The position numbers were made by a program, and so were the translations under genes. A stretch of DNA of 64,000 nt, from the NCBI GenBank assembly GCA_026003215.1, contig BPGV01000001.1, positions 1,242,466 to 1,306,465 of the forward strand, given 5' to 3'. How positions within the stretch are numbered: the first letter of the stretch is position 1; each line of letters begins with the position of its first letter. Below, one piece after another: positions 1 through 64,000 of this stretch. The stretch comes from Bacteroidia bacterium. Its GTDB lineage: Bacteria; Bacteroidota; Bacteroidia; SpSt-205. The notes under the pieces were generated by a model, which ran no database searches, was not told the DNA's origin, and saw only the letters and a list, made by a program, of their open reading frames with translations.

Positions 1-1360
1 CCCCCTCCCCGCCGAAAAGTTTGAATGGCTCTACCAACGTCTGCGCGCCTACATGCAAAATAAAACCCTCTACCTGCGCGATGTCTATGCCGGCGCCCGC
101 CCCGAATACCGCATCCGAATCCGCATCGTGAATGAACTGCCCTGGCATAACCTCTTTGTCAAAAACTTATTCATTGAGCCTACCCCCGCCGAGCTGGAAA
201 GCTTTGAGCCAGAATACCTCATGCTGGTCATGCCCAACTTCCGAGCGGAACCTGCCATAGATGGCACCCGCCAGCACAACTTCACTATCCTTAATCTAAC
301 TCGTCGCCTTATCCTTATCGGCGGCTCGGCCTACGCCGGCGAAATGAAGAAAAGCATCTTTACCCTCCTCAACTACCTCCTCCCCCAACGGGGCATAATG
401 CCCATGCACTGCTCGGCCAATATCGGACCTAAGGGTGATGTAGCTCTCTTTTTCGGCCTCTCCGGTACCGGCAAAACCACCCTCTCCGCTGACCCTGACC
501 GGCATCTCATCGGCGATGACGAACACGGATGGGACGACCAAGGCATCTTCAACTTTGAAGGGGGCTGCTACGCCAAATGCATCAACCTCTCCCAAGAAAA
601 AGAACCCCAAATATGGGCCGCTATCCGCTACGGCACTATCGTAGAAAATGTCACCTTCTACCCAGAAACCCGCACCATTAATTATGATGATGCCAGCATC
701 ACCGAAAACACCCGAGCCGCCTATCCGCTTTCTTACATTCCTAACGCCGTACTCCCCTCTGTGGGGCCGCACCCTCGGCATATCTTCCTGCTTACAGCGG
801 ATGCTTTTGGGGTCCTCCCGCCTATTGCGCGCCTTACAAAAGCGCAAACCATGTACCACTTCCTCTCCGGCTACACCGCCAAGGTCGCCGGCACCGAAGC
901 CGGCATCAAAGAACCCCAAGCTACCTTTTCTGCCTGCTTCGGACAAGCCTTTTTACCTCTACATCCCACCCGCTACGCCGAGCTCTTTGGCGAAAAAATC
1001 CAGCGCCATGACGTACAAGTATGGCTCATCAACACCGGCTGGACAGGCGGCCCCTATGGCGTAGGCAAACGCATGCCCCTCCCCTACACCCGCGCCATGA
1101 TACGCGCAGCCCTGAATGGCCAGCTGGACACCGTCTCGTATGTCACCGAGCCTATCTTCGGCCTGGCTATCCCCACCGAGGTGCCCGACGTCCCCTCCGA
1201 ATACCTCATCCCCCGAAATACCTGGCCTGACCCTATCCAATACGATAAACAAGCCGCCCATTTGGCCCAGCTCTTCCAGCAAAACTTTGAAAAGTACGCC
1301 GCTTTCGCCTCCGAGGAAATCAAAAGCGCCCAACCGAATCCTCACGCTGTCTGGACCTAA
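1..1360 (+). CDS. pckA: Phosphoenolpyruvate carboxykinase (ATP), 5' truncated
   Basis: Converts oxaloacetate plus ATP to phosphoenolpyruvate, CO2 and ADP in gluconeogenesis (cytosol). The reading frame is open from base 2, before the first internal ATG at 53, so the true start lies left of the window; about 452 residues are visible and ATP-type enzymes are usually near 530. The kinase P-loop GLSGTGKTTLSADP lies near visible residue 152, followed by the metal and nucleotide segment IGDDEHGWDDQGIFNFEGG. NTGWTGGPYGVGKRM occurs further on. This set is typical of the ATP family rather than the GTP family. Its TAA shares a base with the ATG of the next gene (TAATG), so the two are probably co-translated. 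Confidence 0.96.
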   Translation, partial: PLPAEKFEWLYQRLRAYMQNKTLYLRDVYAGARPEYRIRIRIVNELPWHNLFVKNLFIEPTPAELESFEPEYLMLVMPNFRAEPAIDGTRQHNFTILNLTRRLILIGGSAYAGEMKKSIFTLLNYLLPQRGIMPMHCSANIGPKGDVALFFGLSGTGKTTLSADPDRHLIGDDEHGWDDQGIFNFEGGCYAKCINLSQEKEPQIWAAIRYGTIVENVTFYPETRTINYDDASITENTRAAYPLSYIPNAVLPSVGPHPRHIFLLTADAFGVLPPIARLTKAQTMYHFLSGYTAKVAGTEAGIKEPQATFSACFGQAFLPLHPTRYAELFGEKIQRHDVQVWLINTGWTGGPYGVGKRMPLPYTRAMIRAALNGQLDTVSYVTEPIFGLAIPTEVPDVPSEYLIPRNTWPDPIQYDKQAAHLAQLFQQNFEKYAAFASEEIKSAQPNPHAVWT

Positions 1361-4215
1361 TGCCCGCCCTCCCCGAAGCCATCCGCATTAGTGGGGCCAG
1401 GCAACATACCCTCAAAAATGTCACCGTCGCCCTTCCTCGGCATAAGCTCATCGTGGTATGCGGGCCCAGCGGCTCCGGCAAAACCACCCTCGCCTTTGAT
1501 ACCTTGTATGCAGAGGGTTTTAGCGCTTATGTAGAAAGTCTGAGTACCTACGTGCGGCAGTTTTTGCCCCGCCAGCCCCGCCCAGCCGTAGATAAGATAG
1601 AAGGGCTGGCCCCCGCCGTCGCCCTGCGCCAAAATCGCTTTAGCAGTGGCTTCCGTTCCACTGTAGCTACCCTGAGTGAGCTGTACCCGTACCTGCGTCT
1701 CCTTTTTGCTCGCGTAGGGACGCTTTACTCCCCTATTAGCGGCCAACCGGTGCAGCGGCACACCTTGGAAGAGGTACTTCAGTTTTTGCTTCAACAGCCC
1801 TCAGGCACTGAAATATGGATACTGCGCCCCTTGCCCAGCAGTCAAGCGCCCAGTTTAGCAGAAGCCCTGCAAAAACTGGCCGAGGAGGGGCATGATCGCT
1901 TCGTTTGGCGGGGTACTCTGTATGAATGGCCCGACCTGCCCCCCGCTGATGCGCCCGACGAGGTGTACCTGCTCGCCGACCGCCTCTTTATAGACCCCCG
2001 AGAAGTAGCCCTGCGCGCCCGCATCTTAGAAACCTTGGAAGAAGTCTGGTACGCCCACGAAAAACAAGTATGGGTATGGATTGCCGGTAAAGGCGAGTTT
2101 TACTTCACGGGGCAGCTTTACGCAGAAGGGTATACGTTCCGAGAGCCTACCCCCGAGCTTTTCAACTACCTTAGCGCTTATGGGGCCTGCCCTACCTGCC
2201 AAGGCAAGGGCGAAAGCCTGGGCCTGCGCATAGAGGCCGTCCTCCCTAACCCCCGCAAAAGCCTCCAAGAGGGCCTGGTCGCCCCCTGGAGCGAACTGGA
2301 CTGCATGCGTCCTTACTTAGAAAACTTCCTCCAAAAGGCGGGGCACCTCGTGCCGCCGGACCTTCCCTACTATCGCTATACCACCCAGCAGCGCCGCCTT
2401 TTATGGTGGGGTGACCCCTTGCAAGGCATCATAGGGATTTACCCCAGTTTTGACCAGGAGCTGCGGCGACGCACCCATGCCCGAGCGCTCTTTCCTTATC
2501 AAGGGATAGGCCCCTGCCCTGCCTGCGAAGGCAGTCGCTTGCACCCCGATACCCGCTGGATACGCATCCAGGGTAGGTCCCTCCCCCAAGTACTCAGCAT
2601 GACCCTTAAAGAGTTTGCCGCCTGGCTGGAAAGCATAAACCTCCCTGAGCCGCAACGTACAATCGCAGCCCCCCTCCTCCAAGAGCTACGCCACCGAACC
2701 GCCCTCCTCTTAGACGTAGGGCTGGACTACCTCACCTTGGACCGCCCCGGCGAAACCCTCTCCGGCGGCGAAAGCCAACGCCTCCAACTGGCCACCGTCT
2801 TAGGAAGCCAGCTCACAGGGGCCATCTACGTCTTAGATGAACCTACCATCGGGCTCCATCCCCGCGATACCTACCAACTCCTCGAGGTCGTCAACAAGCT
2901 GCGCGATGCCCCCAATACCGTCGTCGTAGTAGAACACGATGAGGCCTTCATCCGAGAAGCCGACTACCTGATTGAAATGGGTCCCAAATCCGGCGAGTAT
3001 GGTGGCGAAGTAGTTTTTACAGGCACCTTCGCCGAACTGCTAAAAAAAGATACCGCCACAGCCCGCTACTTCCAAAATCCTCCTTCCCTTTCTCCCCGAA
3101 GATCCACAAAAAAGCCTGCATTTTTGCGCATAGAAGATGTCTGCTTGCATAATCTGAAAAATATTTCTGTTTCCTTTCCTGTGGGAGCCTTTTCTGTCAT
3201 CACGGGCGTGAGCGGCTCTGGGAAAACCACCTTAGCCCTGCACCTGCTGGCCCCCCTCGTGGAAGAGGCTCTTCAGTCCCACCCCACCCGCTCAGAGCGA
3301 AACCATCACATATACGAGCTCCCCCACTACGCCTGGAAGTGTCAACGGCTACTCCTGCCCGCAAAAAAACCTATCCAAGCCGTAGAAAGACTTTCCCAGC
3401 ACACCCTCACGCGTAACCGCCGTTCTATCATCGCTACGGTGGCAGGAGTATATGACGAGATACGCACACTCTACGCCTGGGCCGCCGAAAGAGAAGGCCA
3501 AGACCTTCCGCCGAGTTTCTTCTCTTTCAACGTGCCGGGGGGCCGCTGTGAGACCTGCCAAGGCGAAGGCGTCATTATAAAACCCATGCAGTTTATCGCA
3601 GACATACGGCTACCCTGCCCCACCTGCAACGGAAAGCGCTTCCAAACCTTCATATTAGAGATACGCCTCGCGGATAAAAATATCAGCGAGGTATTGGATA
3701 TGACTGTGGCAGAGGCCTACGCGTTTTTCGATGAAGGGAAACGCCTGTTCTCAAGTATGCGTCAAGTACCTGCCCCCCTCAAACGCGCCCAAGAAAACAT
3801 CTTAGCGGGCTTACGCCCTTTCTTTGAGCTCGGCTTAGGATACCTTAAGCTCGGCCAAGCCACTACCGAACTTTCTGGCGGCGAAGCTACCCGCCTGCGC
3901 CTCCTCCCCTACCTCACCACCGACACCCCTAACCCCACCCTCTTTATCATAGACGAACCCACCACCGGGCTACATTTTGAGGACGTAGCCCGCTTAGCCC
4001 AAGCGCTCCACAAGCTTACCGAGCGCGGCCACACCGTTATTGTAGTAGAACACAACTTGGACCTTATCGCTCAGGCAGACTGGATAGTGGATCTGGGGCC
4101 TGAGGGCGGCGATGCTGGCGGAGAAGTCTTGTATCAAGGCCCAGTGGAGGGCCTTCTGCATCACCCGCACAGTTATACCGCCCAGGCTTTACGAGCTAAA
4201 TACACCCCAGCATGA
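1360..4215 (+). CDS. uvrA: UvrA-family excinuclease ATPase (UvrA2-like)
   Basis: A 951-residue tandem ABC ATPase of the nucleotide excision repair damage sensor family. Walker A motifs are near residues 35 (GPSGSGKTT) and 616 (GVSGSGKTT); signatures are LSGGESQRLQLA (about 467) and LSGGEATRLRLL (about 838). The C-terminal zinc module is intact (CETC, then CPTC, residues about 731-756), as is CPAC near 385. The first zinc module keeps only its second Cys pair (CPTC, about 277); the preceding pair is replaced by a Cys-free stretch (LYAEGYTFREPTPELFNY). YSPISG also stands where a Cys-containing segment would be expected. I therefore read it as the second, divergent UvrA paralogue seen in many Bacteroidetes rather than the canonical repair UvrA. 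Overlaps the next gene by 4 nt. Confidence 0.88.
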   Translation: MPALPEAIRISGARQHTLKNVTVALPRHKLIVVCGPSGSGKTTLAFDTLYAEGFSAYVESLSTYVRQFLPRQPRPAVDKIEGLAPAVALRQNRFSSGFRSTVATLSELYPYLRLLFARVGTLYSPISGQPVQRHTLEEVLQFLLQQPSGTEIWILRPLPSSQAPSLAEALQKLAEEGHDRFVWRGTLYEWPDLPPADAPDEVYLLADRLFIDPREVALRARILETLEEVWYAHEKQVWVWIAGKGEFYFTGQLYAEGYTFREPTPELFNYLSAYGACPTCQGKGESLGLRIEAVLPNPRKSLQEGLVAPWSELDCMRPYLENFLQKAGHLVPPDLPYYRYTTQQRRLLWWGDPLQGIIGIYPSFDQELRRRTHARALFPYQGIGPCPACEGSRLHPDTRWIRIQGRSLPQVLSMTLKEFAAWLESINLPEPQRTIAAPLLQELRHRTALLLDVGLDYLTLDRPGETLSGGESQRLQLATVLGSQLTGAIYVLDEPTIGLHPRDTYQLLEVVNKLRDAPNTVVVVEHDEAFIREADYLIEMGPKSGEYGGEVVFTGTFAELLKKDTATARYFQNPPSLSPRRSTKKPAFLRIEDVCLHNLKNISVSFPVGAFSVITGVSGSGKTTLALHLLAPLVEEALQSHPTRSERNHHIYELPHYAWKCQRLLLPAKKPIQAVERLSQHTLTRNRRSIIATVAGVYDEIRTLYAWAAEREGQDLPPSFFSFNVPGGRCETCQGEGVIIKPMQFIADIRLPCPTCNGKRFQTFILEIRLADKNISEVLDMTVAEAYAFFDEGKRLFSSMRQVPAPLKRAQENILAGLRPFFELGLGYLKLGQATTELSGGEATRLRLLPYLTTDTPNPTLFIIDEPTTGLHFEDVARLAQALHKLTERGHTVIVVEHNLDLIAQADWIVDLGPEGGDAGGEVLYQGPVEGLLHHPHSYTAQALRAKYTPA

Positions 4216-5435
4216 GCTCCTTCTCTCGCCGGATAGGCCTCTTTGAAGATGAGGGCTGGAAAGCCCTATTGCCCTTCACCCGCACCCGCCCGATATGGGC
4301 GTTCTGGTGGGGCATGGACACCCTGGCCGAGAAGTGGCAGCGCTACTTTGGCTGGGAAGTAGTGGGCTTTTGGCCCGCACAAAAAGCCCTCCATGTATGC
4401 TACCCGCCTATCGTACCTCCAGGTCCCGTCCTCTGGATAAATGCCCGGCTTCTACCCCATTCGCCTGAGATTAGTCGCTGGTTGGAAACCCTCCCACCAA
4501 ATACCCTCTTCCGTACAGCAGAGGGTACCCCTGTGGCCCTCTACACCGACCGCCTGCCTACCCTCATAGCCGACAGTAGTTTCCCCTTCTCCGCTTTTCC
4601 CGACGCAGAAGTACCCCCAGAAGTCTCGCTGCGGTGGTTGCGGCAAAGCACGGACCTTTTTCAGCTCACCGGTGAGATAATCTACGCCGATTGGCAGCAC
4701 TGGCGGCAGCGCTCAGCCCCGCTCCCCACTACTCTCTCCGTGCGTGGAAAGGACAACCTATTCCTCCACCCTACGGCTCGCATAGGCTTTGCTTGCATCT
4801 CCGCAGAAGAAGGCCCCGTATGGATAGGCCCCCACGCCGAGCTCCAAGATGGCGTCCTCCTCCAGCACACCAACACTGTCGGACCTCATACCACCCTCAT
4901 GCTGGGCGCTAAAATCCGCACCCATAACAGCTTCGGCCCCTACTGCAAAATCGGCGGCGAAGTCGGCCAAACCACCTTTTTAGGCTATGCTAACAAAGCC
5001 CACGATGGCTTTTTCGGCCATTCAGTCATCGGGACCTGGTGTAATATCGGCGCCGGGTCTAACACCTCTAACCTGAAAAATACTTATGGCTCTGTGCGGT
5101 TATATGACCCTGCCACCGGCCAACTCCGCGATACAGGCCTGCAGTTTTGCGGACTGCTAATGGGAGACTATGCCCGGTGTGGGATCCAGACACCTTTTAC
5201 TACGGGCTGCGTAGTGGATGTCTTTGCGAATGTAGTCAGCACGACCTTCACGCTCAAGTATATTCCGCCTTTTTCCTGGGCGCCGGGTCAGTTCTGGAGC
5301 TGGGAAAAAGTGCGAGAAGCAGCTGAGCGCATGCAACGGCGCCGAGGACGCACCCTCTCCGAAAGCGAAACAAAGCTCCTCCGGCACCTATGGGAGACCC
5401 TCACCCAAAGCCCCACTGGCGGGCAAACCGTTTGA
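4212..5435 (+). CDS. GlmU-like sugar nucleotidyltransferase/acyltransferase
   Basis: A 407-residue protein resembling the Bacteroidetes GlmU-family proteins. The N-terminal half starts like them (GLFEDEGWKALLPFTRTRPIW) and appears to be a degenerate nucleotidyltransferase domain. From about residue 175 a left-handed beta-helix of hexapeptide repeats begins (FLHPTARIGF, VWIGPHAEL, GAKIRTHNSFGPYCKIGGEVG). The segment GTWCNIGAGSNTSNLKNTYG matches the acetyltransferase end of GlmU. The likely role is activation of an amino sugar for envelope or nucleotide-sugar synthesis, but the exact substrate is unknown. It starts within the uvrA-like stop (ATGA) and its last 35 nt overlap the convergent asnB gene. 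Confidence 0.8.
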   Translation: MSSFSRRIGLFEDEGWKALLPFTRTRPIWAFWWGMDTLAEKWQRYFGWEVVGFWPAQKALHVCYPPIVPPGPVLWINARLLPHSPEISRWLETLPPNTLFRTAEGTPVALYTDRLPTLIADSSFPFSAFPDAEVPPEVSLRWLRQSTDLFQLTGEIIYADWQHWRQRSAPLPTTLSVRGKDNLFLHPTARIGFACISAEEGPVWIGPHAELQDGVLLQHTNTVGPHTTLMLGAKIRTHNSFGPYCKIGGEVGQTTFLGYANKAHDGFFGHSVIGTWCNIGAGSNTSNLKNTYGSVRLYDPATGQLRDTGLQFCGLLMGDYARCGIQTPFTTGCVVDVFANVVSTTFTLKYIPPFSWAPGQFWSWEKVREAAERMQRRRGRTLSESETKLLRHLWETLTQSPTGGQTV

Positions 5436-7266
5436 AGGTGTAGAGGTTCCAGAGCCGTTTGCGGTGGTTAGCCCGGCGGGCTTGGTGCGCCGCCCACAGC
5501 GCCCGAATAGCCTCCGGCCGAAACCACGGGTCCGGCCGTAAGAGTTCTGCGGCTATCGGCTCCCGCAAATCCTCCCGCAGCCACCGCGGCAAAGGCACCC
5601 CAAACCCTTTCTTCGGCCGATAGAGAATCGTATCGGGTAGCCGACCCGCCATGAGCTGCTTCAAAAGAAACTTCGTTTGGTGCCCCCGCTGCCGGTACGA
5701 CAAGGGTAAAGAAGCCAAAAAGCCCACCACTTCTTTATCCAGCAGAGGCGCCCGTACTTCTAAGCTATTGTACATGCTGGCCCTGTCTACTTTGACCAAA
5801 ATATCGTCTTGGAGGTAAGTCTTGTAATACAAGTACGCTGTCTGCGCAAAAAGGGAGGCATCCTTGGGAAGGCGCCTTACATAGGTACTTAGCCACTGGG
5901 AGAGCTGCGTGGCAGCCCCTTCGGCAAACGCCGGCTGGAGAAGCATAGGCAGCTCTTCGGGCAAGAAAGAAGCCAGCCAACGCGTATGCCGTTCTACCGC
6001 GGGACCCGTAAACCCCTGTAAAAACTGCCTTACTTTGAAGTCAAACGCAATATTCGCATCACTGGGCGGGAGGGTTTTTTCGGCAGACCAGCGCAGTACC
6101 TGTATCAGGCTCCGAGGCATCCAACTGAGCAGCGCGGCGTACTTCTCCGCGATGAAGGTGGGATACCCAGCCTGGAGTTCATCGCCGCCGTCTCCTCCCA
6201 AAGCCACAATCACGGACTGCCGGGCAAACTGCGACAAAAAATATGTAGGCAAAATAGAGGCATCCGCGAAGGGTTCATCCAGCTTGGGGAAGACTTCGTC
6301 TAAGAGCTCTATGGTTTTTTGCGGGGTAAGGATAGCCGTGTGGTGGTCAGTGCCCAAGTGCTTAGCCACCAAAGAGGCATAATCGCTCTCATCATAAGAG
6401 GTTTCGGGGAAGCCGATAGAGAAGGTCAGGATAGGGGTTTCGCTGTGCTGCTGGGCATACCAGGCGACCAGCGAGCTATCTATGCCGCCACTGAGGAATA
6501 CTCCTACCGGCACATCGGCGATAAGGCGAAGGCGCGTAGCTTCCGCCAAAAGGGTATCTAAGCGGGAGAGGGCTTCTGGCAGCGGAAAGTCCGCCTCGAG
6601 CAAGGGCGGCTCCCAATACGCGGCATGTTCCACCAGCTGGCCTTTCTCTACAATTAGGTAATGGCCCCCCTCCAGCTTATAGATCCCCTCGCTGATAGAA
6701 TAGGGCGTGGGCACATAGTCCAGTACAAGGTACGCATGGAGCGCAGGAAGGCTTAGCCGCTTCGGAATGTCCGGATGCTGCCAGAGGGCTTTGATCTCGG
6801 AGGCAAAAGCAAAAAGCCCCGACTGAAAGGTGTAATACAACGGCTTTTTGCCCATAGGGTCTCGCGCTAAGAATAGCCGTTCTCGCGCCCGGTCATAAAT
6901 CGCAAAGGCAAACATGCCCCGCAGATATTGGAGGCAGGCCTTGCCCCAATACGCATACGCATATAAGAGCACCTCGGTGTCGGAGGTGGTGCGAAAAGTA
7001 AAGCCGGCCTTTTCTAAGGTGCTACGCAGCTCCTGGAAGTTATAGATCTCGCCGTTGAACACAATCGCCAGGTCGCCCTCGCTGGAAAAGAAAGGCTGAT
7101 GGCTCCGCGGGTCTAAATCCAAGATACTCAGACGAGCATGCGCTAAGGTAATAGGCCCCTCACTCCACACGCCCTGGTAATCGGGTCCGCGGTGCGTTAG
7201 GGTACTTATCATGCGCCGGCCGATAGCGGCATCGCCTTTACCCCAAAAACCCGCTAAACCACACAT
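5401..7266 (-). CDS. asnB: Asparagine synthase (glutamine-hydrolysing)
   Basis: A 621-residue class II amidotransferase. Cys2 after the initiator Met (MCGLAGFWG) is the glutaminase nucleophile, followed by the glutaminase domain (FNGEIYNFQEL, RGMFAFAIYD). The synthetase domain follows, with the ATP-pyrophosphatase loop FLSGGIDSS near residue 260. The length fits AsnB of the larger, exopolysaccharide-associated type. It lies 2 nt after a family 2 glycosyltransferase and is almost certainly co-transcribed with it. That context leaves open whether it makes free asparagine or amidates a precursor in a glycan pathway. Its 3' end runs 35 nt into the convergent GlmU-like gene. Confidence 0.93.
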   Translation of the reverse strand: MCGLAGFWGKGDAAIGRRMISTLTHRGPDYQGVWSEGPITLAHARLSILDLDPRSHQPFFSSEGDLAIVFNGEIYNFQELRSTLEKAGFTFRTTSDTEVLLYAYAYWGKACLQYLRGMFAFAIYDRARERLFLARDPMGKKPLYYTFQSGLFAFASEIKALWQHPDIPKRLSLPALHAYLVLDYVPTPYSISEGIYKLEGGHYLIVEKGQLVEHAAYWEPPLLEADFPLPEALSRLDTLLAEATRLRLIADVPVGVFLSGGIDSSLVAWYAQQHSETPILTFSIGFPETSYDESDYASLVAKHLGTDHHTAILTPQKTIELLDEVFPKLDEPFADASILPTYFLSQFARQSVIVALGGDGGDELQAGYPTFIAEKYAALLSWMPRSLIQVLRWSAEKTLPPSDANIAFDFKVRQFLQGFTGPAVERHTRWLASFLPEELPMLLQPAFAEGAATQLSQWLSTYVRRLPKDASLFAQTAYLYYKTYLQDDILVKVDRASMYNSLEVRAPLLDKEVVGFLASLPLSYRQRGHQTKFLLKQLMAGRLPDTILYRPKKGFGVPLPRWLREDLREPIAAELLRPDPWFRPEAIRALWAAHQARRANHRKRLWNLYTFKRFARQWGFG

Positions 7267-7268
7267 AC

Positions 7269-8234
7269 TTAGGCAGGAATATTTTGCGGTTCAAAGCCAA
7301 TATACGCGCGCACTTGGGCTATGGGCCGACCCGTGGCTTCATAATATACCCGCATAAGTAGCTCAGCGAGTACTCCTATCAAGATAAGCACCACCCCCAC
7401 GCTAATAAAAAGCACTGTAAAAATTGGCAAGGGCGTCTGTACAAAATCTTTTTGCCCAGAAAGCTTATAATATACAGCCCACAAAAATGAGCCTATGCCC
7501 GCTAACATAGACAAGAGGCCAGCCCCACCAAAAAATTGGATGGGTCGCTGGAGGTACTTGTCCAGAAAAATAATGAGCACTAAATCTAACAGCACCGAGA
7601 CGATCCGCATCATGCCGTAGTTACTGCGGCCGTATTTGCGGGGATGATAGGAGACGGGGATTTCGGTGATGCGGCCCCCCTCCCACTTAGCATAAATGGG
7701 GATGAAGCGATGCATACGCCCATATAAACGCACAGGGGCAAGCACTTCTCGGCGATAGGCTTTCAAGGTACAGCCATAATCGTGTAGATGCACGCCCGAT
7801 ATCCAGCTGATAAGCTTATTGGCCAGCACAGAGGGCAGCTTACGGGTAAAAAACTGGCCTTTCCAGCGTTCTTTTCGCCAGCCACTTACGACATCATAGC
7901 CTTCTTGTAACTTTTGCAGCAGTTTAGGAATATCGGCGGGATCGTTTTCCAGGTCGGAGTCCATGAGCACGATGACCTCCCCCGTAGCGTGCTGAATACC
8001 CATCTGGATAGCGGTGGTCTGGCCATAGTTTCGGCGCAGCAGAATCACCCGCATCCACGGCCGGGTAAAGGCCAGTTCCCGGAGCACCTCCCCAGAGCCG
8101 TCTTTAGAACCATCATCCACAAAAACCACTTCAAAACTTCGGCCCAAGGTAGGAAGCGTCGCCTCCAAACGCTCTACCAGCTCCGGCAGCCCCCGAACCT
8201 CATTATACACCGGAATAATGACGGACAGCTCCAT
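7269..8234 (-). CDS. Family 2 glycosyltransferase (polyisoprenyl-phosphate type)
   Basis: About 321 residues. The GT-A domain begins MELSVIIPVYNE, with FVDDGSKDGS near residue 45 and the DxD-like segment LMDSDLENDP near 95. The C-terminal third carries two membrane segments (around LLSMLAGIGSFLWAVYY and VLFISVGVVLILIGVLAEL). This is the architecture of DPM1/ArnC-like enzymes that transfer a sugar to a polyprenyl phosphate on the inner membrane. I chose the ATG at 8234 because TACCTTTG ends 6 nt before it; an in-frame start 9 nt upstream would lie inside the promoter. First gene of a two-gene operon with asnB. Confidence 0.87.
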   Translation of the reverse strand: MELSVIIPVYNEVRGLPELVERLEATLPTLGRSFEVVFVDDGSKDGSGEVLRELAFTRPWMRVILLRRNYGQTTAIQMGIQHATGEVIVLMDSDLENDPADIPKLLQKLQEGYDVVSGWRKERWKGQFFTRKLPSVLANKLISWISGVHLHDYGCTLKAYRREVLAPVRLYGRMHRFIPIYAKWEGGRITEIPVSYHPRKYGRSNYGMMRIVSVLLDLVLIIFLDKYLQRPIQFFGGAGLLSMLAGIGSFLWAVYYKLSGQKDFVQTPLPIFTVLFISVGVVLILIGVLAELLMRVYYEATGRPIAQVRAYIGFEPQNIPA

Positions 8235-8248
8235 AAAAGGCAAAGGTA
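8235..8248 (-). promoter_or_regulatory. Promoter -7 box of the glycosyltransferase-asnB operon
   Basis: TACCTTTG on the minus strand at 8241-8248, 6 nt before the ATG at 8234. No TTTG at the expected distance upstream. Confidence 0.7.
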
Positions 8249-8253
8249 ATCGG

Positions 8254-9405
8254 CTATTCGGGCAAGGGACCTTTTAGATAAGAAGGTACATCATCGCGCG
8301 CACGTAAGGCCTCCATCCGTTTTTCTGCGGCGGCGGTACGACCCATGCGTTTCTCTAAGAGCGCGGCCTCCCGCATTAGTCTGGCCCACACGGGTGCAGG
8401 GAAGCGCCTTAGCTTGCTTAAGAGGGTATCCATGCGGCCAAAGGCGTCTAAGGCCTCGGCATACCGGTTTTCTTCTCGGAAGCTCATCCCCACGAGCGCA
8501 TACGCTTGCACCGCTTCGGCCGTAGGGTAACGCGACCATATCAAATAGCAGGGCGGCTTGTCACAGGCGGCCTCATACGCTTGCAGCCAAGGCTGTACCA
8601 CCGCCCGAGCCTCCGCATATCGCTTGAGCTGATAGAGCGACTCCGCCCACATGCGCCGGAAAAGCGGATTGCTCGGAAACTGCCCACTAAGCCGCCTCAG
8701 CCACCGCTCCGCCAACTCGGGTCTTTGCGCTTGATACAAATAAATATACCCCAAGAAATAAGCGGCCTCTATATGGGTATAGTTGAGCGTATCCTGCGCG
8801 CAACGAACCAACCGTTCCAGACCTCTTTCCTCATCTCCTGGCGGAAACACGCGCAATATAGGCCGCATTATGGGATAGTTTCTCGCAAAATATCCAATAT
8901 AATACTCATACAGCCCGAGTAGGAATTGCATCTCAGGATAAATGTTTGCATATTTCCGCACGCCATCTAAAAGGGGTAAAAGTTCTCGTGCTTTCCATAC
9001 TGAAGCGATTATATCCCCCCGCACATAAAGCCGGCGCACCTCTAAGGCTTTACTGGCAAAACCGATAAAGTACTTGTCTAAAGCGCCACTGGCACAGCAG
9101 CGCACAAGCGAGTCGGTTTGCCTGAGTGCCCGTTCCCAGAAGCTATCAAACCACGACGTGGTAGGGTCAAGCTCTATTCGCCATGAATACCCTAAGGCCC
9201 GCAGATAGGAAGTGCCAGCATAAAGGCCAAATGCCTTTTCCAACTCTGTAAGCTGCGCCTCTCCCCGAGCAAAATCCATGGTATAAAAAGCATGTAGCGC
9301 AGCTAATGCCCGCGTACGATAAGCCGTCTGGTAAGGAAGGGGCTGTCCAAGACCTACTGCGAGAAGGAACAAGGCGGCTTTTGTCCCACACCAAAAGGAT
9401 CCCAC
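8254..9405 (-). CDS. TPR-like repeat protein
   Basis: About 383 residues if the GTG at 9405 is used (GTG at 9411 is the alternative). The start is the least certain in this region because the gene begins inside the 3' end of the receiver gene, overlapping by 52 nt. A hydrophobic N-terminus ending LAVGLGQPLP looks like a signal peptide with Gln at the cleavage site. The body is helical repeat sequence, for example FLLGLYEYYIGYFARNYP followed by ILRVFPPGDEERGLERL, a pattern I recognise from a family of Bacteroidetes TPR proteins of unknown function. Co-expression with the receiver protein suggests a linked role, which is inference only. Confidence 0.7.
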   Translation of the reverse strand: MGSFWCGTKAALFLLAVGLGQPLPYQTAYRTRALAALHAFYTMDFARGEAQLTELEKAFGLYAGTSYLRALGYSWRIELDPTTSWFDSFWERALRQTDSLVRCCASGALDKYFIGFASKALEVRRLYVRGDIIASVWKARELLPLLDGVRKYANIYPEMQFLLGLYEYYIGYFARNYPIMRPILRVFPPGDEERGLERLVRCAQDTLNYTHIEAAYFLGYIYLYQAQRPELAERWLRRLSGQFPSNPLFRRMWAESLYQLKRYAEARAVVQPWLQAYEAACDKPPCYLIWSRYPTAEAVQAYALVGMSFREENRYAEALDAFGRMDTLLSKLRRFPAPVWARLMREAALLEKRMGRTAAAEKRMEALRARDDVPSYLKGPLPE

Positions 9406-9917
9406 TGCCACAAACGATTTTCTGGACAAAGTTGCAAGTAAATGGGTAAAGATACTAAAAGCACCAATAGCATTACCGCGCCTGCAATCAGTTGCCAGCG
9501 CCGCAAGCGTATCCTCAGCTCTATAATATCTGCCCTGAGGGCTTCTTGCCGAGCGATATTCCGGAAAGATACGCGGAGCCGCTCCCATACCTGCGGGCCT
9601 TTTACCACATAATCGTAGGCCCCATAGGCAAACGTATCGGCCGCAGTTTGCACATCTTCCTGGCCGGAGAGCAGGATAACATACGGCGGTTCATCGGGGT
9701 TTTCGGCTTTACGCAGGTGCTGGAGGAGCTTTGTACCGGGGGTATCCCCCACATGATAATCCAAGAGAATGTACTTCGGCAAAGGACCCTGTTTAGCTGC
9801 TTCTATGGCTGCTTCTACAGAGGGAAAGTGTTGAATAGCGTATTTCTCACCGAGGTGGGCTTGCACGAGTTCTGCCCATACGGAGTCGTCCTCCACGAGC
9901 CAAAGGGAAGGTTTCAC
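9354..9917 (-). CDS. Receiver-domain protein with C-terminal membrane anchor
   Basis: 187 residues from the GTG at 9917, which has TATTTTTG exactly 4 nt upstream. Residues 1-120 form a CheY-like receiver: acidic pair in WLVEDD, phospho-acceptor Asp in ILLDYHVGD, Ser in ILLSGQ and Lys in YVVKG are all present, so it should be phosphorylatable. There is no DNA-binding domain. After a charged helix (ALRADIIELRIRLRRW) comes one strongly hydrophobic segment (LIAGAVMLLVLLVSLPIYL) and a short tail. A receiver tethered to the membrane by its C-terminus is unusual. No histidine kinase is nearby. Confidence 0.82.
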   Translation of the reverse strand: MKPSLWLVEDDSVWAELVQAHLGEKYAIQHFPSVEAAIEAAKQGPLPKYILLDYHVGDTPGTKLLQHLRKAENPDEPPYVILLSGQEDVQTAADTFAYGAYDYVVKGPQVWERLRVSFRNIARQEALRADIIELRIRLRRWQLIAGAVMLLVLLVSLPIYLQLCPENRLWQWDPFGVGQKPPCSFSQ

Positions 9918-9929
9918 CCCGCAAAAATA
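9918..9929 (-). promoter_or_regulatory. Promoter -7 box of the receiver gene
   Basis: TATTTTTG on the minus strand at 9922-9929, 4 nt before the GTG. It fixes a GTG start that would otherwise be ambiguous. Confidence 0.72.
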
Positions 9930-9930
9930 G

Positions 9931-9966
9931 TTTGTTCCGTTGCATCGTGTGCTACCTTTGCCCCTA
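9931..9966 (+). promoter_or_regulatory. Promoter of topA
   Basis: TTTG at 9931-9934, an 18-bp spacer, then TACCTTTG at 9953-9960, with the ATG 6 nt further on. It is divergent from the receiver promoter, with only 23 bp between the two -7 boxes. Confidence 0.82.
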
Positions 9967-12324
9967 ATGGCTAAGAAAGCTAAACCCCTCCTGATTGTTG
10001 AGTCCCCCACTAAGGCCCACACCATCCGCCGGCTTTTGGGTCAATCCTACGAGGTCACGGCTTCTCAAGGGCATGTACGCGACCTGCCCGAAAAAGGTAT
10101 GGGCCTCTCCATAGAACAATCGGAAAAAGGCTATGTTTTCACGCCTACCTACGCCCTCCTTCCGAAGAAAGCCCCCATTATCCAAAAAATACGTCAGCAA
10201 GTGGCAGAGGCGGCTTCGGTATGGCTGGCCACGGATGAAGACCGCGAAGGCGAAGCGATTGCCTGGCATCTCTGCCACCTTTTAGAGATAGACCCCACCC
10301 AGCCGGTGCGCATTACCTTCCATGAGATTACCCGCCGCGCCCTCCAAGAAGCCCTGAAAAACCCTCGCCCTATCAACCAAAACCTCGTAAATGCCCAACA
10401 AGCTCGCCGACTTTTAGACCGCCTCGTGGGGTATGAGATTTCGCCGCTGCTCTGGCGTACTTTCCCCAAAAGTCAAAAAGGCAGTGCCCTCTCCGCGGGC
10501 CGTGTGCAGTCGGTAGCGCTGCGCCTCATTGTAGAAAGAGAACGGGAGATTGCTCAGTTTCGCCCAGAAGCTACCCTGATAGCCGAAGTCTTTTTAGCCA
10601 CAGCCCCCCCCTTTAAGGCTACCCTACACGCCCCTACCCTCAGAGACAAAGAAGAAGCCCTCCCCCTCCTACAAAACCTCATAGGGCGACTTCTACGGGT
10701 AAATAAACTGGAAAAGAAGCCCCGTCGCCGCAATCCGCCTCCCCCCTTCACCACCTCTACGCTCCAGCAAGAAGCCCAACGAAGGCTCGGCTTTTCGCTC
10801 AGCCGTACCATGCGCGCCGCCCAAAGCCTTTACGAAAAAGGCTTCATTACCTACATGCGTACCGACTCCACCCACTTAGCGCCGGAAGCCCTGCAAGCTA
10901 TCCATGCCGCCCTCCGGGAACGGTTCGGACCACAAGCCGTCCAGCCCCGCACCTGGGAGAAAAAATCGCGCCACGCCCAAGAAGCCCACGAAGCCATCCG
11001 CCCTACCGACCCCTCCGTAGAGAGCGCCGGCGACACCCCCGACGAACAAAAACTGTATGCTTTGATATGGCGGCGCACCCTCGCCTCTCAAATGCGCGAA
11101 GCCCTCTACGAAGAAACCCTCGTGGAACTCCTGCCTGACCCGGCTCCTGAGCCGCTCCTCACTTTCGTAGCGAAGGGGCGCCTCCTCACAGAGCCGGGCT
11201 TCCTGGCTTTATATGGCTACGCCGCCGACGAAGAGGAAGAAGCTACACTCCCCCCGCTCCGCGAAGGCGACCGCTTGCCTTGGCAGCAGGTACGCCTGTG
11301 GGAAAAGTTTTCCACGCCCCCTCCCCGCTATACTGAGGGTACCCTCGTCAAAGAACTGGAAGAGCGCGGCATCGGTCGCCCCTCCACCTACGCCCCTACC
11401 GTGGAAACCCTCTTCAAACGCGCCTACATCCAACGCCGCGAAGTGCGGGTTCCCCGACCCCCCTACGAAGAAATCTGCCTTACCCCAGACGGCCAGCTTC
11501 ACCGCGCTCGTCAGACCCCCCCTCCAGAGGTCCAAAAAAACAAACTCCTCCCTACCGAACTCGGCATTCGCGTGGTGGATTTTCTCGTGGCCCGCTTCCC
11601 CGACATCATGGATTACGACTTCACCGCCAAGGTAGAAGCCGAACTGGACCACATCGCTAACGCCGAACTGGACTGGCAGGCCATGCTGAATGCTTTTTAT
11701 GAACGTTTCACGGCCGAGCTGACCCAAGCCCAAGCGACCCGGGAAACCGCCACGCATAAACTGCTGGGTTACCACCCCATCTCAGGAAAGCCGATTACCT
11801 TACGCACCAGCCGAAATGGCCCCTACATCGCCATAGGCGAAAAAGGCGACCCCGACTACCGCACCGCCTCCGTGCCCGATACCTTCTCCACCGAAACCCT
11901 CACCCTGGAAGACGCCCTTCTCCTCTTATCCTTCCCACGCGAAGTAGGCACCTACGAAGGCGCCCCTATCTGGATCTACTCCGGTCCCTACGGCTATTAC
12001 CTCAAACACAACGGGCAAAACTACCCCCTCCTCCCGGGCTTGAGCCCTTTTTCCCTCACCGAAGAAGAAGCTATCCAGTGCATAGAAGCCCGCCGAGCAG
12101 GACAAAAGGCCTTTGCCCCCTTGAAAACCTTCCCGGATGCGGGCATAGAAATCCTCCCCGGACGCTACGGCCCCTACATCCGATACGCAGGCCAAAACTA
12201 CGCCATCCCCAAAGGTCTCTCCCCTACGGAGCTCACCTTAGAAGATTGCCAAAACATCATCGCCCAGCACCAAAATAAAAAACAAAAGGCCTCAGCTACT
12301 CAGAAACGCTCGCAAAAAAAATAG
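9967..12324 (+). CDS. topA: DNA topoisomerase I
   Basis: A 785-residue type IA topoisomerase that relaxes negative supercoils. The TOPRIM domain shows ESPTKAHTIRRLLG at the N-terminus and ATDEDREGEAIAWHL near residue 90. The catalytic tyrosine is Tyr296 in FITYMRTDST. QEAHEAIRPTDP and EERGIGRPSTYAPTVETL complete the core. The C-terminus has repeats of the type RNGPYIAIGEKG, SGPYGYYLKHNG and RYGPYIRYAGQNY instead of Cys4 zinc fingers, and ends in a Lys-rich tail. The start at 9967 is set by the promoter; an in-frame ATG at 9940 precedes the -7 box and is rejected. Confidence 0.96.
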   Translation: MAKKAKPLLIVESPTKAHTIRRLLGQSYEVTASQGHVRDLPEKGMGLSIEQSEKGYVFTPTYALLPKKAPIIQKIRQQVAEAASVWLATDEDREGEAIAWHLCHLLEIDPTQPVRITFHEITRRALQEALKNPRPINQNLVNAQQARRLLDRLVGYEISPLLWRTFPKSQKGSALSAGRVQSVALRLIVEREREIAQFRPEATLIAEVFLATAPPFKATLHAPTLRDKEEALPLLQNLIGRLLRVNKLEKKPRRRNPPPPFTTSTLQQEAQRRLGFSLSRTMRAAQSLYEKGFITYMRTDSTHLAPEALQAIHAALRERFGPQAVQPRTWEKKSRHAQEAHEAIRPTDPSVESAGDTPDEQKLYALIWRRTLASQMREALYEETLVELLPDPAPEPLLTFVAKGRLLTEPGFLALYGYAADEEEEATLPPLREGDRLPWQQVRLWEKFSTPPPRYTEGTLVKELEERGIGRPSTYAPTVETLFKRAYIQRREVRVPRPPYEEICLTPDGQLHRARQTPPPEVQKNKLLPTELGIRVVDFLVARFPDIMDYDFTAKVEAELDHIANAELDWQAMLNAFYERFTAELTQAQATRETATHKLLGYHPISGKPITLRTSRNGPYIAIGEKGDPDYRTASVPDTFSTETLTLEDALLLLSFPREVGTYEGAPIWIYSGPYGYYLKHNGQNYPLLPGLSPFSLTEEEAIQCIEARRAGQKAFAPLKTFPDAGIEILPGRYGPYIRYAGQNYAIPKGLSPTELTLEDCQNIIAQHQNKKQKASATQKRSQKK

Positions 12325-12327
12325 CTT

Positions 12328-12849
12328 CTACCCAATAAGCTTCTGGATGGCTCCTTGAAGCTCTTCGTAATCCGGGAAGTAGGTCTGCTCCCGCACAAGC
12401 TGCACATACGCTACCTTACCCTCAGTATCCACCAGAAAAAGCGCACGAGCCAGAAGCCCCTTGAGAACGCCCCCTTCTATCAGTACCCCGTATTTTTCCA
12501 GCTCGCGGTAGCGAAAATCCGACAGCACCTCCAGATGCTTGATAGAATACACGATACAATAGCGGCGCTGGGCATGCGGCAAGTCCATGGACACCACATA
12601 CAGGTAGAGCTTAGCGGCCAGGGGGCCTAAGGTTTCGTGGAGGTGCTCCACTTCCTCTGGACAAACCTGCCCATCCAACGTAGGTACTGTCGCTATAAGC
12701 TGCGGCCGGTCTTTTTTGCCTCCAATCTCCACATCCTGATAAGCCTGATTAACTACCCGGACTACGGGGGCGGGTTCGCCCGCACGGACCAGACGTCCTT
12801 TCAGCGCCAAAGGCTGCCCTTCGTAAGTAATAGTCAACGCTTGCTGCAT
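12328..12849 (-). CDS. tpx: Thiol peroxidase
   Basis: A 173-residue atypical 2-Cys peroxiredoxin of the Tpx type that reduces peroxides at the expense of thioredoxin, usually in the periplasm or cytosol. Peroxidatic Cys63 lies in TLDGQVCPEEV and resolving Cys98 in AQRRYCIVY. The stretch VLSDFRYRELEKYGVLI and LLARALFLVD are family signatures. No signal peptide is seen, so cytosolic. The gene has its own promoter and abuts topA tail to tail with a 3-nt gap. It is one of two peroxiredoxins within 2 kb. Confidence 0.93.
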   Translation of the reverse strand: MQQALTITYEGQPLALKGRLVRAGEPAPVVRVVNQAYQDVEIGGKKDRPQLIATVPTLDGQVCPEEVEHLHETLGPLAAKLYLYVVSMDLPHAQRRYCIVYSIKHLEVLSDFRYRELEKYGVLIEGGVLKGLLARALFLVDTEGKVAYVQLVREQTYFPDYEELQGAIQKLIG

Positions 12850-12861
12850 AGCGCAAACCTA
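12850..12861 (-). promoter_or_regulatory. Promoter -7 box of tpx
   Basis: TAGGTTTG on the minus strand at 12854-12861, 4 nt before the ATG. Confidence 0.7.
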
Positions 12862-13560
12862 TCAAGAAATTTTGAAGCGCTCATGTGCCAGCGGGAAGCG
12901 GAGGTTCTCAGGGGCCTCTGCCGGATTACAGTGATAGCCCCACAACTCTACTTTACCTACCCACGGATACAGGTCTTCATAATAGCAGTGGGTAGGCACC
13001 CGCCGGAAAGCCACATCATGAAAAACCCATATCGGCTGATGGGCTTCCACCCAGCCCGGCCGCTGAAGCACCGGCACCGGCACGCCTATATCCCCACTGT
13101 ACAGAAGATAGCCATTCGCCCCCTTAAAAAGATAAGCCGCACTGGGCATGTGGGGCATGTGGAGCCCACTCGTAGGAATTGCCGCTATAAAAGCAGGAAA
13201 ACCCTCAGGCCCCACCAACTGCGCAAACTGCTCCACAGGTCCCATGAGAAAATGTAGATACGTATAAAGTTTTGCGTGTAACTCGGGAACCCCTACCAAT
13301 ACCGGCAAGGGAGGCAGCTTGCTCAAAAAATGTCTGTGGTAGAGCAGGGCAGACAAACTGCCAATATGGTCATCGTGCAGGTGCGTAATACAAATAGCGT
13401 CTATTTTTTCTACGAGGCCCTTTTCTACCAGGCGGGGATATACGGTAAAGCCACAGTCTAATAAAAAGGTTTGGCCTTCCCAGCGGAGGAGCGCGGCGGA
13501 GTTTCCGAGGGCTATATCGTGCGCGCCGCCGGCCCCGATAAAGGCTATCTCAGGGGTCAT
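12862..13560 (-). CDS. MBL-fold metallo-hydrolase
   Basis: 232 residues with the metallo-beta-lactamase motif THLHDDHIGSL (HxHxDH) near residue 60, preceded by FLLDCGFTVYPRL. Further His residues (GLHMPHMP, HDVAF) could complete a two-metal site. It resembles tRNase Z-like and phosphodiesterase-like members, but the substrate cannot be told from sequence. It starts inside the Bcp stop codon (4-nt overlap), so it is translationally coupled to that peroxiredoxin, hinting at a stress or detoxification role. Confidence 0.82.
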   Translation of the reverse strand: MTPEIAFIGAGGAHDIALGNSAALLRWEGQTFLLDCGFTVYPRLVEKGLVEKIDAICITHLHDDHIGSLSALLYHRHFLSKLPPLPVLVGVPELHAKLYTYLHFLMGPVEQFAQLVGPEGFPAFIAAIPTSGLHMPHMPSAAYLFKGANGYLLYSGDIGVPVPVLQRPGWVEAHQPIWVFHDVAFRRVPTHCYYEDLYPWVGKVELWGYHCNPAEAPENLRFPLAHERFKIS

Positions 13561-14021
13561 TTCCCTAATATCTGCTCAGCGTGGGCCTCCGTTTGGACCT
13601 TAGAGATTACGCGTTCAATCCGTCCCGCTTCGTCTATGATGTAGGTTATGCGCAGGGCGCCCTCGTATTCCTTGCCATACATGCGCTTTTTGCCCCAAGC
13701 TTTGTAGGCTTTCAAGATATTTTTATCCGGGTCAGCCAAGAGAGAAAACGGTAAGCTGTACTTCTGTGCAAACTTTTTGTGGGAGTCCACATCATCGGCG
13801 CTCACACCCAAGACTACATATCCTGCGGCTTGGAGCTGCGCGTAATGGTCGCGCAGGTTACAGGCTTCTTTGGTGCAGCCGGGGGTGTCATCCTTGGGAT
13901 AAAAATACAGCACGACCTTTTTCCCCTGAAAATCGGAAAGGCGTACCGTATTGCCGTGCTGGTCTTGGGCTACAAAGTCCGGGGCCATCGTGCCCGGCGT
14001 GAGGAAGCTTTCTTCAGCCAT
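13557..14021 (-). CDS. bcp: Thioredoxin-dependent peroxiredoxin, Bcp type
   Basis: 154 residues from the ATG at 14021 (MAEESFLTPG). Peroxidatic Cys49 in DDTPGCTKEACNLRD and the candidate resolving Cys54 five residues on are the Bcp/PrxQ alpha-helix 2 arrangement. Reduces hydroperoxides using thioredoxin. An upstream in-frame TTG at 14036 is rejected because it would add an unlikely MFLRD extension overlapping a T-rich promoter-like stretch. Overlaps the MBL hydrolase by 4 nt. Confidence 0.93.
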   Translation of the reverse strand: MAEESFLTPGTMAPDFVAQDQHGNTVRLSDFQGKKVVLYFYPKDDTPGCTKEACNLRDHYAQLQAAGYVVLGVSADDVDSHKKFAQKYSLPFSLLADPDKNILKAYKAWGKKRMYGKEYEGALRITYIIDEAGRIERVISKVQTEAHAEQILGK

Positions 14022-14039
14022 ATCCCTCAAAAACAAAAA

Positions 14040-14666
14040 TCAGTTTTCATCGGGCAGGTCGTCCTCCTCCGTCTGTATCCAATCCGAGGGATGCTCTTGG
14101 GGCTCGTCCGGCTGCGGATCCTCATCGTCTTCTTCCTCAATCGGCTGAGACTGATTGACCAGCATATCCAGCTCTTCGTAGTTTATAGCGCCTTGCACAG
14201 GTGGTACATATGCCAAGGAATATTCCGTATATAAGCGTCGAGGAGGAATCTTGAGATGCTTTTCTACCGACTTTTCCAAGAAATACCGCAGCTCCTCAGT
14301 AAAGGTAATCGGACTTTGCACTCGCCGATTAGAGGGTTGATAGGGGGCAGAGTTTTGAAAAGCAATAAGATTGCCACAAGCCAGGCTGATAATGTAGGTA
14401 TAGCGTTCGGTAATCAGCTTGATTTGCGGAATGAAACATTCAGAAATAGGCCGGTCTTTCTCCTCGTCAGTATCTAAAAAGGCTTCTTCCCAGTCATCAG
14501 AGGGGAGCTTGATTTTGACGGATTTTTCCTCCCAACTCGGATGGAGGGCATTATCTGAGGTCAGCTCTGGCGAACGCTTAAGCTTGACTAAGATGCACTG
14601 GGCCTTTTGGGCCCAACCGCCCGATAGCGCACCCAATAACAGCCCTAAGAATACCCAACGATACAC
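14040..14666 (-). CDS. Exported protein of unknown function
   Basis: 208 residues from a GTG start. A signal peptide (YRWVFLGLLLGALSGGWAQ) is followed by a mixed domain with three Cys residues. The last 45 residues are extremely acidic and Pro-rich (QPIEEEDDEDPQPDEPQEHP). I recognise no family. The GTG at 14666 has TATTTTTG exactly 4 nt upstream, which supports it as the start. It lies between the SUF genes and the peroxiredoxin genes with its own promoter. Confidence 0.72.
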   Translation of the reverse strand: MYRWVFLGLLLGALSGGWAQKAQCILVKLKRSPELTSDNALHPSWEEKSVKIKLPSDDWEEAFLDTDEEKDRPISECFIPQIKLITERYTYIISLACGNLIAFQNSAPYQPSNRRVQSPITFTEELRYFLEKSVEKHLKIPPRRLYTEYSLAYVPPVQGAINYEELDMLVNQSQPIEEEDDEDPQPDEPQEHPSDWIQTEEDDLPDEN

Positions 14667-14678
14667 CCCTCAAAAATA
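14667..14678 (-). promoter_or_regulatory. Promoter -7 box of the exported acidic-tail protein
   Basis: TATTTTTG on the minus strand at 14671-14678, 4 nt before the GTG at 14666. Confidence 0.7.
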
Positions 14679-14686
14679 CACAGTTT

Positions 14687-15004
14687 TTACAAGAGGCCGA
14701 GTTGGATTCGGGCATTTTCGCTCATGCGGCTCATGTCCCACGGCGGGTCAAAGGTTACTTCTACCTCTACTTTGGTCACGCCAGGCACCGCCTCCACCGC
14801 TTTTTGGACATCCTCCGGCAAATGCTGCGCCGCCGGACAAAAAGCTGATGTAAGGGTCATCACCACTTTTACTTCTCCGGAGGGATTGACTTCTATGTGA
14901 TAGATAAGCCCGAGCTCGTAAATATCCACAGGGATCTCAGGGTCATACACTTCTTTGAGCGCACGAATGATGGCTTCCTGCAGAGCGGCTACGTCTTGTG
15001 ACAT
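14687..15004 (-). CDS. sufT: SufT-like iron-sulfur assembly protein (MIP18/DUF59)
   Basis: 105 residues from the ATG at 15004 (MSQDVAALQ). It matches the MIP18/DUF59 family: IIRALKEVYDPEIPVDIYELGLIY, then MTLTSAFCPAA with the conserved Cys, and VEVEVTFDPPWDMSRMSENAR. These proteins help mature Fe-S proteins, and SufT-type members sit in suf operons, as here directly 3' of sufU (2-nt gap). The alternative name is a PaaD-like metal-sulfur cluster protein, but the SUF context decides for SufT. Confidence 0.87.
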   Translation of the reverse strand: MSQDVAALQEAIIRALKEVYDPEIPVDIYELGLIYHIEVNPSGEVKVVMTLTSAFCPAAQHLPEDVQKAVEAVPGVTKVEVEVTFDPPWDMSRMSENARIQLGLL

Positions 15005-15006
15005 GG

Positions 15007-15474
15007 TTATTCTGTGGTAGCGATTTTCTTTTCCGGCTCGTGCAAAGCCACCCGTAGCGTATGCCAAGGCAAGGTAGCACACTTGACCCGAATAGGGAAA
15101 AGCCGAACCGTAGAAAAAATACGCAGTTTTTCCTGTACAGCTGCGGGCAGACTGCTTACGAGAGGCGCTTCTTCCTGCGTCAGGAGCTGATGAAAGGCTT
15201 CAAAATACCTATCGGCTTCCGCTATGGCAGCGCCTTTCACCACCGTCGTCATCACCGAAGTAGCAGCTCGGCATATCGCGCAGCTCTTCCCTTCAAAGCG
15301 AATATCCGCTATCCGCTCCTCCTCCACCCGGAGGGTTAGGTGCACCTGATCGCCACAGAGGGGATTATATCCCTCGGCTTCATGGGTAGGGTTTTCTACG
15401 CGGCCGTAGTTTCGGGGATAGTGGTTATGCTCTAAGATGAGCTCCTGATACAAGTTTTGCATCTCGGGCGTCAT
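15007..15474 (-). CDS. sufU: SUF sulfur-relay scaffold protein
   Basis: 155 residues of the IscU-like SufU family. The three conserved Cys residues are present: Cys40 in NPLCGD, Cys65 in GKSCAIC and the one in RVKCATLPWHTL. SufU binds zinc and accepts persulfide from SufS during Fe-S cluster assembly. The start codon overlaps the sufS stop by 4 nt. An extra Cys three residues after Cys65 (CAIC rather than the more usual CAIS) is a small departure. Confidence 0.94.
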   Translation of the reverse strand: MTPEMQNLYQELILEHNHYPRNYGRVENPTHEAEGYNPLCGDQVHLTLRVEEERIADIRFEGKSCAICRAATSVMTTVVKGAAIAEADRYFEAFHQLLTQEEAPLVSSLPAAVQEKLRIFSTVRLFPIRVKCATLPWHTLRVALHEPEKKIATTE

Positions 15475-16724
15475 GGCGCAGAAGGGGTATGCGCAAAGAA
15501 ACGCACAACTTCGTGTAAGGTCTGGGCGAGTTGGTCTATCTCTTCGGGCAGGTTATAAAAAGCCAGGGAGGCACGTACAGTAGCGGCCACACCGAGAGCA
15601 TCCATAAGCGGTTGCGCACAATGATGCCCGACCCGCACCGCTATCCCGGCCTGGTCTAAAAAAGTCCCCACATCATGCGGGTGTATCTCCCCTATGTTGA
15701 AGGACCATACAGCGCCTTTGGGCCGAGCTGTACCGTAGAGCGTGATACCGGGTACAGATTGTAGAGCCGCCTCAGTGTAATCGCATAAGTACCGCTCATA
15801 AGCTTGGATAAAGTCCCAGCCTACTTTTTCCTCCAGGTAGCGGAGGGCTTCGGCTAAGGCGATGGCCTCAGCGATAGGGGGCGTGCCGGCCTCGAACTTA
15901 GCGGGCGGAGGCGCATAGCGAGAACCTCCCCAGGTCACCCGCCGAATCATATCTCCCCCTCCTTGGTACGGCGGCAGTTTTTCCCCCCATGGCGCCCGCA
16001 TATACACTACCCCTATCCCCGTCGGCCCATACAGCTTATGCCCGGAAAAAACCAAAAAATCTACGCCCCACTCCTGCACGCGTATAGGCCTATGAACCAC
16101 CGCTTGGCATGCATCTACCAATACAGGGATGCCGCGCTCGCGTGCCATAGCCGCTACCTCCGCGACAGGAAACTCCGTACCTAAGACATTCGACATGGCG
16201 GAGATAGCCACCAAGCGGGTGCGTTCGGTAAAAGCCTGGGCCACAGCCGCTAAGTCTATCCCGCCCGCCGGCGTAAGAGGCACCGGCCGCAGCGAAATAG
16301 GCACCTCCTCCGCCACTATATGCCACGGTACGATATTGGCATGATGTTCTGCCTGGGTAACCAGGATTTCATCTCCCGGCGAAAACCACACGCGCCGCAG
16401 CCCTTGCGCTATGAGATTAATGCCTTCCGTCGCTCCCCGCACGAAAACAACCTCCTTTTCTGAAGCCGCCCCAATAAAGGCCGCTACCCGTTCGCGCGCC
16501 GCTTCATAGGCCTGCGTGGCTTCTTGGCTGAGCCAGTGTACCCCCCGATGAATATTGGCATTCGTATAACGATAGAAATCCGCCAGTTTTTCAATAACAG
16601 CCAACGGTTTTTGGGCTGTAGCGGCATTATCTAAGTATATCAGCGGCCGGCCTGAGGGATGTAAGCTCCTCAGAATAGGGAAATCTTCGCGCACCTTGCG
16701 CGCCCAAGCGACAAGCTCCTGCAT
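15471..16724 (-). CDS. sufS: Cysteine desulfurase SufS
   Basis: A 417-residue PLP-dependent group II cysteine desulfurase that supplies sulfur to SufU. It shows YLDNAATAQKP, NIHRGVHWLSQEAT, the PLP lysine in FSGHKLYGPTGIG (about residue 233) and the catalytic Cys in VGHHCAQPLMDALG near residue 373. First gene of sufS-sufU-sufT. sufBCD are absent from the window, so this is a split SUF locus. The promoter is not clear: T-rich TTTG-like motifs lie at 16740-16760 but fit poorly, and read-through from alkB is possible. Confidence 0.95.
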   Translation of the reverse strand: MQELVAWARKVREDFPILRSLHPSGRPLIYLDNAATAQKPLAVIEKLADFYRYTNANIHRGVHWLSQEATQAYEAARERVAAFIGAASEKEVVFVRGATEGINLIAQGLRRVWFSPGDEILVTQAEHHANIVPWHIVAEEVPISLRPVPLTPAGGIDLAAVAQAFTERTRLVAISAMSNVLGTEFPVAEVAAMARERGIPVLVDACQAVVHRPIRVQEWGVDFLVFSGHKLYGPTGIGVVYMRAPWGEKLPPYQGGGDMIRRVTWGGSRYAPPPAKFEAGTPPIAEAIALAEALRYLEEKVGWDFIQAYERYLCDYTEAALQSVPGITLYGTARPKGAVWSFNIGEIHPHDVGTFLDQAGIAVRVGHHCAQPLMDALGVAATVRASLAFYNLPEEIDQLAQTLHEVVRFFAHTPSAP

Positions 16725-16771
16725 AAGTTAGACTGAGTACAAAGAAAAAACAAATATGCCAGTGGGGGTAT

Positions 16772-17779
16772 TCAAGCGGGCACGGCAGGGAGTCGCTTAT
16801 CCATCACCCGCCGCCACAGCGGCGGAATAAGCGCCAAATAAATCATCCCCGCATAGCCCGTGGGGAGACGCGGCGCTCGTTCTAACGCATTCAAGGTATG
16901 ATAAGACTTCGCGCCATGCAAATGATGGTCCGCATGACGCGACAAATCCACTAAAAAGAAGCGACTAAAATACTTGTTACTCTCCCAGGAATGCCACGGA
17001 CGGATAGGCTCTTCTATGCGCCGGGCTAAGCCGTAATGCTCTATGTAGTTTACGTACTCTAAGAGAAAGTTGGCTACGAGGGCCTGCAGGAGAAAGGCCG
17101 ATGCGCCCCAGAGCCCCCCTATCCCGGCAAAAAGGCTTACCCCTAAGAGCGTGCCAGCTGCGTGCTGTAAGACATAGTTACGGAAGCTAAGCGGAGAGCG
17201 GCTTTGTTTAGTCAGCCGTTCTTTTTCTGCACGCCAGGCCCAGCGAAGCTGACCCGGGACCGTGCGGGCCAAAAACGCATAAAAGCTCTCCCCTCGGCGA
17301 GCTGAGCTGTAATCCAGCTCGGTCCCCACGTACCGATGGTGCATGCGCACATGCGTCACATAGAAGTAGGGGTTGCCAGCAGCGGCGAGGAGGCTCTTAG
17401 CGCCGGCTTGCCAGAGGCGCCCCTTCCGATGAAGCATCTCATGAGCCACGACAATCCCTGAGGCCCCTGCTGAGAACCCCACCGCTAAGCTACTCAGGAT
17501 GGCTTCCCAAGGCTGGTACGCCCCCCGATAAAACTGCCATAGCCAATACCCCAATAGCCCCAAGTGGGCTACCCAGTGCATCCACAATATACCCGCCGGC
17601 AAGGCTTTATCTTCATCATGGCTATTATCGGTATTTTCTGGCAGGAATGCTTCAATGAGGGCCACCACCCCAAATACCACCACCCACGGCAGCAGGCCCC
17701 ACCATCCCCCTAAACCCACCGCCACATAAGCCATAGCGGGAACCCACAAGCTCTGGATATAGTGGAAATTGCGGCGCAT
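16772..17779 (-). CDS. alkB: AlkB-family alkane/fatty acyl hydroxylase
   Basis: A 335-residue integral membrane di-iron monooxygenase. The histidine boxes are complete: HEMLHRK (about residue 111), HVRMHHRYVGTE, the NYIEHYG motif specific to AlkB, and LSRHADHHLHGAKSYHTLN. Hydrophobic segments between them give about six membrane spans. The expected reaction is terminal hydroxylation of alkanes or related chains, needing rubredoxin, which is not encoded here. Some Bacteroidetes homologues may act on other lipids, so alkane use is not proven. The start is fixed by TATATTTG 4 nt upstream. Confidence 0.9.
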   Translation of the reverse strand: MRRNFHYIQSLWVPAMAYVAVGLGGWWGLLPWVVVFGVVALIEAFLPENTDNSHDEDKALPAGILWMHWVAHLGLLGYWLWQFYRGAYQPWEAILSSLAVGFSAGASGIVVAHEMLHRKGRLWQAGAKSLLAAAGNPYFYVTHVRMHHRYVGTELDYSSARRGESFYAFLARTVPGQLRWAWRAEKERLTKQSRSPLSFRNYVLQHAAGTLLGVSLFAGIGGLWGASAFLLQALVANFLLEYVNYIEHYGLARRIEEPIRPWHSWESNKYFSRFFLVDLSRHADHHLHGAKSYHTLNALERAPRLPTGYAGMIYLALIPPLWRRVMDKRLPAVPA

Positions 17780-17791
17780 AACGCAAATATA
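17780..17791 (-). promoter_or_regulatory. Promoter -7 box of alkB
   Basis: TATATTTG on the minus strand at 17784-17791, 4 nt before the ATG. Confidence 0.72.
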
Positions 17792-17797
17792 GCTTTT

Positions 17798-20092
17798 TTA
17801 CCACAGCAGCGTCAGCCCTGCGGAGGGTAATATGGGGAGCTGATTATACCGCCGGGCGGTGATGCGGTCAATGTAAAAGAGGTTTGGGCGGTTGTAGGCG
17901 TTGAGGACGGTGAGGTTAGCTTCTATGAGGGCGAGGTCGGCGATGCGCCAGCGCCGCTTCACCATGAGGTCTAAGCGGTGATAGGCTGGCAGCCGCGCCC
18001 CGTTGTAGTTCGGGCTCAGGACGATGGCGAGCTGCCCTTGCTGGGTGACATAGGGGGTCTGGGAGCCTTGCAGGAAAAGGAGCTTCTCAAAGAAGCCCAG
18101 GGTTTGTGTAAAGGGCAGGCCACTCCCTAAGGTCCATCGCAGGGAGGCCTCCCAGCGGGTCTCGCGCATACGAGGCGTTTGTAGCCAGCCCCCCCACCGA
18201 TAAGTGGCCACCATGTTTGCCGTGTGGCGCCTATCCCACAGGGGAAAGTACCACATCCGAAAATCATACCGCCGATTGTACTGGAAGCTGTAGGTGCCAT
18301 ACACACTCCAGCGCGCATCCTGATACCGAGCCGTGAGGTCTGCCCCATACGCATACCCTATCTCTGTGAGGAAAGGGGGGTCTTCCGGGAAAAGTCGCTC
18401 CCGGTTGATAATGGTGAGCTGCGTAAAGCGCTTGTACCACCCTTCTGCACTGAGAAGCGCCGCGCCGAGTTGGTATTCCCCGCCAAAGGTGAGATGGTAA
18501 GCCTCCTGAAGCGCATGGGCAAGCTGCCGATTGGCGGCAAGCTCCGGCGCCGTAAGAAACCCCTGAAAGAGAATCACCACATCTCGGTCTGAAACCGCCG
18601 CCACCCAGTTTTGGGTATAACGACCGGCTGCAGCTTGAAGGCTCCACCGATTGCCGTTGTACTTGGCTCGCAGGCGAGGCTCTATCGAAAAGTATCCGTA
18701 GGTATTGTAAAAATGTAGGCGTAGGCTGGGTTCTACCACCGCCCGAGTGAAAAAGCGTATCTCCCCCTTTTCATCCAGCTCTTCTTTACGGAAGGCCTTT
18801 TGGTACCGTACATACGCCGCAAACTCGGTGTTGCTCTGGGACTGCTGGGTGATAAACCCTAAGGCGTTGGTAAAAAGGAAATCTGTGCTAAACCCCCGCA
18901 CATCTACGGCGTAGGCGAGCTCATCTGGGCCGAAGAGGTAAGAAAACATAAATCCCCCGTTGAAGCCGCCTATTTCGCTATACCGAGGGCGAAACTCCTG
19001 AAAGACCGAAAAGGTATTGCTGAAACGCGTATAAGCAAAGTTGCCTTGGATGCGCACGCGGGTACCGCTGGGGAGGTTAGAGAAGGTCATACCCGCCCCC
19101 CATTGGGTCCACCGATTGAGGCCATTCGCGCCTAAATCCACTTGGTCGGTTTGGCGGAAGCCAAAAAGTTGGAGCTGGTCCGGCCCCCGACCGAAGGTGA
19201 CCTTCCCATACAAGTCTTGAAACTGAAAGGGAAGCGAGTCTCGCAGGTAAGGATAGAGGCGAGGCGTAGCTTGTTGGATGTACCCCTGTCGAGCGGAGAC
19301 GAGCCAAGAGGCGTTTTTGGTCACCCAGAGGGGTCCTTCTACCAGCCCTCCCGCCACAAAGGGCGTAGCATACAGCCGCCCCCCCACTCGGTCAAAGTCC
19401 CCCGGCCGCGTCCGGATGTCTATCACCGAAGAGATACGTCCCCCGTATTCCGCGCCAAAGCCCGCCGAATACACATTCACTTGGCGCAAAATATCCGTCT
19501 CAAAGACGCTAAAAAGGGACAGCGTATGGAACGGACTGTAAATGATAGCTCCATCTAAGAGCGTGAGATTTTGGATGGGCGTTCCGCCACGGATATACAA
19601 CTGGCCGCCTTGGTCCCCGGTAAAGACTACGCCTGGCAGCACCTGGAGGTATTGGGCCACATCCGGCGCCCCAAAACTGGGAAGCTGGAATATCTGCCTC
19701 GGCGAAATAGGGGTTACTGCCACCGTCACCCGCGTGGGGTCTATCCGGGCAGGAGCAAGACTTTCTATGATTTCCACCGATTCCAGCTCGACAGAGCGGC
19801 TTTGGGCCCGGAGTTTGAGGGTAGCGACCGGGTGGCGTTTGTCTATGGTGACCTCCTGCCAGAGGGTATCAATCCCCAGAGCAGTGACGCGCAGCCGATA
19901 GGTACCATAGGGCACCCCTGTGAGCGAGAAAAGGCCCTCGGTATTGGTGAGAGTTCCCCGCTGTAAAGGAAAAAGCACCACTTGTGCGCCTATCACGGGT
20001 TCGCCTTCTGCGTCTATGATGGACCCACGGATGGTTCCTTGCGCAAAGAGGAAGCCCCCCAGCAGAAATAGCCCCAGTAGCCGAGCCAGCAC
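17798..20092 (-). CDS. TonB-dependent outer membrane receptor
   Basis: About 764 residues. The signal peptide ends LFAQ|G, then comes a carboxypeptidase-regulatory-like domain (GTIRGSIIDAEGEPVIGAQVVLFP, residues 20-105). A plug domain follows (LPSFGAPDVAQYLQVLPGV, GGQLYIRGGTPIQNLTLLDG) and a 22-strand-type barrel to the C-terminus. Imports an unidentified ligand using TonB/ExbBD energy; no SusD partner is adjacent, so it is not a Sus-type pair. I chose the GTG at 20092 because TACCTTTG ends exactly 4 nt before it; the TTG at 20095 would leave only 1 nt. Confidence 0.9.
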   Translation of the reverse strand: MLARLLGLFLLGGFLFAQGTIRGSIIDAEGEPVIGAQVVLFPLQRGTLTNTEGLFSLTGVPYGTYRLRVTALGIDTLWQEVTIDKRHPVATLKLRAQSRSVELESVEIIESLAPARIDPTRVTVAVTPISPRQIFQLPSFGAPDVAQYLQVLPGVVFTGDQGGQLYIRGGTPIQNLTLLDGAIIYSPFHTLSLFSVFETDILRQVNVYSAGFGAEYGGRISSVIDIRTRPGDFDRVGGRLYATPFVAGGLVEGPLWVTKNASWLVSARQGYIQQATPRLYPYLRDSLPFQFQDLYGKVTFGRGPDQLQLFGFRQTDQVDLGANGLNRWTQWGAGMTFSNLPSGTRVRIQGNFAYTRFSNTFSVFQEFRPRYSEIGGFNGGFMFSYLFGPDELAYAVDVRGFSTDFLFTNALGFITQQSQSNTEFAAYVRYQKAFRKEELDEKGEIRFFTRAVVEPSLRLHFYNTYGYFSIEPRLRAKYNGNRWSLQAAAGRYTQNWVAAVSDRDVVILFQGFLTAPELAANRQLAHALQEAYHLTFGGEYQLGAALLSAEGWYKRFTQLTIINRERLFPEDPPFLTEIGYAYGADLTARYQDARWSVYGTYSFQYNRRYDFRMWYFPLWDRRHTANMVATYRWGGWLQTPRMRETRWEASLRWTLGSGLPFTQTLGFFEKLLFLQGSQTPYVTQQGQLAIVLSPNYNGARLPAYHRLDLMVKRRWRIADLALIEANLTVLNAYNRPNLFYIDRITARRYNQLPILPSAGLTLLW

Positions 20093-20127
20093 CAAGCAAA
20101 GGTACTACGGTAGGCCCCTCCGCCAAG
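20093..20127 (-). promoter_or_regulatory. Promoter of the TonB-dependent receptor
   Basis: Minus-strand CTTG at 20124-20127, a 19-bp spacer, then TACCTTTG at 20097-20104, 4 nt before the GTG. Confidence 0.75.
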
Positions 20128-20142
20128 TCCCCACAAGGGGTA

Positions 20143-20179
20143 GGCTACCCAGGGTTCCGTGGAGAGACCCTGAGTAGCC
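20143..20179 (-). terminator. Hairpin downstream of trpB2
   Basis: Inverted repeat: GGCTAC-CC-AGGGT at 20143-20155 pairs with ACCCT-GA-GTAGCC at 20167-20179 (11 bp plus a 2-nt internal loop, 11-nt loop). It starts about 10 nt after the trpB2 stop. No U-tract follows on the minus strand, so termination is plausible but not certain. Confidence 0.45.
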
Positions 20180-20188
20180 CCCTGAGCT

Positions 20189-21496
20189 TCATTCTGTCAG
20201 GCGCCCCTGGTGATAGTCATCATACGCTTGAAGGTCTAAAAGACCGTGCCCACAAAGGTTGAAGAGTATCACGGGGCGAGTACCTGTATGCCGAGCTTCC
20301 ACAGCTAAGTCTATAACAGCTTTGACGGCGTGGGCCGCCTCCGGCGCAGGAATAATCCCCTCTGTGCGAGCGAAAAACTCCCCTGCCTCAAAAACGGCCT
20401 GTTGGGGATAGGCACGCGCTTCTATGTACCCCAAGTCATACAGGTGAGAGATAAGCGGTGCCATGCCGTGATACCGTAGTCCGCCTGCGTGGATGCGCGG
20501 CGGTATGAAGTCGTGCCCCAAGGTATGCATCTTGAGCAGGGGGGTAAGCCCAGCCGTATCCCCAAAGTCGTACCGATATGCTCCCTTCGTGAGGGAGGGA
20601 CAGCTCTCCGGCTCCACCGCTATAATGCGATAAGAGCGGTTGAGGGTACGCAGGCTCTCCCCTAAGAAAGGGAAGACTAACCCCGCAAAGTTGCTTCCCC
20701 CGCCTACTGCGCCAACCAAGATAGTGGGCGCTTCTCCGGCCATTTCCATCTGTTTGAGGGCCTCTAAGCCGATAACGCTCTGGTGCAAAAGCACATGGTT
20801 GAGCACACTCCCTAAGGCGTACTTGGCGCCGGGGTCAGCCAACACATCTTCAATCGCTTCACTGATGGCGATACCGAGGCTCCCCGGTGAGTCGCTGCCG
20901 TAAAGTTGTCGCCCAAACTCCGTACGGTCAGAAGGGCTGGCATAGACCTGCGCCCCATAAGCCTCCATAACCACCCGCCGAAGGGGCTTCTGGTGGTAGC
21001 TGATGCGCACCATATACACCCGCGTCTCTAACCCTAAGAGGCGACACGCCAAGGCCAGCGCTGAACCCCATTGGCCGGCGCCCGTCTCCGTGACCAGCGT
21101 ATGTACCCCTTCCTGGGCGTTGTAGTACGCCTGCGCAATAGCGGTATTGGGCTTGTGGCTGCCCGTGGGACTTACCCCCTCATACTTGTAATAAATGTGC
21201 GCAGGGGTGTCCAAGGCCTCCTCCAACCGGCGCGCCCGGAAAAGCGGCGTAGGCCGGTACTTTGCATACAACTCCAATACCGCTTGGGGAATGGGTACCT
21301 CTCGGGCGCCGCTCATCTCCTGCTCCACCAACGCCTTCGGAAACAAGCGCAAAAGTGGCGCAGGGTCCAGTAGCGGCTGCTTCGTACGGGGATCCAACGG
21401 CGGATCCATCGGCTTCGGTAAGTCCGGTACAATGTTGTACCAACTGCGGGGCATATCGCCCGCATGCAACCTATACGCGTGCATGTGCATAGGCAT
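20189..21496 (-). CDS. trpB2: Tryptophan synthase beta chain, TrpB2 type
   Basis: A 435-residue PLP enzyme condensing indole and serine to tryptophan. The N-terminal block [22 protein letters not shown] and insertions around DYYHQ-like loops mark the TrpB2 subgroup, which often works without TrpA. The PLP lysine is in [11 protein letters not shown] (about residue 113); [12 protein letters not shown] binds the phosphate. No other trp gene lies in the window. Several Met codons (21496, 21490, 21484) could start translation; the first is listed. It lies 128 bp after a short Trp-rich leader ORF with its own promoter, so expression is probably governed by Trp availability. Confidence 0.92.
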
Positions 21497-21624
21497 GGGA
21501 AAAGGATTGTCTGAGACGAAAAACCTTCCCTCCCCCGCGTGGCTTCACACAATAGATAAACCCTGTGCGCCGCAGGGGAGCGTGCTTAAAACCTTTTCTA
21601 AGCGCTGGACAGAAAAGGCCTATG
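21497..21624 (-). promoter_or_regulatory. Candidate tryptophan attenuator between leader ORF and trpB2
   Basis: This 128-nt untranslated leader can fold in competing ways. Stem A: CCUUUUCU (21618-21611) with AGAAAAGG (21599-21592), 8 bp, then UUUU at 21591-21588. Stem B: GAAAAGG (21598-21592) with CCUUUUC (21505-21499), which ends just before the trpB2 AUG. Stem C: CUCCCCUGCG (21580-21571) with CGCGGGGGAG (21539-21530), 10 bp with one G-U, followed 6 nt later by U5. A and B share a strand and exclude each other. A ribosome at the leader stop would cover the 5' arm of A; one stalled at the Trp codons would not. Confidence 0.6.
21588..21618 (-). terminator. Terminator-like stem A of the trp leader
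   Basis: 8-bp perfect stem, 11-nt loop, then UUUUAA on the minus strand, beginning 6 nt after the leader ORF stop. It resembles a weak intrinsic terminator but could equally act as the anti-structure that frees the trpB2 start. Confidence 0.5.
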
Positions 21625-21726
21625 TCAGATGAGGCTATGCCAAACCCACCCCCACCCCAACATAGGGGCATTCAGGAGGTCGCAGCTACTTACGAAAGAA
21701 AGCCGTACGCTTGGGTGGGTCAGCAT
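21625..21726 (-). CDS. trpL: trp leader peptide (33 residues, W-G-W-V-W)
   Basis: ATG at 21726, TGA at 21625-21627. The product ends MLGWGWVWHSLI: three Trp codons (TGG) within five codons, starting nine codons before the stop. A consensus promoter (TACCTTTG) ends exactly 4 nt before the ATG, the same spacing as the protein-coding genes here, and the next gene on this strand is trpB2. ACCCACCC at 21720-21713 is complementary to the Trp-codon stretch GGGTGGGT at 21651-21644, so translation would also disrupt a local stem. Caveat: the Trp codons fall in a G/T-rich run. No protein-family evidence is possible at this size; the call rests on promoter, content and position. Confidence 0.72.
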   Translation of the reverse strand: MLTHPSVRLSFVSSCDLLNAPMLGWGWVWHSLI

Positions 21727-21760
21727 GCCGCAAAGGTACGACCAAATTCGGATTTGCAAG
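21727..21760 (-). promoter_or_regulatory. Promoter of the trpL-trpB2 transcript
   Basis: Minus strand CTTG at 21757-21760, 18-bp spacer, TACCTTTG at 21731-21738, then CGGC and the leader ATG at 21726. The same spacing as the topA promoter. Confidence 0.78.
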
Positions 21761-21787
21761 GGGCACCCCTATTTTGTTTGGAGAGAT

Positions 21788-22909
21788 GTGCAGATAGCTA
21801 TCGTATGCTACCCCACGGTAGGGGGCAGCGGCGTAGTGGCCACCGAATTGGCCAAAGCGCTGGCCTGCCGAGGACATACCGTCCATCTCCTTTCTTCTGA
21901 GCCGCCGGTGCGCTATACCCCTTGCCTGCCCAAACTGCTTTTTCATCAAGTAGAGCCGCCGGATTACCCCGTCTTTCGGTATCGTCCGTATGAGAGCGCC
22001 TTAGCGGGCCGGCTCGTGCGCCTCGTAGAAGACGGCGTGGAGGTAGTCCATGTGCACTATGCCATCCCCCACGCCGTAAGCGCCTACCTCGCCCAAAAAG
22101 CCCTCGAACGCCAAGGCTTCCATCTGCCTATGATTACTACACTGCACGGCACCGATACGGTTTTAGTGAGTCAGACGCCTGACCTCTACCCTATCATAGA
22201 ACTGGCCCTACAAAATAGCACCCGTATCACAGCGGTATCCCACGCGCTGGCGGAGGAGAGCTGCGAACGCTTTCACCTCCCCACCCCCCCAGAAGTCATA
22301 CCCAACTTCGTAGATACAAAGGCTTTTTCGCCGAAACGGTACGACGCTGCGCTGCGTGCCGCCTATGCGGCTCCAGACGAATACCTCCTGGTACATGCGT
22401 CAAACTTCCGGCCCATAAAGCGGGTCCCATGGCTCATACACCTGTTAGCGGAGGTACGGGCCGTAGGCATCCCTGCCAAAATGCTTTTGATTGGCGATGG
22501 CCCCGAACGCATGCACTGTGAGCAGTTAGCGCATCAGTTAGGCCTGAATAATGCCATTCACTTTGTGGGGAGCATACAAGAGGTTGCTCCGCTGCTGGCT
22601 ATAGGGGATGTATTTGTGCTGGCCTCGGCGTATGAGAGCTTCGGGCTGGCAGCCTTGGAAGCGATGGCCTGCGGCGTGCCCGTAGTCGCGCCTGCTGTAG
22701 GGGGCCTCCCCGAGCTTATCCGAGACAAGGCCGGCCGCCTTTTCCCGCCAGACGACCTAACGGCTGCACGCAACGCTATCTTACACATCCTTCAAGACCT
22801 CCCAGCCTATCGGGCAGCGGCTCGCCAGCGCGCCTTGCATTACCATACCGACAAAATCGTCGCCCACTACGAGCGCCTCTATGCCCAAGTGCGTCTAATG
22901 GCTTCCTAA
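21788..22909 (+). CDS. bshA: N-acetyl-alpha-D-glucosaminyl L-malate synthase
   Basis: A family 4 glycosyltransferase joining UDP-GlcNAc and L-malate, the first step of bacillithiol synthesis. Diagnostic segments: IAIVCYPTVGGSGVVATELAKAL, VVHVHYAIPHAVSAYLA, TTLHGTDTVLV and VIPNFVDTKAF, plus the donor-site motif SAYESFGLAALEAMACG. The start is uncertain: GTG at 21788 (VQIAIVCYP, 373 residues) fits the family N-terminus and has GGAGAG just upstream, an SD-like sequence rare in this window. An ATG at 21725 would overlap the trpL promoter. The gene is divergent from trpL. Confidence 0.9.
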   Translation: MQIAIVCYPTVGGSGVVATELAKALACRGHTVHLLSSEPPVRYTPCLPKLLFHQVEPPDYPVFRYRPYESALAGRLVRLVEDGVEVVHVHYAIPHAVSAYLAQKALERQGFHLPMITTLHGTDTVLVSQTPDLYPIIELALQNSTRITAVSHALAEESCERFHLPTPPEVIPNFVDTKAFSPKRYDAALRAAYAAPDEYLLVHASNFRPIKRVPWLIHLLAEVRAVGIPAKMLLIGDGPERMHCEQLAHQLGLNNAIHFVGSIQEVAPLLAIGDVFVLASAYESFGLAALEAMACGVPVVAPAVGGLPELIRDKAGRLFPPDDLTAARNAILHILQDLPAYRAAARQRALHYHTDKIVAHYERLYAQVRLMAS

Positions 22910-22945
22910 CGCTACTTCCCCAAAAAGCCTGTAAGTTTCGGCCCC

Positions 22946-24070
22946 ATGGCCGCTATCTTGGTTATTGGGGCGGGACGGGTAGGCCGAGCCATAGCCCTGG
23001 ACTTAGTGCAGCACCATCGGGTTACTGTGGCAGACATACACACAGAGCGCCTCTCTGCCCTCCACGCCGAAGCCCCCTCCCTTACCGTGGCGCACATTCC
23101 CTCGCAGGACCCGCAAACCCTCCAGCGATTAGCGCAGCAGCACGACCTATTGATTACGGCAGTGCCCGGCCATGCGGGCTTCTCCCTCCTCACGCATCTC
23201 ATAGAAGCAGGCAAGCCCATCGTGGATATCTCGTTTTTTCCCGAAGACCCCTTTTCCCTGCAAGAAAAGGCTCAGCAATATGGCGCCGCTGTCATAGTGG
23301 ATGCCGGCATAGCCCCGGGCCTGTGTAATCTGCTCTTGGGGCGCTGCCTCTCCGAGATGGAGGTAGAATCGTACGAATGCTGGGTAGGAGGCCTTCCCTT
23401 GGAGCGACGCTGGCCCTGGCAATACAAGGCGCCTTTCTCGCCCACCGATGTAATAGAGGAGTACACTCGTCCTGTGCGGCAGCGCATCGCCGGGCAGCTT
23501 GTCACCAAGCCCCCGCTCTCTGAAATAGAGTACCGCCACTTTCCCGGTATTGGCACCTTAGAAGCGTTCAACACAGACGGCTTGCGTACCCTTCTCACTA
23601 CCACCACGGTCCCCACCCTCATAGAAAAGACTCTGCGCTACCCCGGCCACGCGGAGTATGTACGGGTATTGGCTGAAAGCGGCTTTTTCTCCGAAGAGCC
23701 GCTACAGGTAGAAGGCCTTACGCTCCACCCGCGCGCTATCACAGAAGCCTTACTGACCCGAGCCTGGCACCTCTCCCCAGACGAACCCGATTGCGTCCTC
23801 CTTTGGGTACGCATACAAGGCAAAAAAGACGGGAAACCCACCGAAAAAACTTTCTACCTCTACGACCAAGCCGACCTAAAACGCCGCATGAGCGCTATGG
23901 CCCGCACTACCGGCTACACGTGCACAGCCATAGCCGCTTTGCTCTTAGACGGAGTAAGCCTTCCACCGGGCATATATGCCCCCGAGCTGCTCGGCCAAAA
24001 CCCCACTGCTGCGGCGTTCGTGCTGGAGTATTTGGCTGAGCGCGGCATTACCGTCCGAGAGAACCCTTAA
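22946..24070 (+). CDS. Saccharopine dehydrogenase-like oxidoreductase
   Basis: 374 residues. The N-terminal Rossmann fold has ILVIGAGRVGRAIALDL, and the C-terminal domain follows the saccharopine reductase (LYS9) pattern, including VDAGIAPGLCNLLLG and FPGIGTLEAFNTDGLRTLL. It may act in lysine degradation through saccharopine or on a related C-N linked amino acid; no partner gene helps decide. Starts 36 nt after bshA. A degraded -7 box (TAAGTTTC, ending 6 nt before the ATG) suggests a weak promoter of its own. Confidence 0.85.
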   Translation: MAAILVIGAGRVGRAIALDLVQHHRVTVADIHTERLSALHAEAPSLTVAHIPSQDPQTLQRLAQQHDLLITAVPGHAGFSLLTHLIEAGKPIVDISFFPEDPFSLQEKAQQYGAAVIVDAGIAPGLCNLLLGRCLSEMEVESYECWVGGLPLERRWPWQYKAPFSPTDVIEEYTRPVRQRIAGQLVTKPPLSEIEYRHFPGIGTLEAFNTDGLRTLLTTTTVPTLIEKTLRYPGHAEYVRVLAESGFFSEEPLQVEGLTLHPRAITEALLTRAWHLSPDEPDCVLLWVRIQGKKDGKPTEKTFYLYDQADLKRRMSAMARTTGYTCTAIAALLLDGVSLPPGIYAPELLGQNPTAAAFVLEYLAERGITVRENP

Positions 24071-24078
24071 AACCTCAA

Positions 24079-24096
24079 GCCCCCCTTGCGGGGGGC
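24079..24096. terminator. GC-rich hairpin between convergent genes
   Basis: GCCCCCC-TTGC-GGGGGGC: a 7-bp stem, 4-nt loop, 8 nt after the stop of the dehydrogenase-like gene and downstream of the small outer membrane gene on the other strand. Only short T-runs follow on the minus strand (TTGAGGTTTT). Confidence 0.6.
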
Positions 24097-24139
24097 CAAA
24101 CCCAGAACACCTATAGAAGAACCACAAGATACCTTCGTC

Positions 24140-24622
24140 TCAGAAGCGCACCCGAAGACCACCCAGAATATCCAGTTGCGGCTTAGCTGGGGAGAGCGCC
24201 GTATAGACATTGGCTTGGGCGAAAGCCTCCACAGGCCCCACAGGCAGGAGCAGCCCCCCACCTAAATGCCCCAAGATATCCACGGCAGCTTGGCTGGCCT
24301 CTGCCCCACTTTGACGAACCCGTATTCCTCCCTCTACATAGGGGGCAATCGCACTGCCGCGCCCGCAAGCCCCACTTCCACACACAGCCGTATTCACATA
24401 CTGTTGGAAGGCCAAGCCTGCCGTATAGCCCCGGCCCCTATCATAGCCCAGGGTGAGGGCAAGGTTCAGGTAGGGATTGCCGCCCAGGGCAAAGCGACCA
24501 TTGAGGGCTCGTAGTCCCTCTTTACTTACCAGGACACCTACGGCTTTTTCGCCGGACGGCTGGGCGAACCCTAAGAGGCTCAAGCCCACCAAAAACCCGA
24601 AAGTTTTTAGCTCGTGACGCAT
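24140..24622 (-). CDS. Small outer membrane beta-barrel protein
   Basis: 160 residues. A signal peptide ends SLLGFAQ|P, followed by alternating strands (YLNLALTLGYDRGRGYTAGLA) and a C-terminal strand ending in Phe (LDILGGLRVRF), the usual signature of outer membrane barrels. Two Cys (AVCGSGACG) may form an extracellular-loop disulfide. Family not recognised. The upstream TATATGTA is only a poor match to a -7 box. Confidence 0.68.
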   Translation of the reverse strand: MRHELKTFGFLVGLSLLGFAQPSGEKAVGVLVSKEGLRALNGRFALGGNPYLNLALTLGYDRGRGYTAGLAFQQYVNTAVCGSGACGRGSAIAPYVEGGIRVRQSGAEASQAAVDILGHLGGGLLLPVGPVEAFAQANVYTALSPAKPQLDILGGLRVRF

Positions 24623-24682
24623 ACATTACATATACGAGTGCCCCCAATCTCGGGTTGCACCTGTACAATACCTTAGGCTCGC

Positions 24683-24694
24683 TACCTTTGAGGT
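24683..24694 (+). promoter_or_regulatory. Promoter -7 box of glyA
   Basis: TACCTTTG at 24683-24690, then AGGT and the ATG at 24695. The nearest TTG is 25 bp upstream, too far for the usual spacer. Confidence 0.75.
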
Positions 24695-26008
24695 ATGCAA
24701 GACCCTATTTTCGGGTGGATAGAAGCCGAACGCCGCCGCCAAGAAGAAGGCTTAGAGCTCATCGCCTCCGAAAACTACGCCAGCCCGGCAGTATTGGCTG
24801 CCTTAGGCTCCGTCCTCAACAATAAATACGCGGAGGGGCTACCCGGCCGGCGGTACTACGGCGGCTGCGAATATGTAGATGAAGTAGAGCGGCTCGCCCA
24901 AGAACGCCTTAAGACCCTCTTTGGCGCCGAGTGGGTGAATGTCCAGCCCCATTCCGGTGCACAAGCCAACGAAGCGGTACTGCTGGCCCTCCTCAAACCG
25001 GGCGAAAAGCTCCTTAGCTTTGCCTTAGCCCATGGGGGGCATCTCACCCACGGTAGCCCCCTCAACTCCTCCGGCAAGCTCTACACCGTAGAACATTACG
25101 GCGTACGTCCAGACACCTACCGCCTGGACTATGACGAAATCCGAGAAAAGGCGCGCACCTTCCGGCCCAAAGTCCTTTTAGCTGGGGCCAGCAGCTATCC
25201 CCGGGATTGGGATTGGGCGGCCCTGCGCAGCATCGCCGACGAAGTAGGTGCCTTCCTGGTAACGGATATTGCGCATCCGGCAGGCTTGATTGCCGCCGAC
25301 CTTCTCAATGACCCCCTCCCCCACTGCCACATAGTCACCAGCACCACCCATAAGACCCTCCGCGGCCCCCGCGGCGGCGTGATTATGATGGGCAAGGACT
25401 TTGACAATCCCTTCGGTGAGCTTACCCCCAAAGGTCAGCCTAAAAAGATGAGCGCCTTACTGGATAGTGCGCTTTTCCCGGGGGTGCAAGGCGGACCGCA
25501 CATGCATACCATCGCCGCTAAGGCCGTAGCCTTCGGCGAAGCGCTCCAGCCGGCCTTTCGCACCTATGCCCGGCAGGTCATCCACAACGCCCAAACCCTC
25601 GCCCACACCCTCATGGAGCTGGGCTACACCGTCCTCACTGGCGGTACCGACAACCATATCGTTTTGATAGATCTGCGCAACAAAGGCCTCACCGGCCGAG
25701 ACGCCGAAAAAGGCTTAGAAAAAGCCGGCATCACCGTAAATAAAAACCTCATTCCGTATGACCCTAATCCCCCCCTGGTGGCCAGTGGTATCCGTTTGGG
25801 GACGCCCGCCCTTACCACACGCGGGATGACCGAGAGCGACATGCGCCAAGTAGCTCATTGGATAGACCAGGCGCTTACCCACCTCTCCGATGACGCTTTC
25901 CTTAGCCGCCTGCGGGAGGAAATACGCGAATACCTCAAAGCGTATCCGCTTCCTTATGCGACGGTGGCTTCGCTGAGTTTGGGCCACCTCTCCGCACCTG
26001 CTGAATAA
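24695..26008 (+). CDS. glyA: Serine hydroxymethyltransferase
   Basis: A 437-residue PLP enzyme interconverting serine and glycine with tetrahydrofolate. [38 protein letters not shown] and the PLP lysine in [15 protein letters not shown] (about residue 220) are all present. Slightly longer than the usual 415-425 residues. Its last 74 nt overlap the convergent transporter gene, so the two 3' ends are coding on both strands. Confidence 0.97.
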
Positions 26009-28295
26009 GCTTCCCTACCGCCCCCCTGTCGGCCTGACGAAAAGTTATTACCAGCGAAGGCAAAAGAAAAAGATTAGAAAAAAGACCTACCCCCAGGGAA
26101 AGGGCCGTCAATATACCTAAGGCCCTTGTTCCTCCGAAAGAGGAAAATATAAAAATCCCAAACCCCATCAACAACACAAATGAAGTATAAGCAATAAGCG
26201 CGCCTGTGTGATGGACGCTTACCACCGCGGCACGCGCCGGTATAGGATGCCGCCGGTAGTACCACTGGTACGAGCTGAGAAAGTGTATAGCGCTATCCAC
26301 CACTATGCCGAAAGCCATTTCATAGATAAGGGCAGTAGAAGGTTTGACGGGTAGATTCATATAGCCCATGAAGCCTGCCACCAAAAAAAGCGGCAGCAAA
26401 TTCACCCCCATGCTGATAAGCATAATGCGGACCGAGCCATACAGTAAGAACATTTGCACCGCCACCAAAAGGAAGGTAGCCAAAAGGCTCCACACAAGGT
26501 TGTCTACGAGGTAGTCTATGGCTTTGAGGAAAATGAGGGTGGTGCCGGTGATATGCACGCGGCTGGCTTCTTCGCCGAAAGTGGCTTGAATGTCCGCCTG
26601 TACCCGCTGAATCAGCTTAGGCATCTCGGCAGAACCAATATCCTGTACAAAGGCGGTCACCCGTGTGCGTTGATAGGCCGAGTCTACCAGCGAACCCAGT
26701 AGGATAGGTTGCCCTGAAGTGTGGCGTACAGCTCGCAAAAGCACAGGTAACTCTTCTGGCTGAGGTAAGCCGTACGCTTGGGGCGCACCGCCCCAAAAAG
26801 CTTGGCGACCTGCCTTAAGGAGGTCGGCCATGCTCAGGGTGCGCGAAAGTTCGGGATAACGCCGGAGGCTATCTTGCAGAGCAGAGAGGGCCCGCAGCGT
26901 CCGAAGCCGCCGAATCCCCTGCGGCGCATTCGCTTCTATGACCAGCTCAAAAGGCATGGTACCCCCATACCGCTGCGCAAAAAACCGCTGGTCCTGCACC
27001 ACTTGCGCATCCGAAGGCAGGTCATCCGCCATATAGGAGACTGCCCGCAGCCGAAGCGCCCCCATCCCTCCTACCAGAAAAAGACCTGCCGTCATCCCAT
27101 ATACCCAGATCCTGCGCTTCTCTACCACTTCACCGACCCAGCGGACCAGGCGCACCACCCACCGATTGGTAAGATGCCGCAAATGCCGCTCCTTTGGCTC
27201 AGGGAGAAGCATGAAAAACGACGGCAAAAGCCATATCGTCAAAAGGTATGTGGCTAAAGTCCCCCAAAAGGCCACCAGCCCAAACTCCTGCAAGGTCACA
27301 ACATTCGTCAAGTAGAGGGTAAGAAAGCCTAAGGCGGTATTGGCGTGTATCATAAAAGTAACCAGGCCCAGCTGACGAAGCATCTCGCGTATGGCAGCCA
27401 CTTTGTGTCCCTTAGCCACATAGAGCCGATGATATTCAGAAAGCATGTAAATACTCGGCGGGATACCCAGTATAATAATCACCGGCGGAAGGAGCGCCGT
27501 CAGAAGGGTCAGCTTAAAGCCATACAACCCGATAATCCCCACGGTCCACAGAGAGGCCAGCCCTAAAAGGACCACGGGAAAGACGGCCGCATACCAGGAG
27601 CGGAAGTACAAAAGCAAAGCTCCCACAGTGAGGATGAGAGAAGCGACGGTAAAAAGCCAGAGTTCTGTGGGGAGGAGCTGGGCTACATAGTGGCGGAGGT
27701 AAGGCACCCCCGAGAAATGCACTTCCCCACCATGCTGGGCTACCCAGCCCCGACATAGCCGTTCTAACGAGTCTATGAGGGGATGTTTGGCCCGGGTGTG
27801 CAGCGTCAGGGAGTCTATCTGCACCAAAAGCAATAAACTCTGGCCCGCCGTATCCCAAAGCAGCCCTTCGTATAAAGGAAACTGATGCCGGAGACTATCC
27901 CAACTTTGCCGAGAAGAAGGCAGCGGCAGCGTATCTACTACGAAGCGCCCTTCCTTACTCCAGCGCAGCAGGGGGGCATTAGGGAGGCCTAACACCCGCC
28001 GCACCCCTTCAAAGCCCTGTAACTGCGACACCAACGCCCGCAGGCGCTCCCAATAGGCCCTTCCCACAGAGTCGGGCAGCTCTAACCCCACCAATACTAC
28101 CCCCGCATCCTCGCCAAACTCCCGCTGAAACCGTTTATACGCCTGGTAGTCGGGATCATCCTCAGGAACTACCTTGACAAAGTCTTGGGTTATTTCCACC
28201 CTTTGGGCATGCCAAAGAAAAAATAGCGAGGCAACTCCCACAAAAACCAACCATACATATCGCCCACGCAAAAGGAAATCTGGCCAGCTTCTCAT
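25935..28295 (-). CDS. RND/MMPL-family transporter (patched-like)
   Basis: 786 residues with the twofold RND layout: a short N-terminal membrane helix, a large periplasmic loop and a block of five to six helices, then the same again. TM4-like blocks contain [14 protein letters not shown] in the first half and [17 protein letters not shown] in the second, the latter with the acidic residue typical of proton-coupled MMPL/HpnN-type exporters. Probably exports a lipid or hydrophobic compound across the inner membrane. Starts 4 nt inside the oxidoreductase stop, so it is coupled to it. The Lys/Arg-rich C-terminal tail is what overlaps glyA. Confidence 0.87.
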
Positions 28296-29719
28296 TCTGG
28301 GTGCAGCTCTGGCTTGAATATGGCTTCATTGAGGAGGGCCCGGGCGCATTCCTGAATCCCTTCTGTAAGGGCTGGATGCGGCTGGAGGATATTACACAGG
28401 TCGCTCACCCTGCGAGAAAAACGAATCATGAGCGCCACCACCCCTATAATCGTAGAAGCTTGGGGGCCTACGGCCCGGCACCCCAAGATGTAGGGGTCCG
28501 GCTCACCGGTGGTAATCAGCTTGAGGAAACTACGACGAGTACGCATAGCGATCCCTCGGGCGGTGAGGTTGTAGTTATACCGTACGACGCGGTAGGCATA
28601 CCCTTGTTCTTGGGCTTGGAGCTCATTCAGGCCGACGCCAGCGACCTCAGGCCGCAAAAACATAATCCATGAGAGATGGTCATATTCCAGCGGCCGCCGC
28701 ACCTGCCCAAACATGCGTTCTACGGCATAGCGAGCCTCTTGTTCGGCCACATTCACGAAGCCCGCTTTTAGGGCATCTACATCGCCCGCAGCGTAAATAT
28801 GCGGTACAGAGGTTTGGGTAAGATGCGTTTCTATGTGGCCTGAGGGGGTCTGCTTCACCCCGGCCCGTTCCAAGGCCAATCCTTCCACATTAGGCACTCG
28901 GCCTATAGCCACAAGGACGTGCGTGGCCTGCTCCCAGGATATTCTCCCCTCTTTGTCCTGCACCGCATACGTGATGGCCGCATCCGCACACCGAATATCC
29001 CTAAGTTGAGACTCTGTAAAGAACCGCACATTACATTCTGAGAGATTCTGCATCACTACCGCCGAAATATCCGCATCTTCATAAGGAAGGATACGAGAAG
29101 CACTCTCTATCATCGTCACCCGTACGCCCGGGAAAGTAGAAAATATCGTAGCAAACTCACAGCCTATTACCCCTGAGCCGACAATAAGCAGATCCGGCGG
29201 AAAAGCATCTAAGGTATCTATGTGCTCGCTGGTAAAAACCCGCTTCCCATCTATCGGCAGGTGGGGCAGGGTACGCGGGCGGCTCCCTGTCGCAATCAGG
29301 AAGTTTTTTCCCTCCACGACAAAGGGGCTTCCCTCGCGAGGACGCACGTCTACGTGATAGGGGTCTACGAAGGAAGCTTCCCCATACACTACCTCCAAAA
29401 GCCCTAAGCTCGTGTAATGCTGGATCTGACGAAGCATTTGCTGGTGGCGCTCAGCCACGGCCTGCGCCACAATCGCTCGAAACTCCGCAAATGAAAAAGT
29501 GAAGTCTTTGACTTGATAGCCCCTGTCGGTGAGAAAAAGCTTATCAAAGTCTTTGGCCAGTTCCCACCAAGTTTTGGAGGAGAGGGCTCCGTTGAAAAGA
29601 GCCGCGCCGCCAATGAGATTTTTTTCAATCAGGAGGGTTTTTTTTCCGAGGTCCATGGCCCGCATGGCCCCGGCAAAGCCGGCGGCCCCTCCCCCTATGA
29701 TGATGAGGTCATACGCCAT
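28292..29719 (-). CDS. FAD pyridine-nucleotide oxidoreductase lacking the redox disulfide
   Basis: 475 residues of the dihydrolipoyl dehydrogenase fold. FAD site YDLIIIGGGAAGFAGAM at the N-terminus, NAD(P) site LLIVGSGVIGCEFATIF, second FAD motif YAAGDV and a C-terminal His-Glu pair in QPHPALTEGIQE. Where the family has a CxxxxC disulfide this protein reads GGAALFNGALSSKTW, with no Cys, so it cannot be a lipoamide dehydrogenase. A transhydrogenase or quinone-type role is possible. ATG 29719 is chosen (MAYDLIII); TACCTTCG lies 9 nt upstream. Confidence 0.84.
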   Translation of the reverse strand: MAYDLIIIGGGAAGFAGAMRAMDLGKKTLLIEKNLIGGAALFNGALSSKTWWELAKDFDKLFLTDRGYQVKDFTFSFAEFRAIVAQAVAERHQQMLRQIQHYTSLGLLEVVYGEASFVDPYHVDVRPREGSPFVVEGKNFLIATGSRPRTLPHLPIDGKRVFTSEHIDTLDAFPPDLLIVGSGVIGCEFATIFSTFPGVRVTMIESASRILPYEDADISAVVMQNLSECNVRFFTESQLRDIRCADAAITYAVQDKEGRISWEQATHVLVAIGRVPNVEGLALERAGVKQTPSGHIETHLTQTSVPHIYAAGDVDALKAGFVNVAEQEARYAVERMFGQVRRPLEYDHLSWIMFLRPEVAGVGLNELQAQEQGYAYRVVRYNYNLTARGIAMRTRRSFLKLITTGEPDPYILGCRAVGPQASTIIGVVALMIRFSRRVSDLCNILQPHPALTEGIQECARALLNEAIFKPELHPE

Positions 29720-29736
29720 CTGGGTGGCCGAAGGTA
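29720..29736 (-). promoter_or_regulatory. Probable promoter of the oxidoreductase-transporter operon
   Basis: TACCTTCG on the minus strand at 29729-29736 (one mismatch), 9 nt before the ATG. Confidence 0.5.
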
Positions 29737-29767
29737 ACAAAACCCTTTCTACTGAGGGAAGGAGACC

Positions 29768-29780
29768 TACATTTGCGCAG
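29768..29780 (+). promoter_or_regulatory. Promoter -7 box of lpxB
   Basis: TACATTTG at 29768-29775, 5 nt before the ATG at 29781. Confidence 0.68.
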
Positions 29781-30872
29781 ATGGAAGCCCCCCGTCTCTA
29801 CTGGGTCGTAGGTGAACTCTCCGGGGAGCAGCACGCTACCGCCGTAATAGAAAACCTCAAGCAGCGCTTACCCACGGTGGAAATGCGAGGCATGGGGGGC
29901 CCTGCTATGGCCCAACTCGGCGTACGCTTAGTAGCCGCTTGGCCTGAGTATGCCGTGGTAGGCTTCTGGGCAGTCGTGCGTCACCTGCGCAAGTTCCTCC
30001 GGCTGTATCGTACCCTGCAAGCCGATATACACGCATGGCAGCCTGACAGGGTAGTACTGGTAGATTACCCCGGCCTAAATCTTCGTTTGGCGCGCTGGCT
30101 CGTACGCCAAGGTATCCCCGTCACCTACTTTATCCCCCCGCAAATCTGGGCATGGAACACCCAACGCGTGCGATACCTGCGCCATCCCCTGATAGAAGTA
30201 CTCTGCATCCTCCCTTTTGAACGGGAGTTTTATGGCCGTCATGGGGTACAAGCGCAGTATGTGGGTAGCCCGCTGGTAAAAAAGCTGGAAAACATACCCG
30301 CTTATGCGGCGGAAAAGCCTTATATTGCCCTTTTACCTGGCAGCCGACGCCATGAAGTAGAGGCTCTCCTACCCCGCATGGCTCAGCTACCCCCCCTCCT
30401 ACCTGAGTGGACCTTTATTGTGTCCAAAGTCGCCCACCTCCCCTGGGAACTGTACCAGAAACGGGCCCCTACCTTGCCCATAGTGGAGGGCCAGACGCAC
30501 CAACTTTTACGAGGGGCAGCCGCCGCCGTTGTTACCTCGGGCACAGCCACCTTAGAAGCGGCGCTCTTAGGCTGCCCCAGCGTAATCGTGTATCGCGGCG
30601 ATTACCTCTCTTATTGGATAGCGCGCCAGCTCGTTAAGGTGCCTTTCATCGGCTTGCCTAACCTCATCCTGGGCGAGGCGGTCTTCCCAGAGCTCATCCA
30701 AGGAGCTTGTACCCCCTCTAACATAGCCACAGCACTCCGCTACCAACTCCAGCAGGCAGAACGCATCCGGACCCAACTCCACACACTGCGGGAAGAATTA
30801 GGTACTCAGGATGCTGCCGAGCTGGTGGCTATGCACTTAGCTGAAAGATTGACAGAGCGAAACCCAGCCTAA
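29781..30872 (+). CDS. lpxB: Lipid-A-disaccharide synthase
   Basis: A 363-residue family 19 glycosyltransferase that condenses UDP-2,3-diacylglucosamine and lipid X at the inner membrane during lipid A synthesis. Signatures: VVGELSGEQHA, MRGMGGPAMAQLGVRL, FIPPQIWAWNTQRV, IALLPGSRRHEVEALL and TSGTATLEAALLGCPSVIVYRG. It shows the organism makes lipid A. The start is set by the promoter box; longer in-frame extensions upstream run through the promoter. Overlaps convergent terC by 4 nt. Confidence 0.95.
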   Translation: MEAPRLYWVVGELSGEQHATAVIENLKQRLPTVEMRGMGGPAMAQLGVRLVAAWPEYAVVGFWAVVRHLRKFLRLYRTLQADIHAWQPDRVVLVDYPGLNLRLARWLVRQGIPVTYFIPPQIWAWNTQRVRYLRHPLIEVLCILPFEREFYGRHGVQAQYVGSPLVKKLENIPAYAAEKPYIALLPGSRRHEVEALLPRMAQLPPLLPEWTFIVSKVAHLPWELYQKRAPTLPIVEGQTHQLLRGAAAAVVTSGTATLEAALLGCPSVIVYRGDYLSYWIARQLVKVPFIGLPNLILGEAVFPELIQGACTPSNIATALRYQLQQAERIRTQLHTLREELGTQDAAELVAMHLAERLTERNPA

Positions 30873-31579
30873 GACGAATTTTTCTCTCCAGCCCGCAAAC
30901 CTGCCCAAATATTCAACCCTTCCACGCCTAAGGAAAAAAGCATCGCAAAATAGATGTAGCCCTTAGGAATGTGGAGTCCTGCGCCCTCCCCCACCAAGGT
31001 AAAACCTATAAGTAAAAGGAAAGCCAGTGCCAGCATTTTGAGCGTGGGGTGCCGCTCTATAAGGCGCTGTATGCCCTGCGCTAAGGCTATCATAAGTACC
31101 ATCGCTACAGCAATCGCGCTAAGCATGACCCACAGGGTACGCGTCATCCCGATAGCGGTGAGTACTGAGTCAGCCGAGAAAACCAAGTCTATGAGCGCCA
31201 CCTGGGCTATCACGGCCCGGAGCGAATGCTTTCGCGGCGGTGGCTCTGGTGAGCGTGCTCCTTCTACTCGCTCGTGGATTTCTTTCACGGCTTTGTACAA
31301 TAGGAAGAGGCCCCCTGCCAAAAGGAGCGTATCCCGAGGGGTAAAAGGCCGTCCCGCTACCCAGAAAAGCGGCGCAGACAGCTTAAGCAGCTGAACCAAA
31401 CCCGCCAACAAAGCCGCCCGCAAAAGCGGGGAATATACCATCCAGAAGCGCCAGACCTTTTTTTGCTGGGCTGGGGGGAGCTTTCCTACGATAAGCCCTA
31501 CAAAGACGACATTATCAATCCCTAAGGCCACCTCCATGAGGGCCAGCATGAGGAGGCCCAATAGCGCTTCTGTTATCAT
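30869..31579 (-). CDS. TerC-family integral membrane protein
   Basis: 236 residues, about seven membrane helices. The family acidic motifs are present: EVALGIDNVVFVGLIVGKL in the first helices and VALIDLVFSADSVLTAIGMT in the middle. TerC/Alx proteins are linked to manganese export and metal loading of exported proteins. Last gene of an apparent kbl - outer membrane protein - terC operon (3-nt gap upstream), a grouping whose logic is not obvious. Confidence 0.9.
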   Translation of the reverse strand: MITEALLGLLMLALMEVALGIDNVVFVGLIVGKLPPAQQKKVWRFWMVYSPLLRAALLAGLVQLLKLSAPLFWVAGRPFTPRDTLLLAGGLFLLYKAVKEIHERVEGARSPEPPPRKHSLRAVIAQVALIDLVFSADSVLTAIGMTRTLWVMLSAIAVAMVLMIALAQGIQRLIERHPTLKMLALAFLLLIGFTLVGEGAGLHIPKGYIYFAMLFSLGVEGLNIWAGLRAGEKNSS

Positions 31580-31582
31580 CCT

Positions 31583-32275
31583 TTACCGCAATATCCACCC
31601 CAGGGAAAAACCCATATACGGCACGGGACGCCCCCCTGGGCGCACAATCAAGTCTCCCACCGGCGTAAAGCGTAAATCCCGATACGGTGGTTTCATAGGC
31701 TTCCAGGTATGCTGCGCATATCGCATGCCCATGCCGCCATACACATCTATCACCAGACGGCTTCCTATCTGCCCTTGATACCCTACCAAAAACCCCAGAG
31801 AAAATGCGTATATGGTGCGCTCGTAGGGGATTTGCGGCGCTGGCTGAGGAGGCGGCCAAACACTCGTCGTATCAAGGTAGCCTAAGTTCTGCGCATAGTA
31901 CTGAAAGCCGCCCAAGAAAGCCAGGTAGCCGCCCGTATAGGTGTATGTGGGTTTTTTAGGAGGATCTTCTGAAAAGTACTCTCGCCAGAGCACCCGGGCT
32001 TTGAAACCCGTCTGGCTAAAATCCTCCTCTGTGGTGCCTAAGTTCCCCCCCGAACCTAAATCTCCAAATACCCATCCCCCCTCCACTTGTAAGCTACTAT
32101 GCTGGGAAGTCGGGAGCTCCACCGCTGCGTGCAAAGTGTATTGAAAAATATCTATCATCGCCAAAGGATAAAGTTTCAGCACGGGATGCCGTACAGAGAT
32201 GGGACGGTTTTCGTCTATTTGAGCCCAAAGTGAGGAAGTTACACCCCATAAAAGGGGTAAAGCTCGCACCTTCAC
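31583..32275 (-). CDS. Exported outer membrane protein of unknown function
   Basis: 230 residues from GTG 32275. The signal peptide ends SSLWAQ|ID. Beta-rich sequence with many aromatic residues ([34 protein letters not shown]) and a final strand [12 protein letters not shown] fit an outer membrane barrel with similarity in style to DUF3575-type proteins; family assignment is not secure. Its GTG overlaps the kbl stop (GTGA), indicating translational coupling. Confidence 0.72.
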
Positions 32276-33480
32276 GGGTGAAGCTGCTTTTGCAAAACTC
32301 CCAAGGTCCTACCTGCGCGTGTAAAGGCTTCTATAGCCCGGTCTATGTGTTCCCGCGTGTGGGCTGCGCTGAGCTGGACGCGGATACGGGCTTGGCCCTT
32401 AGGAACCACGGGATAGGAAAACCCTATCACATAAATCCCCTCTTCCAACAAAGCATCTGCAAAACGATGGGCCAGCACGGCATCGTACAACATGATGGGG
32501 ACGATGGGATGGTCGCCCGGCTTTATGTCAAAGCCGGCTTTGGTCAGCTCCTGGCGGAAGTAGCGGGTATTTTCCTCTAAGCGGTCCCGCAGCTCTGTGG
32601 TCTCGGAGAGCCAGCCGAAGATCTCCAAGGCGGTGCCAGCAATCACGGGGCTAAGGGAGTTGGAAAAGAGGTAGGGACGCGACCGCTGCCGAAGGTACTC
32701 AATCAACGGGGCAAGCCCAGCCACATAGCCCCCCATCGCGCCCCCTAACGCTTTTCCCAAGGTGCCGGTGAGGATAAGCCGTTCGTCTCCTAAGAGCCCA
32801 AACTTCTCGGGGGTGCCTCGCCCCGTGGCCCCTACAAATCCCGTCGCATGCGAGTCATCCACAATCACCAACGCATCGTATTTGCGGGCTAAATCCAAAA
32901 TCTTATCCAACGGCGCATAATCCCCATCCATGGAAAACACCCCATCGGTGACAATCACGCGAAAGCGGGCATTTTGCGCTTCTTGCAGGCGAGCTTCTAA
33001 CTCGCCCATATCGGCATGCGCATACACATAGCGGCGGGCCTTCGTGAGACGAATCCCATCTATGAGGCTGGCATGATTGAGCGCATCCGAGATAATGGCA
33101 TCTTCTGGCCCAAAAAACGGCTCAAATACGCCGCCGTTTGCGTCAAAACACGCTGCGTATAAAATACTGTCTTCGCAGTGCAGGAAGTCGGCTATGGCTT
33201 TTTCTAAGGCTTTATGTACGGTTTGGGTTCCGCAGATGAAGCGTACCGACGAGAGGCCATACCCCCATCGGTCTAAGGCTTTATGGGCGGCTTCGACGAC
33301 GCGCGGATGAGCCGAGAGACCGAGGTAGTTATTCGCACAGAAGTTGAGGACCTTCCGGCCATCGGCTAAGGTGATTTCCACGCCTTGGGGGGAGTCGATC
33401 AGCCTTTCGGATTTATACAGGCCCGCTTCTCGGATGTCTTGGAGTTCCTTTTGGATGTGGTTCAATAAGGCGAGAGACAT
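32272..33480 (-). CDS. kbl: Glycine C-acetyltransferase (2-amino-3-ketobutyrate CoA ligase)
   Basis: A 402-residue alpha-oxoamine synthase. [43 protein letters not shown] and the PLP lysine in [15 protein letters not shown] (about residue 243) define the family; the sequence fits Kbl better than BioF or HemA. Cleaves 2-amino-3-oxobutyrate with CoA to glycine and acetyl-CoA in threonine breakdown. No tdh is adjacent. ATG 33480 is chosen because TATCTTTG ends 4 nt upstream; upstream in-frame codons run antisense through yebC. Confidence 0.92.
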
Positions 33481-33492
33481 GCCACAAAGATA
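33481..33492 (-). promoter_or_regulatory. Promoter -7 box of kbl
   Basis: TATCTTTG on the minus strand at 33485-33492, 4 nt before the ATG. Only 9 bp separate it from the yebC box on the other strand. Confidence 0.72.
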
Positions 33493-33501
33493 GGTTCGGC
33501 G

Positions 33502-33513
33502 TATCTTCGCGCT
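33502..33513 (+). promoter_or_regulatory. Promoter -7 box of the yebC operon
   Basis: TATCTTCG at 33502-33509 (one mismatch), then 4 nt and the ATG at 33514. Confidence 0.6.
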
Positions 33514-34266
33514 ATGGCTGGCCACAGTAAGTGGGCACAGATAAAACGCAAGAAAGCGGTAGTGGATGCCAAGCGGGGCGCTCTTTTTACGCGGCTTGTT
33601 CGGGAGATTACGGTAGCTGCCCGCGAGGGTGGGGCTAACCCGGACTTCAATCCCCGTCTGCGGTTGGCTATCCAAAACGCCCGCCGCGCCAACATGCCTA
33701 AGGATGTGATTGAGCGCGCCATTTCTAAGGGCGACTCGGGTGCGGAAAGCTATACCGAGGTGCTGTACGAAGGTTATGCCCCCGGCGGCGTAGCCGTGAT
33801 GATTGAAGCCATGACCGATAATACCAACCGCACGGTCTCCCAACTGCGTACGCTTTTCAGCCGCGCGGGCGGGAGCTTGGCTACTTCGGGGGCCGTGTCT
33901 TACCTTTTCTCCCGAAAGGGCGTCTTCACCATCCCAGCCGAACGCATCCCCGATGAAGAGCAGTTTTTAGAAAACATGATTGAAGCCGGGGCTGAAGATG
34001 TAGAGATTGGCGAAGGTACCGCAGTGGTTACCTGCGCCTATGAAGACTTCGGCGCTATGCAAGAAGCCTTAGAAAAGCTGGGTATAGAGCCGGAGGAGGC
34101 TTCCTTAGCGTGGGTGCCTGCTTCGTATGTACAGCTCAGCTGGGAGGAAGCCCAAAAAGCCCTCCGGCTGATAGACCAGCTGGAAGAGCACGACGACGTC
34201 CAAAAGGTATATCACAACCTGGCGATGACGGAGGAGATAGCGGCCCGTTATGCGGAGGCGTCATGA
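33514..34266 (+). CDS. yebC: YebC/PmpR/TACO1-family protein
   Basis: 250 residues starting [22 protein letters not shown], the hallmark of the family, with [15 protein letters not shown] and [14 protein letters not shown] further on. Annotated as a transcription regulator in some bacteria; the family is also tied to translation of difficult motifs (TACO1, YebC2). First gene of a four-gene operon with carboxylase, purC and a Sel1 protein; it overlaps the carboxylase start by 4 nt. Confidence 0.95.
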
Positions 34267-35819
34267 GTGGGATAGAAGAGCGGGCCCGCGATAAACTCCT
34301 CCGCAAGCGGCAGGAAGCCCTCCAAGGCGGCGGCCCAGATAGAATCGCCGCCCAGCACCAGCGAGGAAAGCTCACCGCCCGAGAACGTCTGGAAGTCCTC
34401 TTAGACCCGGGGTCCTTTGCGGAAATAGGAGCCTTCGTCACGCACCGCACCCGCGAGTTTGGGTTAGAAAAACAGCGCATCCCTGGCGATGGCGTCATCA
34501 CCGGGCGAGGCACAATAGACGGCCGGCCGGTGTTTGTATTTAGTCAGGACTTTACGGTCTTTGGCGGCTCCCTCTCCGAAATGCACGCTCAAAAAATCGT
34601 CCGCCTCCAAGAGCTGGCCCTGGAAAACGGTATCCCCCTGATTGGCCTCAACGACTCTGGCGGGGCCCGCATCCAAGAAGGCGTTCTTTCTCTGGCAGGC
34701 TATGCCGATATCTTCTACCGAAATGTCTTGGCCTCAGGCATAATCCCGCAAATCTCCGTGATTTTAGGTCCTTGTGCGGGGGGAGCCGTATATAGCCCTG
34801 CCATCACCGACTTTATCCTCATGGTGGAGGATACCTCTTATATGTTTGTCACCGGCCCGAATGTCGTCAAAACGGTGACGCATGAGGAAGTAAGCTTTGA
34901 AGACTTAGGTGGGGCGCGCGTGCATGCCCAAAAAAGTGGTGTAGCCCACCTGACCGCCCCTACCGATGTAGATACTCTCCTGCTGACCCGCCGGCTTTTT
35001 TCCTATTTACCCCTCAACTGGCAGGAGAAACCGCCGCGCCGCCCCTCCCCTACACCTACCGATACCGATGTACCCCAGCTTAAGCATATCGTCCCCGAAA
35101 ACCCCGCCCAGCATTACGATGTCAAGCAGGTCATAGAAGCTTTGGTAGACCCGCTCAGCTTCTTAGAAATACAACCCGACTTTGCCCCTAATATCGTGAT
35201 TGGGTTTGCCCGCCTTGGGGGCTATCCCATAGGTATCGTAGCCAATCAACCCCTTGTACTGGCTGGAGTTTTAGATATTGCGGCCTCGCAAAAAGCCGCT
35301 CGTTTCGTGCGCTTTTGCGATGCTTTCAACATACCCCTCGTGGTGCTGGAAGATGTACCGGGCTTTTTGCCAGGAACCAACCAAGAGTGGGGCGGCATCA
35401 TAAAAGAAGGAGCAAAACTTTTGTATGCTTTTTCGGAGGCCACCGTACCCCGCCTCACGGTGATTTTGCGGAAAGCCTACGGAGGCGCCTACGACGTAAT
35501 GAACTCGCGGCATATTGGAGCGGATTATGTATTGGCTTGGCCGACCGCTGAAATAGCGGTAATGGGCCCCCAAGGCGCAGCGGAGATTATTTTTAAGCGG
35601 GAGATTGCCGCAGCGCCTGACCCCGCTAAAGCCCTCGCCGAAAAAACAGAAGAATACCGCCGCATCTTCGCTAACCCCTACCGGGCTGCCGACCGCGGTT
35701 TCGTAGATGCGGTAATCTTCCCCGAGGAGACCCGCCGCATGCTCTACGCTGCGCTGGATAGCCTCCAGAAAAAACACAAAACCCGCCCCCCCCGCAAACA
35801 CGGAAATATACCCCTATGA
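34263..35819 (+). CDS. pccB: Acyl-CoA carboxylase carboxyltransferase (beta) subunit
   Basis: 518 residues with tandem crotonase-fold halves. [19 protein letters not shown], the N-terminal oxyanion region [30 protein letters not shown], and in the second half [21 protein letters not shown] and [12 protein letters not shown] match propionyl/methylmalonyl-CoA carboxyltransferases; the tail KHGNIPL is typical. Transfers CO2 from carboxybiotin to propionyl- or acetyl-CoA. No biotin subunit is adjacent, so substrate is inferred only from resemblance. Starts and ends in 4-nt ATGA overlaps. Confidence 0.9.
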
Positions 35820-36760
35820 AAGGCCTATACCAAACTAACTTCCAGTTTCCTCGGCAGACAGCCTTCCACCGAGGAAAAGTCCGAGACATCTACGAAATAG
35901 ACCACGATTACCTCGTACTCGTCACCACAGACCGCATCTCTGCCTATGATGTAGTGCTCTCCGAAACCATCCCCTACAAAGGCCAAGTCCTAACGGGCGT
36001 TTCGGATTTTATGTTCCAGACTTTCCAAAGGGAAGTGCCCTCTGCCTGGATAAGCACCCCCGACCCCAATGTGCTTTTGATGCGCAAGGCGCGCATCTAC
36101 CCCGTAGAAGTGATTGTACGCCGGTGCTTGGTGGGCTATGTATGGCGGCTCTATCGGACGGGAGGCCGGCTCATCAGTGGGGTACGACTACCGGAAGGGC
36201 TGATTGAAAATGACCTCCTCCCCGAGCCTATCATCACCCCCACCACGAAATCCGTGATTGGCCATGATGTAGAGATTACCGAACGGGAGATTGTGGAGTC
36301 GGGGTTAGTGCCGCGGGCCCACTGGGAGGAGATACGCAGCTACGCGCTGCATCTTTTCAAGAGAGGCATAGAGATTGCCGAAAAAGGGGGTATGTTGCTC
36401 TGCGATGCCAAGTATGAGTTTGGCGAGATAGACGGTAAGGTCGTACTGGCCGACGAAGTACATACCCCAGACAGTGCTCGCTATCTCAAATTGGAGGGCT
36501 ACTATGAACGGCAAGCCCGCCAAGACCCGCAGATACACCTGACCAAGGAATACGTACGGGAGTGGCTAATGCGGCAAGGGTTCCAAGGTCAGCCTAACGC
36601 CACCCCGCCCCCGCTGGACGTGGAGGTAATCCGCGAGGCCCGCGACCGCTATGTGGATGTGTATCAGCGCCTTACAGGTAAGCCGTTCCAGCCCAGAGAC
36701 TATACTACGATAGAACAAGATATCCAACGGAATGTGGAGGCGGCTTTGGCCCAGTTATAG
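35816..36760 (+). CDS. purC: Phosphoribosylaminoimidazole-succinocarboxamide synthase
   Basis: A 314-residue SAICAR synthetase, the step joining aspartate to CAIR in purine synthesis. [47 protein letters not shown] and [28 protein letters not shown] are family motifs; it is of the longer (yeast-like) type. It begins inside the carboxylase stop and its last 29 nt are shared with the next gene. Confidence 0.96.
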
Positions 36761-37544
36761 CCTCATAGGAATAGCCTGTGCACAACTCACCATCACCACA
36801 GGGGTAGTAGGGAAGGACCCGCGTTTCCAGCTGGAAAAACCCCCCGAAGGTGTCGTTGATTCGCTGCGGAAGCTCGCCCGAACCGGCCATCCCCAAGCCC
36901 AGCTCGCTTTGGTAGAATATTACCAACTCCATGAGCTGCGGCCCGATAGCGCCCGCCTCTACCTGCAGATGGCCGCCCAAGCCGGGTTACCCGAGGCCCA
37001 ATACCTCTTGGGTCTCTCTTACCTCCACGGTGTAGAAGGCCCCAAACGTCCGAAGGATGGAAAAAAACTCTTGGAGGCTGCCGCCAAACAAAACTACATC
37101 CTCGCTATCCGTGTGCTCTACCAGACCTTAGAGCCGCCCGATAGCGTAAGCCCCCTTCATGTGCAAGTTTTGCCCTACAATCCCCAAGAAGCCTTTGCTT
37201 ATGCCCAACAAGGGGCCGAACTGGGGGATCCGCCTTCTATGACGGCCTTAGGGCGCTACTACGCCCAAGGTAAGGGCACGGCTCGGAACGACTCCTTAGC
37301 CCGAGTCTGGCTTACCCGCGCGGCCGAAAAAGGCCACATCCCCGCCCAAGTCCTCTTAGCCGAATGGTCCTTCGAAAAATGGAACGACCCCCAGACAGCC
37401 CTCCGCTGGGCTAACGCCGTGATAGCTAACGAGCGCGCCTCGTTGGAGGAGCAATACCGGGCCCGCATAGCCGCTTACCATGCCGAACATATCCCCCGCT
37501 GGTTAGAGGCTATTCGCAAGGGGCTCTTCACCCCGCCTCGGTAG
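36732..37544 (+). CDS. Exported Sel1-repeat (TPR-like) protein
   Basis: 270 residues. A short hydrophobic start ends [10 protein letters not shown], consistent with signal peptidase I cleavage leaving Gln, though the single Cys leaves a lipoprotein reading open. Sel1 repeats follow (ARLYLQMAAQAGLPEAQYLL, AFAYAQQGAELGDPPSMTAL, ARVWLTRAAEKGHIPAQVLL). Such repeats usually bind partner proteins in the envelope. The ATG lies 29 nt inside purC, and the 3' end overlaps the convergent glycosyltransferase by 17 nt. Confidence 0.8.
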   Translation: MWRRLWPSYSLIGIACAQLTITTGVVGKDPRFQLEKPPEGVVDSLRKLARTGHPQAQLALVEYYQLHELRPDSARLYLQMAAQAGLPEAQYLLGLSYLHGVEGPKRPKDGKKLLEAAAKQNYILAIRVLYQTLEPPDSVSPLHVQVLPYNPQEAFAYAQQGAELGDPPSMTALGRYYAQGKGTARNDSLARVWLTRAAEKGHIPAQVLLAEWSFEKWNDPQTALRWANAVIANERASLEEQYRARIAAYHAEHIPRWLEAIRKGLFTPPR

Positions 37545-38592
37545 GCCAACCCCATCCGGCCGCCAGTTTCTTTACCTCCTCTGCGGGTTCCCACAACGAT
37601 GAAGTATAAAATCCTCTCGGCAGGCCATCCGACACCCGCTCCAAGCACCGTATCAGCTCCCCAGGCGTACGATAAAATAACGCACTCTCTTGAAACTCCC
37701 GCTCCCCTGCGAAGGCTTCATGCAGCAGCAAGGGCTTGCGGTGGGTGAAAGCCATAAAAAAAGCGCCTGTGATTTGATAGCGCCGATAAGTCCGCCAGTA
37801 GGGCGTCTCCGGATGAATAAGCGGCAAAACGGCATCACACGCCCGCAGGTAAGCGTGATAGGTAAAAAAATCCAGCCCCTGCGGGAAGTGCCCAAAATAG
37901 GCTTCCAGCCCGTAGCGATGGATTTTTTCTTGAAGGCGGGGCCAATCGCTGTAAGGCGCTTCGGCAGGGCCCAATAACCAAAATCGCCACGAAGTAGGCG
38001 GCCGTACCTGTCGCAGCACCGTTATGAGCGCTTCATAACTGCGGCGCTTGTATTCTATGCGTCCGGGGATGGCAAACCAACACTCATGAGGAGGCTTTTT
38101 CAGGACGGGCAAAGCCTGCCATACCGACTGAGGGAGAGCCATCAGCCGAAGGGGAGCACTTTTCCGGCGCCAGTAGCCCGGCAGACCTTCCCATAACCGC
38201 TCCCGTAGTACCCAAAAGTGGTTGAGCCGAGCCGCTATACCCCACCCCATCGCACTGAGGCGCAATAGCTTTTCGGCATTATGCACAATACCGCTTTGAT
38301 GCACCCCGCGCAGGCCCCAGCAAACCCTAAGCACCCAACGGCCATACGCTGTGTTATAAAACACATGCGTTATCTGGTTATCTCTCGCAAAACGCGCAAG
38401 GCTTACCACCGATTGAAACGTTTCCAGGGGCCATATTTCGTCTACTTCAGCGATTTTGGCATAGAAGGGCTCCCAACTTTGGGGCACGGCCACGCAAAGG
38501 CGCGGCCGGGGCTGCAGCTGGCTGGCATAGGCAATAATCGCCAGCAGGGTTTCGTGGTGATTGGGGGAGGGTTCTATGAGGAGGATAGACAC
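37528..38592 (-). CDS. Putative GT-B fold glycosyltransferase
   Basis: About 354 residues. The C-terminal half has the shape of a retaining GT-B donor domain: CWFAIPGRIEYKRRSYEALI, WRFWLLGPAEAP, a DxxLPLIHPETPYWRTY region and KPLLLHEAFAGEREF. The N-terminal half is only weakly recognisable. Donor and acceptor unknown. Start uncertain; GTG 38592 (VSILLIEPSP) is preferred because it removes an implausible MAMMMRR leader, with an imperfect -7 box (GAACTTTG) ending 3 nt upstream. It stands alone between two plus-strand operons. Confidence 0.72.
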   Translation of the reverse strand: MSILLIEPSPNHHETLLAIIAYASQLQPRPRLCVAVPQSWEPFYAKIAEVDEIWPLETFQSVVSLARFARDNQITHVFYNTAYGRWVLRVCWGLRGVHQSGIVHNAEKLLRLSAMGWGIAARLNHFWVLRERLWEGLPGYWRRKSAPLRLMALPQSVWQALPVLKKPPHECWFAIPGRIEYKRRSYEALITVLRQVRPPTSWRFWLLGPAEAPYSDWPRLQEKIHRYGLEAYFGHFPQGLDFFTYHAYLRACDAVLPLIHPETPYWRTYRRYQITGAFFMAFTHRKPLLLHEAFAGEREFQESALFYRTPGELIRCLERVSDGLPRGFYTSSLWEPAEEVKKLAAGWGWPTEAG

Positions 38593-38604
38593 GACCAAAG
38601 TTCG

Positions 38605-38620
38605 TATCTTTGGAGGCAAG
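38605..38620 (+). promoter_or_regulatory. Promoter -7 box and SD-like site of cmk
   Basis: TATCTTTG at 38605-38612, then GAGGCAAG and the GTG at 38621. This is one of the few starts with a possible SD (GAGG) and a longer gap (8 nt). Confidence 0.65.
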
Positions 38621-39304
38621 GTGCGCCGCATCATCATCGCCATAGACGGCTACGCCGCCACCGGTAAAAGCACCACAGCCCGGGGGGTGGCTGAGGCGTT
38701 GGATTATTTACACATAGACTCCGGGGCCATGTACCGGGCCGTGGCGTGGTTCCTTCGGGAAAAAGGCGTGAGTACCCCTACAGCAGAAGCCCTCCCGGAG
38801 CTTTTACAAGATTTTACGCTTCATTTAGAGCGCGAGGGCAAAGAAATGGTGGTCTATGTAGGGGACCGTCGCTTAGAGGAGGAGCTCCGTCAGCCGGAAA
38901 TAGCGACCTTCGCCAGCGAGGTGAGTGTTTTCCCTGTGGTGCGGGAAAGGCTCATTGCCGAGCAGCGGCGCTTAGGCCGAAAAGGCGGCGTCGTCATGGA
39001 TGGGCGCGACATAGGCACGGTGGTCTTTCCCCACGCCGAACTCAAAGTATTTATGCAGGCAGACTTAGCGGCTCGGGTAGAACGCCGCTATCGGGAGCTC
39101 CTCCAGCGAGGCCTTCCCGCCGATAAAGAAGCCATAGCCCGAGAACTCATAGAACGAGACCATCGGGATGAGACACGTCCCATCTCCCCCCTCCGTAAGG
39201 CCCCCGATGCCCGCATCTTAGATACCACCCACCTCACCATCCCCGAACAAATCGCCCAAGTCGTCACTTGGGCCAAAGAACTCATCTACGCTCCCACCGT
39301 ATGA
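38621..39304 (+). CDS. cmk: Cytidylate kinase
   Basis: A 227-residue (d)CMP kinase. The P-loop is IAIDGYAATGKSTTARG, followed by LDYLHIDSGAMYRAV; GGVVMDGRDIGTVVFP and the Lid region ERDHRDETRPISPLRKAPDA are diagnostic. Phosphorylates CMP and dCMP with ATP. GTG 38621 is taken as the start from the promoter position; alternatives upstream lie within the divergent glycosyltransferase promoter region. Overlaps ispH by 4 nt. Confidence 0.94.
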   Translation: MRRIIIAIDGYAATGKSTTARGVAEALDYLHIDSGAMYRAVAWFLREKGVSTPTAEALPELLQDFTLHLEREGKEMVVYVGDRRLEEELRQPEIATFASEVSVFPVVRERLIAEQRRLGRKGGVVMDGRDIGTVVFPHAELKVFMQADLAARVERRYRELLQRGLPADKEAIARELIERDHRDETRPISPLRKAPDARILDTTHLTIPEQIAQVVTWAKELIYAPTV

Positions 39305-40170
39305 AACCTGTCGTGACTATCAGTAGCGCTTCGGGTTTTTGCTTCGGGGTAGTGTATGCGGTCGAGATGGCTGAAGCCTACCTGGCCGGACACCCCTACC
39401 TCTACTGCTTAGGGGATATTGTCCATAACGATGAAGAGGTGCGCCGCCTCCAAGCTAAGGGCCTCCGCATCATCACGCATGCAGACCTTCCCCGCTTAGC
39501 GGGGGAGACCGTACTCATCCGAGCTCACGGCGAACCCCCAGAGACTTACGAAACCGCCCTCAAGCACAACATCCGACTCTTAGATGCCTCCTGCCCTGTG
39601 GTCCTCAAACTCCAAAACCGCATCCGGGAGATTGACGCCCCCGAAAACCAAATCGTCCTGTTAGGGACCTTAGGCCACCCCGAAGTGGTCGGCTTAGTAG
39701 GGCAGATCCACCAAGCCGCCCTCTTTGTGGTCTCCAGCCCAGAAGAGGTCGAAAAACTCCCCTTAGACCCCAGCCGCCCTACCTACCTTTTCAGCCAAAC
39801 CACCAAAGCCCCCGCGCTCTTTCAAGGTGTGGTAGAAAAACTTTTAGAAAAAGTTCCTACCGCCCTCATCGCCGATACCCTCTGCCGGCAGGTCTCTAAC
39901 CGAGAGCCCCACCTCAAAGCCTTCGCGGAAAGCCAAGATGTCATACTCTTTGTAGCAGGCCAAAAAAGCTCCAACGGAAAAGCGCTCTTCTCGGTATGTA
40001 AAGCCGCTAACCCACGCAGTTATTACATTTCTTCCCCCGAAGAAGTGCAAGTAGAGTGGCTCAAAAGCGCTCAGCGGATTGGGATTGCTGGAGCGACCTC
40101 TACGCCCCAATGGCTCATGGAGCGGGTAAAAGCCCATGTAGAATCGCTACTGGCCTGTGTGGAAGCATAG
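39301..40170 (+). CDS. ispH: 4-hydroxy-3-methylbut-2-enyl diphosphate reductase
   Basis: 289 residues, last step of the MEP isoprenoid pathway, using a 4Fe-4S cluster held by three Cys: in GFCFGVV, DASCPVV and ADTLCRQ. The catalytic Glu lies in GTLGHPEVVG-like context, and GIAGATSTPQWLM is the family C-terminal motif. The order cmk-ispH recalls the CMK/IspH-S1 arrangement seen in other phyla, here without the S1 domain. The ATG overlaps the cmk stop (ATGA). Confidence 0.95.
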   Translation: MKPVVTISSASGFCFGVVYAVEMAEAYLAGHPYLYCLGDIVHNDEEVRRLQAKGLRIITHADLPRLAGETVLIRAHGEPPETYETALKHNIRLLDASCPVVLKLQNRIREIDAPENQIVLLGTLGHPEVVGLVGQIHQAALFVVSSPEEVEKLPLDPSRPTYLFSQTTKAPALFQGVVEKLLEKVPTALIADTLCRQVSNREPHLKAFAESQDVILFVAGQKSSNGKALFSVCKAANPRSYYISSPEEVQVEWLKSAQRIGIAGATSTPQWLMERVKAHVESLLACVEA

Positions 40171-41182
40171 CTGGCTCCTCTACGGAGCCGTATGGGCCCA
40201 GATAGCCGGGGGCTGGAGTTATGACTTTTTGAATGTAGCGCCGACCGCGCGCACAGCCGCCTTAGGCGGGATAGCCCTCCCAGGGGAAAATGATTTGGGA
40301 GCGGCCTTTCAAAACCCAGCGCTCCTGCGCCCTCTGCCGGCTACTTTTCAGCTTACCGTTCAGCCCTACTTGGCGGATATTTTTGTGAGCTACCTTTTTT
40401 ATGGCCGGGAGTGGGCGGGTGTAGGTACCTTTTGGGGCGGGCTACAATACCTCAGCTATGGCGAGATACGCCACACCGATGAAGTAGGCAATAGCTTAGG
40501 CACTTTCTCCGCCTATGAAGGCAGCATAGCGGGTGGAGCCTGTCGCCACTTTGGGCGCTGGCACGTAGGCATGAACCTCAAGGTGCCTTTTTCGGTGGTT
40601 ACCCTGGAACGCTACCGCCGAATAGGCCTCAGTACCGATATCGGCGCTGTGTATGAAGACAGCAGCCGAGGCTTCGCCGTAACTATCCTCCTGCGCAATA
40701 TAGGCACCGAGCTGTATCGTCCCGCTGGGCGGCCCTTTGCCCAGCCGTTCCCTACCTCCCTCCAGACCACGGTAAGCTACCGCGTGCCCCATGCGCCCTT
40801 CCGCGTGCACCTGGCCGCTATCCACTTAGAACGGTGGCGTATGGCCTACAACGACCCGCTACAGCCTATCCGGTACGACATCTACGGCAATCCCATCCCC
40901 CCTCCCCCACCAAAATGGACAGAACACCTCTTCCGGCACGTGGTAGCCGGGGTGGAAATGCTTCCAGAGAAAGTTATCTCCTTCCGCTTGGCGTATCATG
41001 TCCAACGCCGCCGCGAGCTAAATCCTGTCGGCAGCCAGGCCTTAGGCGGGTTTAGCTTTGGGACAGGCATCAGAGCCCGCAAATGGAGCCTCTCGTACGC
41101 CTACACGCTCTTTTTCCGCCGAGCAAGTGCGCATACCCTCTCACTCACGGTGCGCCCCTTCTTGAAGCCTTCCCATGAGTGA
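40157..41182 (+). CDS. porQ: Type IX secretion system protein PorQ
   Basis: 341 residues from GTG 40157. The signal peptide ends GAVWAQ|I. The mature start YDFLNVAPTARTAALGG and AAFQNPALL are the PorV/PorQ FadL-like barrel signature. GVGTFWGGLQYLSYGEI, EVGNSLGTFSAYEGSIAGG and APFRVHLAAIHLERW match PorQ specifically. PorQ works with PorU, PorV and PorZ in the attachment complex that processes secreted cargo; the large CTD protein at 50991 is a likely client. Overlaps ispH by 14 nt and dprA by 8 nt. Confidence 0.85.
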   Translation: MWKHSWLLYGAVWAQIAGGWSYDFLNVAPTARTAALGGIALPGENDLGAAFQNPALLRPLPATFQLTVQPYLADIFVSYLFYGREWAGVGTFWGGLQYLSYGEIRHTDEVGNSLGTFSAYEGSIAGGACRHFGRWHVGMNLKVPFSVVTLERYRRIGLSTDIGAVYEDSSRGFAVTILLRNIGTELYRPAGRPFAQPFPTSLQTTVSYRVPHAPFRVHLAAIHLERWRMAYNDPLQPIRYDIYGNPIPPPPPKWTEHLFRHVVAGVEMLPEKVISFRLAYHVQRRRELNPVGSQALGGFSFGTGIRARKWSLSYAYTLFFRRASAHTLSLTVRPFLKPSHE

Positions 41183-42281
41183 AGAGCTCGTAGCCTTAGT
41201 AGCCCTCACACAAGTGGAGGGCATCGGGGGCAAGCATATACGCCTACTGCGACAGCGACTAAGTAGTCTCGCCGCGCTCTGGGAGGAGAAACCTCGCCCC
41301 GGCCTCCCCGCTCGCCTCCAAGAGGCCTTAGCCCGGCGTTCTACCCTGCGCAAAACCGCTGAAACCCTCATAGAAAAAGCCCAGCTTTTGGGCATTAGGC
41401 TTATTCCGTACTGGGAGGCAGACTTTCCTCGGCTTTTACATGAGATACCCCAGCCGCCTGCCCTACTTTATCAAAAAGGCCCCCTTTCCCTAAATGCCCT
41501 TCCCCTCGTAGCGGTGGTAGGTACGCGTAAGCCTTCCCCCTATGGTCTGAAAGCCACCACTTATTTCGTAGAAGCCCTGGTAGAGGCAGGGGTGGGCATA
41601 GTAAGCGGGTTAGCTTATGGGATAGATGCGCGCGCCCATCAGGTCACCATAGAGAAAGGCGGCAAAACCGTAGCGGTGCTGGCCCACGGCTTAGATAAGA
41701 TTTATCCGGCTACTCACCGGCGCCTCGCCGAAGCCATCCTCGCCGAAGGCGCCTGGATTAGCGAATACCCGCCAGGAGCCCCCCTCCATCCCTTGCAGTT
41801 CCCTTTCCGGAACCGACTGATAGCAGGATTGGCCCATCTCACCTTGGTAATAGAATCCCGCGAAAAAGGCGGTGCGCTCCATACCGCTCATGCGGCTTTC
41901 GTCGCTAACCGGCCGGTGTTTGCGGTACCCGGCGAGATATTCACCCCTTCCGCCCAAGGATGCTATCAGCTGATTGTCCAGCAAGTGGCCCAGCTTGCCT
42001 ACTCGCCCGCCCAGCTCTTGGAGGAACTCCGCTTACAGACAGCGACCCTACCGCTATCTCCCACGCCTATCCACCCCACTGGTCCCACAGACCCGCTCCA
42101 CGCCCAGATATACGCTTTCTTAGGTGAAGGCCCCAAAGCTGTGGATGAAATCATCGCACGTACTGGCCTTTCCGCCGCCGAAATAGCCCAACACCTGCTC
42201 CTCATGGAAATAGAAGGGTGGATTACCCAGCGAGGCGGCAACCTTGTCCTGCGTACTACACCTCCAAATGCCACATCTTGA
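41175..42281 (+). CDS. dprA: DNA-processing protein DprA
   Basis: A 368-residue DprA/Smf protein that loads RecA on single-stranded DNA during natural transformation. An N-terminal HhH-like region (LTQVEGIGGKHIRLL) is followed by the Rossmann core: VVGTRKPSPYGLKAT, GIVSGLAYGIDARAH, HGLDKIYPATHRRLA and SEYPPGAPLHPLQFPFRNRL. A C-terminal winged helix (AVDEIIARTGLSAAEIAQHLLLMEIEGWI) is present. Last gene of cmk-ispH-porQ-dprA. Confidence 0.95.
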   Translation: MSEELVALVALTQVEGIGGKHIRLLRQRLSSLAALWEEKPRPGLPARLQEALARRSTLRKTAETLIEKAQLLGIRLIPYWEADFPRLLHEIPQPPALLYQKGPLSLNALPLVAVVGTRKPSPYGLKATTYFVEALVEAGVGIVSGLAYGIDARAHQVTIEKGGKTVAVLAHGLDKIYPATHRRLAEAILAEGAWISEYPPGAPLHPLQFPFRNRLIAGLAHLTLVIESREKGGALHTAHAAFVANRPVFAVPGEIFTPSAQGCYQLIVQQVAQLAYSPAQLLEELRLQTATLPLSPTPIHPTGPTDPLHAQIYAFLGEGPKAVDEIIARTGLSAAEIAQHLLLMEIEGWITQRGGNLVLRTTPPNATS

Positions 42282-43155
42282 TAAGCCCATCGTCCCCCGC
42301 CGAGGCTAAAACCTCAGGGCTAATCCATACGAGGGCATTCACACTGCGTTGATGCCCTGGGAGGGTAAGCTTCTTTTCACGCGTTTCTATATCCCACAGA
42401 TGGATCAGCCTATCGCGGCTCCCAGTCGCTAAAAGGCGTCCTTCGGGGTGCCAAGCCAAAGCATTTATGGCATACGAATGGGCTGAAGTCTCCCAAACAA
42501 GCTGGAGGGTTGCCTCCCACAGCTTGAGGATACCTCGTTTGCCTCCGGTGGCTATCCAGCGGCCCTGGGGGGATACCGCCACAGAAAAAAGCACTTCGGG
42601 ATCCGCTGCGATCGCCTGCGATACGGCGCGCTTTGCCCTATTCACCTCGTATAAATAGCCATCTCGCCCTGCCAGCAGAAAGGCATTTCTTTCTTGGGCC
42701 AAGGTAAATCCTCTAAGCCCCGCAGGAGTCACAGGTACCGCCGCATACGGTTCGCTTTTTTCTAAGTCCCAAAACAGAAAATGGCCCTCTCGTCCAGAGC
42801 TCCATCCCTCCCAATCGGTGGGGTGCGAGGAAAGTCCGAAGACAGCCCCTTGATGCGCTTTGATAGCCCGCCGAAGCTTCTTTCCCGCTAAATCTATCAC
42901 ATACACCGTACCCGAGCTGTGCCCTAAGTATAGATGCTGTGCCTGCGGCACCCAGTGTAAGGAATAAACCGCCCCCGGGGTATGCGCAATCGCTTGGGCT
43001 TGCTTACCACTCGTGCAGCGCCATTCCGCCACTATCCCGTCCGAACCCGCAGAGAAAAGGCCCCCTCGCGCATAATCACACGCAAGCGCATAAATAGGCC
43101 CACAGTGTCCCGGTAGGTCCCACGCCCCTAAAAGACGCACAAACTCGTTAAACAA
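42256..43155 (-). CDS. WD40-repeat protein
   Basis: 299 residues forming about seven WD40 blades, clearest at the C-terminus (LLATGSRDRLIHLWDIETRE, VLASAGDDGLIKMWHLEV) and at WIATGGKRGILKLWEAT; no signal peptide, so cytosolic. A single seven-bladed propeller and nothing else, hence a scaffold or sensor of unknown partner. Its ATG lies 8 nt inside the DtxR gene, so the two are coupled; the 3' end overlaps dprA by 26 nt. Confidence 0.85.
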   Translation of the reverse strand: MFNEFVRLLGAWDLPGHCGPIYALACDYARGGLFSAGSDGIVAEWRCTSGKQAQAIAHTPGAVYSLHWVPQAQHLYLGHSSGTVYVIDLAGKKLRRAIKAHQGAVFGLSSHPTDWEGWSSGREGHFLFWDLEKSEPYAAVPVTPAGLRGFTLAQERNAFLLAGRDGYLYEVNRAKRAVSQAIAADPEVLFSVAVSPQGRWIATGGKRGILKLWEATLQLVWETSAHSYAINALAWHPEGRLLATGSRDRLIHLWDIETREKKLTLPGHQRSVNALVWISPEVLASAGDDGLIKMWHLEV

Positions 43156-43783
43156 TATTCACCCAGAGGTTTTCTGCTAAGGTAGGCGGCATCACGAAGG
43201 TCTGCCCCTTACAGCGAACCCACAAGGCCCTATCGGAAGGAAAAGGCCCCAACACTTCCACTATATCGCCGGCGGTCAAGGCTAAGAGGGTCATCCCTTC
43301 TCGCACCGAGGGGAGGTCACGCCATCCCTGAATCACCCCTTTCTGGCCTGGCCCCAACCGACTAAGCGGGAGCGACTGCCCCACAGGAGGCGGTATCTCA
43401 TCACCATGAGGATCCACTTTAGGCTCCCCCAGATAGCCATAGAGTCTTTCTATAAACTCATCGTCGCACACATGCTCCAGCTGCTCGGCCAGCTCGTGGA
43501 TCTTCTCGCCGGTATAACCGAGCTTTTCCGAGACGAAGGTCTCCCAGATACGATGGCGACGCACCACCCGCACCGCTATACGCAAGCCTTCTTCGGTGAG
43601 GCGCACCCCATAGTACGGCCGATACGTGATGTACCCTTTCTCGGAGAGGCGCTTTATCATATCGGTGACAGCACCGGGTGTGGCACCGATCCGCTGCGTG
43701 AGAGCTTGCATGCTCACCTCTTGCGTAGCCCCGCCTAAATACCATAAAGCCTTCAGGTAGTTTTCCTCCGCAGGGGTCTGCAT
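43148..43783 (-). CDS. DtxR/MntR-family metal-dependent regulator
   Basis: 211 residues. The N-terminal winged helix (AEENYLKALWYLGG, GATPGAVTDMIKRLSEKGYI) is followed by the metal-binding dimerisation domain (RRHRIWETFVSEKLGY, HELAEQLEHVCDDEFIERL, GEPKVDPHGDEIP) and an SH3-like FeoA domain at the C-terminus (LLALTAGDIVEVLGPF). It probably represses metal uptake genes when Mn2+ or Fe2+ is bound. ATG 43783 is set by the promoter 6 nt upstream; an earlier Met at 43792 would overlap that box. Confidence 0.92.
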   Translation of the reverse strand: MQTPAEENYLKALWYLGGATQEVSMQALTQRIGATPGAVTDMIKRLSEKGYITYRPYYGVRLTEEGLRIAVRVVRRHRIWETFVSEKLGYTGEKIHELAEQLEHVCDDEFIERLYGYLGEPKVDPHGDEIPPPVGQSLPLSRLGPGQKGVIQGWRDLPSVREGMTLLALTAGDIVEVLGPFPSDRALWVRCKGQTFVMPPTLAENLWVNIV

Positions 43784-43797
43784 GTAATACAAAGATA
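43784..43797 (-). promoter_or_regulatory. Promoter -7 box of the DtxR-WD40 operon
   Basis: TATCTTTG on the minus strand at 43790-43797, 6 nt before the ATG. Confidence 0.7.
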
Positions 43798-43804
43798 CCG
43801 CCTA

Positions 43805-44167
43805 CTACGGCTTTTCCTGGACGCGCTGTGTATGGCGCAGCCGATCGCGCACAGTCTTTTTGGCCAGCTTCTGCCAGAAAGCCTTTTCTACATCTACCCC
43901 TGTCTGATTAGCTAAGCACAACAAAACAAAAAGCACATCCGCAAACTCCTCCGACAAGGCCTCGGGCGAAGCATCCTCCCCCTCCTTGAAGGACTGCTCG
44001 CCATAATGCCGAGCTAAAAGCCGAGCCAACTCCCCCACCTCTTCCATAAGGAGCGCGGTGTTCGTCAGCACCCCATAATACCCCTGTCCCACCTCTCGTA
44101 TCCAACTATCCACCTCTGCTTGCAGGGCAGCCAGAGAATGCTTATTCTCCTCGGAGGGAGTCGTCAT
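43805..44167 (-). CDS. MazG-like nucleotide pyrophosphohydrolase
   Basis: 120 residues of the all-alpha NTP pyrophosphatase fold: LLMEEVGELARLLARHYG carries the ExxE part and LSEEFADVLFVLLCLANQTGVD the ExxD part of the metal site. A single-domain MazG, as in housecleaning enzymes that hydrolyse non-canonical dNTPs. It begins 26 nt inside the preceding outer membrane gene and shares its promoter. Confidence 0.88.
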   Translation of the reverse strand: MTTPSEENKHSLAALQAEVDSWIREVGQGYYGVLTNTALLMEEVGELARLLARHYGEQSFKEGEDASPEALSEEFADVLFVLLCLANQTGVDVEKAFWQKLAKKTVRDRLRHTQRVQEKP

Positions 44168-44804
44168 ACCAGTAGGTGAGAGTCATGAGCATGCCGTAGT
44201 TATGCCACTGCTGGAAAAGGCCCCCGGCTAAGTTATTGGCACCATGCCAAAAGCGCAGCCCAAACGTAAGGTACCCCGGCCCTACCAAGTACCCCGCCCC
44301 AGCCCCTACATTGAGCGCTATCTCACCCCGCCGCACATCACGCGATTCCCCCTGCCCAAACTGCACCTTACGCGTCTCTACCGCGCCAGTGAGATTATCT
44401 CTCTCCCAATACTTCCCATACACCAAGAGGCTGGACGAAGGCCCCGCCTCTATAAAGAAAGCCTCAAACCGGCGCACCCACCGCCATACCCCTAATACCG
44501 CCACATCCATACTCCACAGGTTATATCGCCAATCCGTAAGGAGGTTCCGGTCGGTAGAACGGCGCTGCGTCACCCCTATTTCACCCTGGACCGCCCACCA
44601 GCCCTTAAGGTCTATTGGATGTTGAAGCGCTATCCCTCCATAAAAGCCCCCACCCCAGTACGACCGCGAGGTTATGTCGGCTAAGCCTTTTGTCTGGTAT
44701 TGGCCCCAGCTTAGCCCTAAGCGCGGGGCATACCACGTAGCCTTCCCCTGATTCTGGGCGGATAATAGGGCCAACATACCCCCCAAAATACTTAATACAC
44801 GCAT
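44142..44804 (-). CDS. Outer membrane beta-barrel protein
   Basis: 220 residues. The signal peptide ends LALLSAQ|N, then amphipathic strands rich in Tyr/Trp (GFYGGIALQHPIDLKGWWAVQGEIG, GAGAGYLVGPGYLTFGLRFW) to a final strand YGMLMTLTYWYDD. Resembles small porin-like or PorT-style barrels but I cannot name the family. Own promoter, and it drives mazG by overlap. Confidence 0.72.
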   Translation of the reverse strand: MRVLSILGGMLALLSAQNQGKATWYAPRLGLSWGQYQTKGLADITSRSYWGGGFYGGIALQHPIDLKGWWAVQGEIGVTQRRSTDRNLLTDWRYNLWSMDVAVLGVWRWVRRFEAFFIEAGPSSSLLVYGKYWERDNLTGAVETRKVQFGQGESRDVRRGEIALNVGAGAGYLVGPGYLTFGLRFWHGANNLAGGLFQQWHNYGMLMTLTYWYDDSLRGE

Positions 44805-44816
44805 GGGGCAAAGGTA
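44805..44816 (-). promoter_or_regulatory. Promoter -7 box of the barrel-mazG operon
   Basis: TACCTTTG on the minus strand at 44809-44816, 4 nt before the ATG at 44804. Confidence 0.74.
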
Positions 44817-44860
44817 CTACCTTCTACGGACATAAAGCCGAAAGACCTTTTGCCCCAGCG

Positions 44861-46429
44861 CTACAATTGCAAGGCTATGAGTACTATATCATCTGTTTGA
44901 GGGGTTTCTTCGCCTTTCCAATCATGCCAATGCTTCAAGAGAAAGCGCGTCTTATCGCGTGGCTCAGGGCCGGCAGTATGAGATTCTTTTAGCCATTCCA
45001 AGAAACGTTTGCGCCCAATACGTTTGCCCTCAGCGTTAAGCTGATCGGTCACACCATCTGAGAAAAGAAACAGCGTAGCCCCCGCTACATAGGGAAGCTC
45101 TTCCGTAGAGAAAGGGGCTGGCGTCTGCCCCGGGGCCGACCAGCCTAAGCCACGCCGCCCCTGCTGCGACTCTATGAGGGTTCCGTCTGGCAAGAGCAGC
45201 ACAACCTCCCGTCCTGCCGTAGCTACATATACCCGCTCTGGACTTTGCAAGGGTAGGGCCACAAGGGCGACCTCGGCCCCATCATTAGAGAGGTCTTTCC
45301 CCGGCTCTACTTCCAACACTTCAAAAAGTGCGCGCTGGGCCACCTCCAAAGCGATATGGAGCTCGGACGGCGAGGCTAACTCTAATAAAGCCTGATGCAA
45401 AAGGCCTTGCACAGTCACCGCCAGCAGGGCGCCGCTGCTCCCGTGCCCCGTCGCATCCCCTATCCCGACATACAAGTGGCTTGGCCCGCTCCGCACCACG
45501 AGAAAATCTCCCCCCACATAGGTATGCGAACGAGCCACCACCGCTGCCCGATCATAGCCCCACACCGCAAAGAGGTCCCGGCTACGAAAAAGCAGCGTAC
45601 GCTGATAGCGCTGGGCGGCAATTAGCGAGTCCTCCAGTTCCTTCCGGCGCGCCTCCGCTTCTTCTTTGGCTTTGTGGAGCTCCTCATAGGCTGCATACAG
45701 CGCCTCCTGACTTTGGCGAAGCTCCTCCGATTGCACCTGCAGCTCAGCGTAAGCTTCTGCCAGCTGGCGCTCCTGCTCTTTTTCCTTTGTCACATCCACT
45801 ATCCCCACCATGATACCGCTGAGGTTGGTACTTTGGAAAGGAAAGGCCTGCAATATCCACCAGTAGCTTCCTCTTTCGGCAGGGCGTTCTATCGTCTCCT
45901 GTACAGGTTTGCGTTGCTGCGCCGCTTGATGCAGGAGCTGAAGCGGTGCCGCCGCCTCTCCAAAGATATCCCGCAAAGTAAGCCCCTCATACAAACGTTT
46001 GAGCGGTAGCTTGAGCAGTTCCAGTAGGAGGGGATTGGCAAAAAGCACGCGTGCTTTATCTAAGTCGCCGGAAGCTTCTACTACAAAAAGCGGAAGGGGT
46101 ACATTTTGCACAAAAGCATGAAGCTGTTCCCGCAGAAATCGCGCCTCAGCTTCTACTCTCTCTAACTTTTGAATGACCTCGTAGTGTCCCTCAGCGGGCA
46201 GCAGGAAAAAAGTCTGCGTAGTGTCTGTCTCCTCTACGATATGCTTAGCCCAGATGTGGCCATTTTCATGGAGGAAGTCCCAGGCTGGTAGGAGGAGGGC
46301 TTTCTCTTGGAGCTCGGGCGAAAGGTAGTCCCAAGCTTCGGTACGGGCGAGCACTTTGCCGGTGGCTGGCTCATACCGGACACCCGGAAAGGGTGCCTTA
46401 AGCGTCGTTTGCAGCCCAAAGAGTGCCAT
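44861..46429 (-). CDS. PAS-coupled SpoIIE/PP2C-type serine phosphatase
   Basis: 522 residues: a poorly conserved N-terminal segment, a PAS-like domain (FVQNVPLPLFVVEASGDL to GIMVGIVDVTKEKEQE, residues about 105-220), a long coiled coil (about 220-275), then the PPM/SpoIIE phosphatase. Metal-site motifs are YVGGDFLVV, GIGDATGHGSSGALLA, LFSDGVTDQ and TDDIVLIAL. The PAS-coil-phosphatase order is that of RsbU-like signalling proteins, which act on anti-anti-sigma factors; none is in the window. Sits 4 nt after yceI, likely co-transcribed. Confidence 0.89.
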   Translation of the reverse strand: MALFGLQTTLKAPFPGVRYEPATGKVLARTEAWDYLSPELQEKALLLPAWDFLHENGHIWAKHIVEETDTTQTFFLLPAEGHYEVIQKLERVEAEARFLREQLHAFVQNVPLPLFVVEASGDLDKARVLFANPLLLELLKLPLKRLYEGLTLRDIFGEAAAPLQLLHQAAQQRKPVQETIERPAERGSYWWILQAFPFQSTNLSGIMVGIVDVTKEKEQERQLAEAYAELQVQSEELRQSQEALYAAYEELHKAKEEAEARRKELEDSLIAAQRYQRTLLFRSRDLFAVWGYDRAAVVARSHTYVGGDFLVVRSGPSHLYVGIGDATGHGSSGALLAVTVQGLLHQALLELASPSELHIALEVAQRALFEVLEVEPGKDLSNDGAEVALVALPLQSPERVYVATAGREVVLLLPDGTLIESQQGRRGLGWSAPGQTPAPFSTEELPYVAGATLFLFSDGVTDQLNAEGKRIGRKRFLEWLKESHTAGPEPRDKTRFLLKHWHDWKGEETPQTDDIVLIALQL

Positions 46430-46433
46430 GTTC

Positions 46434-47105
46434 TTAGGCAGAAGCCCCCATCTGGGCTAAGAACTGACGATAGGCTTCCATCCCCGCCGGTGTGGCTATC
46501 TCGGCTTCAATATCCAGAGTCACCAGGTTATCTACGACGATGGTGCCATCCCCCGTCTCAGCTTGCCAGGTCAGCCCCCACGCGCGTCTATCTATCTGCC
46601 CTGAGAGGGCAAAGCTTACCCGCGGCTGTCCCGTGAGGTCTTTCAAAACCAAGCCCTTTAGCTCGCCATCCAATTGGATGCGGTGGGTAATCCCCTTGAT
46701 AGTCAGGTCCCCCTCCAGGACAAACCGTTTGAGGGGACGCCAGCGCACCCCCGTACTGCGAAAGGTAATATACGGATGGTTAGCCGCATCAAAGAAATCT
46801 GGGCTCTTGAGGTGAAAATCCCGCGCAGGCATATCGGTTTCTATGCTATCTACCTCTATTTGCACCTCCACTTGTAGGTCCGTGAATGCAGGTGAGCTGC
46901 CCTTTACCTGCGCAGAAAACCGCCGAAATCGCCCTACGACCTCTACCAGCCCCATGTGCATCACGCGAAACCGCATCTGCGTGTGGTAGGGGTCCAACTC
47001 CCACTGGGAAATAGAGGGAAAGGCAGCGGCTTTCTTTTCTACGGCTTGGCGCCGCGCTGTCTGCCCGTTTGTTAAGCCTAGCCAGGTAAGTAATCGTCGG
47101 AACAT
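46434..47105 (-). CDS. YceI-family lipid-binding protein
   Basis: 223 residues. The YceI barrel begins at about residue 35 (WELDPYHTQMRFRVMHMGLVEVVGRF), continues LQVEVQIEVDSIETDMPARDFHLKSPDFFD and NHPYITFRST, and includes LTIKGITHRIQLD. YceI proteins bind long polyisoprenoid chains. There is no signal peptide: the N-terminus (MFRRLLTWLGLTNGQTARRQ) is short and amphipathic, so this copy may be cytosolic or membrane associated, unlike the periplasmic classic. ATG 47105 chosen. Confidence 0.85.
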   Translation of the reverse strand: MFRRLLTWLGLTNGQTARRQAVEKKAAAFPSISQWELDPYHTQMRFRVMHMGLVEVVGRFRRFSAQVKGSSPAFTDLQVEVQIEVDSIETDMPARDFHLKSPDFFDAANHPYITFRSTGVRWRPLKRFVLEGDLTIKGITHRIQLDGELKGLVLKDLTGQPRVSFALSGQIDRRAWGLTWQAETGDGTIVVDNLVTLDIEAEIATPAGMEAYRQFLAQMGASA

Positions 47106-47155
47106 AGGCTTAGGGATTTTGAGACAAAGGTACAACAAGGCACTAATAGCTCAAA
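47106..47155 (-). promoter_or_regulatory. Promoter of the yceI-phosphatase operon
   Basis: Minus-strand TTTG at 47152-47155, 19-bp spacer, TACCTTTG at 47125-47132. Unlike most here it lies 19 nt from the ATG, giving a short 5' leader. Confidence 0.72.
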
Positions 47156-47169
47156 CCGCTTTGCGACCC

Positions 47170-47203
47170 TTCGCCAGCGGAGGAAATGGGGTATCTTTGT
47201 TGA
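47170..47203 (+). promoter_or_regulatory. Promoter of array copy A
   Basis: TTCG at 47170-47173 (imperfect -33), 18-bp spacer, TATCTTTG at 47192-47199, 4 nt before the ATG. Confidence 0.7.
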
Positions 47204-47662
47204 ATGCGAGGGCTCCTCGGCGTTTCCCTGCTCCTCTGGGCTCAGCAGCCCCCAGAAAATACCGTCGTGCCCTTCACTCTCTCCGACAAAGAAAGACTTA
47301 TCCGCCTCGAAAGCCAGCTCCAAGCCCATAAAGAAGCCTCCCAAGCTCAACTCAACGCGCTACAGAGGGAAATGAGTTCTCTCCAAAGGGAAGTTCAAGA
47401 TATCCGCACTCGCTTAGACCGGCTGGAAGAGCGTATGGACATGCAGTTTTACGCACTCTTAGGAGCCATGATAGGCATCGCCGGCGCCATCATCGGCGCT
47501 ATCTTCTGGGACCGCAGAAAAACCCTCCAACCCTTAGAGCAAAAAATCGCCGAAATCCAAAAAGACACCTCGCGCCTCCAAAACCTCCTCTATGCCCTCC
47601 ACGAATACGCCAAAAACCACCCCGACCTCGCCGCACTCCTGCGCCAGTATGGCGCTCTTTGA
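47204..47662 (+). CDS. Coiled-coil membrane protein, array copy A
   Basis: 152 residues: signal peptide (MRGLLGVSLLLWAQ|Q), a conserved PENTVVPFTLSDKERLIRLE segment, a periplasmic coiled coil (about 30-80), one membrane helix (FYALLGAMIGIAGAIIGAIFW), then basic DRRK and a second helical region ending KNHPDLAALLRQYGAL. Charge distribution predicts the C-terminus inside. Similar small coiled-coil proteins occur in Bacteroidetes and other bacteria without known function. Copy A has the longest central variant (NALQREMSSLQREVQ). Confidence 0.85.
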   Translation: MRGLLGVSLLLWAQQPPENTVVPFTLSDKERLIRLESQLQAHKEASQAQLNALQREMSSLQREVQDIRTRLDRLEERMDMQFYALLGAMIGIAGAIIGAIFWDRRKTLQPLEQKIAEIQKDTSRLQNLLYALHEYAKNHPDLAALLRQYGAL

Positions 47663-47693
47663 AGGTTTTCGGCAAAAAGCGTATCTTTGGAAA
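47658..47693 (+). promoter_or_regulatory. Promoter of array copy B
   Basis: TTTG at 47658-47661 overlapping the stop of copy A, 20-bp spacer, TATCTTTG at 47682-47689, 4 nt before the ATG. Best match to the full consensus in the window. Confidence 0.82.
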
Positions 47694-48152
47694 ATGCGAG
47701 GACTCCTCGGAATTTCCTTGCTCCTCTGGGCCCAGCAGCCCCCAGAAAACACCGTCGTGCCCTTCACCCTCTCCGACAAAGAAAGACTCATCCGCCTCGA
47801 AAGCCAGCTCCAAGCCTTAGCAAGCCAGCTCGAAGCTCACAAAGAGGCTACCCAAGCCCAACTCCAAGATATCCGTGCTCGCTTGGACCGCCTCGAAGGA
47901 CGCATGGACCGACTCGAAGAGCGTATGGACATGCAGTTTTACGCACTCTTGGGCGCCATCATAGGCATGGCAGGCGCTATCATCGGCGCTATCTTCTGGG
48001 ACCGCAGAAAAACCCTCCAACCCTTAGAGCAAAAGATCGCCGAAATCCAAAAAGACACCTCCCGCCTCACAGGCCTCCTCCATGCCCTCCACGAGTACGC
48101 CAAAAACCACCCCGACCTCGCCGCACTCCTGCGCCAGTATGGCGCTCTTTGA
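47694..48152 (+). CDS. Coiled-coil membrane protein, array copy B
   Basis: 152 residues. Same plan as copy A, with coiled coil LQALASQLEAHKEATQAQLQ and a duplicated heptad (RLEGRMDRLEERMDMQ) that makes it 7 residues longer than copy D. Otherwise B and D are almost identical at protein and DNA level, pointing to recent duplication or gene conversion. A longer in-frame reading from 47592 is rejected because it runs through copy A and the promoter. Confidence 0.86.
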   Translation: MRGLLGISLLLWAQQPPENTVVPFTLSDKERLIRLESQLQALASQLEAHKEATQAQLQDIRARLDRLEGRMDRLEERMDMQFYALLGAIIGMAGAIIGAIFWDRRKTLQPLEQKIAEIQKDTSRLTGLLHALHEYAKNHPDLAALLRQYGAL

Positions 48153-48183
48153 AGACTCTCGGCAAAAAGCGTATCTTTAAATA
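48148..48183 (+). promoter_or_regulatory. Decayed promoter of array copy C
   Basis: TTTG at 48148-48151 is kept, but the -7 box reads TATCTTTA (48172-48179), having lost the final G present in the other four copies. Confidence 0.6.
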
Positions 48184-48621
48184 ATGCGAGGACTCCTCGG
48201 CCTTTCCCTGCTCCTCTGGGCCCAGCAGCCCCCAGAAAACACCGTCGTGCCCTTCACCCTCTCCGACAAAGAACGACTCATCCGCCTCGAAAGCCAGCTC
48301 CAAAACCTCGCAAGCCAGCCGAAGACATCCAAGAGGCACCCAATCCCACTCGCATAGATACAGTTAGAAAATCGCATAGACAGGTTAGAAAATCGCTTGG
48401 ATACCTACTTTTTCACGCCTCATCAGCGCTCATCGTGGCGGCGGCGCTCATCGGCTCTCATCCTCTGGGACCGTAGAAAAACCCTTTAACCCTTAGAGCA
48501 AAAAATCGCCGAAATCCAAAAAGATACCTCCCGCCTCACAGGCCTCCTACAAGCTCTACACGAATACGCTAAAAACCACCCCGACCTCGCCACGCTCCTG
48601 CGCCAGTACGGCGCACTGTGA
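48184..48621 (+). pseudogene. Degenerate array copy C
   Basis: The first 45 or so codons match the other copies, then frameshifts bring a TAG at 48355-48357 (57 codons). The remnants beyond (AENRIDRLENRLDTYFFT-like DNA at 48360-48420) match copy E, not B or D. The distal frame also carries a nonsense codon, TAA at 48487-48489, where other copies have CAA for Gln. The conserved C-terminal DNA is otherwise intact to the TGA at 48619. Multiple independent lesions make sequencing error unlikely as the only cause. Confidence 0.88.
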
Positions 48622-48640
48622 AGGCTCTCGGCAAAAAGCG

Positions 48641-48652
48641 TATCTTTGAACA
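48641..48652 (+). promoter_or_regulatory. Promoter -7 box of array copy D
   Basis: TATCTTTG at 48641-48648, 4 nt before the ATG. The -33 position reads TGTG because copy C ends CTGTGA instead of CTTTGA, so this promoter may be weaker. Confidence 0.68.
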
Positions 48653-49090
48653 ATGCGAGGACTCCTCGGAATTTCCTTGCTCCTCTGGGCCCAGCAACCC
48701 CCAGAAAATACCGTCGTGCCCTTCACCCTCTCCGATAAAGAACGACTCATCCGCCTCGAAAGCCAGCTCCAAGCCTTAGCAAGCCAGCTCGAAGCTCACA
48801 AAGAGGCTACCCAAGCCCAACTCCAAGATATCCGTGCTCGCTTGGACCGACTCGAAGAGCGTATGGACATGCAGTTTTACGCACTCTTGGGCGCCATCGT
48901 AGGCATGGCAGGCGCTATCATCGGCGCTATCTTCTGGGACCGCAGAAAAACCCTCCAACCTTTAGAGCAAAAGATCGCCGAAATCCAAAAAGACACCTCC
49001 CGCCTCACAGGCCTCCTCCATGCCCTCCACGAGTACGCTAAAAACCACCCGGACCTTGCCACGCTCCTGCGCCAGTACGGCGCTCTTTGA
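48653..49090 (+). CDS. Coiled-coil membrane protein, array copy D
   Basis: 145 residues, near-identical to copy B apart from the missing heptad. Signal peptide ends LLWAQ|Q, coiled coil, membrane helix YALLGAIVGMAGAIIGAIFW, C-terminal helix ending HPDLATLLRQYGAL. The tail HPDLATLL (not HPDLAALL) is shared with copies C and E, suggesting mosaic exchange within the array. Confidence 0.86.
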   Translation: MRGLLGISLLLWAQQPPENTVVPFTLSDKERLIRLESQLQALASQLEAHKEATQAQLQDIRARLDRLEERMDMQFYALLGAIVGMAGAIIGAIFWDRRKTLQPLEQKIAEIQKDTSRLTGLLHALHEYAKNHPDLATLLRQYGAL

Positions 49091-49121
49091 AGGTTTTCGG
49101 CAAAAAGCGTATCTTTGAGGA
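49086..49121 (+). promoter_or_regulatory. Promoter of array copy E
   Basis: TTTG at 49086-49089 overlapping the stop of copy D, 20-bp spacer, TATCTTTG at 49110-49117, 4 nt before the ATG. Confidence 0.82.
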
Positions 49122-49556
49122 ATGCGAGGACTCCTCGGAATTTCCTTGCTCCTCTGGGCCCAGCAGCCCCCAGAAAATACCGTCGTACCCTTCACTCTCT
49201 CCGATAAAGAAAGACTCATCCGCCTCGAAAGCCAGCTCCAAAACCTCCAAAAAGACATCCAAAGCACCAACACACGTATAGACCGCATGGAAAACTACAT
49301 AGCTAAAATAGAAAACCGCATAGACAGGTTAGAAAATCGCTTGGACACCTACTTTTTCACCCTCATCAGCCTCATCATCGCCCTCATCGGCTTCATCCTC
49401 TGGGACCGTAAAAAAACCCTACAACCCTTAGAGCAAAAGATCGCCGAAATCCAAAAAGACACCTCGCGCCTGACAGGTCTCCTACAAGCACTCCAGGAGT
49501 ACGCCAAAAACCACCCCGACCTTGCCACGCTCCTGCGCCAGTACGGCGCTTTATAG
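49122..49556 (+). CDS. Coiled-coil membrane protein, array copy E (divergent class)
   Basis: 144 residues. The N-terminus and the last 45 residues match the other copies, but the middle differs: coiled coil QNLQKDIQSTNTRIDRMENY with IENRIDRLENRLDTYFF, and a different membrane helix (TLISLIIALIGFILW). It is the intact representative of the class to which dead copy C belonged. Swapped central modules between constant ends suggest different partners for the variable coil and helix. Confidence 0.86.
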   Translation: MRGLLGISLLLWAQQPPENTVVPFTLSDKERLIRLESQLQNLQKDIQSTNTRIDRMENYIAKIENRIDRLENRLDTYFFTLISLIIALIGFILWDRKKTLQPLEQKIAEIQKDTSRLTGLLQALQEYAKNHPDLATLLRQYGAL

Positions 49557-49571
49557 TCTCCTTTTGAGCTG

Positions 49572-50924
49572 CTAAGGGAATATTTTCCCCGGATTGAGCA
49601 GACCCTTGGGGTCAAAGGTAGCTTTTAGCGCTTTCATCAGCGCCAGTTCATCAGGGGAAAACTGTATGGGCATATAGCGGCGCTGCACCCAGCCAATCCC
49701 ATGCTCCCCAGATAGCGCCCCTCCATGCGCCACCACAAACCGAAAAAGCTCCTCTACCGCTTGAGGTATTTCTTCGTCCCACACCTTTTGCGGGAGGTAC
49801 TCCCGTAAGATATTCACATGTAAGTTCCCATCGCCCACATGGCCATAGCACACCGAACGAAAGCCATACTTTTTGCCTAAGCTTTTGACTTTTTCCAGAA
49901 GGTCGGGCAAGGCGGTGCGAGGGACGACGGTGTCTTCTTCTTTATAGGGGCCGCTGGATTTGACGGCGATACCGAGGCAGCGGCGCAAACGCCAGAGTCG
50001 CTCCCTTTCGTCAGCGGTCTGGGCATACCAACTTTGGGTAGCGCCGGCGGAGAAAGCCACGGCTTCTATCTCAGCGCATTCGGCCTCCAACACTTCAGGG
50101 ACACTGCCGTCTACCTCTATCAAGAGAAGGCCCCCATACGTATCTGCGCCAGAGTAGAGCTTCTCGCCTAAATACGCCTGTCCAAAAAGCACTGCGTCTC
50201 GCTCCATAAACTCAATAGCCGTAGGTAGGATACCCTTTTGGAGCACGGCTACCACTGCAGCCACAGCACTGCGCGCATCCGGAAAGCCCAAAAGCAAAGT
50301 ACGTGCATACCGCGGCTTGGGGAGGAGCTTCAAAATGGCGGTATGTATCACCGCTAAGGTGCCTTCGCTGCCTACCAGCAGCTGCGTTAGGTTATAGCCG
50401 GTGGAGTTTTTGAGGGTGCGGCTGCCGGTACGCAAGGGCCGCCCATCGGGTAGGAAGGCCTCCAAACCCAACACATACTCGCGAGTGGTGCCGTATTTGA
50501 CGGCACGCACGCCCCCCGCATTATGCGCAATATTGCCGCCAATAGTACAGCTGCCTCGACTGGACGGGTCCGGCGGATAAAACAAGCCCACCGTCTCCAC
50601 CGCCTCCTGCAGAGTCTGCGTGATAACTCCTGCCTGCACCACCGCATACAGGTTTGCCGTGTCTATGGTGAGGATGCGGTTAAGCTTTTCTAACGACACC
50701 ACCCACCCTCCCTGTACGGGCAGCATGCCGCCACTGAGGCCAGTCCGTCCCCCAGCAGGGATTATCGGAATATCCTGCTCGTAGGCATAGGCTAAAATCT
50801 GCTGAAGGACCTCTACCGATCCAGGTAAGGCCACAGCATCCGGAAGGAATCGCAGATCCTCCGTCCAATCGTGGCTATACCGCTCGCGCAGCTCCAGCGA
50901 GGTATCTACGGCTGTCGGCCACAT
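49572..50924 (-). CDS. FAD-linked oxidase (GlcD/D-lactate dehydrogenase type)
   Basis: 450 residues. FAD-binding PCMH domain with IIPAGGRTGLSGGMLPV and PPDPSSRGSCTIGGNIAHNAGG, then the FAD-oxidase C-terminal domain with CYGHVGDGNLHVNIL and HGGALSGEHGIGWVQRRYM. Oxidises a 2-hydroxyacid such as glycolate or D-lactate; which one is not decidable, and no GlcE/GlcF partner is adjacent. ATG 50924 chosen: TACCTTGG ends 4 nt upstream. Ends 15 bp from copy E of the array. Confidence 0.9.
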   Translation of the reverse strand: MWPTAVDTSLELRERYSHDWTEDLRFLPDAVALPGSVEVLQQILAYAYEQDIPIIPAGGRTGLSGGMLPVQGGWVVSLEKLNRILTIDTANLYAVVQAGVITQTLQEAVETVGLFYPPDPSSRGSCTIGGNIAHNAGGVRAVKYGTTREYVLGLEAFLPDGRPLRTGSRTLKNSTGYNLTQLLVGSEGTLAVIHTAILKLLPKPRYARTLLLGFPDARSAVAAVVAVLQKGILPTAIEFMERDAVLFGQAYLGEKLYSGADTYGGLLLIEVDGSVPEVLEAECAEIEAVAFSAGATQSWYAQTADERERLWRLRRCLGIAVKSSGPYKEEDTVVPRTALPDLLEKVKSLGKKYGFRSVCYGHVGDGNLHVNILREYLPQKVWDEEIPQAVEELFRFVVAHGGALSGEHGIGWVQRRYMPIQFSPDELALMKALKATFDPKGLLNPGKIFP

Positions 50925-50936
50925 GTGCCCAAGGTA
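50925..50936 (-). promoter_or_regulatory. Probable promoter -7 box of the FAD oxidase
   Basis: TACCTTGG on the minus strand at 50929-50936 (one mismatch), 4 nt before the ATG. Confidence 0.55.
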
Positions 50937-50953
50937 AAACAGCTTAGAGACAA

Positions 50954-50990
50954 TTTGGAAAGTTATCAAGCCCTCCATACCTTAGAGGCG
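50954..50990 (+). promoter_or_regulatory. Promoter of the giant secreted protein
   Basis: TTTG at 50954-50957, 20-bp spacer, TACCTTAG at 50978-50985 (one mismatch), 5 nt before the ATG at 50991. Confidence 0.68.
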
Positions 50991-53900
50991 ATGAAGCTCC
51001 GATACCTTTTTGGGCTTGCTTATGGCTTGAGTACCCTCCTATGGGCACAATCTCTTGAGGAACTGGCCGCACGAAAAATGCGCATTACCGACTCCCTCAA
51101 TGCCTTAGCCCAGATGGGGATACCCATCGGCCCCCCACCGGGCGTACCTCGTCCCCTCAGCCTCCCCGAGTCAGACTGCCCAAACGCTATCAACGTCTGC
51201 CAGCAAACCTACACCTATACCAGCTCTCCCCCAGACTACGGCACCGTGCAAGAACTGGGCAATAACACCTGTCTCCTTAATCGGGAGCAGAAAACCGCTT
51301 GGTTTATTTTTACGGTGCAGCAGTCGGGTACCTTTGGTTTTATTATCAACACGACCTACGACTATGACTTTGCGCTGTTTGATTATGGGGCTATTGGCGG
51401 CTGTGGAGGCACCAGCATGGCCACCCCTATCCGCTGTAACTACTCCGCTGATTATGGCAATACCGGCTTAGATGCCAATAACCCGCAGCCCGGCTCTCTG
51501 CAGTGGAATGCCAGCCAACCCCCCCTCATGCCGGGTATCAACGTCACCGCCGGCCAAACCTTCATCCTCGTAGTGGATAACTGGACCGGCGATGCTACAG
51601 GCTTTACGATTACCTTCACCGGTACCGCCCAAATATTTGATAACACCCCTCCCGCTATCCAAAGTGTCTCTTGTACCAGCAATCCCAACCAGCTCCTGGT
51701 TACCTTCAACGAACTCATACGCTGTAATAGCATCCATCCCACGGACTTTAGTCTCGGCGCAGGTATTACGGTGACCGCTGCGACAGGGATAGGCTGCGGC
51801 ACCTATACCAACCAAGTGCTCCTCACTTTTAGCGGCACCCTAAATAGCGGCACCCGCACCCTCACTATCCAAACCGGCACCGATGGCAATACGATTTTAG
51901 ACAAGTGCGGGAATGCTATCCTGGCAGGTACAACCTTTAACTTTTCCTATTTGGGTCCGCTTACGGTCACGGCTACCCCGAGCACCATTTGTAGTGGAGA
52001 TAACGTTACGCTGCAGGTGACAGCCTCGGGCGGGATTCCGGCAGGAGCTACTATAAACTGGAATACCGGTGCGACCACAGCCAGCACCACGGTCAGCCCT
52101 CCGGCTACAACTACTTATACGGTGTCCGTAGCGTATGGGGGATGTAGCCGCACGGGTACTGTCACCGTTACTGTCAACCCAGACCCGGTGATTAGCGCCA
52201 CGCCTACCACGGCGGTGATATGTTCGGGTACAGCGCTGATTACGGGCACCACCACTATTCCTGGCGGGCAGTGGCAGTACAATAATGGGAGCGGCTGGAC
52301 AAACACCCCTAACCCCATGAACCTCGCGGCCGGCACCTACCAAATCCGCTATCAGAGCCCCCAAGGCTGCTGGAGCAACGTCGTAACGGTGACCGTTTCG
52401 ACGGCGCCTCCGCCCAGCACCAATACCTGCAATGTCATCTATGTAACGCCCACGGGCTCCTCTACTGCGGCAGGCACAAAGGCCGACCCGACTAACCTCC
52501 AAGAGGCCCTCAACCGCGCCGCCTGCTCCAATACCATCATCAAAATGGCTACTGGGGATTATACCATCACCGCACCCATTACCACTATCACCAGCAACAT
52601 TACGCTGGAGGGGGGCTTTGACGCCGCGAATGGATGGCGCAAGACCAGCCAGGCGGGCGCTACCCGCATCCTTCGTACCAATGCGAATGTGGAGGGCTGC
52701 GCTGATGGTACCAATGCGCCTCGCCTCGTAGCCTTGCAAATCAGCAACGCCCAGAACTTCCGGCTGCAGGACCTTACGGTGGAGGTGCAGAATGCGCCAG
52801 CAGCCTCCAGCGCTTGCGCCTCCGGACGAGGCGTCTCTACCTATGCGCTCTACCTCAGCAACTGCTCGAACTACCGTATCGTCCGCTGCCGCTTCATCAC
52901 AGGAAATGGATCTAATGGCCTGGCAGGGGCTAATGGCAGTGGTTATAGACCAGATGGTTCCCCCGGCACGGGCGGCGCAGGCGGGACAGGTAGTATGACG
53001 AGGTGTGATGGTTGTGGGGGTAATGGGGGCAACGGTACAGCTGCCAGTACCGGGGCCGCAGGAGGTGCGGGAGGAAACGGCTGCTGTGGAAGTGGCTGTA
53101 ATTGGGTGGGATGCAATGCAAGTGGATGCACCGGGTGCTACGGCAGTAACGGGGCCAATGGCGCTAATGGGGCCAACGGGACTATAGTGTCCCCGCCAGC
53201 GCCCGGCGTATGGTTTACACCCGTCCAATCCAATCCTGGCCAACCGGGGGGACATGGGGGAGGCGGCGGTGGTGGGGGCGGGGGAGATATAGGCACATGT
53301 TGTCTTAGCACTTGTTATAGTGGTCCTACCGATGGGGGGCGAGGTGGAGATGGTGGACGAGGGGGAAACCCTGGCCAAGGAGGATGGGGAGGCGGAGGAG
53401 TCTTCTGCATCTTTCTTTACCAAAATGGGGCTGGAGGACAGTTTATAGACATTGAGCTAAACACCCCTGTCCCCGGTGGAGGGGGGGCAGGTGGCACAGG
53501 AGCTCCGGGCCAAAGTGGCCAATCTGGAAACCCAGGAAGCATCCATGGATGCGCCGGGGCTCCTTGTACCACAGGATGCTGTGGAGGCGATTGCGGAGCT
53601 GGGGGGAATGGAGGTAACGGCGGAAGCGGAGGAGCTGGCGGGAATGGTGGGGCAGGAACCGCTGGCATGGGAGCACGCCTCTACCTCGTAAACGGCACCG
53701 CCCCTACCCTTATTCAAGGAGGCACTACCATCACGATAGTAACCGGAGGCAATAATCCTTCCCCCTTCATCTTCTCAGGCCAGCCCATCATCACCGTGGC
53801 AGACGTCGCCTGCACCAATACCGATGTGAGCTTCTCTACAGGCGATGCCGCCCCGCATAGCTGGAACTTCGGTGTGGGAGCTACGCCGGCTACCTCCACC

Positions 53901-56345
53901 ACCAGCCCCCAAGATGTGCAATACAGCTCCACCGGCCGAAAAACCATAACCTACGACGGCAATACCTACACCGAGTTTTGGAACATCCTGATTGACAACC
54001 AGATACCTACCATTACCGCTTCAGCCACGGCCGTCTGCCCCGGCACTACGATAAACTTCACCGCAGACCTCGTGGGAATAAACTACACATGGCAGCTGGC
54101 CTCTGATGCAGCCTTTACCAACATCCTCGCCACAGGCACCACCCAAAACTGGAGCTACACCTTCAACACGCCGGGCACATACTATGTGCGGCATCGCCGC
54201 TATACGGACTGCTGCGGCTGGAGCGGCTGGAGCACTATGCTCACCATCACCGTATATCCCCTTCCTGCTGCGCCTACAGCCTCGGGCAACAGTCCAGTCT
54301 GCCGCGGCACTGCTCTGGTCTATACCGCCACGGCCCCCGCTGGCGTGACCTTTGAATGGTACACAGCCTCTACAGGCGGTTTGCTCGTAGGAACGGGCGC
54401 TTCGGTGACAATTCCCTTCACGAGCGGGTTTTCTCTTTGGCCTTCTAACTACAACGCCACGGGTACCTACACCCTCTATGTAGAGTCGGTCTCGCCGCAG
54501 GGCTGCCGCAGTGCGCGTACCCCTGTCAGCATCGTGGTCAATCAAATCCCCGCTCCAACCGCTTTGAATGTGAGCCGCTGTGGCCCCGGCCAGGTCGTGC
54601 TCACTGCTACCTACACCGGCCCCGGCACCCCTACCTATAACTGGTGGGACGCCTCCTCTGGCGGCAACCTCCTCCAAACCGGCGGCTCCAATACCTATAT
54701 CGCCACCGTCACCACCAATACTACCTTCTATGTGTCGGTAAGCGTGCCCGGCTGCGTGGAGAGCGCCCGCACCCCCGTAAATGTTACCGTTACGGCAGCA
54801 CCTACGACCGATACGTGGACAGGGGCTGTAAGCACCGATTGGTTTGACGGGGGGAACTGGCTCAGCGGCTGCGTGCCCAACTGCGGCACCAGCGTTACTA
54901 TCCCCGCCGGTGCTCCATGGTATCCCAATATCACCTTCAACCTCGTCCCCGCCGCCTGTAACAACATTACCATCCAGAACGGCGCTTCCCTCTCCTTTGT
55001 CTCCCCTGCCGCTGAGCTTCAAGTGTGTGGCCATTTTATCCACGATGGCGCCCTTAACACCACGAGCGGAGGAAGGGTGCGTTTCGTCGGCAGTGGCGTA
55101 CAAAACTATGCCCGCTCCGCCACCGCCACAGGGAACTTCTACCAGGTCCTCATAGACAAGGGGGCAGCGCCCCTGGCCAGCCGCCGCGTAGAAGTGACCC
55201 TCCTCCCTATGACCATCACAAACCAGCTTCACTTCATCGCAGGCCGCATCGGCACCTTGGCCACCAACCACGTAGCCGTAACGAACCCCAACCCCGTCTC
55301 TATCACCGGCTACGGCATAGATAACTATGTGATGGGGCGACTCATCCGGGCGATTGACCCCGCAGGAGGCTTGTACGCCTTCCCCGTGGGCGACCGTCAC
55401 GAGTCTGAAGGTCTCACCTACAAAGGCTATCAGCTCGCAGAAGTCAACCTTACCAATACAGCTTCCGTCACAGGCCTCTTAGCCTTCTTTACTCCTCTCC
55501 CGCAAACGGTGCCCACCCTCAGCGAACCCCTCTGCGGCACTAACTACACTTGTGCGCTGGATAACGGCTTTTGGACTATCCAAGTCAATAGCGGCACAGG
55601 TGTCCCGCAATACAACCTCACCCTCTACTCCCGCAACTACACAAGCTGTACGGGCCAGGCGTATTACAGCATTTACAAGAGGGACGGAGCCGGCTGGTAT
55701 CTAAACGGCACTTGTGCTTCACCTTCTACTATCACCCAGACTCGGCGCAATGCCATGACGGGCTTCTCGGACTTTGTGGTGGTAGGCTCAACTACGCCGC
55801 TGCCTATAGCCTCCCTGAGCCTGGCAGCCCAGCCGGGGGCCTCAGCTATCGCCTTGGAATGGCAGCCTGACCGTGAAGAGAATGTCTCGCGCTATCAGCT
55901 GCTCCGCTCTACGGACATGCATACCTTCAGCCCCATTACAGAAGTGCGGGCAGACGGTGGCCCCTATCGTTACTTAGACACGCAGGTACAACCCGGCCAG
56001 CTCTACTACTATGTGGCAGTAGCCCAAGACGCTCAAGGCCGCGAAATCCTTCGTTCTAACATAGCGCAGGCCAGCCTCGCCGCTGAGGCGCTCACCTTCG
56101 CCGCAGCTATCCAGCCGAATCCCACCCGCAACGGCTCTGCCCTCCTCCTCTTTCTCCCCGAAGCCGACTCCTTGGAGATTAGGGCATACAACAACTTAGG
56201 ACAGCTCGTATGGTTCCATAAAGGGTATTATGGGGCGGGGCCTTATCGGCAATCTCTCCCGTCTCACGATTGGGCCCGCGGCTTATATGCCATAGAGCTG
56301 CGAGGACAGCGCTACAGCTGGAGCGGGAAGCTCATCCGTGAATAA
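50991..56345 (+). CDS. Giant type IX-secreted surface protein with Gly/Cys-rich insert
   Basis: 1,784 residues. The signal peptide ends TLLWAQ|S. Order of regions: PPC-like domain (about 60-215), SbsA-type Ig-like domain (about 216-320), Ig/PKD-like modules (323-477), right-handed beta-helix (480-637), a Gly/Asn/Cys-rich insert (about 638-900), PKD- and Ig_7-like repeats (about 920-1270), a WTGAVSTDWFDGGNW module, an Fn3-like domain (about 1610-1690) and a C-terminal domain with IQPNPTRNGSALLLFLPE and GLYAIELRGQRYSWSGKLI, the type A T9SS sorting signal. Likely a secreted and surface-attached adhesin or structural protein; no catalytic domain is evident. ATG 50991 follows the promoter. Confidence 0.88.
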   Translation: MKLRYLFGLAYGLSTLLWAQSLEELAARKMRITDSLNALAQMGIPIGPPPGVPRPLSLPESDCPNAINVCQQTYTYTSSPPDYGTVQELGNNTCLLNREQKTAWFIFTVQQSGTFGFIINTTYDYDFALFDYGAIGGCGGTSMATPIRCNYSADYGNTGLDANNPQPGSLQWNASQPPLMPGINVTAGQTFILVVDNWTGDATGFTITFTGTAQIFDNTPPAIQSVSCTSNPNQLLVTFNELIRCNSIHPTDFSLGAGITVTAATGIGCGTYTNQVLLTFSGTLNSGTRTLTIQTGTDGNTILDKCGNAILAGTTFNFSYLGPLTVTATPSTICSGDNVTLQVTASGGIPAGATINWNTGATTASTTVSPPATTTYTVSVAYGGCSRTGTVTVTVNPDPVISATPTTAVICSGTALITGTTTIPGGQWQYNNGSGWTNTPNPMNLAAGTYQIRYQSPQGCWSNVVTVTVSTAPPPSTNTCNVIYVTPTGSSTAAGTKADPTNLQEALNRAACSNTIIKMATGDYTITAPITTITSNITLEGGFDAANGWRKTSQAGATRILRTNANVEGCADGTNAPRLVALQISNAQNFRLQDLTVEVQNAPAASSACASGRGVSTYALYLSNCSNYRIVRCRFITGNGSNGLAGANGSGYRPDGSPGTGGAGGTGSMTRCDGCGGNGGNGTAASTGAAGGAGGNGCCGSGCNWVGCNASGCTGCYGSNGANGANGANGTIVSPPAPGVWFTPVQSNPGQPGGHGGGGGGGGGGDIGTCCLSTCYSGPTDGGRGGDGGRGGNPGQGGWGGGGVFCIFLYQNGAGGQFIDIELNTPVPGGGGAGGTGAPGQSGQSGNPGSIHGCAGAPCTTGCCGGDCGAGGNGGNGGSGGAGGNGGAGTAGMGARLYLVNGTAPTLIQGGTTITIVTGGNNPSPFIFSGQPIITVADVACTNTDVSFSTGDAAPHSWNFGVGATPATSTTSPQDVQYSSTGRKTITYDGNTYTEFWNILIDNQIPTITASATAVCPGTTINFTADLVGINYTWQLASDAAFTNILATGTTQNWSYTFNTPGTYYVRHRRYTDCCGWSGWSTMLTITVYPLPAAPTASGNSPVCRGTALVYTATAPAGVTFEWYTASTGGLLVGTGASVTIPFTSGFSLWPSNYNATGTYTLYVESVSPQGCRSARTPVSIVVNQIPAPTALNVSRCGPGQVVLTATYTGPGTPTYNWWDASSGGNLLQTGGSNTYIATVTTNTTFYVSVSVPGCVESARTPVNVTVTAAPTTDTWTGAVSTDWFDGGNWLSGCVPNCGTSVTIPAGAPWYPNITFNLVPAACNNITIQNGASLSFVSPAAELQVCGHFIHDGALNTTSGGRVRFVGSGVQNYARSATATGNFYQVLIDKGAAPLASRRVEVTLLPMTITNQLHFIAGRIGTLATNHVAVTNPNPVSITGYGIDNYVMGRLIRAIDPAGGLYAFPVGDRHESEGLTYKGYQLAEVNLTNTASVTGLLAFFTPLPQTVPTLSEPLCGTNYTCALDNGFWTIQVNSGTGVPQYNLTLYSRNYTSCTGQAYYSIYKRDGAGWYLNGTCASPSTITQTRRNAMTGFSDFVVVGSTTPLPIASLSLAAQPGASAIALEWQPDREENVSRYQLLRSTDMHTFSPITEVRADGGPYRYLDTQVQPGQLYYYVAVAQDAQGREILRSNIAQASLAAEALTFAAAIQPNPTRNGSALLLFLPEADSLEIRAYNNLGQLVWFHKGYYGAGPYRQSLPSHDWARGLYAIELRGQRYSWSGKLIRE
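52903..53690 (+). repeat. Gly/Asn/Cys-rich low-complexity segment
   Basis: Inside the giant gene. GGX and GXN runs (GSNGANGANGANG, GGHGGGGGGGGGGDIG, GGNGGNGGSGGAGGNGGAG) with about 17 Cys in CC, CxxC and CxxxC spacings. It emerges from the end of a beta-helix (YRIVRCRFITGNGSNG) and returns to ordinary sequence at ARLYLVNG. Confidence 0.9.
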
Positions 56346-56363
56346 GCCTCTCACCTTCAAAAA

Positions 56364-56403
56364 GCCCGCGGGGCCGCTAAAAGCGGCCCCGCTTTTGTTT
56401 TAT
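56364..56403. terminator. Strong bidirectional terminator
   Basis: GCGGGGCCGC (56368-56377), loop TAAAA, GCGGCCCCGC (56383-56392): a 10-bp perfect stem followed by TTTTGTTTTAT on the plus strand and, reading the minus strand, by GGGCTTTTTG. It separates the convergent giant gene and guaA. Confidence 0.93.
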
Positions 56404-56418
56404 AACGAAAGAAACGCC

Positions 56419-57933
56419 CTACTCCCACTCAATCGTAGCGGGCGGCTTAGTAGAGAGGTCATACACCACGCGGGTTACCTCGGGCACCTCGGCGAGGATA
56501 CGCTGGGCCGCTTCCAAGAGTACCTCATACGGCAAAGGGGTGGGTTCAGCCGTCATCCCATCGGTGCTATCTACGGCCCGCAGCGCTATCACCTCCCCAT
56601 AGACCCGCTGATCCCCCGCCACCCCCACCGAACGCTGGGGAATAAGCACCGCAAAGGCTTGCCAGGTGCAGCGATACCATCCATGCTTGCGCAAAGTCTC
56701 TATATAAATGGCGTCCGCCTGCTGGAGCTTGTGCACCCGCTCGGGTGTCACTTCGCCGAGGATGCGCACCGCAAGCCCCGGCCCCGGAAAAGGATGCCGC
56801 CCCAAAAACCGCTCCGGCAGCCCCAACCGCCGCCCTATCCGCCGCACTTCATCCTTGAAAAATAACCGCAAAGGCTCCACGATTGTGAGCGCCAGCCGTT
56901 CAGGCAAGCCCCCCACGTTGTGATGCGACTTGATAGTCGCAGAAACCCCTGCCCCGCTCTCTACTACATCGGGGTAAATCGTCCCCTGCACCAGGTAACG
57001 CACGTCCGGGTGGCGCTTCGCCGCCTCTTCAAATACGGCGATGAAGGTATGACCGATGGCTTTGCGTTTGGCTTCGGGGTCGGTCAGCCCCCGTAACGCC
57101 GAGAAAAACCGCTCTTGTGCCGCTACCCGCTCTACCGGCAAGCCTACCTCGGCATAGGCTGCCAGTACTTCTTCTACTTCTCCCGCACGGAGCAGGCCCG
57201 TATCTACAAATATCCCATGGAAGCGCTCGCCAATAGCCCTATGCACCAAGAGGGCAGCCACTGTGGAGTCAATCCCCCCCGAAAGCGCACATATAGCTTC
57301 GCCTTCGAGCATTGCAGCCCGCAGCTCTTCGATGAGCCTTTCTATCTCATCCTCTGCACGCCAACTCCCCGAAAAACCGCATATTTCGTATAGAAAGTTA
57401 CGCAGGAGGACTTCGCCTTCTTCGGTGTGGGCTACTTCCGGGTGAAACTGTACGGCATAGACCTGCTTGTCGGGCACTTCGTAAGCGGCATACGGGATTT
57501 TATCAGTACGAGCTGTCACATAAGCGCCTGCGGGCAACGCCGTGATAGTGTCGCCGTGGCTCATCCATACCCGGCTGCGGGGTGAGAGGTTATGCCACAG
57601 CTTTGACTGAGGGGCGCACACCTCAATATAAGCGGGTCCGTACTCCCGGGCATAACTCTCGGCAACGCCCCCTCCTCCCTGAGCAGCCAGCCACTGGGCA
57701 CTATAACAGATAGCCAGTACGGGCCGCTGACCTATCCAGCTCTCAGGCAGGGGCGGCCCCCCCGTCACCGAAGCATAGCTCCCCGAGAAAATGAGGCCTT
57801 TTACCTCGGGCGGGAGGCTTTCGGGTAAGCGATTCCAGGGCAGCAGCTCAGCATATACCCCCAGCTCTCGGGCCCGCCGTACAATCAATAGACTGTACTG
57901 CGACCCAAAATCAACTACCCAGAGCCGCTCCAC
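56419..57933 (-). CDS. guaA: GMP synthase (glutamine-hydrolysing)
   Basis: 504 residues: class I glutaminase domain (Cys76 in LAICYSAQWLA, with HGDT and the His-Glu pair FHPEVAHTEEGE), ATP-pyrophosphatase domain (ALSGGIDSTVAALL) and dimerisation domain ending DLSTKPPATIEWE. Makes GMP from XMP. Around the nucleophile the usual CYGMQ reads CYSAQ, a departure worth noting although catalytic residues remain. Starts GTG directly after the TGA of the dismutase gene (TGAGTG). Confidence 0.95.
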   Translation of the reverse strand: MERLWVVDFGSQYSLLIVRRARELGVYAELLPWNRLPESLPPEVKGLIFSGSYASVTGGPPLPESWIGQRPVLAICYSAQWLAAQGGGGVAESYAREYGPAYIEVCAPQSKLWHNLSPRSRVWMSHGDTITALPAGAYVTARTDKIPYAAYEVPDKQVYAVQFHPEVAHTEEGEVLLRNFLYEICGFSGSWRAEDEIERLIEELRAAMLEGEAICALSGGIDSTVAALLVHRAIGERFHGIFVDTGLLRAGEVEEVLAAYAEVGLPVERVAAQERFFSALRGLTDPEAKRKAIGHTFIAVFEEAAKRHPDVRYLVQGTIYPDVVESGAGVSATIKSHHNVGGLPERLALTIVEPLRLFFKDEVRRIGRRLGLPERFLGRHPFPGPGLAVRILGEVTPERVHKLQQADAIYIETLRKHGWYRCTWQAFAVLIPQRSVGVAGDQRVYGEVIALRAVDSTDGMTAEPTPLPYEVLLEAAQRILAEVPEVTRVVYDLSTKPPATIEWE

Positions 57934-58557
57934 TCACTTTTGTGCCGAGAGGAAGTTTTGCTCTGCCTGCTCCCAGTTTATGACATTCCACCAGGCCTTG
58001 ATGTAATCGGCGCGGCGGTTTTGATAGCGTAGGTAATACGCATGTTCCCATACATCCAGGCCTAAGATGGGCCGCCCCTTAAACTCACTGATGTCCATGA
58101 GGGGATTATCTTGGTTAGGGGTAGAGCCGATGACGAGCTGGCCATTTTGCCAGATGAGCCAAGCCCACCCCGAACCAAAGCGCCCCATCGCCGCCGCTGC
58201 AAACTTTTCTTGAAACGCTTCAAAACTCCCGAAAGTCTTTGTAATCGCTTCGGCCAGCTTGCCTACGGGCTTACCCGTACTCTTTGGGGTCATAAGGGGC
58301 CAAAAGAAGCTATGATTCCAGTGGCCGCCGCCATTATTACGGACAGCGGTACGAATGTCTTCCGGCAACTTGCTTATGCTGCCTAAAATCTCTTGAAACG
58401 GCTTAGCGGCCCAGTCGGGGTATTTTTCTAAGGCGTTCTTGAGGTTAGTGAGATATGCACCATGATGCTTTTGGTGATGGATTTCCATGGTTTGCGCATC
58501 AATATGCGGCTCTAAGGCGTCGTACGGATAGGGAAGGTTGGGCAGGACGAACTCCAT
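57934..58557 (-). CDS. sodB: Superoxide dismutase (Fe/Mn)
   Basis: 207 residues. Metal ligands: His27 in [11 protein letters not shown], His in [16 protein letters not shown], and Asp/His in [29 protein letters not shown] precedes. Fe and Mn forms cannot be told apart reliably here; many Bacteroidetes enzymes are cambialistic, so the symbol is nominal. ATG 58557 is set by TACCTTTG 4 nt upstream; the longer upstream reading is antisense to the agmatinase-like gene. Co-transcribed with guaA. Confidence 0.93.
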
Positions 58558-58569
58558 ATCACAAAGGTA
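58558..58569 (-). promoter_or_regulatory. Promoter -7 box of the sod-guaA operon
   Basis: TACCTTTG on the minus strand at 58562-58569, 4 nt before the ATG. Confidence 0.75.
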
Positions 58570-58591
58570 GGAAAGATTGGGCGTGCGTGTG

Positions 58592-58603
58592 TACCTTCGC
58601 TGC
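58592..58603 (+). promoter_or_regulatory. Promoter -7 box of the agmatinase-like gene
   Basis: TACCTTCG at 58592-58599 (one mismatch), 4 nt before the ATG at 58604; 22 bp from the divergent sod box. Confidence 0.6.
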
Positions 58604-59533
58604 ATGGGGCAGGTGCAGGAGCGGGTAAGCTTGCCAGCGTTTGGACGCACGACGACTTGGGAGGAAGCCCAGCTTGTGCTTATTGGGGTCCCTTGGGAGG
58701 GCGGCGTTTCTTTCCGCAGGGGTACAAAACAAGCACCTGCCCTCATTCGCGCCGTATCGCCACAGATAGACTACTACCGTTCAGAATGCCCCACGCTGGA
58801 AAAAGCCGGCCTTTTTTGGGTAGAGCCGGAGACGCCTTTCCCTTTCACTGAGACCCCGGACTGGGTGTATGAAACGCAAGTATGCCCGTATGTAGAGCAC
58901 TGGACAGAAGCGGCCTTACAGGCGGGTAAAAGGGTAGCCTTGATTGGAGGCGACCACAGCGTGCCTTTGGGCGCTCATCGCATACTCCAACGCTTCCACC
59001 ATAGCTATGGCGTTTTGCATATAGACGCTCATGCCGACCTGCGCCCCAGTTACGAAGGGCTCACTTACTCCCATGCGACTATCCTCTATCATGTAAGCCA
59101 GCTTCCCGCCGTAGAAAAGATAGTAGCGGTAGGTATCCGCGACTGGGCCGCCGAAGAAGCCGAATACGCCCGCAGCCTCTATCCCCGCCTTATTGTTTAT
59201 GAGGGTCGGCGTCTGGCTCAGGCCGCCTTCTTAGGTCGCCCATGGAGCGAGACCGTCAGCGAAATCGTCAGCCTTTTGCCCCAAAAAGTCTATGTCAGCA
59301 TAGATGCTGACGCCCTGGAAGTAGGATATGTTCCCCACACAGGCACCCCTGTGCCCGGCGGCCTCCGCTACGAAGAGTTGTTTTTCCTCCTGGAAACCCT
59401 TCAGCGCTCCGGCCGCCAGATTATCGCCTTTGACATATGCGAAACAGGCGGAGAGGAGCTGGACGCCATCGTAATGACGCACCTCTTATATCGTTTATGT
59501 GGTATAGCCTTGTGCAGCGGCTCAGAAAAGTAG
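58604..59533 (+). CDS. Agmatinase/arginase-family ureohydrolase
   Basis: 309 residues. The binuclear Mn site is complete: [25 protein letters not shown] and [22 protein letters not shown]. The fold and N-terminal [22 protein letters not shown] loop resemble agmatinases more than arginases. Possible role: agmatine to putrescine and urea. Start set by the promoter. It overlaps the peptidase gene by 37 nt. Confidence 0.88.
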
Positions 59534-61173
59534 CTTTGCTACTACCGCTCGTAGCATGTGCCCAGTGGGAAGGTACGCAGGTACTCCACGGCCGCCCGCC
59601 TTACACCCGAACCGACACGCTCTTAGGTAGCCTCAATCCCTATCGCTCTTGTTACGATGTGACCCACTATGCCCTGCATATCACCCTCCGCCCCAGCCAA
59701 GAAGCCTTAGCGGGAGAAGTGACCTGTACCTTTCGCTGGGAAGGCGGCGCCGATACCCTGCAAATAGACTTAGACGAGCGGCTCAGCATAAAAGCTATAC
59801 AAGTGGATGGACAGAAGGTACGCTTCCGGCGGATAAAGGACACCCGTGCGGTATGGGTAGCCTTAGGCGGCCGCGGCCGCCGCTGGGAAAAAGGCTCCCT
59901 CCATCACTGGCGGGTGGTTTATGGAGGTAAGCCACGCAAGGCCCCTCGTCCCCCATGGGATGGTGGCCTGGTTTGGAGCAAAACCCCCACAGGCCATCCC
60001 TGGATTGGCGTTGCCTGCCAAGGCGAAGGCGCCAGCCTCTGGTGGCCCCTCAAAGACCACCTCTCCGATGAACCCGACAGCGTAACCCTCTCCTTCTGCG
60101 TGCCAGCGCCTCTTCGCGTGATCGCCAACGGCACCCTTATTTCCGCTTCCCCCCACAAAAAAGATACCTGCTTCACCTACAAGGTTTCCAACCCCATCAA
60201 CACCTACAACATCACCTTTTACGCCGCCCCAGGGTATCAGGTTTTTGAAGATACTTTTTACTCTGCCAGCGGACGCACCATGCCTCTGCGTTTTTCCCTC
60301 TTACCTGAGCATGCGGACAAACACATCTATTTAGCCGAGGAAGCGCGGAAGACCCTCCGAGCCTTTGAGCATTACTTTGGACCTTTTCCTGTACAAAAAG
60401 AGGGCTATGGCCTCGTAGAATCCCCTTACTACGGCATGGAACACCAAAGCGCTATCGCTTACGGGAACGCCTTTCGACAAGAACCCAAATGGGGTTTTGA
60501 TTACATCATCCTGCACGAGAGCGGACACGAATGGTGGGGCAATCATGTCACCGCTGCCGATAACGCTGACCTTTGGATCCAAGAGGGTTTTTGCACCTAC
60601 GCCGAAGCCCTCTTCATAGAATACTACTATGGCTACGAGTCGGCTATCCGATACCTCCTCCAGCAGCGTTCTTACATCCAAAACCGCTTCACTATCCAAG
60701 CACCTTACGGCGTAAATGCCGACCAAACCCAGAATACCGACATCTACTACAAGATGGCCTGGGTCCTCCACACCCTCCGCAGCCGAACCCAAAATGATAG
60801 CTTGTGGTTTGCTTGTCTGCGGGCTATCCAGGACACGTTTTCGTTCAAGACGATAAGGGCCAAAGACCTTATTGATTTTATGAGCCGCCAGCTGCGGGAA
60901 GATCTTTGGCCTTTTTTCCGAGCCTACTTGTATTATCTGCGCCCACCCATCCTATCCTACAAAGTGGTAGAAGAAAACGGCCGACAGTACCTACTGGCTC
61001 GGTGGAGTACAGAGGAAAAAGCTTTTACAGGGCCGATGGAGTTTTTAGCTGGGGAACAGCGGTTGCGCTTTTTCTTGACGCGAAACCTTCAGAAATTTCT
61101 CCTGCCGGAAGGAGTCGCTTCGGTGGTGCCCGATAAAAATCGCTTCCTGGTAATAGTGACCACTGAGCCATGA
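59497..61173 (+). CDS. M1-family metallopeptidase
   Basis: About 558 residues. Zinc motif HESGHEWWGNH near residue 338 with the third ligand Glu in LWIQEGFCTYAE, and a YYGMEHQSAIAYG substrate-binding strand in place of the usual GAMEN. The N-terminal domain (YALHITLRPSQEALAGEVTCTFRW) is the M1 beta sheet. The ERAP/LTA4H-type C-terminal helical domain is reduced. Signal peptide: LLLPLVACAQW can be read as a lipobox (LVAC) or as signal peptidase I cleavage ACA|Q; the second fits the window's other exported proteins. ATG 59497 lies inside the preceding gene. Confidence 0.87.
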   Translation: MWYSLVQRLRKVALLLPLVACAQWEGTQVLHGRPPYTRTDTLLGSLNPYRSCYDVTHYALHITLRPSQEALAGEVTCTFRWEGGADTLQIDLDERLSIKAIQVDGQKVRFRRIKDTRAVWVALGGRGRRWEKGSLHHWRVVYGGKPRKAPRPPWDGGLVWSKTPTGHPWIGVACQGEGASLWWPLKDHLSDEPDSVTLSFCVPAPLRVIANGTLISASPHKKDTCFTYKVSNPINTYNITFYAAPGYQVFEDTFYSASGRTMPLRFSLLPEHADKHIYLAEEARKTLRAFEHYFGPFPVQKEGYGLVESPYYGMEHQSAIAYGNAFRQEPKWGFDYIILHESGHEWWGNHVTAADNADLWIQEGFCTYAEALFIEYYYGYESAIRYLLQQRSYIQNRFTIQAPYGVNADQTQNTDIYYKMAWVLHTLRSRTQNDSLWFACLRAIQDTFSFKTIRAKDLIDFMSRQLREDLWPFFRAYLYYLRPPILSYKVVEENGRQYLLARWSTEEKAFTGPMEFLAGEQRLRFFLTRNLQKFLLPEGVASVVPDKNRFLVIVTTEP

Positions 61174-61700
61174 AAGCTTTCTGGGAGGCGATGGCCGTAA
61201 CCCCTTGGGAAGTACCCGACTTAGACCGCTGGACAGAAAAGGCGCTGGAAAAAGGAGCGACAGCTTTGGTAGTACGGTTAGCTCGGCCGCCGTCGTATGC
61301 CCAGCTTTGGGCATGGGCCCGCCGCTGGGAAGGTGTCCCTTGGCTGGTACATGCTCGGTGGGCCACCCAGCCCCTGGGGTGGGGTATGCATTTTCCCGCG
61401 CCTTCTACTTCACCCCCTCCTAAGCCCGCTCCTACCTACTATTACGGGCAATCTTGCCACACCCCCGAAGAGGTAAAAGCCGCTGCCCCTTGGGCAACCT
61501 ACGTGTGGATAGGCAGCTTTTTTGAAACACCTTCCCATCCCGGCAAGCCCACCCTTCGTTTGGAACTCCTCACGGCGCTACGGGCTACGTATCCGGACCT
61601 TCCCCTCGTAGCGATTGGGGGCATCAGCCGCCCCGAGCAAATAGCAGCGGTGCGCCAAGCGGGGGCCTCCGGCTTTGCCGCAATACGGTATTTTTTATAG
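61170..61700 (+). CDS. Thiamine phosphate synthase/TenI-like protein
   Basis: 176 residues, shorter than the usual ThiE (about 205). The (beta/alpha)8 end is well conserved: YGQSCHTPEEVKAAAP, VWIGSFFETPSHPGKP, PLVAIGGISRPEQIAAVRQAGASGFAAI. The N-terminal part with the pyrophosphate-binding residues is only weakly recognisable, so it may be a TenI-like protein rather than an active synthase. Overlaps the peptidase stop by 4 nt. Confidence 0.78.
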   Translation: MKAFWEAMAVTPWEVPDLDRWTEKALEKGATALVVRLARPPSYAQLWAWARRWEGVPWLVHARWATQPLGWGMHFPAPSTSPPPKPAPTYYYGQSCHTPEEVKAAAPWATYVWIGSFFETPSHPGKPTLRLELLTALRATYPDLPLVAIGGISRPEQIAAVRQAGASGFAAIRYFL

Positions 61701-61719
61701 GGGGCGCCGGTGAAAGTGG

Positions 61720-61731
61720 TATCTTTGCTGC
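61720..61731 (+). promoter_or_regulatory. Promoter -7 box of the E1 dehydrogenase gene
   Basis: TATCTTTG at 61720-61727, then CTGC and the ATG at 61732. Confidence 0.76.
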
Positions 61732-64000
61732 ATGAGCCGTGTGAAAGAGGCAAAGCTCCCCGGCCACCTCACCCGCGAAGCTATATTACAGGATTACCGC
61801 ATAGCTCACCTAAGCCGACAGCTAAGCCTCATCGGCCGCAAAGAGGTCCTTACCGGCAAAGCTAAGTTTGGCATCTTTGGCGATGGCAAAGAGCTACCCC
61901 AGCTGGCTATGGCGCATGCTTTTCAGCCGGGGGACTTCCGCTCAGGCTACTACCGCGACCAGACCTTCATGCTGGCGGCAGGCCTACTTACCCCCGAGGA
62001 GTTTTTTGCCCAGCTGTATGCCCATACCGACTTGACTGCAGAGCCGGCGTCTGGCGGCCGCCAGATGAATAACCACTTTGCGACGCCTTTCTTGAATACT
62101 CAAGGACAGTGGCTTCCCCAGGCTTCTCGGAAAAATGTCGTTTCAGATGTCTCCCCTACCGCCAGCCAAATGCCCCGTTTAGTGGGTTTAGCGTGGGCTT
62201 CGGTACTGTACCGCAAGCTGCCCGAGCTGGCGACTCTGGTAGCGTTTTCGCAGAATGGCAACGAGATTGCTTGGGGCACGATTGGAGATGCCAGCACCAG
62301 CGAAGGTCTCTTTTGGGAAGCCATAAATGCCCTGGTCGTCTTACAGGCCCCCGCTATCGTTTCCGTATGGGACGATGGGTATGGGATTTCCGTTCCCGTG
62401 GAATACCAAACCGCCAAAGGCAGCATCTCCGAAGCTTTGGCCGGCATGCGCTCCGAAAAGGGCAAACCCGGACTCAGCCTCTATGTAGTAAAAGGCTGGG
62501 ACTATCCCGCTTTGATAGAAACTTACCTTAAGGCAGCCGAGCGGGTTCGTCGACTGCATGAGCCGGCTCTTATCCATGTGGTAGAGCTCACACAGCCCCA
62601 AGGCCACTCTACCTCCGGCAGCCATGAACGCTATAAGTCCCCCGAAAGGCTAACCTGGGAACGGGAATATGATGGACTGGTACACTTTCGCCGCTGGATC
62701 CTTGAGCAAGGACTCGCCACCGAGCAAGAACTGGACACGATTGAAGAAGAAGCCCGAGAAGCCGCCCGTACCGCCCAAAAGCACGCATGGGAAGCCTACC
62801 TCACCCCCATCCTCCAGTTCAAGGAAGAAGCACTCGCCCTCACCCCTCCTTCCCCGGAGAGAGAAGCTCTCGCCAAACTCAAGCCCGTCACCTACCGAGA
62901 GGTCTTAGAAAGTGTGCATGTGGTGCTTAGACGCTATCGCAGCTTTCCCGAGCGAGCCAAACTCCTTCACTGGTACAAGGAGTACTATGCCGACTTGGAG
63001 AGCCGCTACGACACTTGGCTTTACCGAGGTACCGCCTTAGAAGTACCGCCTGAGCCCCCTCGCTACCCCGCCAATCCGGACCGGGTAGAGGGGTTTCGTA
63101 TCCTAAATGCCGCCTTTCGGGCAGCCCTCCAACGCGACCCACGCGTGGTGATTTTCGGCGAAGATGTCGGCAAGCTGGGCGACGTCAATCAAGGATGTGC
63201 TGGTCTGCAAGCGGAATTTGGAGAGCTGCGGGTAGCCGACACAGGCATTCGCGAAGCTACTATCATCGGCCAGGGGATTGGCTTAGCCTTGCGAGGCCTA
63301 CGCCCCATCGCCGAAATCCAATACTTGGACTATCTCCTGTATGCTGTCCAAATTCTCTCCGATGATGTAGCTCCCCTCTCCTGGCGCACGGTAGGTCAGC
63401 AAAAGGTGCCGCTTATCGTCCGCACGCGAGGGCACCGCTTGGAAGGTATATGGCATTCGGGTTCGCCTATGCAGCTCCTCTTAGGAGCCTTGCGCGGCAT
63501 GTACATCCTCGTGCCTCGCAATATGACCCAGGCCACAGGCATGTACAATACCCTCTTAGCCGCCGACGAACCCGCCCTCCTTATTGAGGTGCTGAATGGG
63601 TATCGCCTGCGCGAACCCCTCCCGGAAAATATCGCAGAACTTAAGGTGCCTTTAGGCGTGCCAGAGATACTCCGAGAGGGCACCGATATTACGGTAGTCA
63701 CTTATGGCGCTACCTGCCGGATCGTTTTAGAAGCAGCCGAGGCCTTGGCAGAGTTAGGAGTCTCTTGTGAAGTGATAGATGCACAGACCCTCCTACCCTT
63801 TGATGTGCCGGGGGTGATTGGGGACTCTTTACGAAAAACGGGCCGTATCGCCTTCATAGACGAAGACGTCTCCGGCGGTGCCACAGCCTACATGATGTGG
63901 CAGGTCTTGGAGCGACAAAAAGGCTACTACTGGTTAGACTCCCCGCCCTTGACTATTCCGGGGAAAGACCATCGGCCCGCCTACGGCTCCGATGGCGACT
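61732..64000 (+). CDS. Fused alpha/beta E1 of a 2-oxoacid dehydrogenase, 3' truncated
   Basis: 756 codons visible, open at the window edge. The alpha half includes the thiamine diphosphate motif [17 protein letters not shown] (about residue 185) ending [10 protein letters not shown], and [15 protein letters not shown] linker helix follows, then the beta half from about residue 456: [53 protein letters not shown] and [17 protein letters not shown]1 decarboxylates pyruvate or branched 2-oxoacids and reductively acylates E2 lipoyl groups. One-polypeptide alpha-beta fusions are common in Bacteroidetes; the substrate is not decided. Confidence 0.92.

Follow-up and report, generated by a model that had tools for sequence, protein, structure and literature searches.

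Is a short, tryptophan-rich open reading frame in front of a trpB2 gene a regulatory leader peptide, or merely a product of the sequence composition around it? The question is raised by a locus on the minus strand of the window, by which we mean the whole stretch of Bacteroidia DNA that was analysed (64,000 nucleotides). A preliminary description had placed there a promoter, 4 nt, an ATG, 33 codons ending in W-G-W-V-W-H-S-L-I, a stop codon, 128 nt and trpB2, and this layout was confirmed to the base. The order on the minus strand is TTG, 18 nt, TACCTTTG, CGGC and the ATG at 21726; the 33-codon peptide is MLTHPSVRLSFVSSCDLLNAPMLGWGWVWHSLI, its TGA ends at 21625, and 128 nt lie between the stop and the trpB2 ATG at 21496. 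The elements are listed below with their state in five trpB2-bearing loci of the genus (L001, the window locus, and four further ones, L002-L005).

21757..21759, minus strand: TTG, -33 element of the leader promoter; TTG in all five genus members, with a spacer of 18 nt (16 in L004).
21731..21738, minus strand: TACCTTTG, -7 box of the leader promoter; aligned in all five loci.
21625..21726, minus strand: ORF of the Trp leader with 33 codons and a TGA, predicted to be leaderless (AUG at +1); ORF kept in all five.
21714..21719, minus strand: CCCACC, codons 3-5, 5' arm of a predicted helix within the ORF; invariant in all five.
21640..21650, minus strand: GGTGGGTTTGG, 3' arm of the same helix, containing the two conserved Trp codons of W-V-W; invariant in all five, and in each of them in the reading frame of the ATG.
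20189..21496, minus strand: trpB2 (TrpB-like PLP enzyme, TIGR01415, assigned by profile score), the leader's target; start perhaps at 21490.

The divergent gene is bshA, and its profile match starts at residue 55 of the longest plus-strand ORF, so that the leader is intergenic and does not lie under bshA. A third Trp codon is found at 21652-21654 and is also present in L003 and L005. When the upstream region of the window was considered alone, a Trp cluster as dense was obtained in 1.3% of dinucleotide shuffles. The cluster is thus only moderately unlikely by itself, and the concern in the preliminary description that a G/T-rich run could give the Trp codons by chance was fair for this one sequence.

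The concern was removed by four relatives. The genus sample comprised 11 genomes, five with trpB2 and six without (JANXDD010000115.1, a Bacteroidia MAG, is another record of one of the five), and the trpB2 of the other four carriers is 84-90% identical to that of the window. All five loci exhibit a promoter, exactly 4 nt, an ATG and an ORF of 32-38 codons with W-V-W in frame, the -7 box being an exact TAnnTTTG in four of them and CACCTTTG in L005. CCCACC occupies codons 3-5, 7 nt from the A of the ATG, in five of five, and the nucleotides GGTGGGTTTGGC, Val codon included, are likewise invariant. The leader peptides are MLTHPSVRLSFVSSCDLLNAPMLGWGWVWHSLI, MQAHLPLVVKKSSLSPANTMVQSGVRGWVWRPCQA, MSSHLSLASTLFSIHTAYGQNIFMRGWRWVWRPTFHSC, MQTHHPYSVYFLTTLPYNLTNVGVRGWVWRPI and MHAHPVHLQAISQRNVPVSRCEFTPLGWGWVWRR, those of L002 and L004 containing only two Trp codons. 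The middle of the leader drifts, and for most pairs its similarity is hardly above that of shuffled sequence. The distance from CCCACC to GGTGGG is 63, 66, 69, 63 and 72 nt, every value divisible by three, and the frame is open in all five. The chance of four relatives being open and in phase is approximately (0.51 x 0.36 x 0.39 x 0.41)/81 = 4e-4, a figure that leaves the conserved promoter and ATG uncounted. The alignment of related trpB2 5' regions, proposed earlier as a check, accordingly returned, in five of five loci, a short ORF in which TGG codons cluster while the flanks drift, and this conservation rules out a chance ORF from the G/T-rich run. Nor can the conservation be put down to the divergent bshA, since in one carrier genome (G003) the leader-trpB2 unit adjoins a different upstream gene.

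The same alignment bears on the possibility that selection acts on a signal in the RNA or DNA itself (CCCACC...GGTGGG, GGCGCC), such as an operator or a helix bound by a protein, with the ORF as a by-product. The invariance of GGTGGGTTTGGC down to the Val codon, and of a CCCACC that is complementary to the other arm, is what such a signal would give. However, the spacing between the arms varies in multiples of three with the frame open in all five loci, whereas an operator would keep helical and not codon phase, and the ATG stands at the leaderless spacing of the genome; we regard this explanation as improbable. Pattern scans of the 11 genus genomes returned the promoter-ATG-CCCACC pattern without mismatch at the five trpB2 loci only, and no exact match away from trpB2 was found that would place the same leader before other genes of the genus. 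It is therefore highly improbable that the ORF encodes a small functional protein unconnected with trpB2 control, or has no function, even if short ORFs are numerous and action in trans is on record for certain leader peptides (peTrpL of Sinorhizobium, PMC7298713), because the exact element occurs only before trpB2 and the peptide lacks conservation in its middle part. A Trp-sensing leader before trpB2 in the genus of the window is, on the other hand, well supported.

The promoter spacing of the leader follows a rule of the whole genome. The pattern TAnnTTTG-N4-ATG occurs at 12 sites in the window against 0.28 expected, and at 11 of these the ORF has 100 aa or more; the remaining site belongs to the Trp leader, the sole short ORF. 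Examples in the window are:

24683-24697, plus strand: TAnnTTTG-N4-ATG site.
33478-33492, minus strand: TAnnTTTG-N4-ATG site.
44802-44816, minus strand: TAnnTTTG-N4-ATG site.
61720-61734, plus strand: TAnnTTTG-N4-ATG site.

Throughout the genome (2.27 Mb) there are 223 such sites, compared with 16 for the reversed control pattern, and a similar excess was observed in ten congeners. In Flavobacterium psychrophilum the promoter box is located at -12 to -5 (PMC9723704); this geometry, applied to the window leader, puts +1 at the A of the AUG. As the 4-nt spacing is a genome-wide rule for gene starts, the leader ORF is probably leaderless, and the rule, together with the F. psychrophilum box position, supports the earlier suggestion that the leader AUG would lie almost where the transcript starts. 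Leaderless mRNAs make up only 5.5% in F. psychrophilum (PMC9723704), so that the genus of the window, judged by promoter-ATG spacing, looks unusually rich in them. The window also holds a tandem family of four neighbouring plus-strand ORFs of 144-152 aa (at 47204, 47694, 48653 and 49122) with near-identical starts, MRGLLGV/I, and a leaderless promoter for each.

The target gene was identified with a TIGR01415 score of 643 bits against a curated cut-off of 519 (TrpB2 class, COG1350 / TIGR01415), and the nearest solved chains are 6hul_B, 4qys_B and 6hte_B, named tryptophan synthase beta chain 1 or 2. Its conserved start is probably the ATG at 21490 (Met3), where the alignment of the relatives begins. 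Downstream, the next gene has a leaderless start of its own, and trpB2 is probably monocistronic for this reason:

20092..20103, minus strand: TAnnTTTG, 4 nt and GTG at 20092, start of an ORF of 764 aa.

The rest of the pathway is missing. No TrpA match over the curated cut-off was obtained in any of the 11 genus genomes, and IGPS (trpC) and the N-terminal anthranilate synthase domain (trpE) were absent from all 11; 14 of 14 control genomes were positive. TrpB1 was not found in the genus with a TrpB2 query, which matched at TrpB1 level in many other genomes of the class. With trpA, IGPS, trpE and TrpB1 missing, trpB2 is an orphan, and presumably a salvage enzyme that makes Trp from imported indole. 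A leader responding to Trp starvation fits such a gene, whose expression is probably raised when Trp is scarce. Indole salvage has been reported for Thermococcus kodakarensis, as cited in PMC11085991, and an isolated trpB2 occurs in Pyrococcus horikoshii, in a genome without other trp genes and with its function unidentified (Merkl 2007, PMC1854888). Taken on its sequence conservation, then, the ORF is a real, conserved Trp leader peptide before an orphan trpB2.

A quick tree places the TrpB2 of the genus together with an Armatimonadota sequence, in a clade of Armatimonadota, Lentisphaerota and Verrucomicrobiota and apart from all other Bacteroidota trpB2 tested. This placement suggests that the gene was probably acquired horizontally, and that the leader probably arose independently of the other Bacteroidota leaders described below. 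No Trp leader was seen at the trpB2 of the nearest Armatimonadota relative.

How could the leader act on trpB2? In all five loci the start of the ORF is predicted to form a helix of 9-13 pairs with the Trp codons, the CCCACC/GGTGGG pairing probability being 0.97-1.0 in four of them and 0.25 in L002. The helix exhibits no covariation, because both arms are invariant. We think it quite likely that the trpB2 transcript opens with the 33-codon ORF, a leaderless gene for a leader peptide, and that the progress of the ribosome over the Trp codons of this ORF senses charged tRNA-Trp. The first ribosome would load on the 5' AUG while the RNA is emerging. When Trp is plentiful it would complete the ORF and depart, CCCACC would pair with GGTGGG and close the AUG, and the unprotected transcript would be lost ahead of trpB2, with termination or decay as the candidate last step. 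When Trp is scarce, a ribosome held on the Trp codons would block the helix, and transcription or translation would reach trpB2. The contest between helix and ribosome over the Trp codons is, on the folding predictions, likely to be the sensor state. Reinitiation from the leader to trpB2 is not favoured, the gap of 128-246 nt being long.

A different read-out would be that of a classical attenuator, in which stalling of the ribosome would allow an antiterminator to block an intrinsic terminator, the terminator differing from species to species. The window does contain two hairpins between the leader and trpB2:

21592..21618 (with TTTT to 21588), minus strand: weak hairpin CCTTTTCT/AGAAAAGG followed by TTTT, -8.2 kcal/mol; a possible species-specific terminator.
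21528..21582, minus strand: strong hairpin CTCCCC...GGGGAG (-30.2 kcal/mol), followed by U5 after a few nt; not in the relatives.

The weak hairpin fails a stricter terminator test and is not common to the relatives, and no intrinsic terminator is conserved before trpB2 across the five genus loci. The strict scan returned nothing in L001, L003 and L004; L002 gave a candidate at shuffle level and L005 a weak one, and no convincing antiterminator competing with a terminator was found in any of the five. In L001 the strong hairpin folded unaltered when the RNA covered by a ribosome, placed either on the Trp codons or at the stop, was masked.

The same gene family provides the controls. Among 396 Bacteroidota genomes, 125 have trpB2, and an ORF with a WWW, WWWW or similar run was found upstream of it at no fewer than 13 of the loci fetched outside the class of the window (L164, L168, L170, L172, L175, L176, L180, L185, L196, L160, L198, L177 and L192). 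In 13 of 13 tested there is a strong, GC-rich terminator (-16 to -24 kcal/mol) together with an upstream segment competing for its 5' arm, an arrangement matched by 0 of 60 shuffles per sequence, whereas a terminator with antiterminator was found in none of the five genus leaders. In seven aligned members of these other-class leaders the antiterminator pairs in 98% of cells and two pairs have changed on both sides; since shuffles reach an equal score in 76 of 500 cases, the covariation of the antiterminator is suggestive only. No Rfam model matches these leaders, and none for a leader or a T-box matches the window or the L002-L005 leaders. Genomes with other-class leaders lack trpA in some cases and have it in others. 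A classical attenuator in the genus, which this anatomy in other classes and the window hairpins would favour, is consequently rather unlikely, given that all 13 controls pass the scan that the genus loci do not.

Several further matches were recorded in the survey. About 184 nt upstream of trpB2, L178 has an ORF ending in T-W-P-W-R-R-stop (TGGCCTTGGCGCCGCTAA), close to the L005 leader end (TGGGTTTGGCGCCGCTAA) and with no terminator; it is possibly a second leader of the type seen in the window, or else chance. Trp-rich matches from other phyla were dropped in L048 (a repeat-like stretch) and L059 (where the frame reads on from upstream sequence), as were the 'PKWRNW' ORFs of family f61, which look like a tRNA-Leu gene translated from its 5' end.

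A terminator and an antiterminator were thus searched for and not found, and we do not class the genus leader as a classical attenuator. The trpL-like logic attributed to it in the preliminary description stands for a conserved Trp-codon ORF before a Trp gene, in five of five loci, but not for the terminator switch, seen in 13 of 13 leaders tested elsewhere in the phylum. The leader resembles a Trp attenuator on its sensing side, which is well supported. In the absence of a conserved intrinsic terminator, the candidates for the last step are Rho, species-specific weak terminators and RNA stability. Of 37 large ORFs in the window, only 5 are followed by a terminator-like hairpin no more than 110 nt past the stop, compared with 2 of 37 after shuffling, and intrinsic termination looks rare in the window. 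Rho is present in all 11 genus genomes and, with so few terminator-like 3' ends, it would be reasonable to invoke Rho or some other path. The window's own leader has no C-over-G bubble of the kind usual for Rho loading; the C-minus-G excess is matched by only 10% (L003) and 17% (L005) of random stretches and is unremarkable in L001, L002 and L004. The account as a whole, a Trp-starvation leader lacking a terminator, in which the place of the ribosome on the Trp codons would decide whether the 5' AUG is closed and the transcript abandoned before an orphan and horizontally acquired trpB2, is offered as a tentative one, possible but doubtful in all its parts together.

The lack of an intrinsic terminator, as in tna, also invites comparison with an arrest peptide of the TnaC kind, where the nascent W-x-W-V-W-R would sense free Trp or indole and arrest the ribosome. 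The target uses indole and W-V-W-[RH] is conserved; against this, species differ in how far the last Trp codon lies from the stop, there is no conserved Pro, and further upstream only the His at position 4 is conserved. We consider arrest of this kind quite improbable beside sensing of charged tRNA-Trp.

The role of TrpB2 outside trp operons is an unsettled question, and a Trp-codon sensor on an orphan trpB2, with counterparts before trpB2 in further Bacteroidota classes, opens it to testing and ties the enzyme to Trp supply. One phylum with terminator-type leaders and with a terminator-less, probably leaderless one offers a natural comparison of attenuation read-out, in bacteria without Shine-Dalgarno sequences. 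Vitreschak and co-workers reportedly predicted amino-acid attenuators in Bacteroidetes/Chlorobi (2004). No description of leader-peptide attenuation of TrpB2 in Bacteroidota was found in the literature searched, subscription papers lying outside its scope. Clues of leader-peptide attenuation before amino-acid operons exist for F. psychrophilum (PMC9723704).

Among known systems, a T-box, which serves control by amino-acid starvation, lies directly upstream of trpB2 in a Dictyoglomaceae MAG (L033:2719-2955), in contrast to the window and the genus relatives tested, which have none. The mycobacterial and actinobacterial cys leader (PMC1262725) likewise combines a conserved amino-acid-rich ORF with the lack of a terminator hairpin, and Rho has been proposed there, but the amino acid is Cys and not Trp, the phylum is another, and a Rho-type composition is not evident in the species of the window. 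Ribosome-mediated Trp attenuators (trpL of enterobacteria; those of Corynebacterium and Streptomyces, PMC1262725) have, as here, a promoter, a short ORF with clustered Trp codons and a Trp-making gene. The genus leaders also share with them an ORF-to-gene gap, of 128-246 nt, with no promoter box inside; in none of the five loci does this gap hold a TAnnTTTG. Unlike the trpL class, they precede an orphan trpB2 with the rest of the pathway missing, have no conserved terminator/antiterminator, and their Trp codons form the 3' arm of a predicted helix with the ORF start. In Sinorhizobium meliloti trpL/rnTrpL (PMC7298713) the transcript begins with the leader ATG, as predicted for the genus leader from promoter spacing; S. 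meliloti combines a 14-aa peptide with a true terminator, and its target is trpE(G), in contrast to 32-38 aa, no terminator found and trpB2 in the genus. The other-class Bacteroidota leaders (e.g. L164, L170 and L180) belong to the same gene family and phylum and have a Trp-run ORF some 100-200 nt upstream. They differ in their WWW/WWWW runs, in a hairpin-TTTTTT terminator with antiterminator and in a TrpB2 placed elsewhere in the tree, and yet one of them, L170, shares TACCTTTG, 4 nt and ATG with the window leader.
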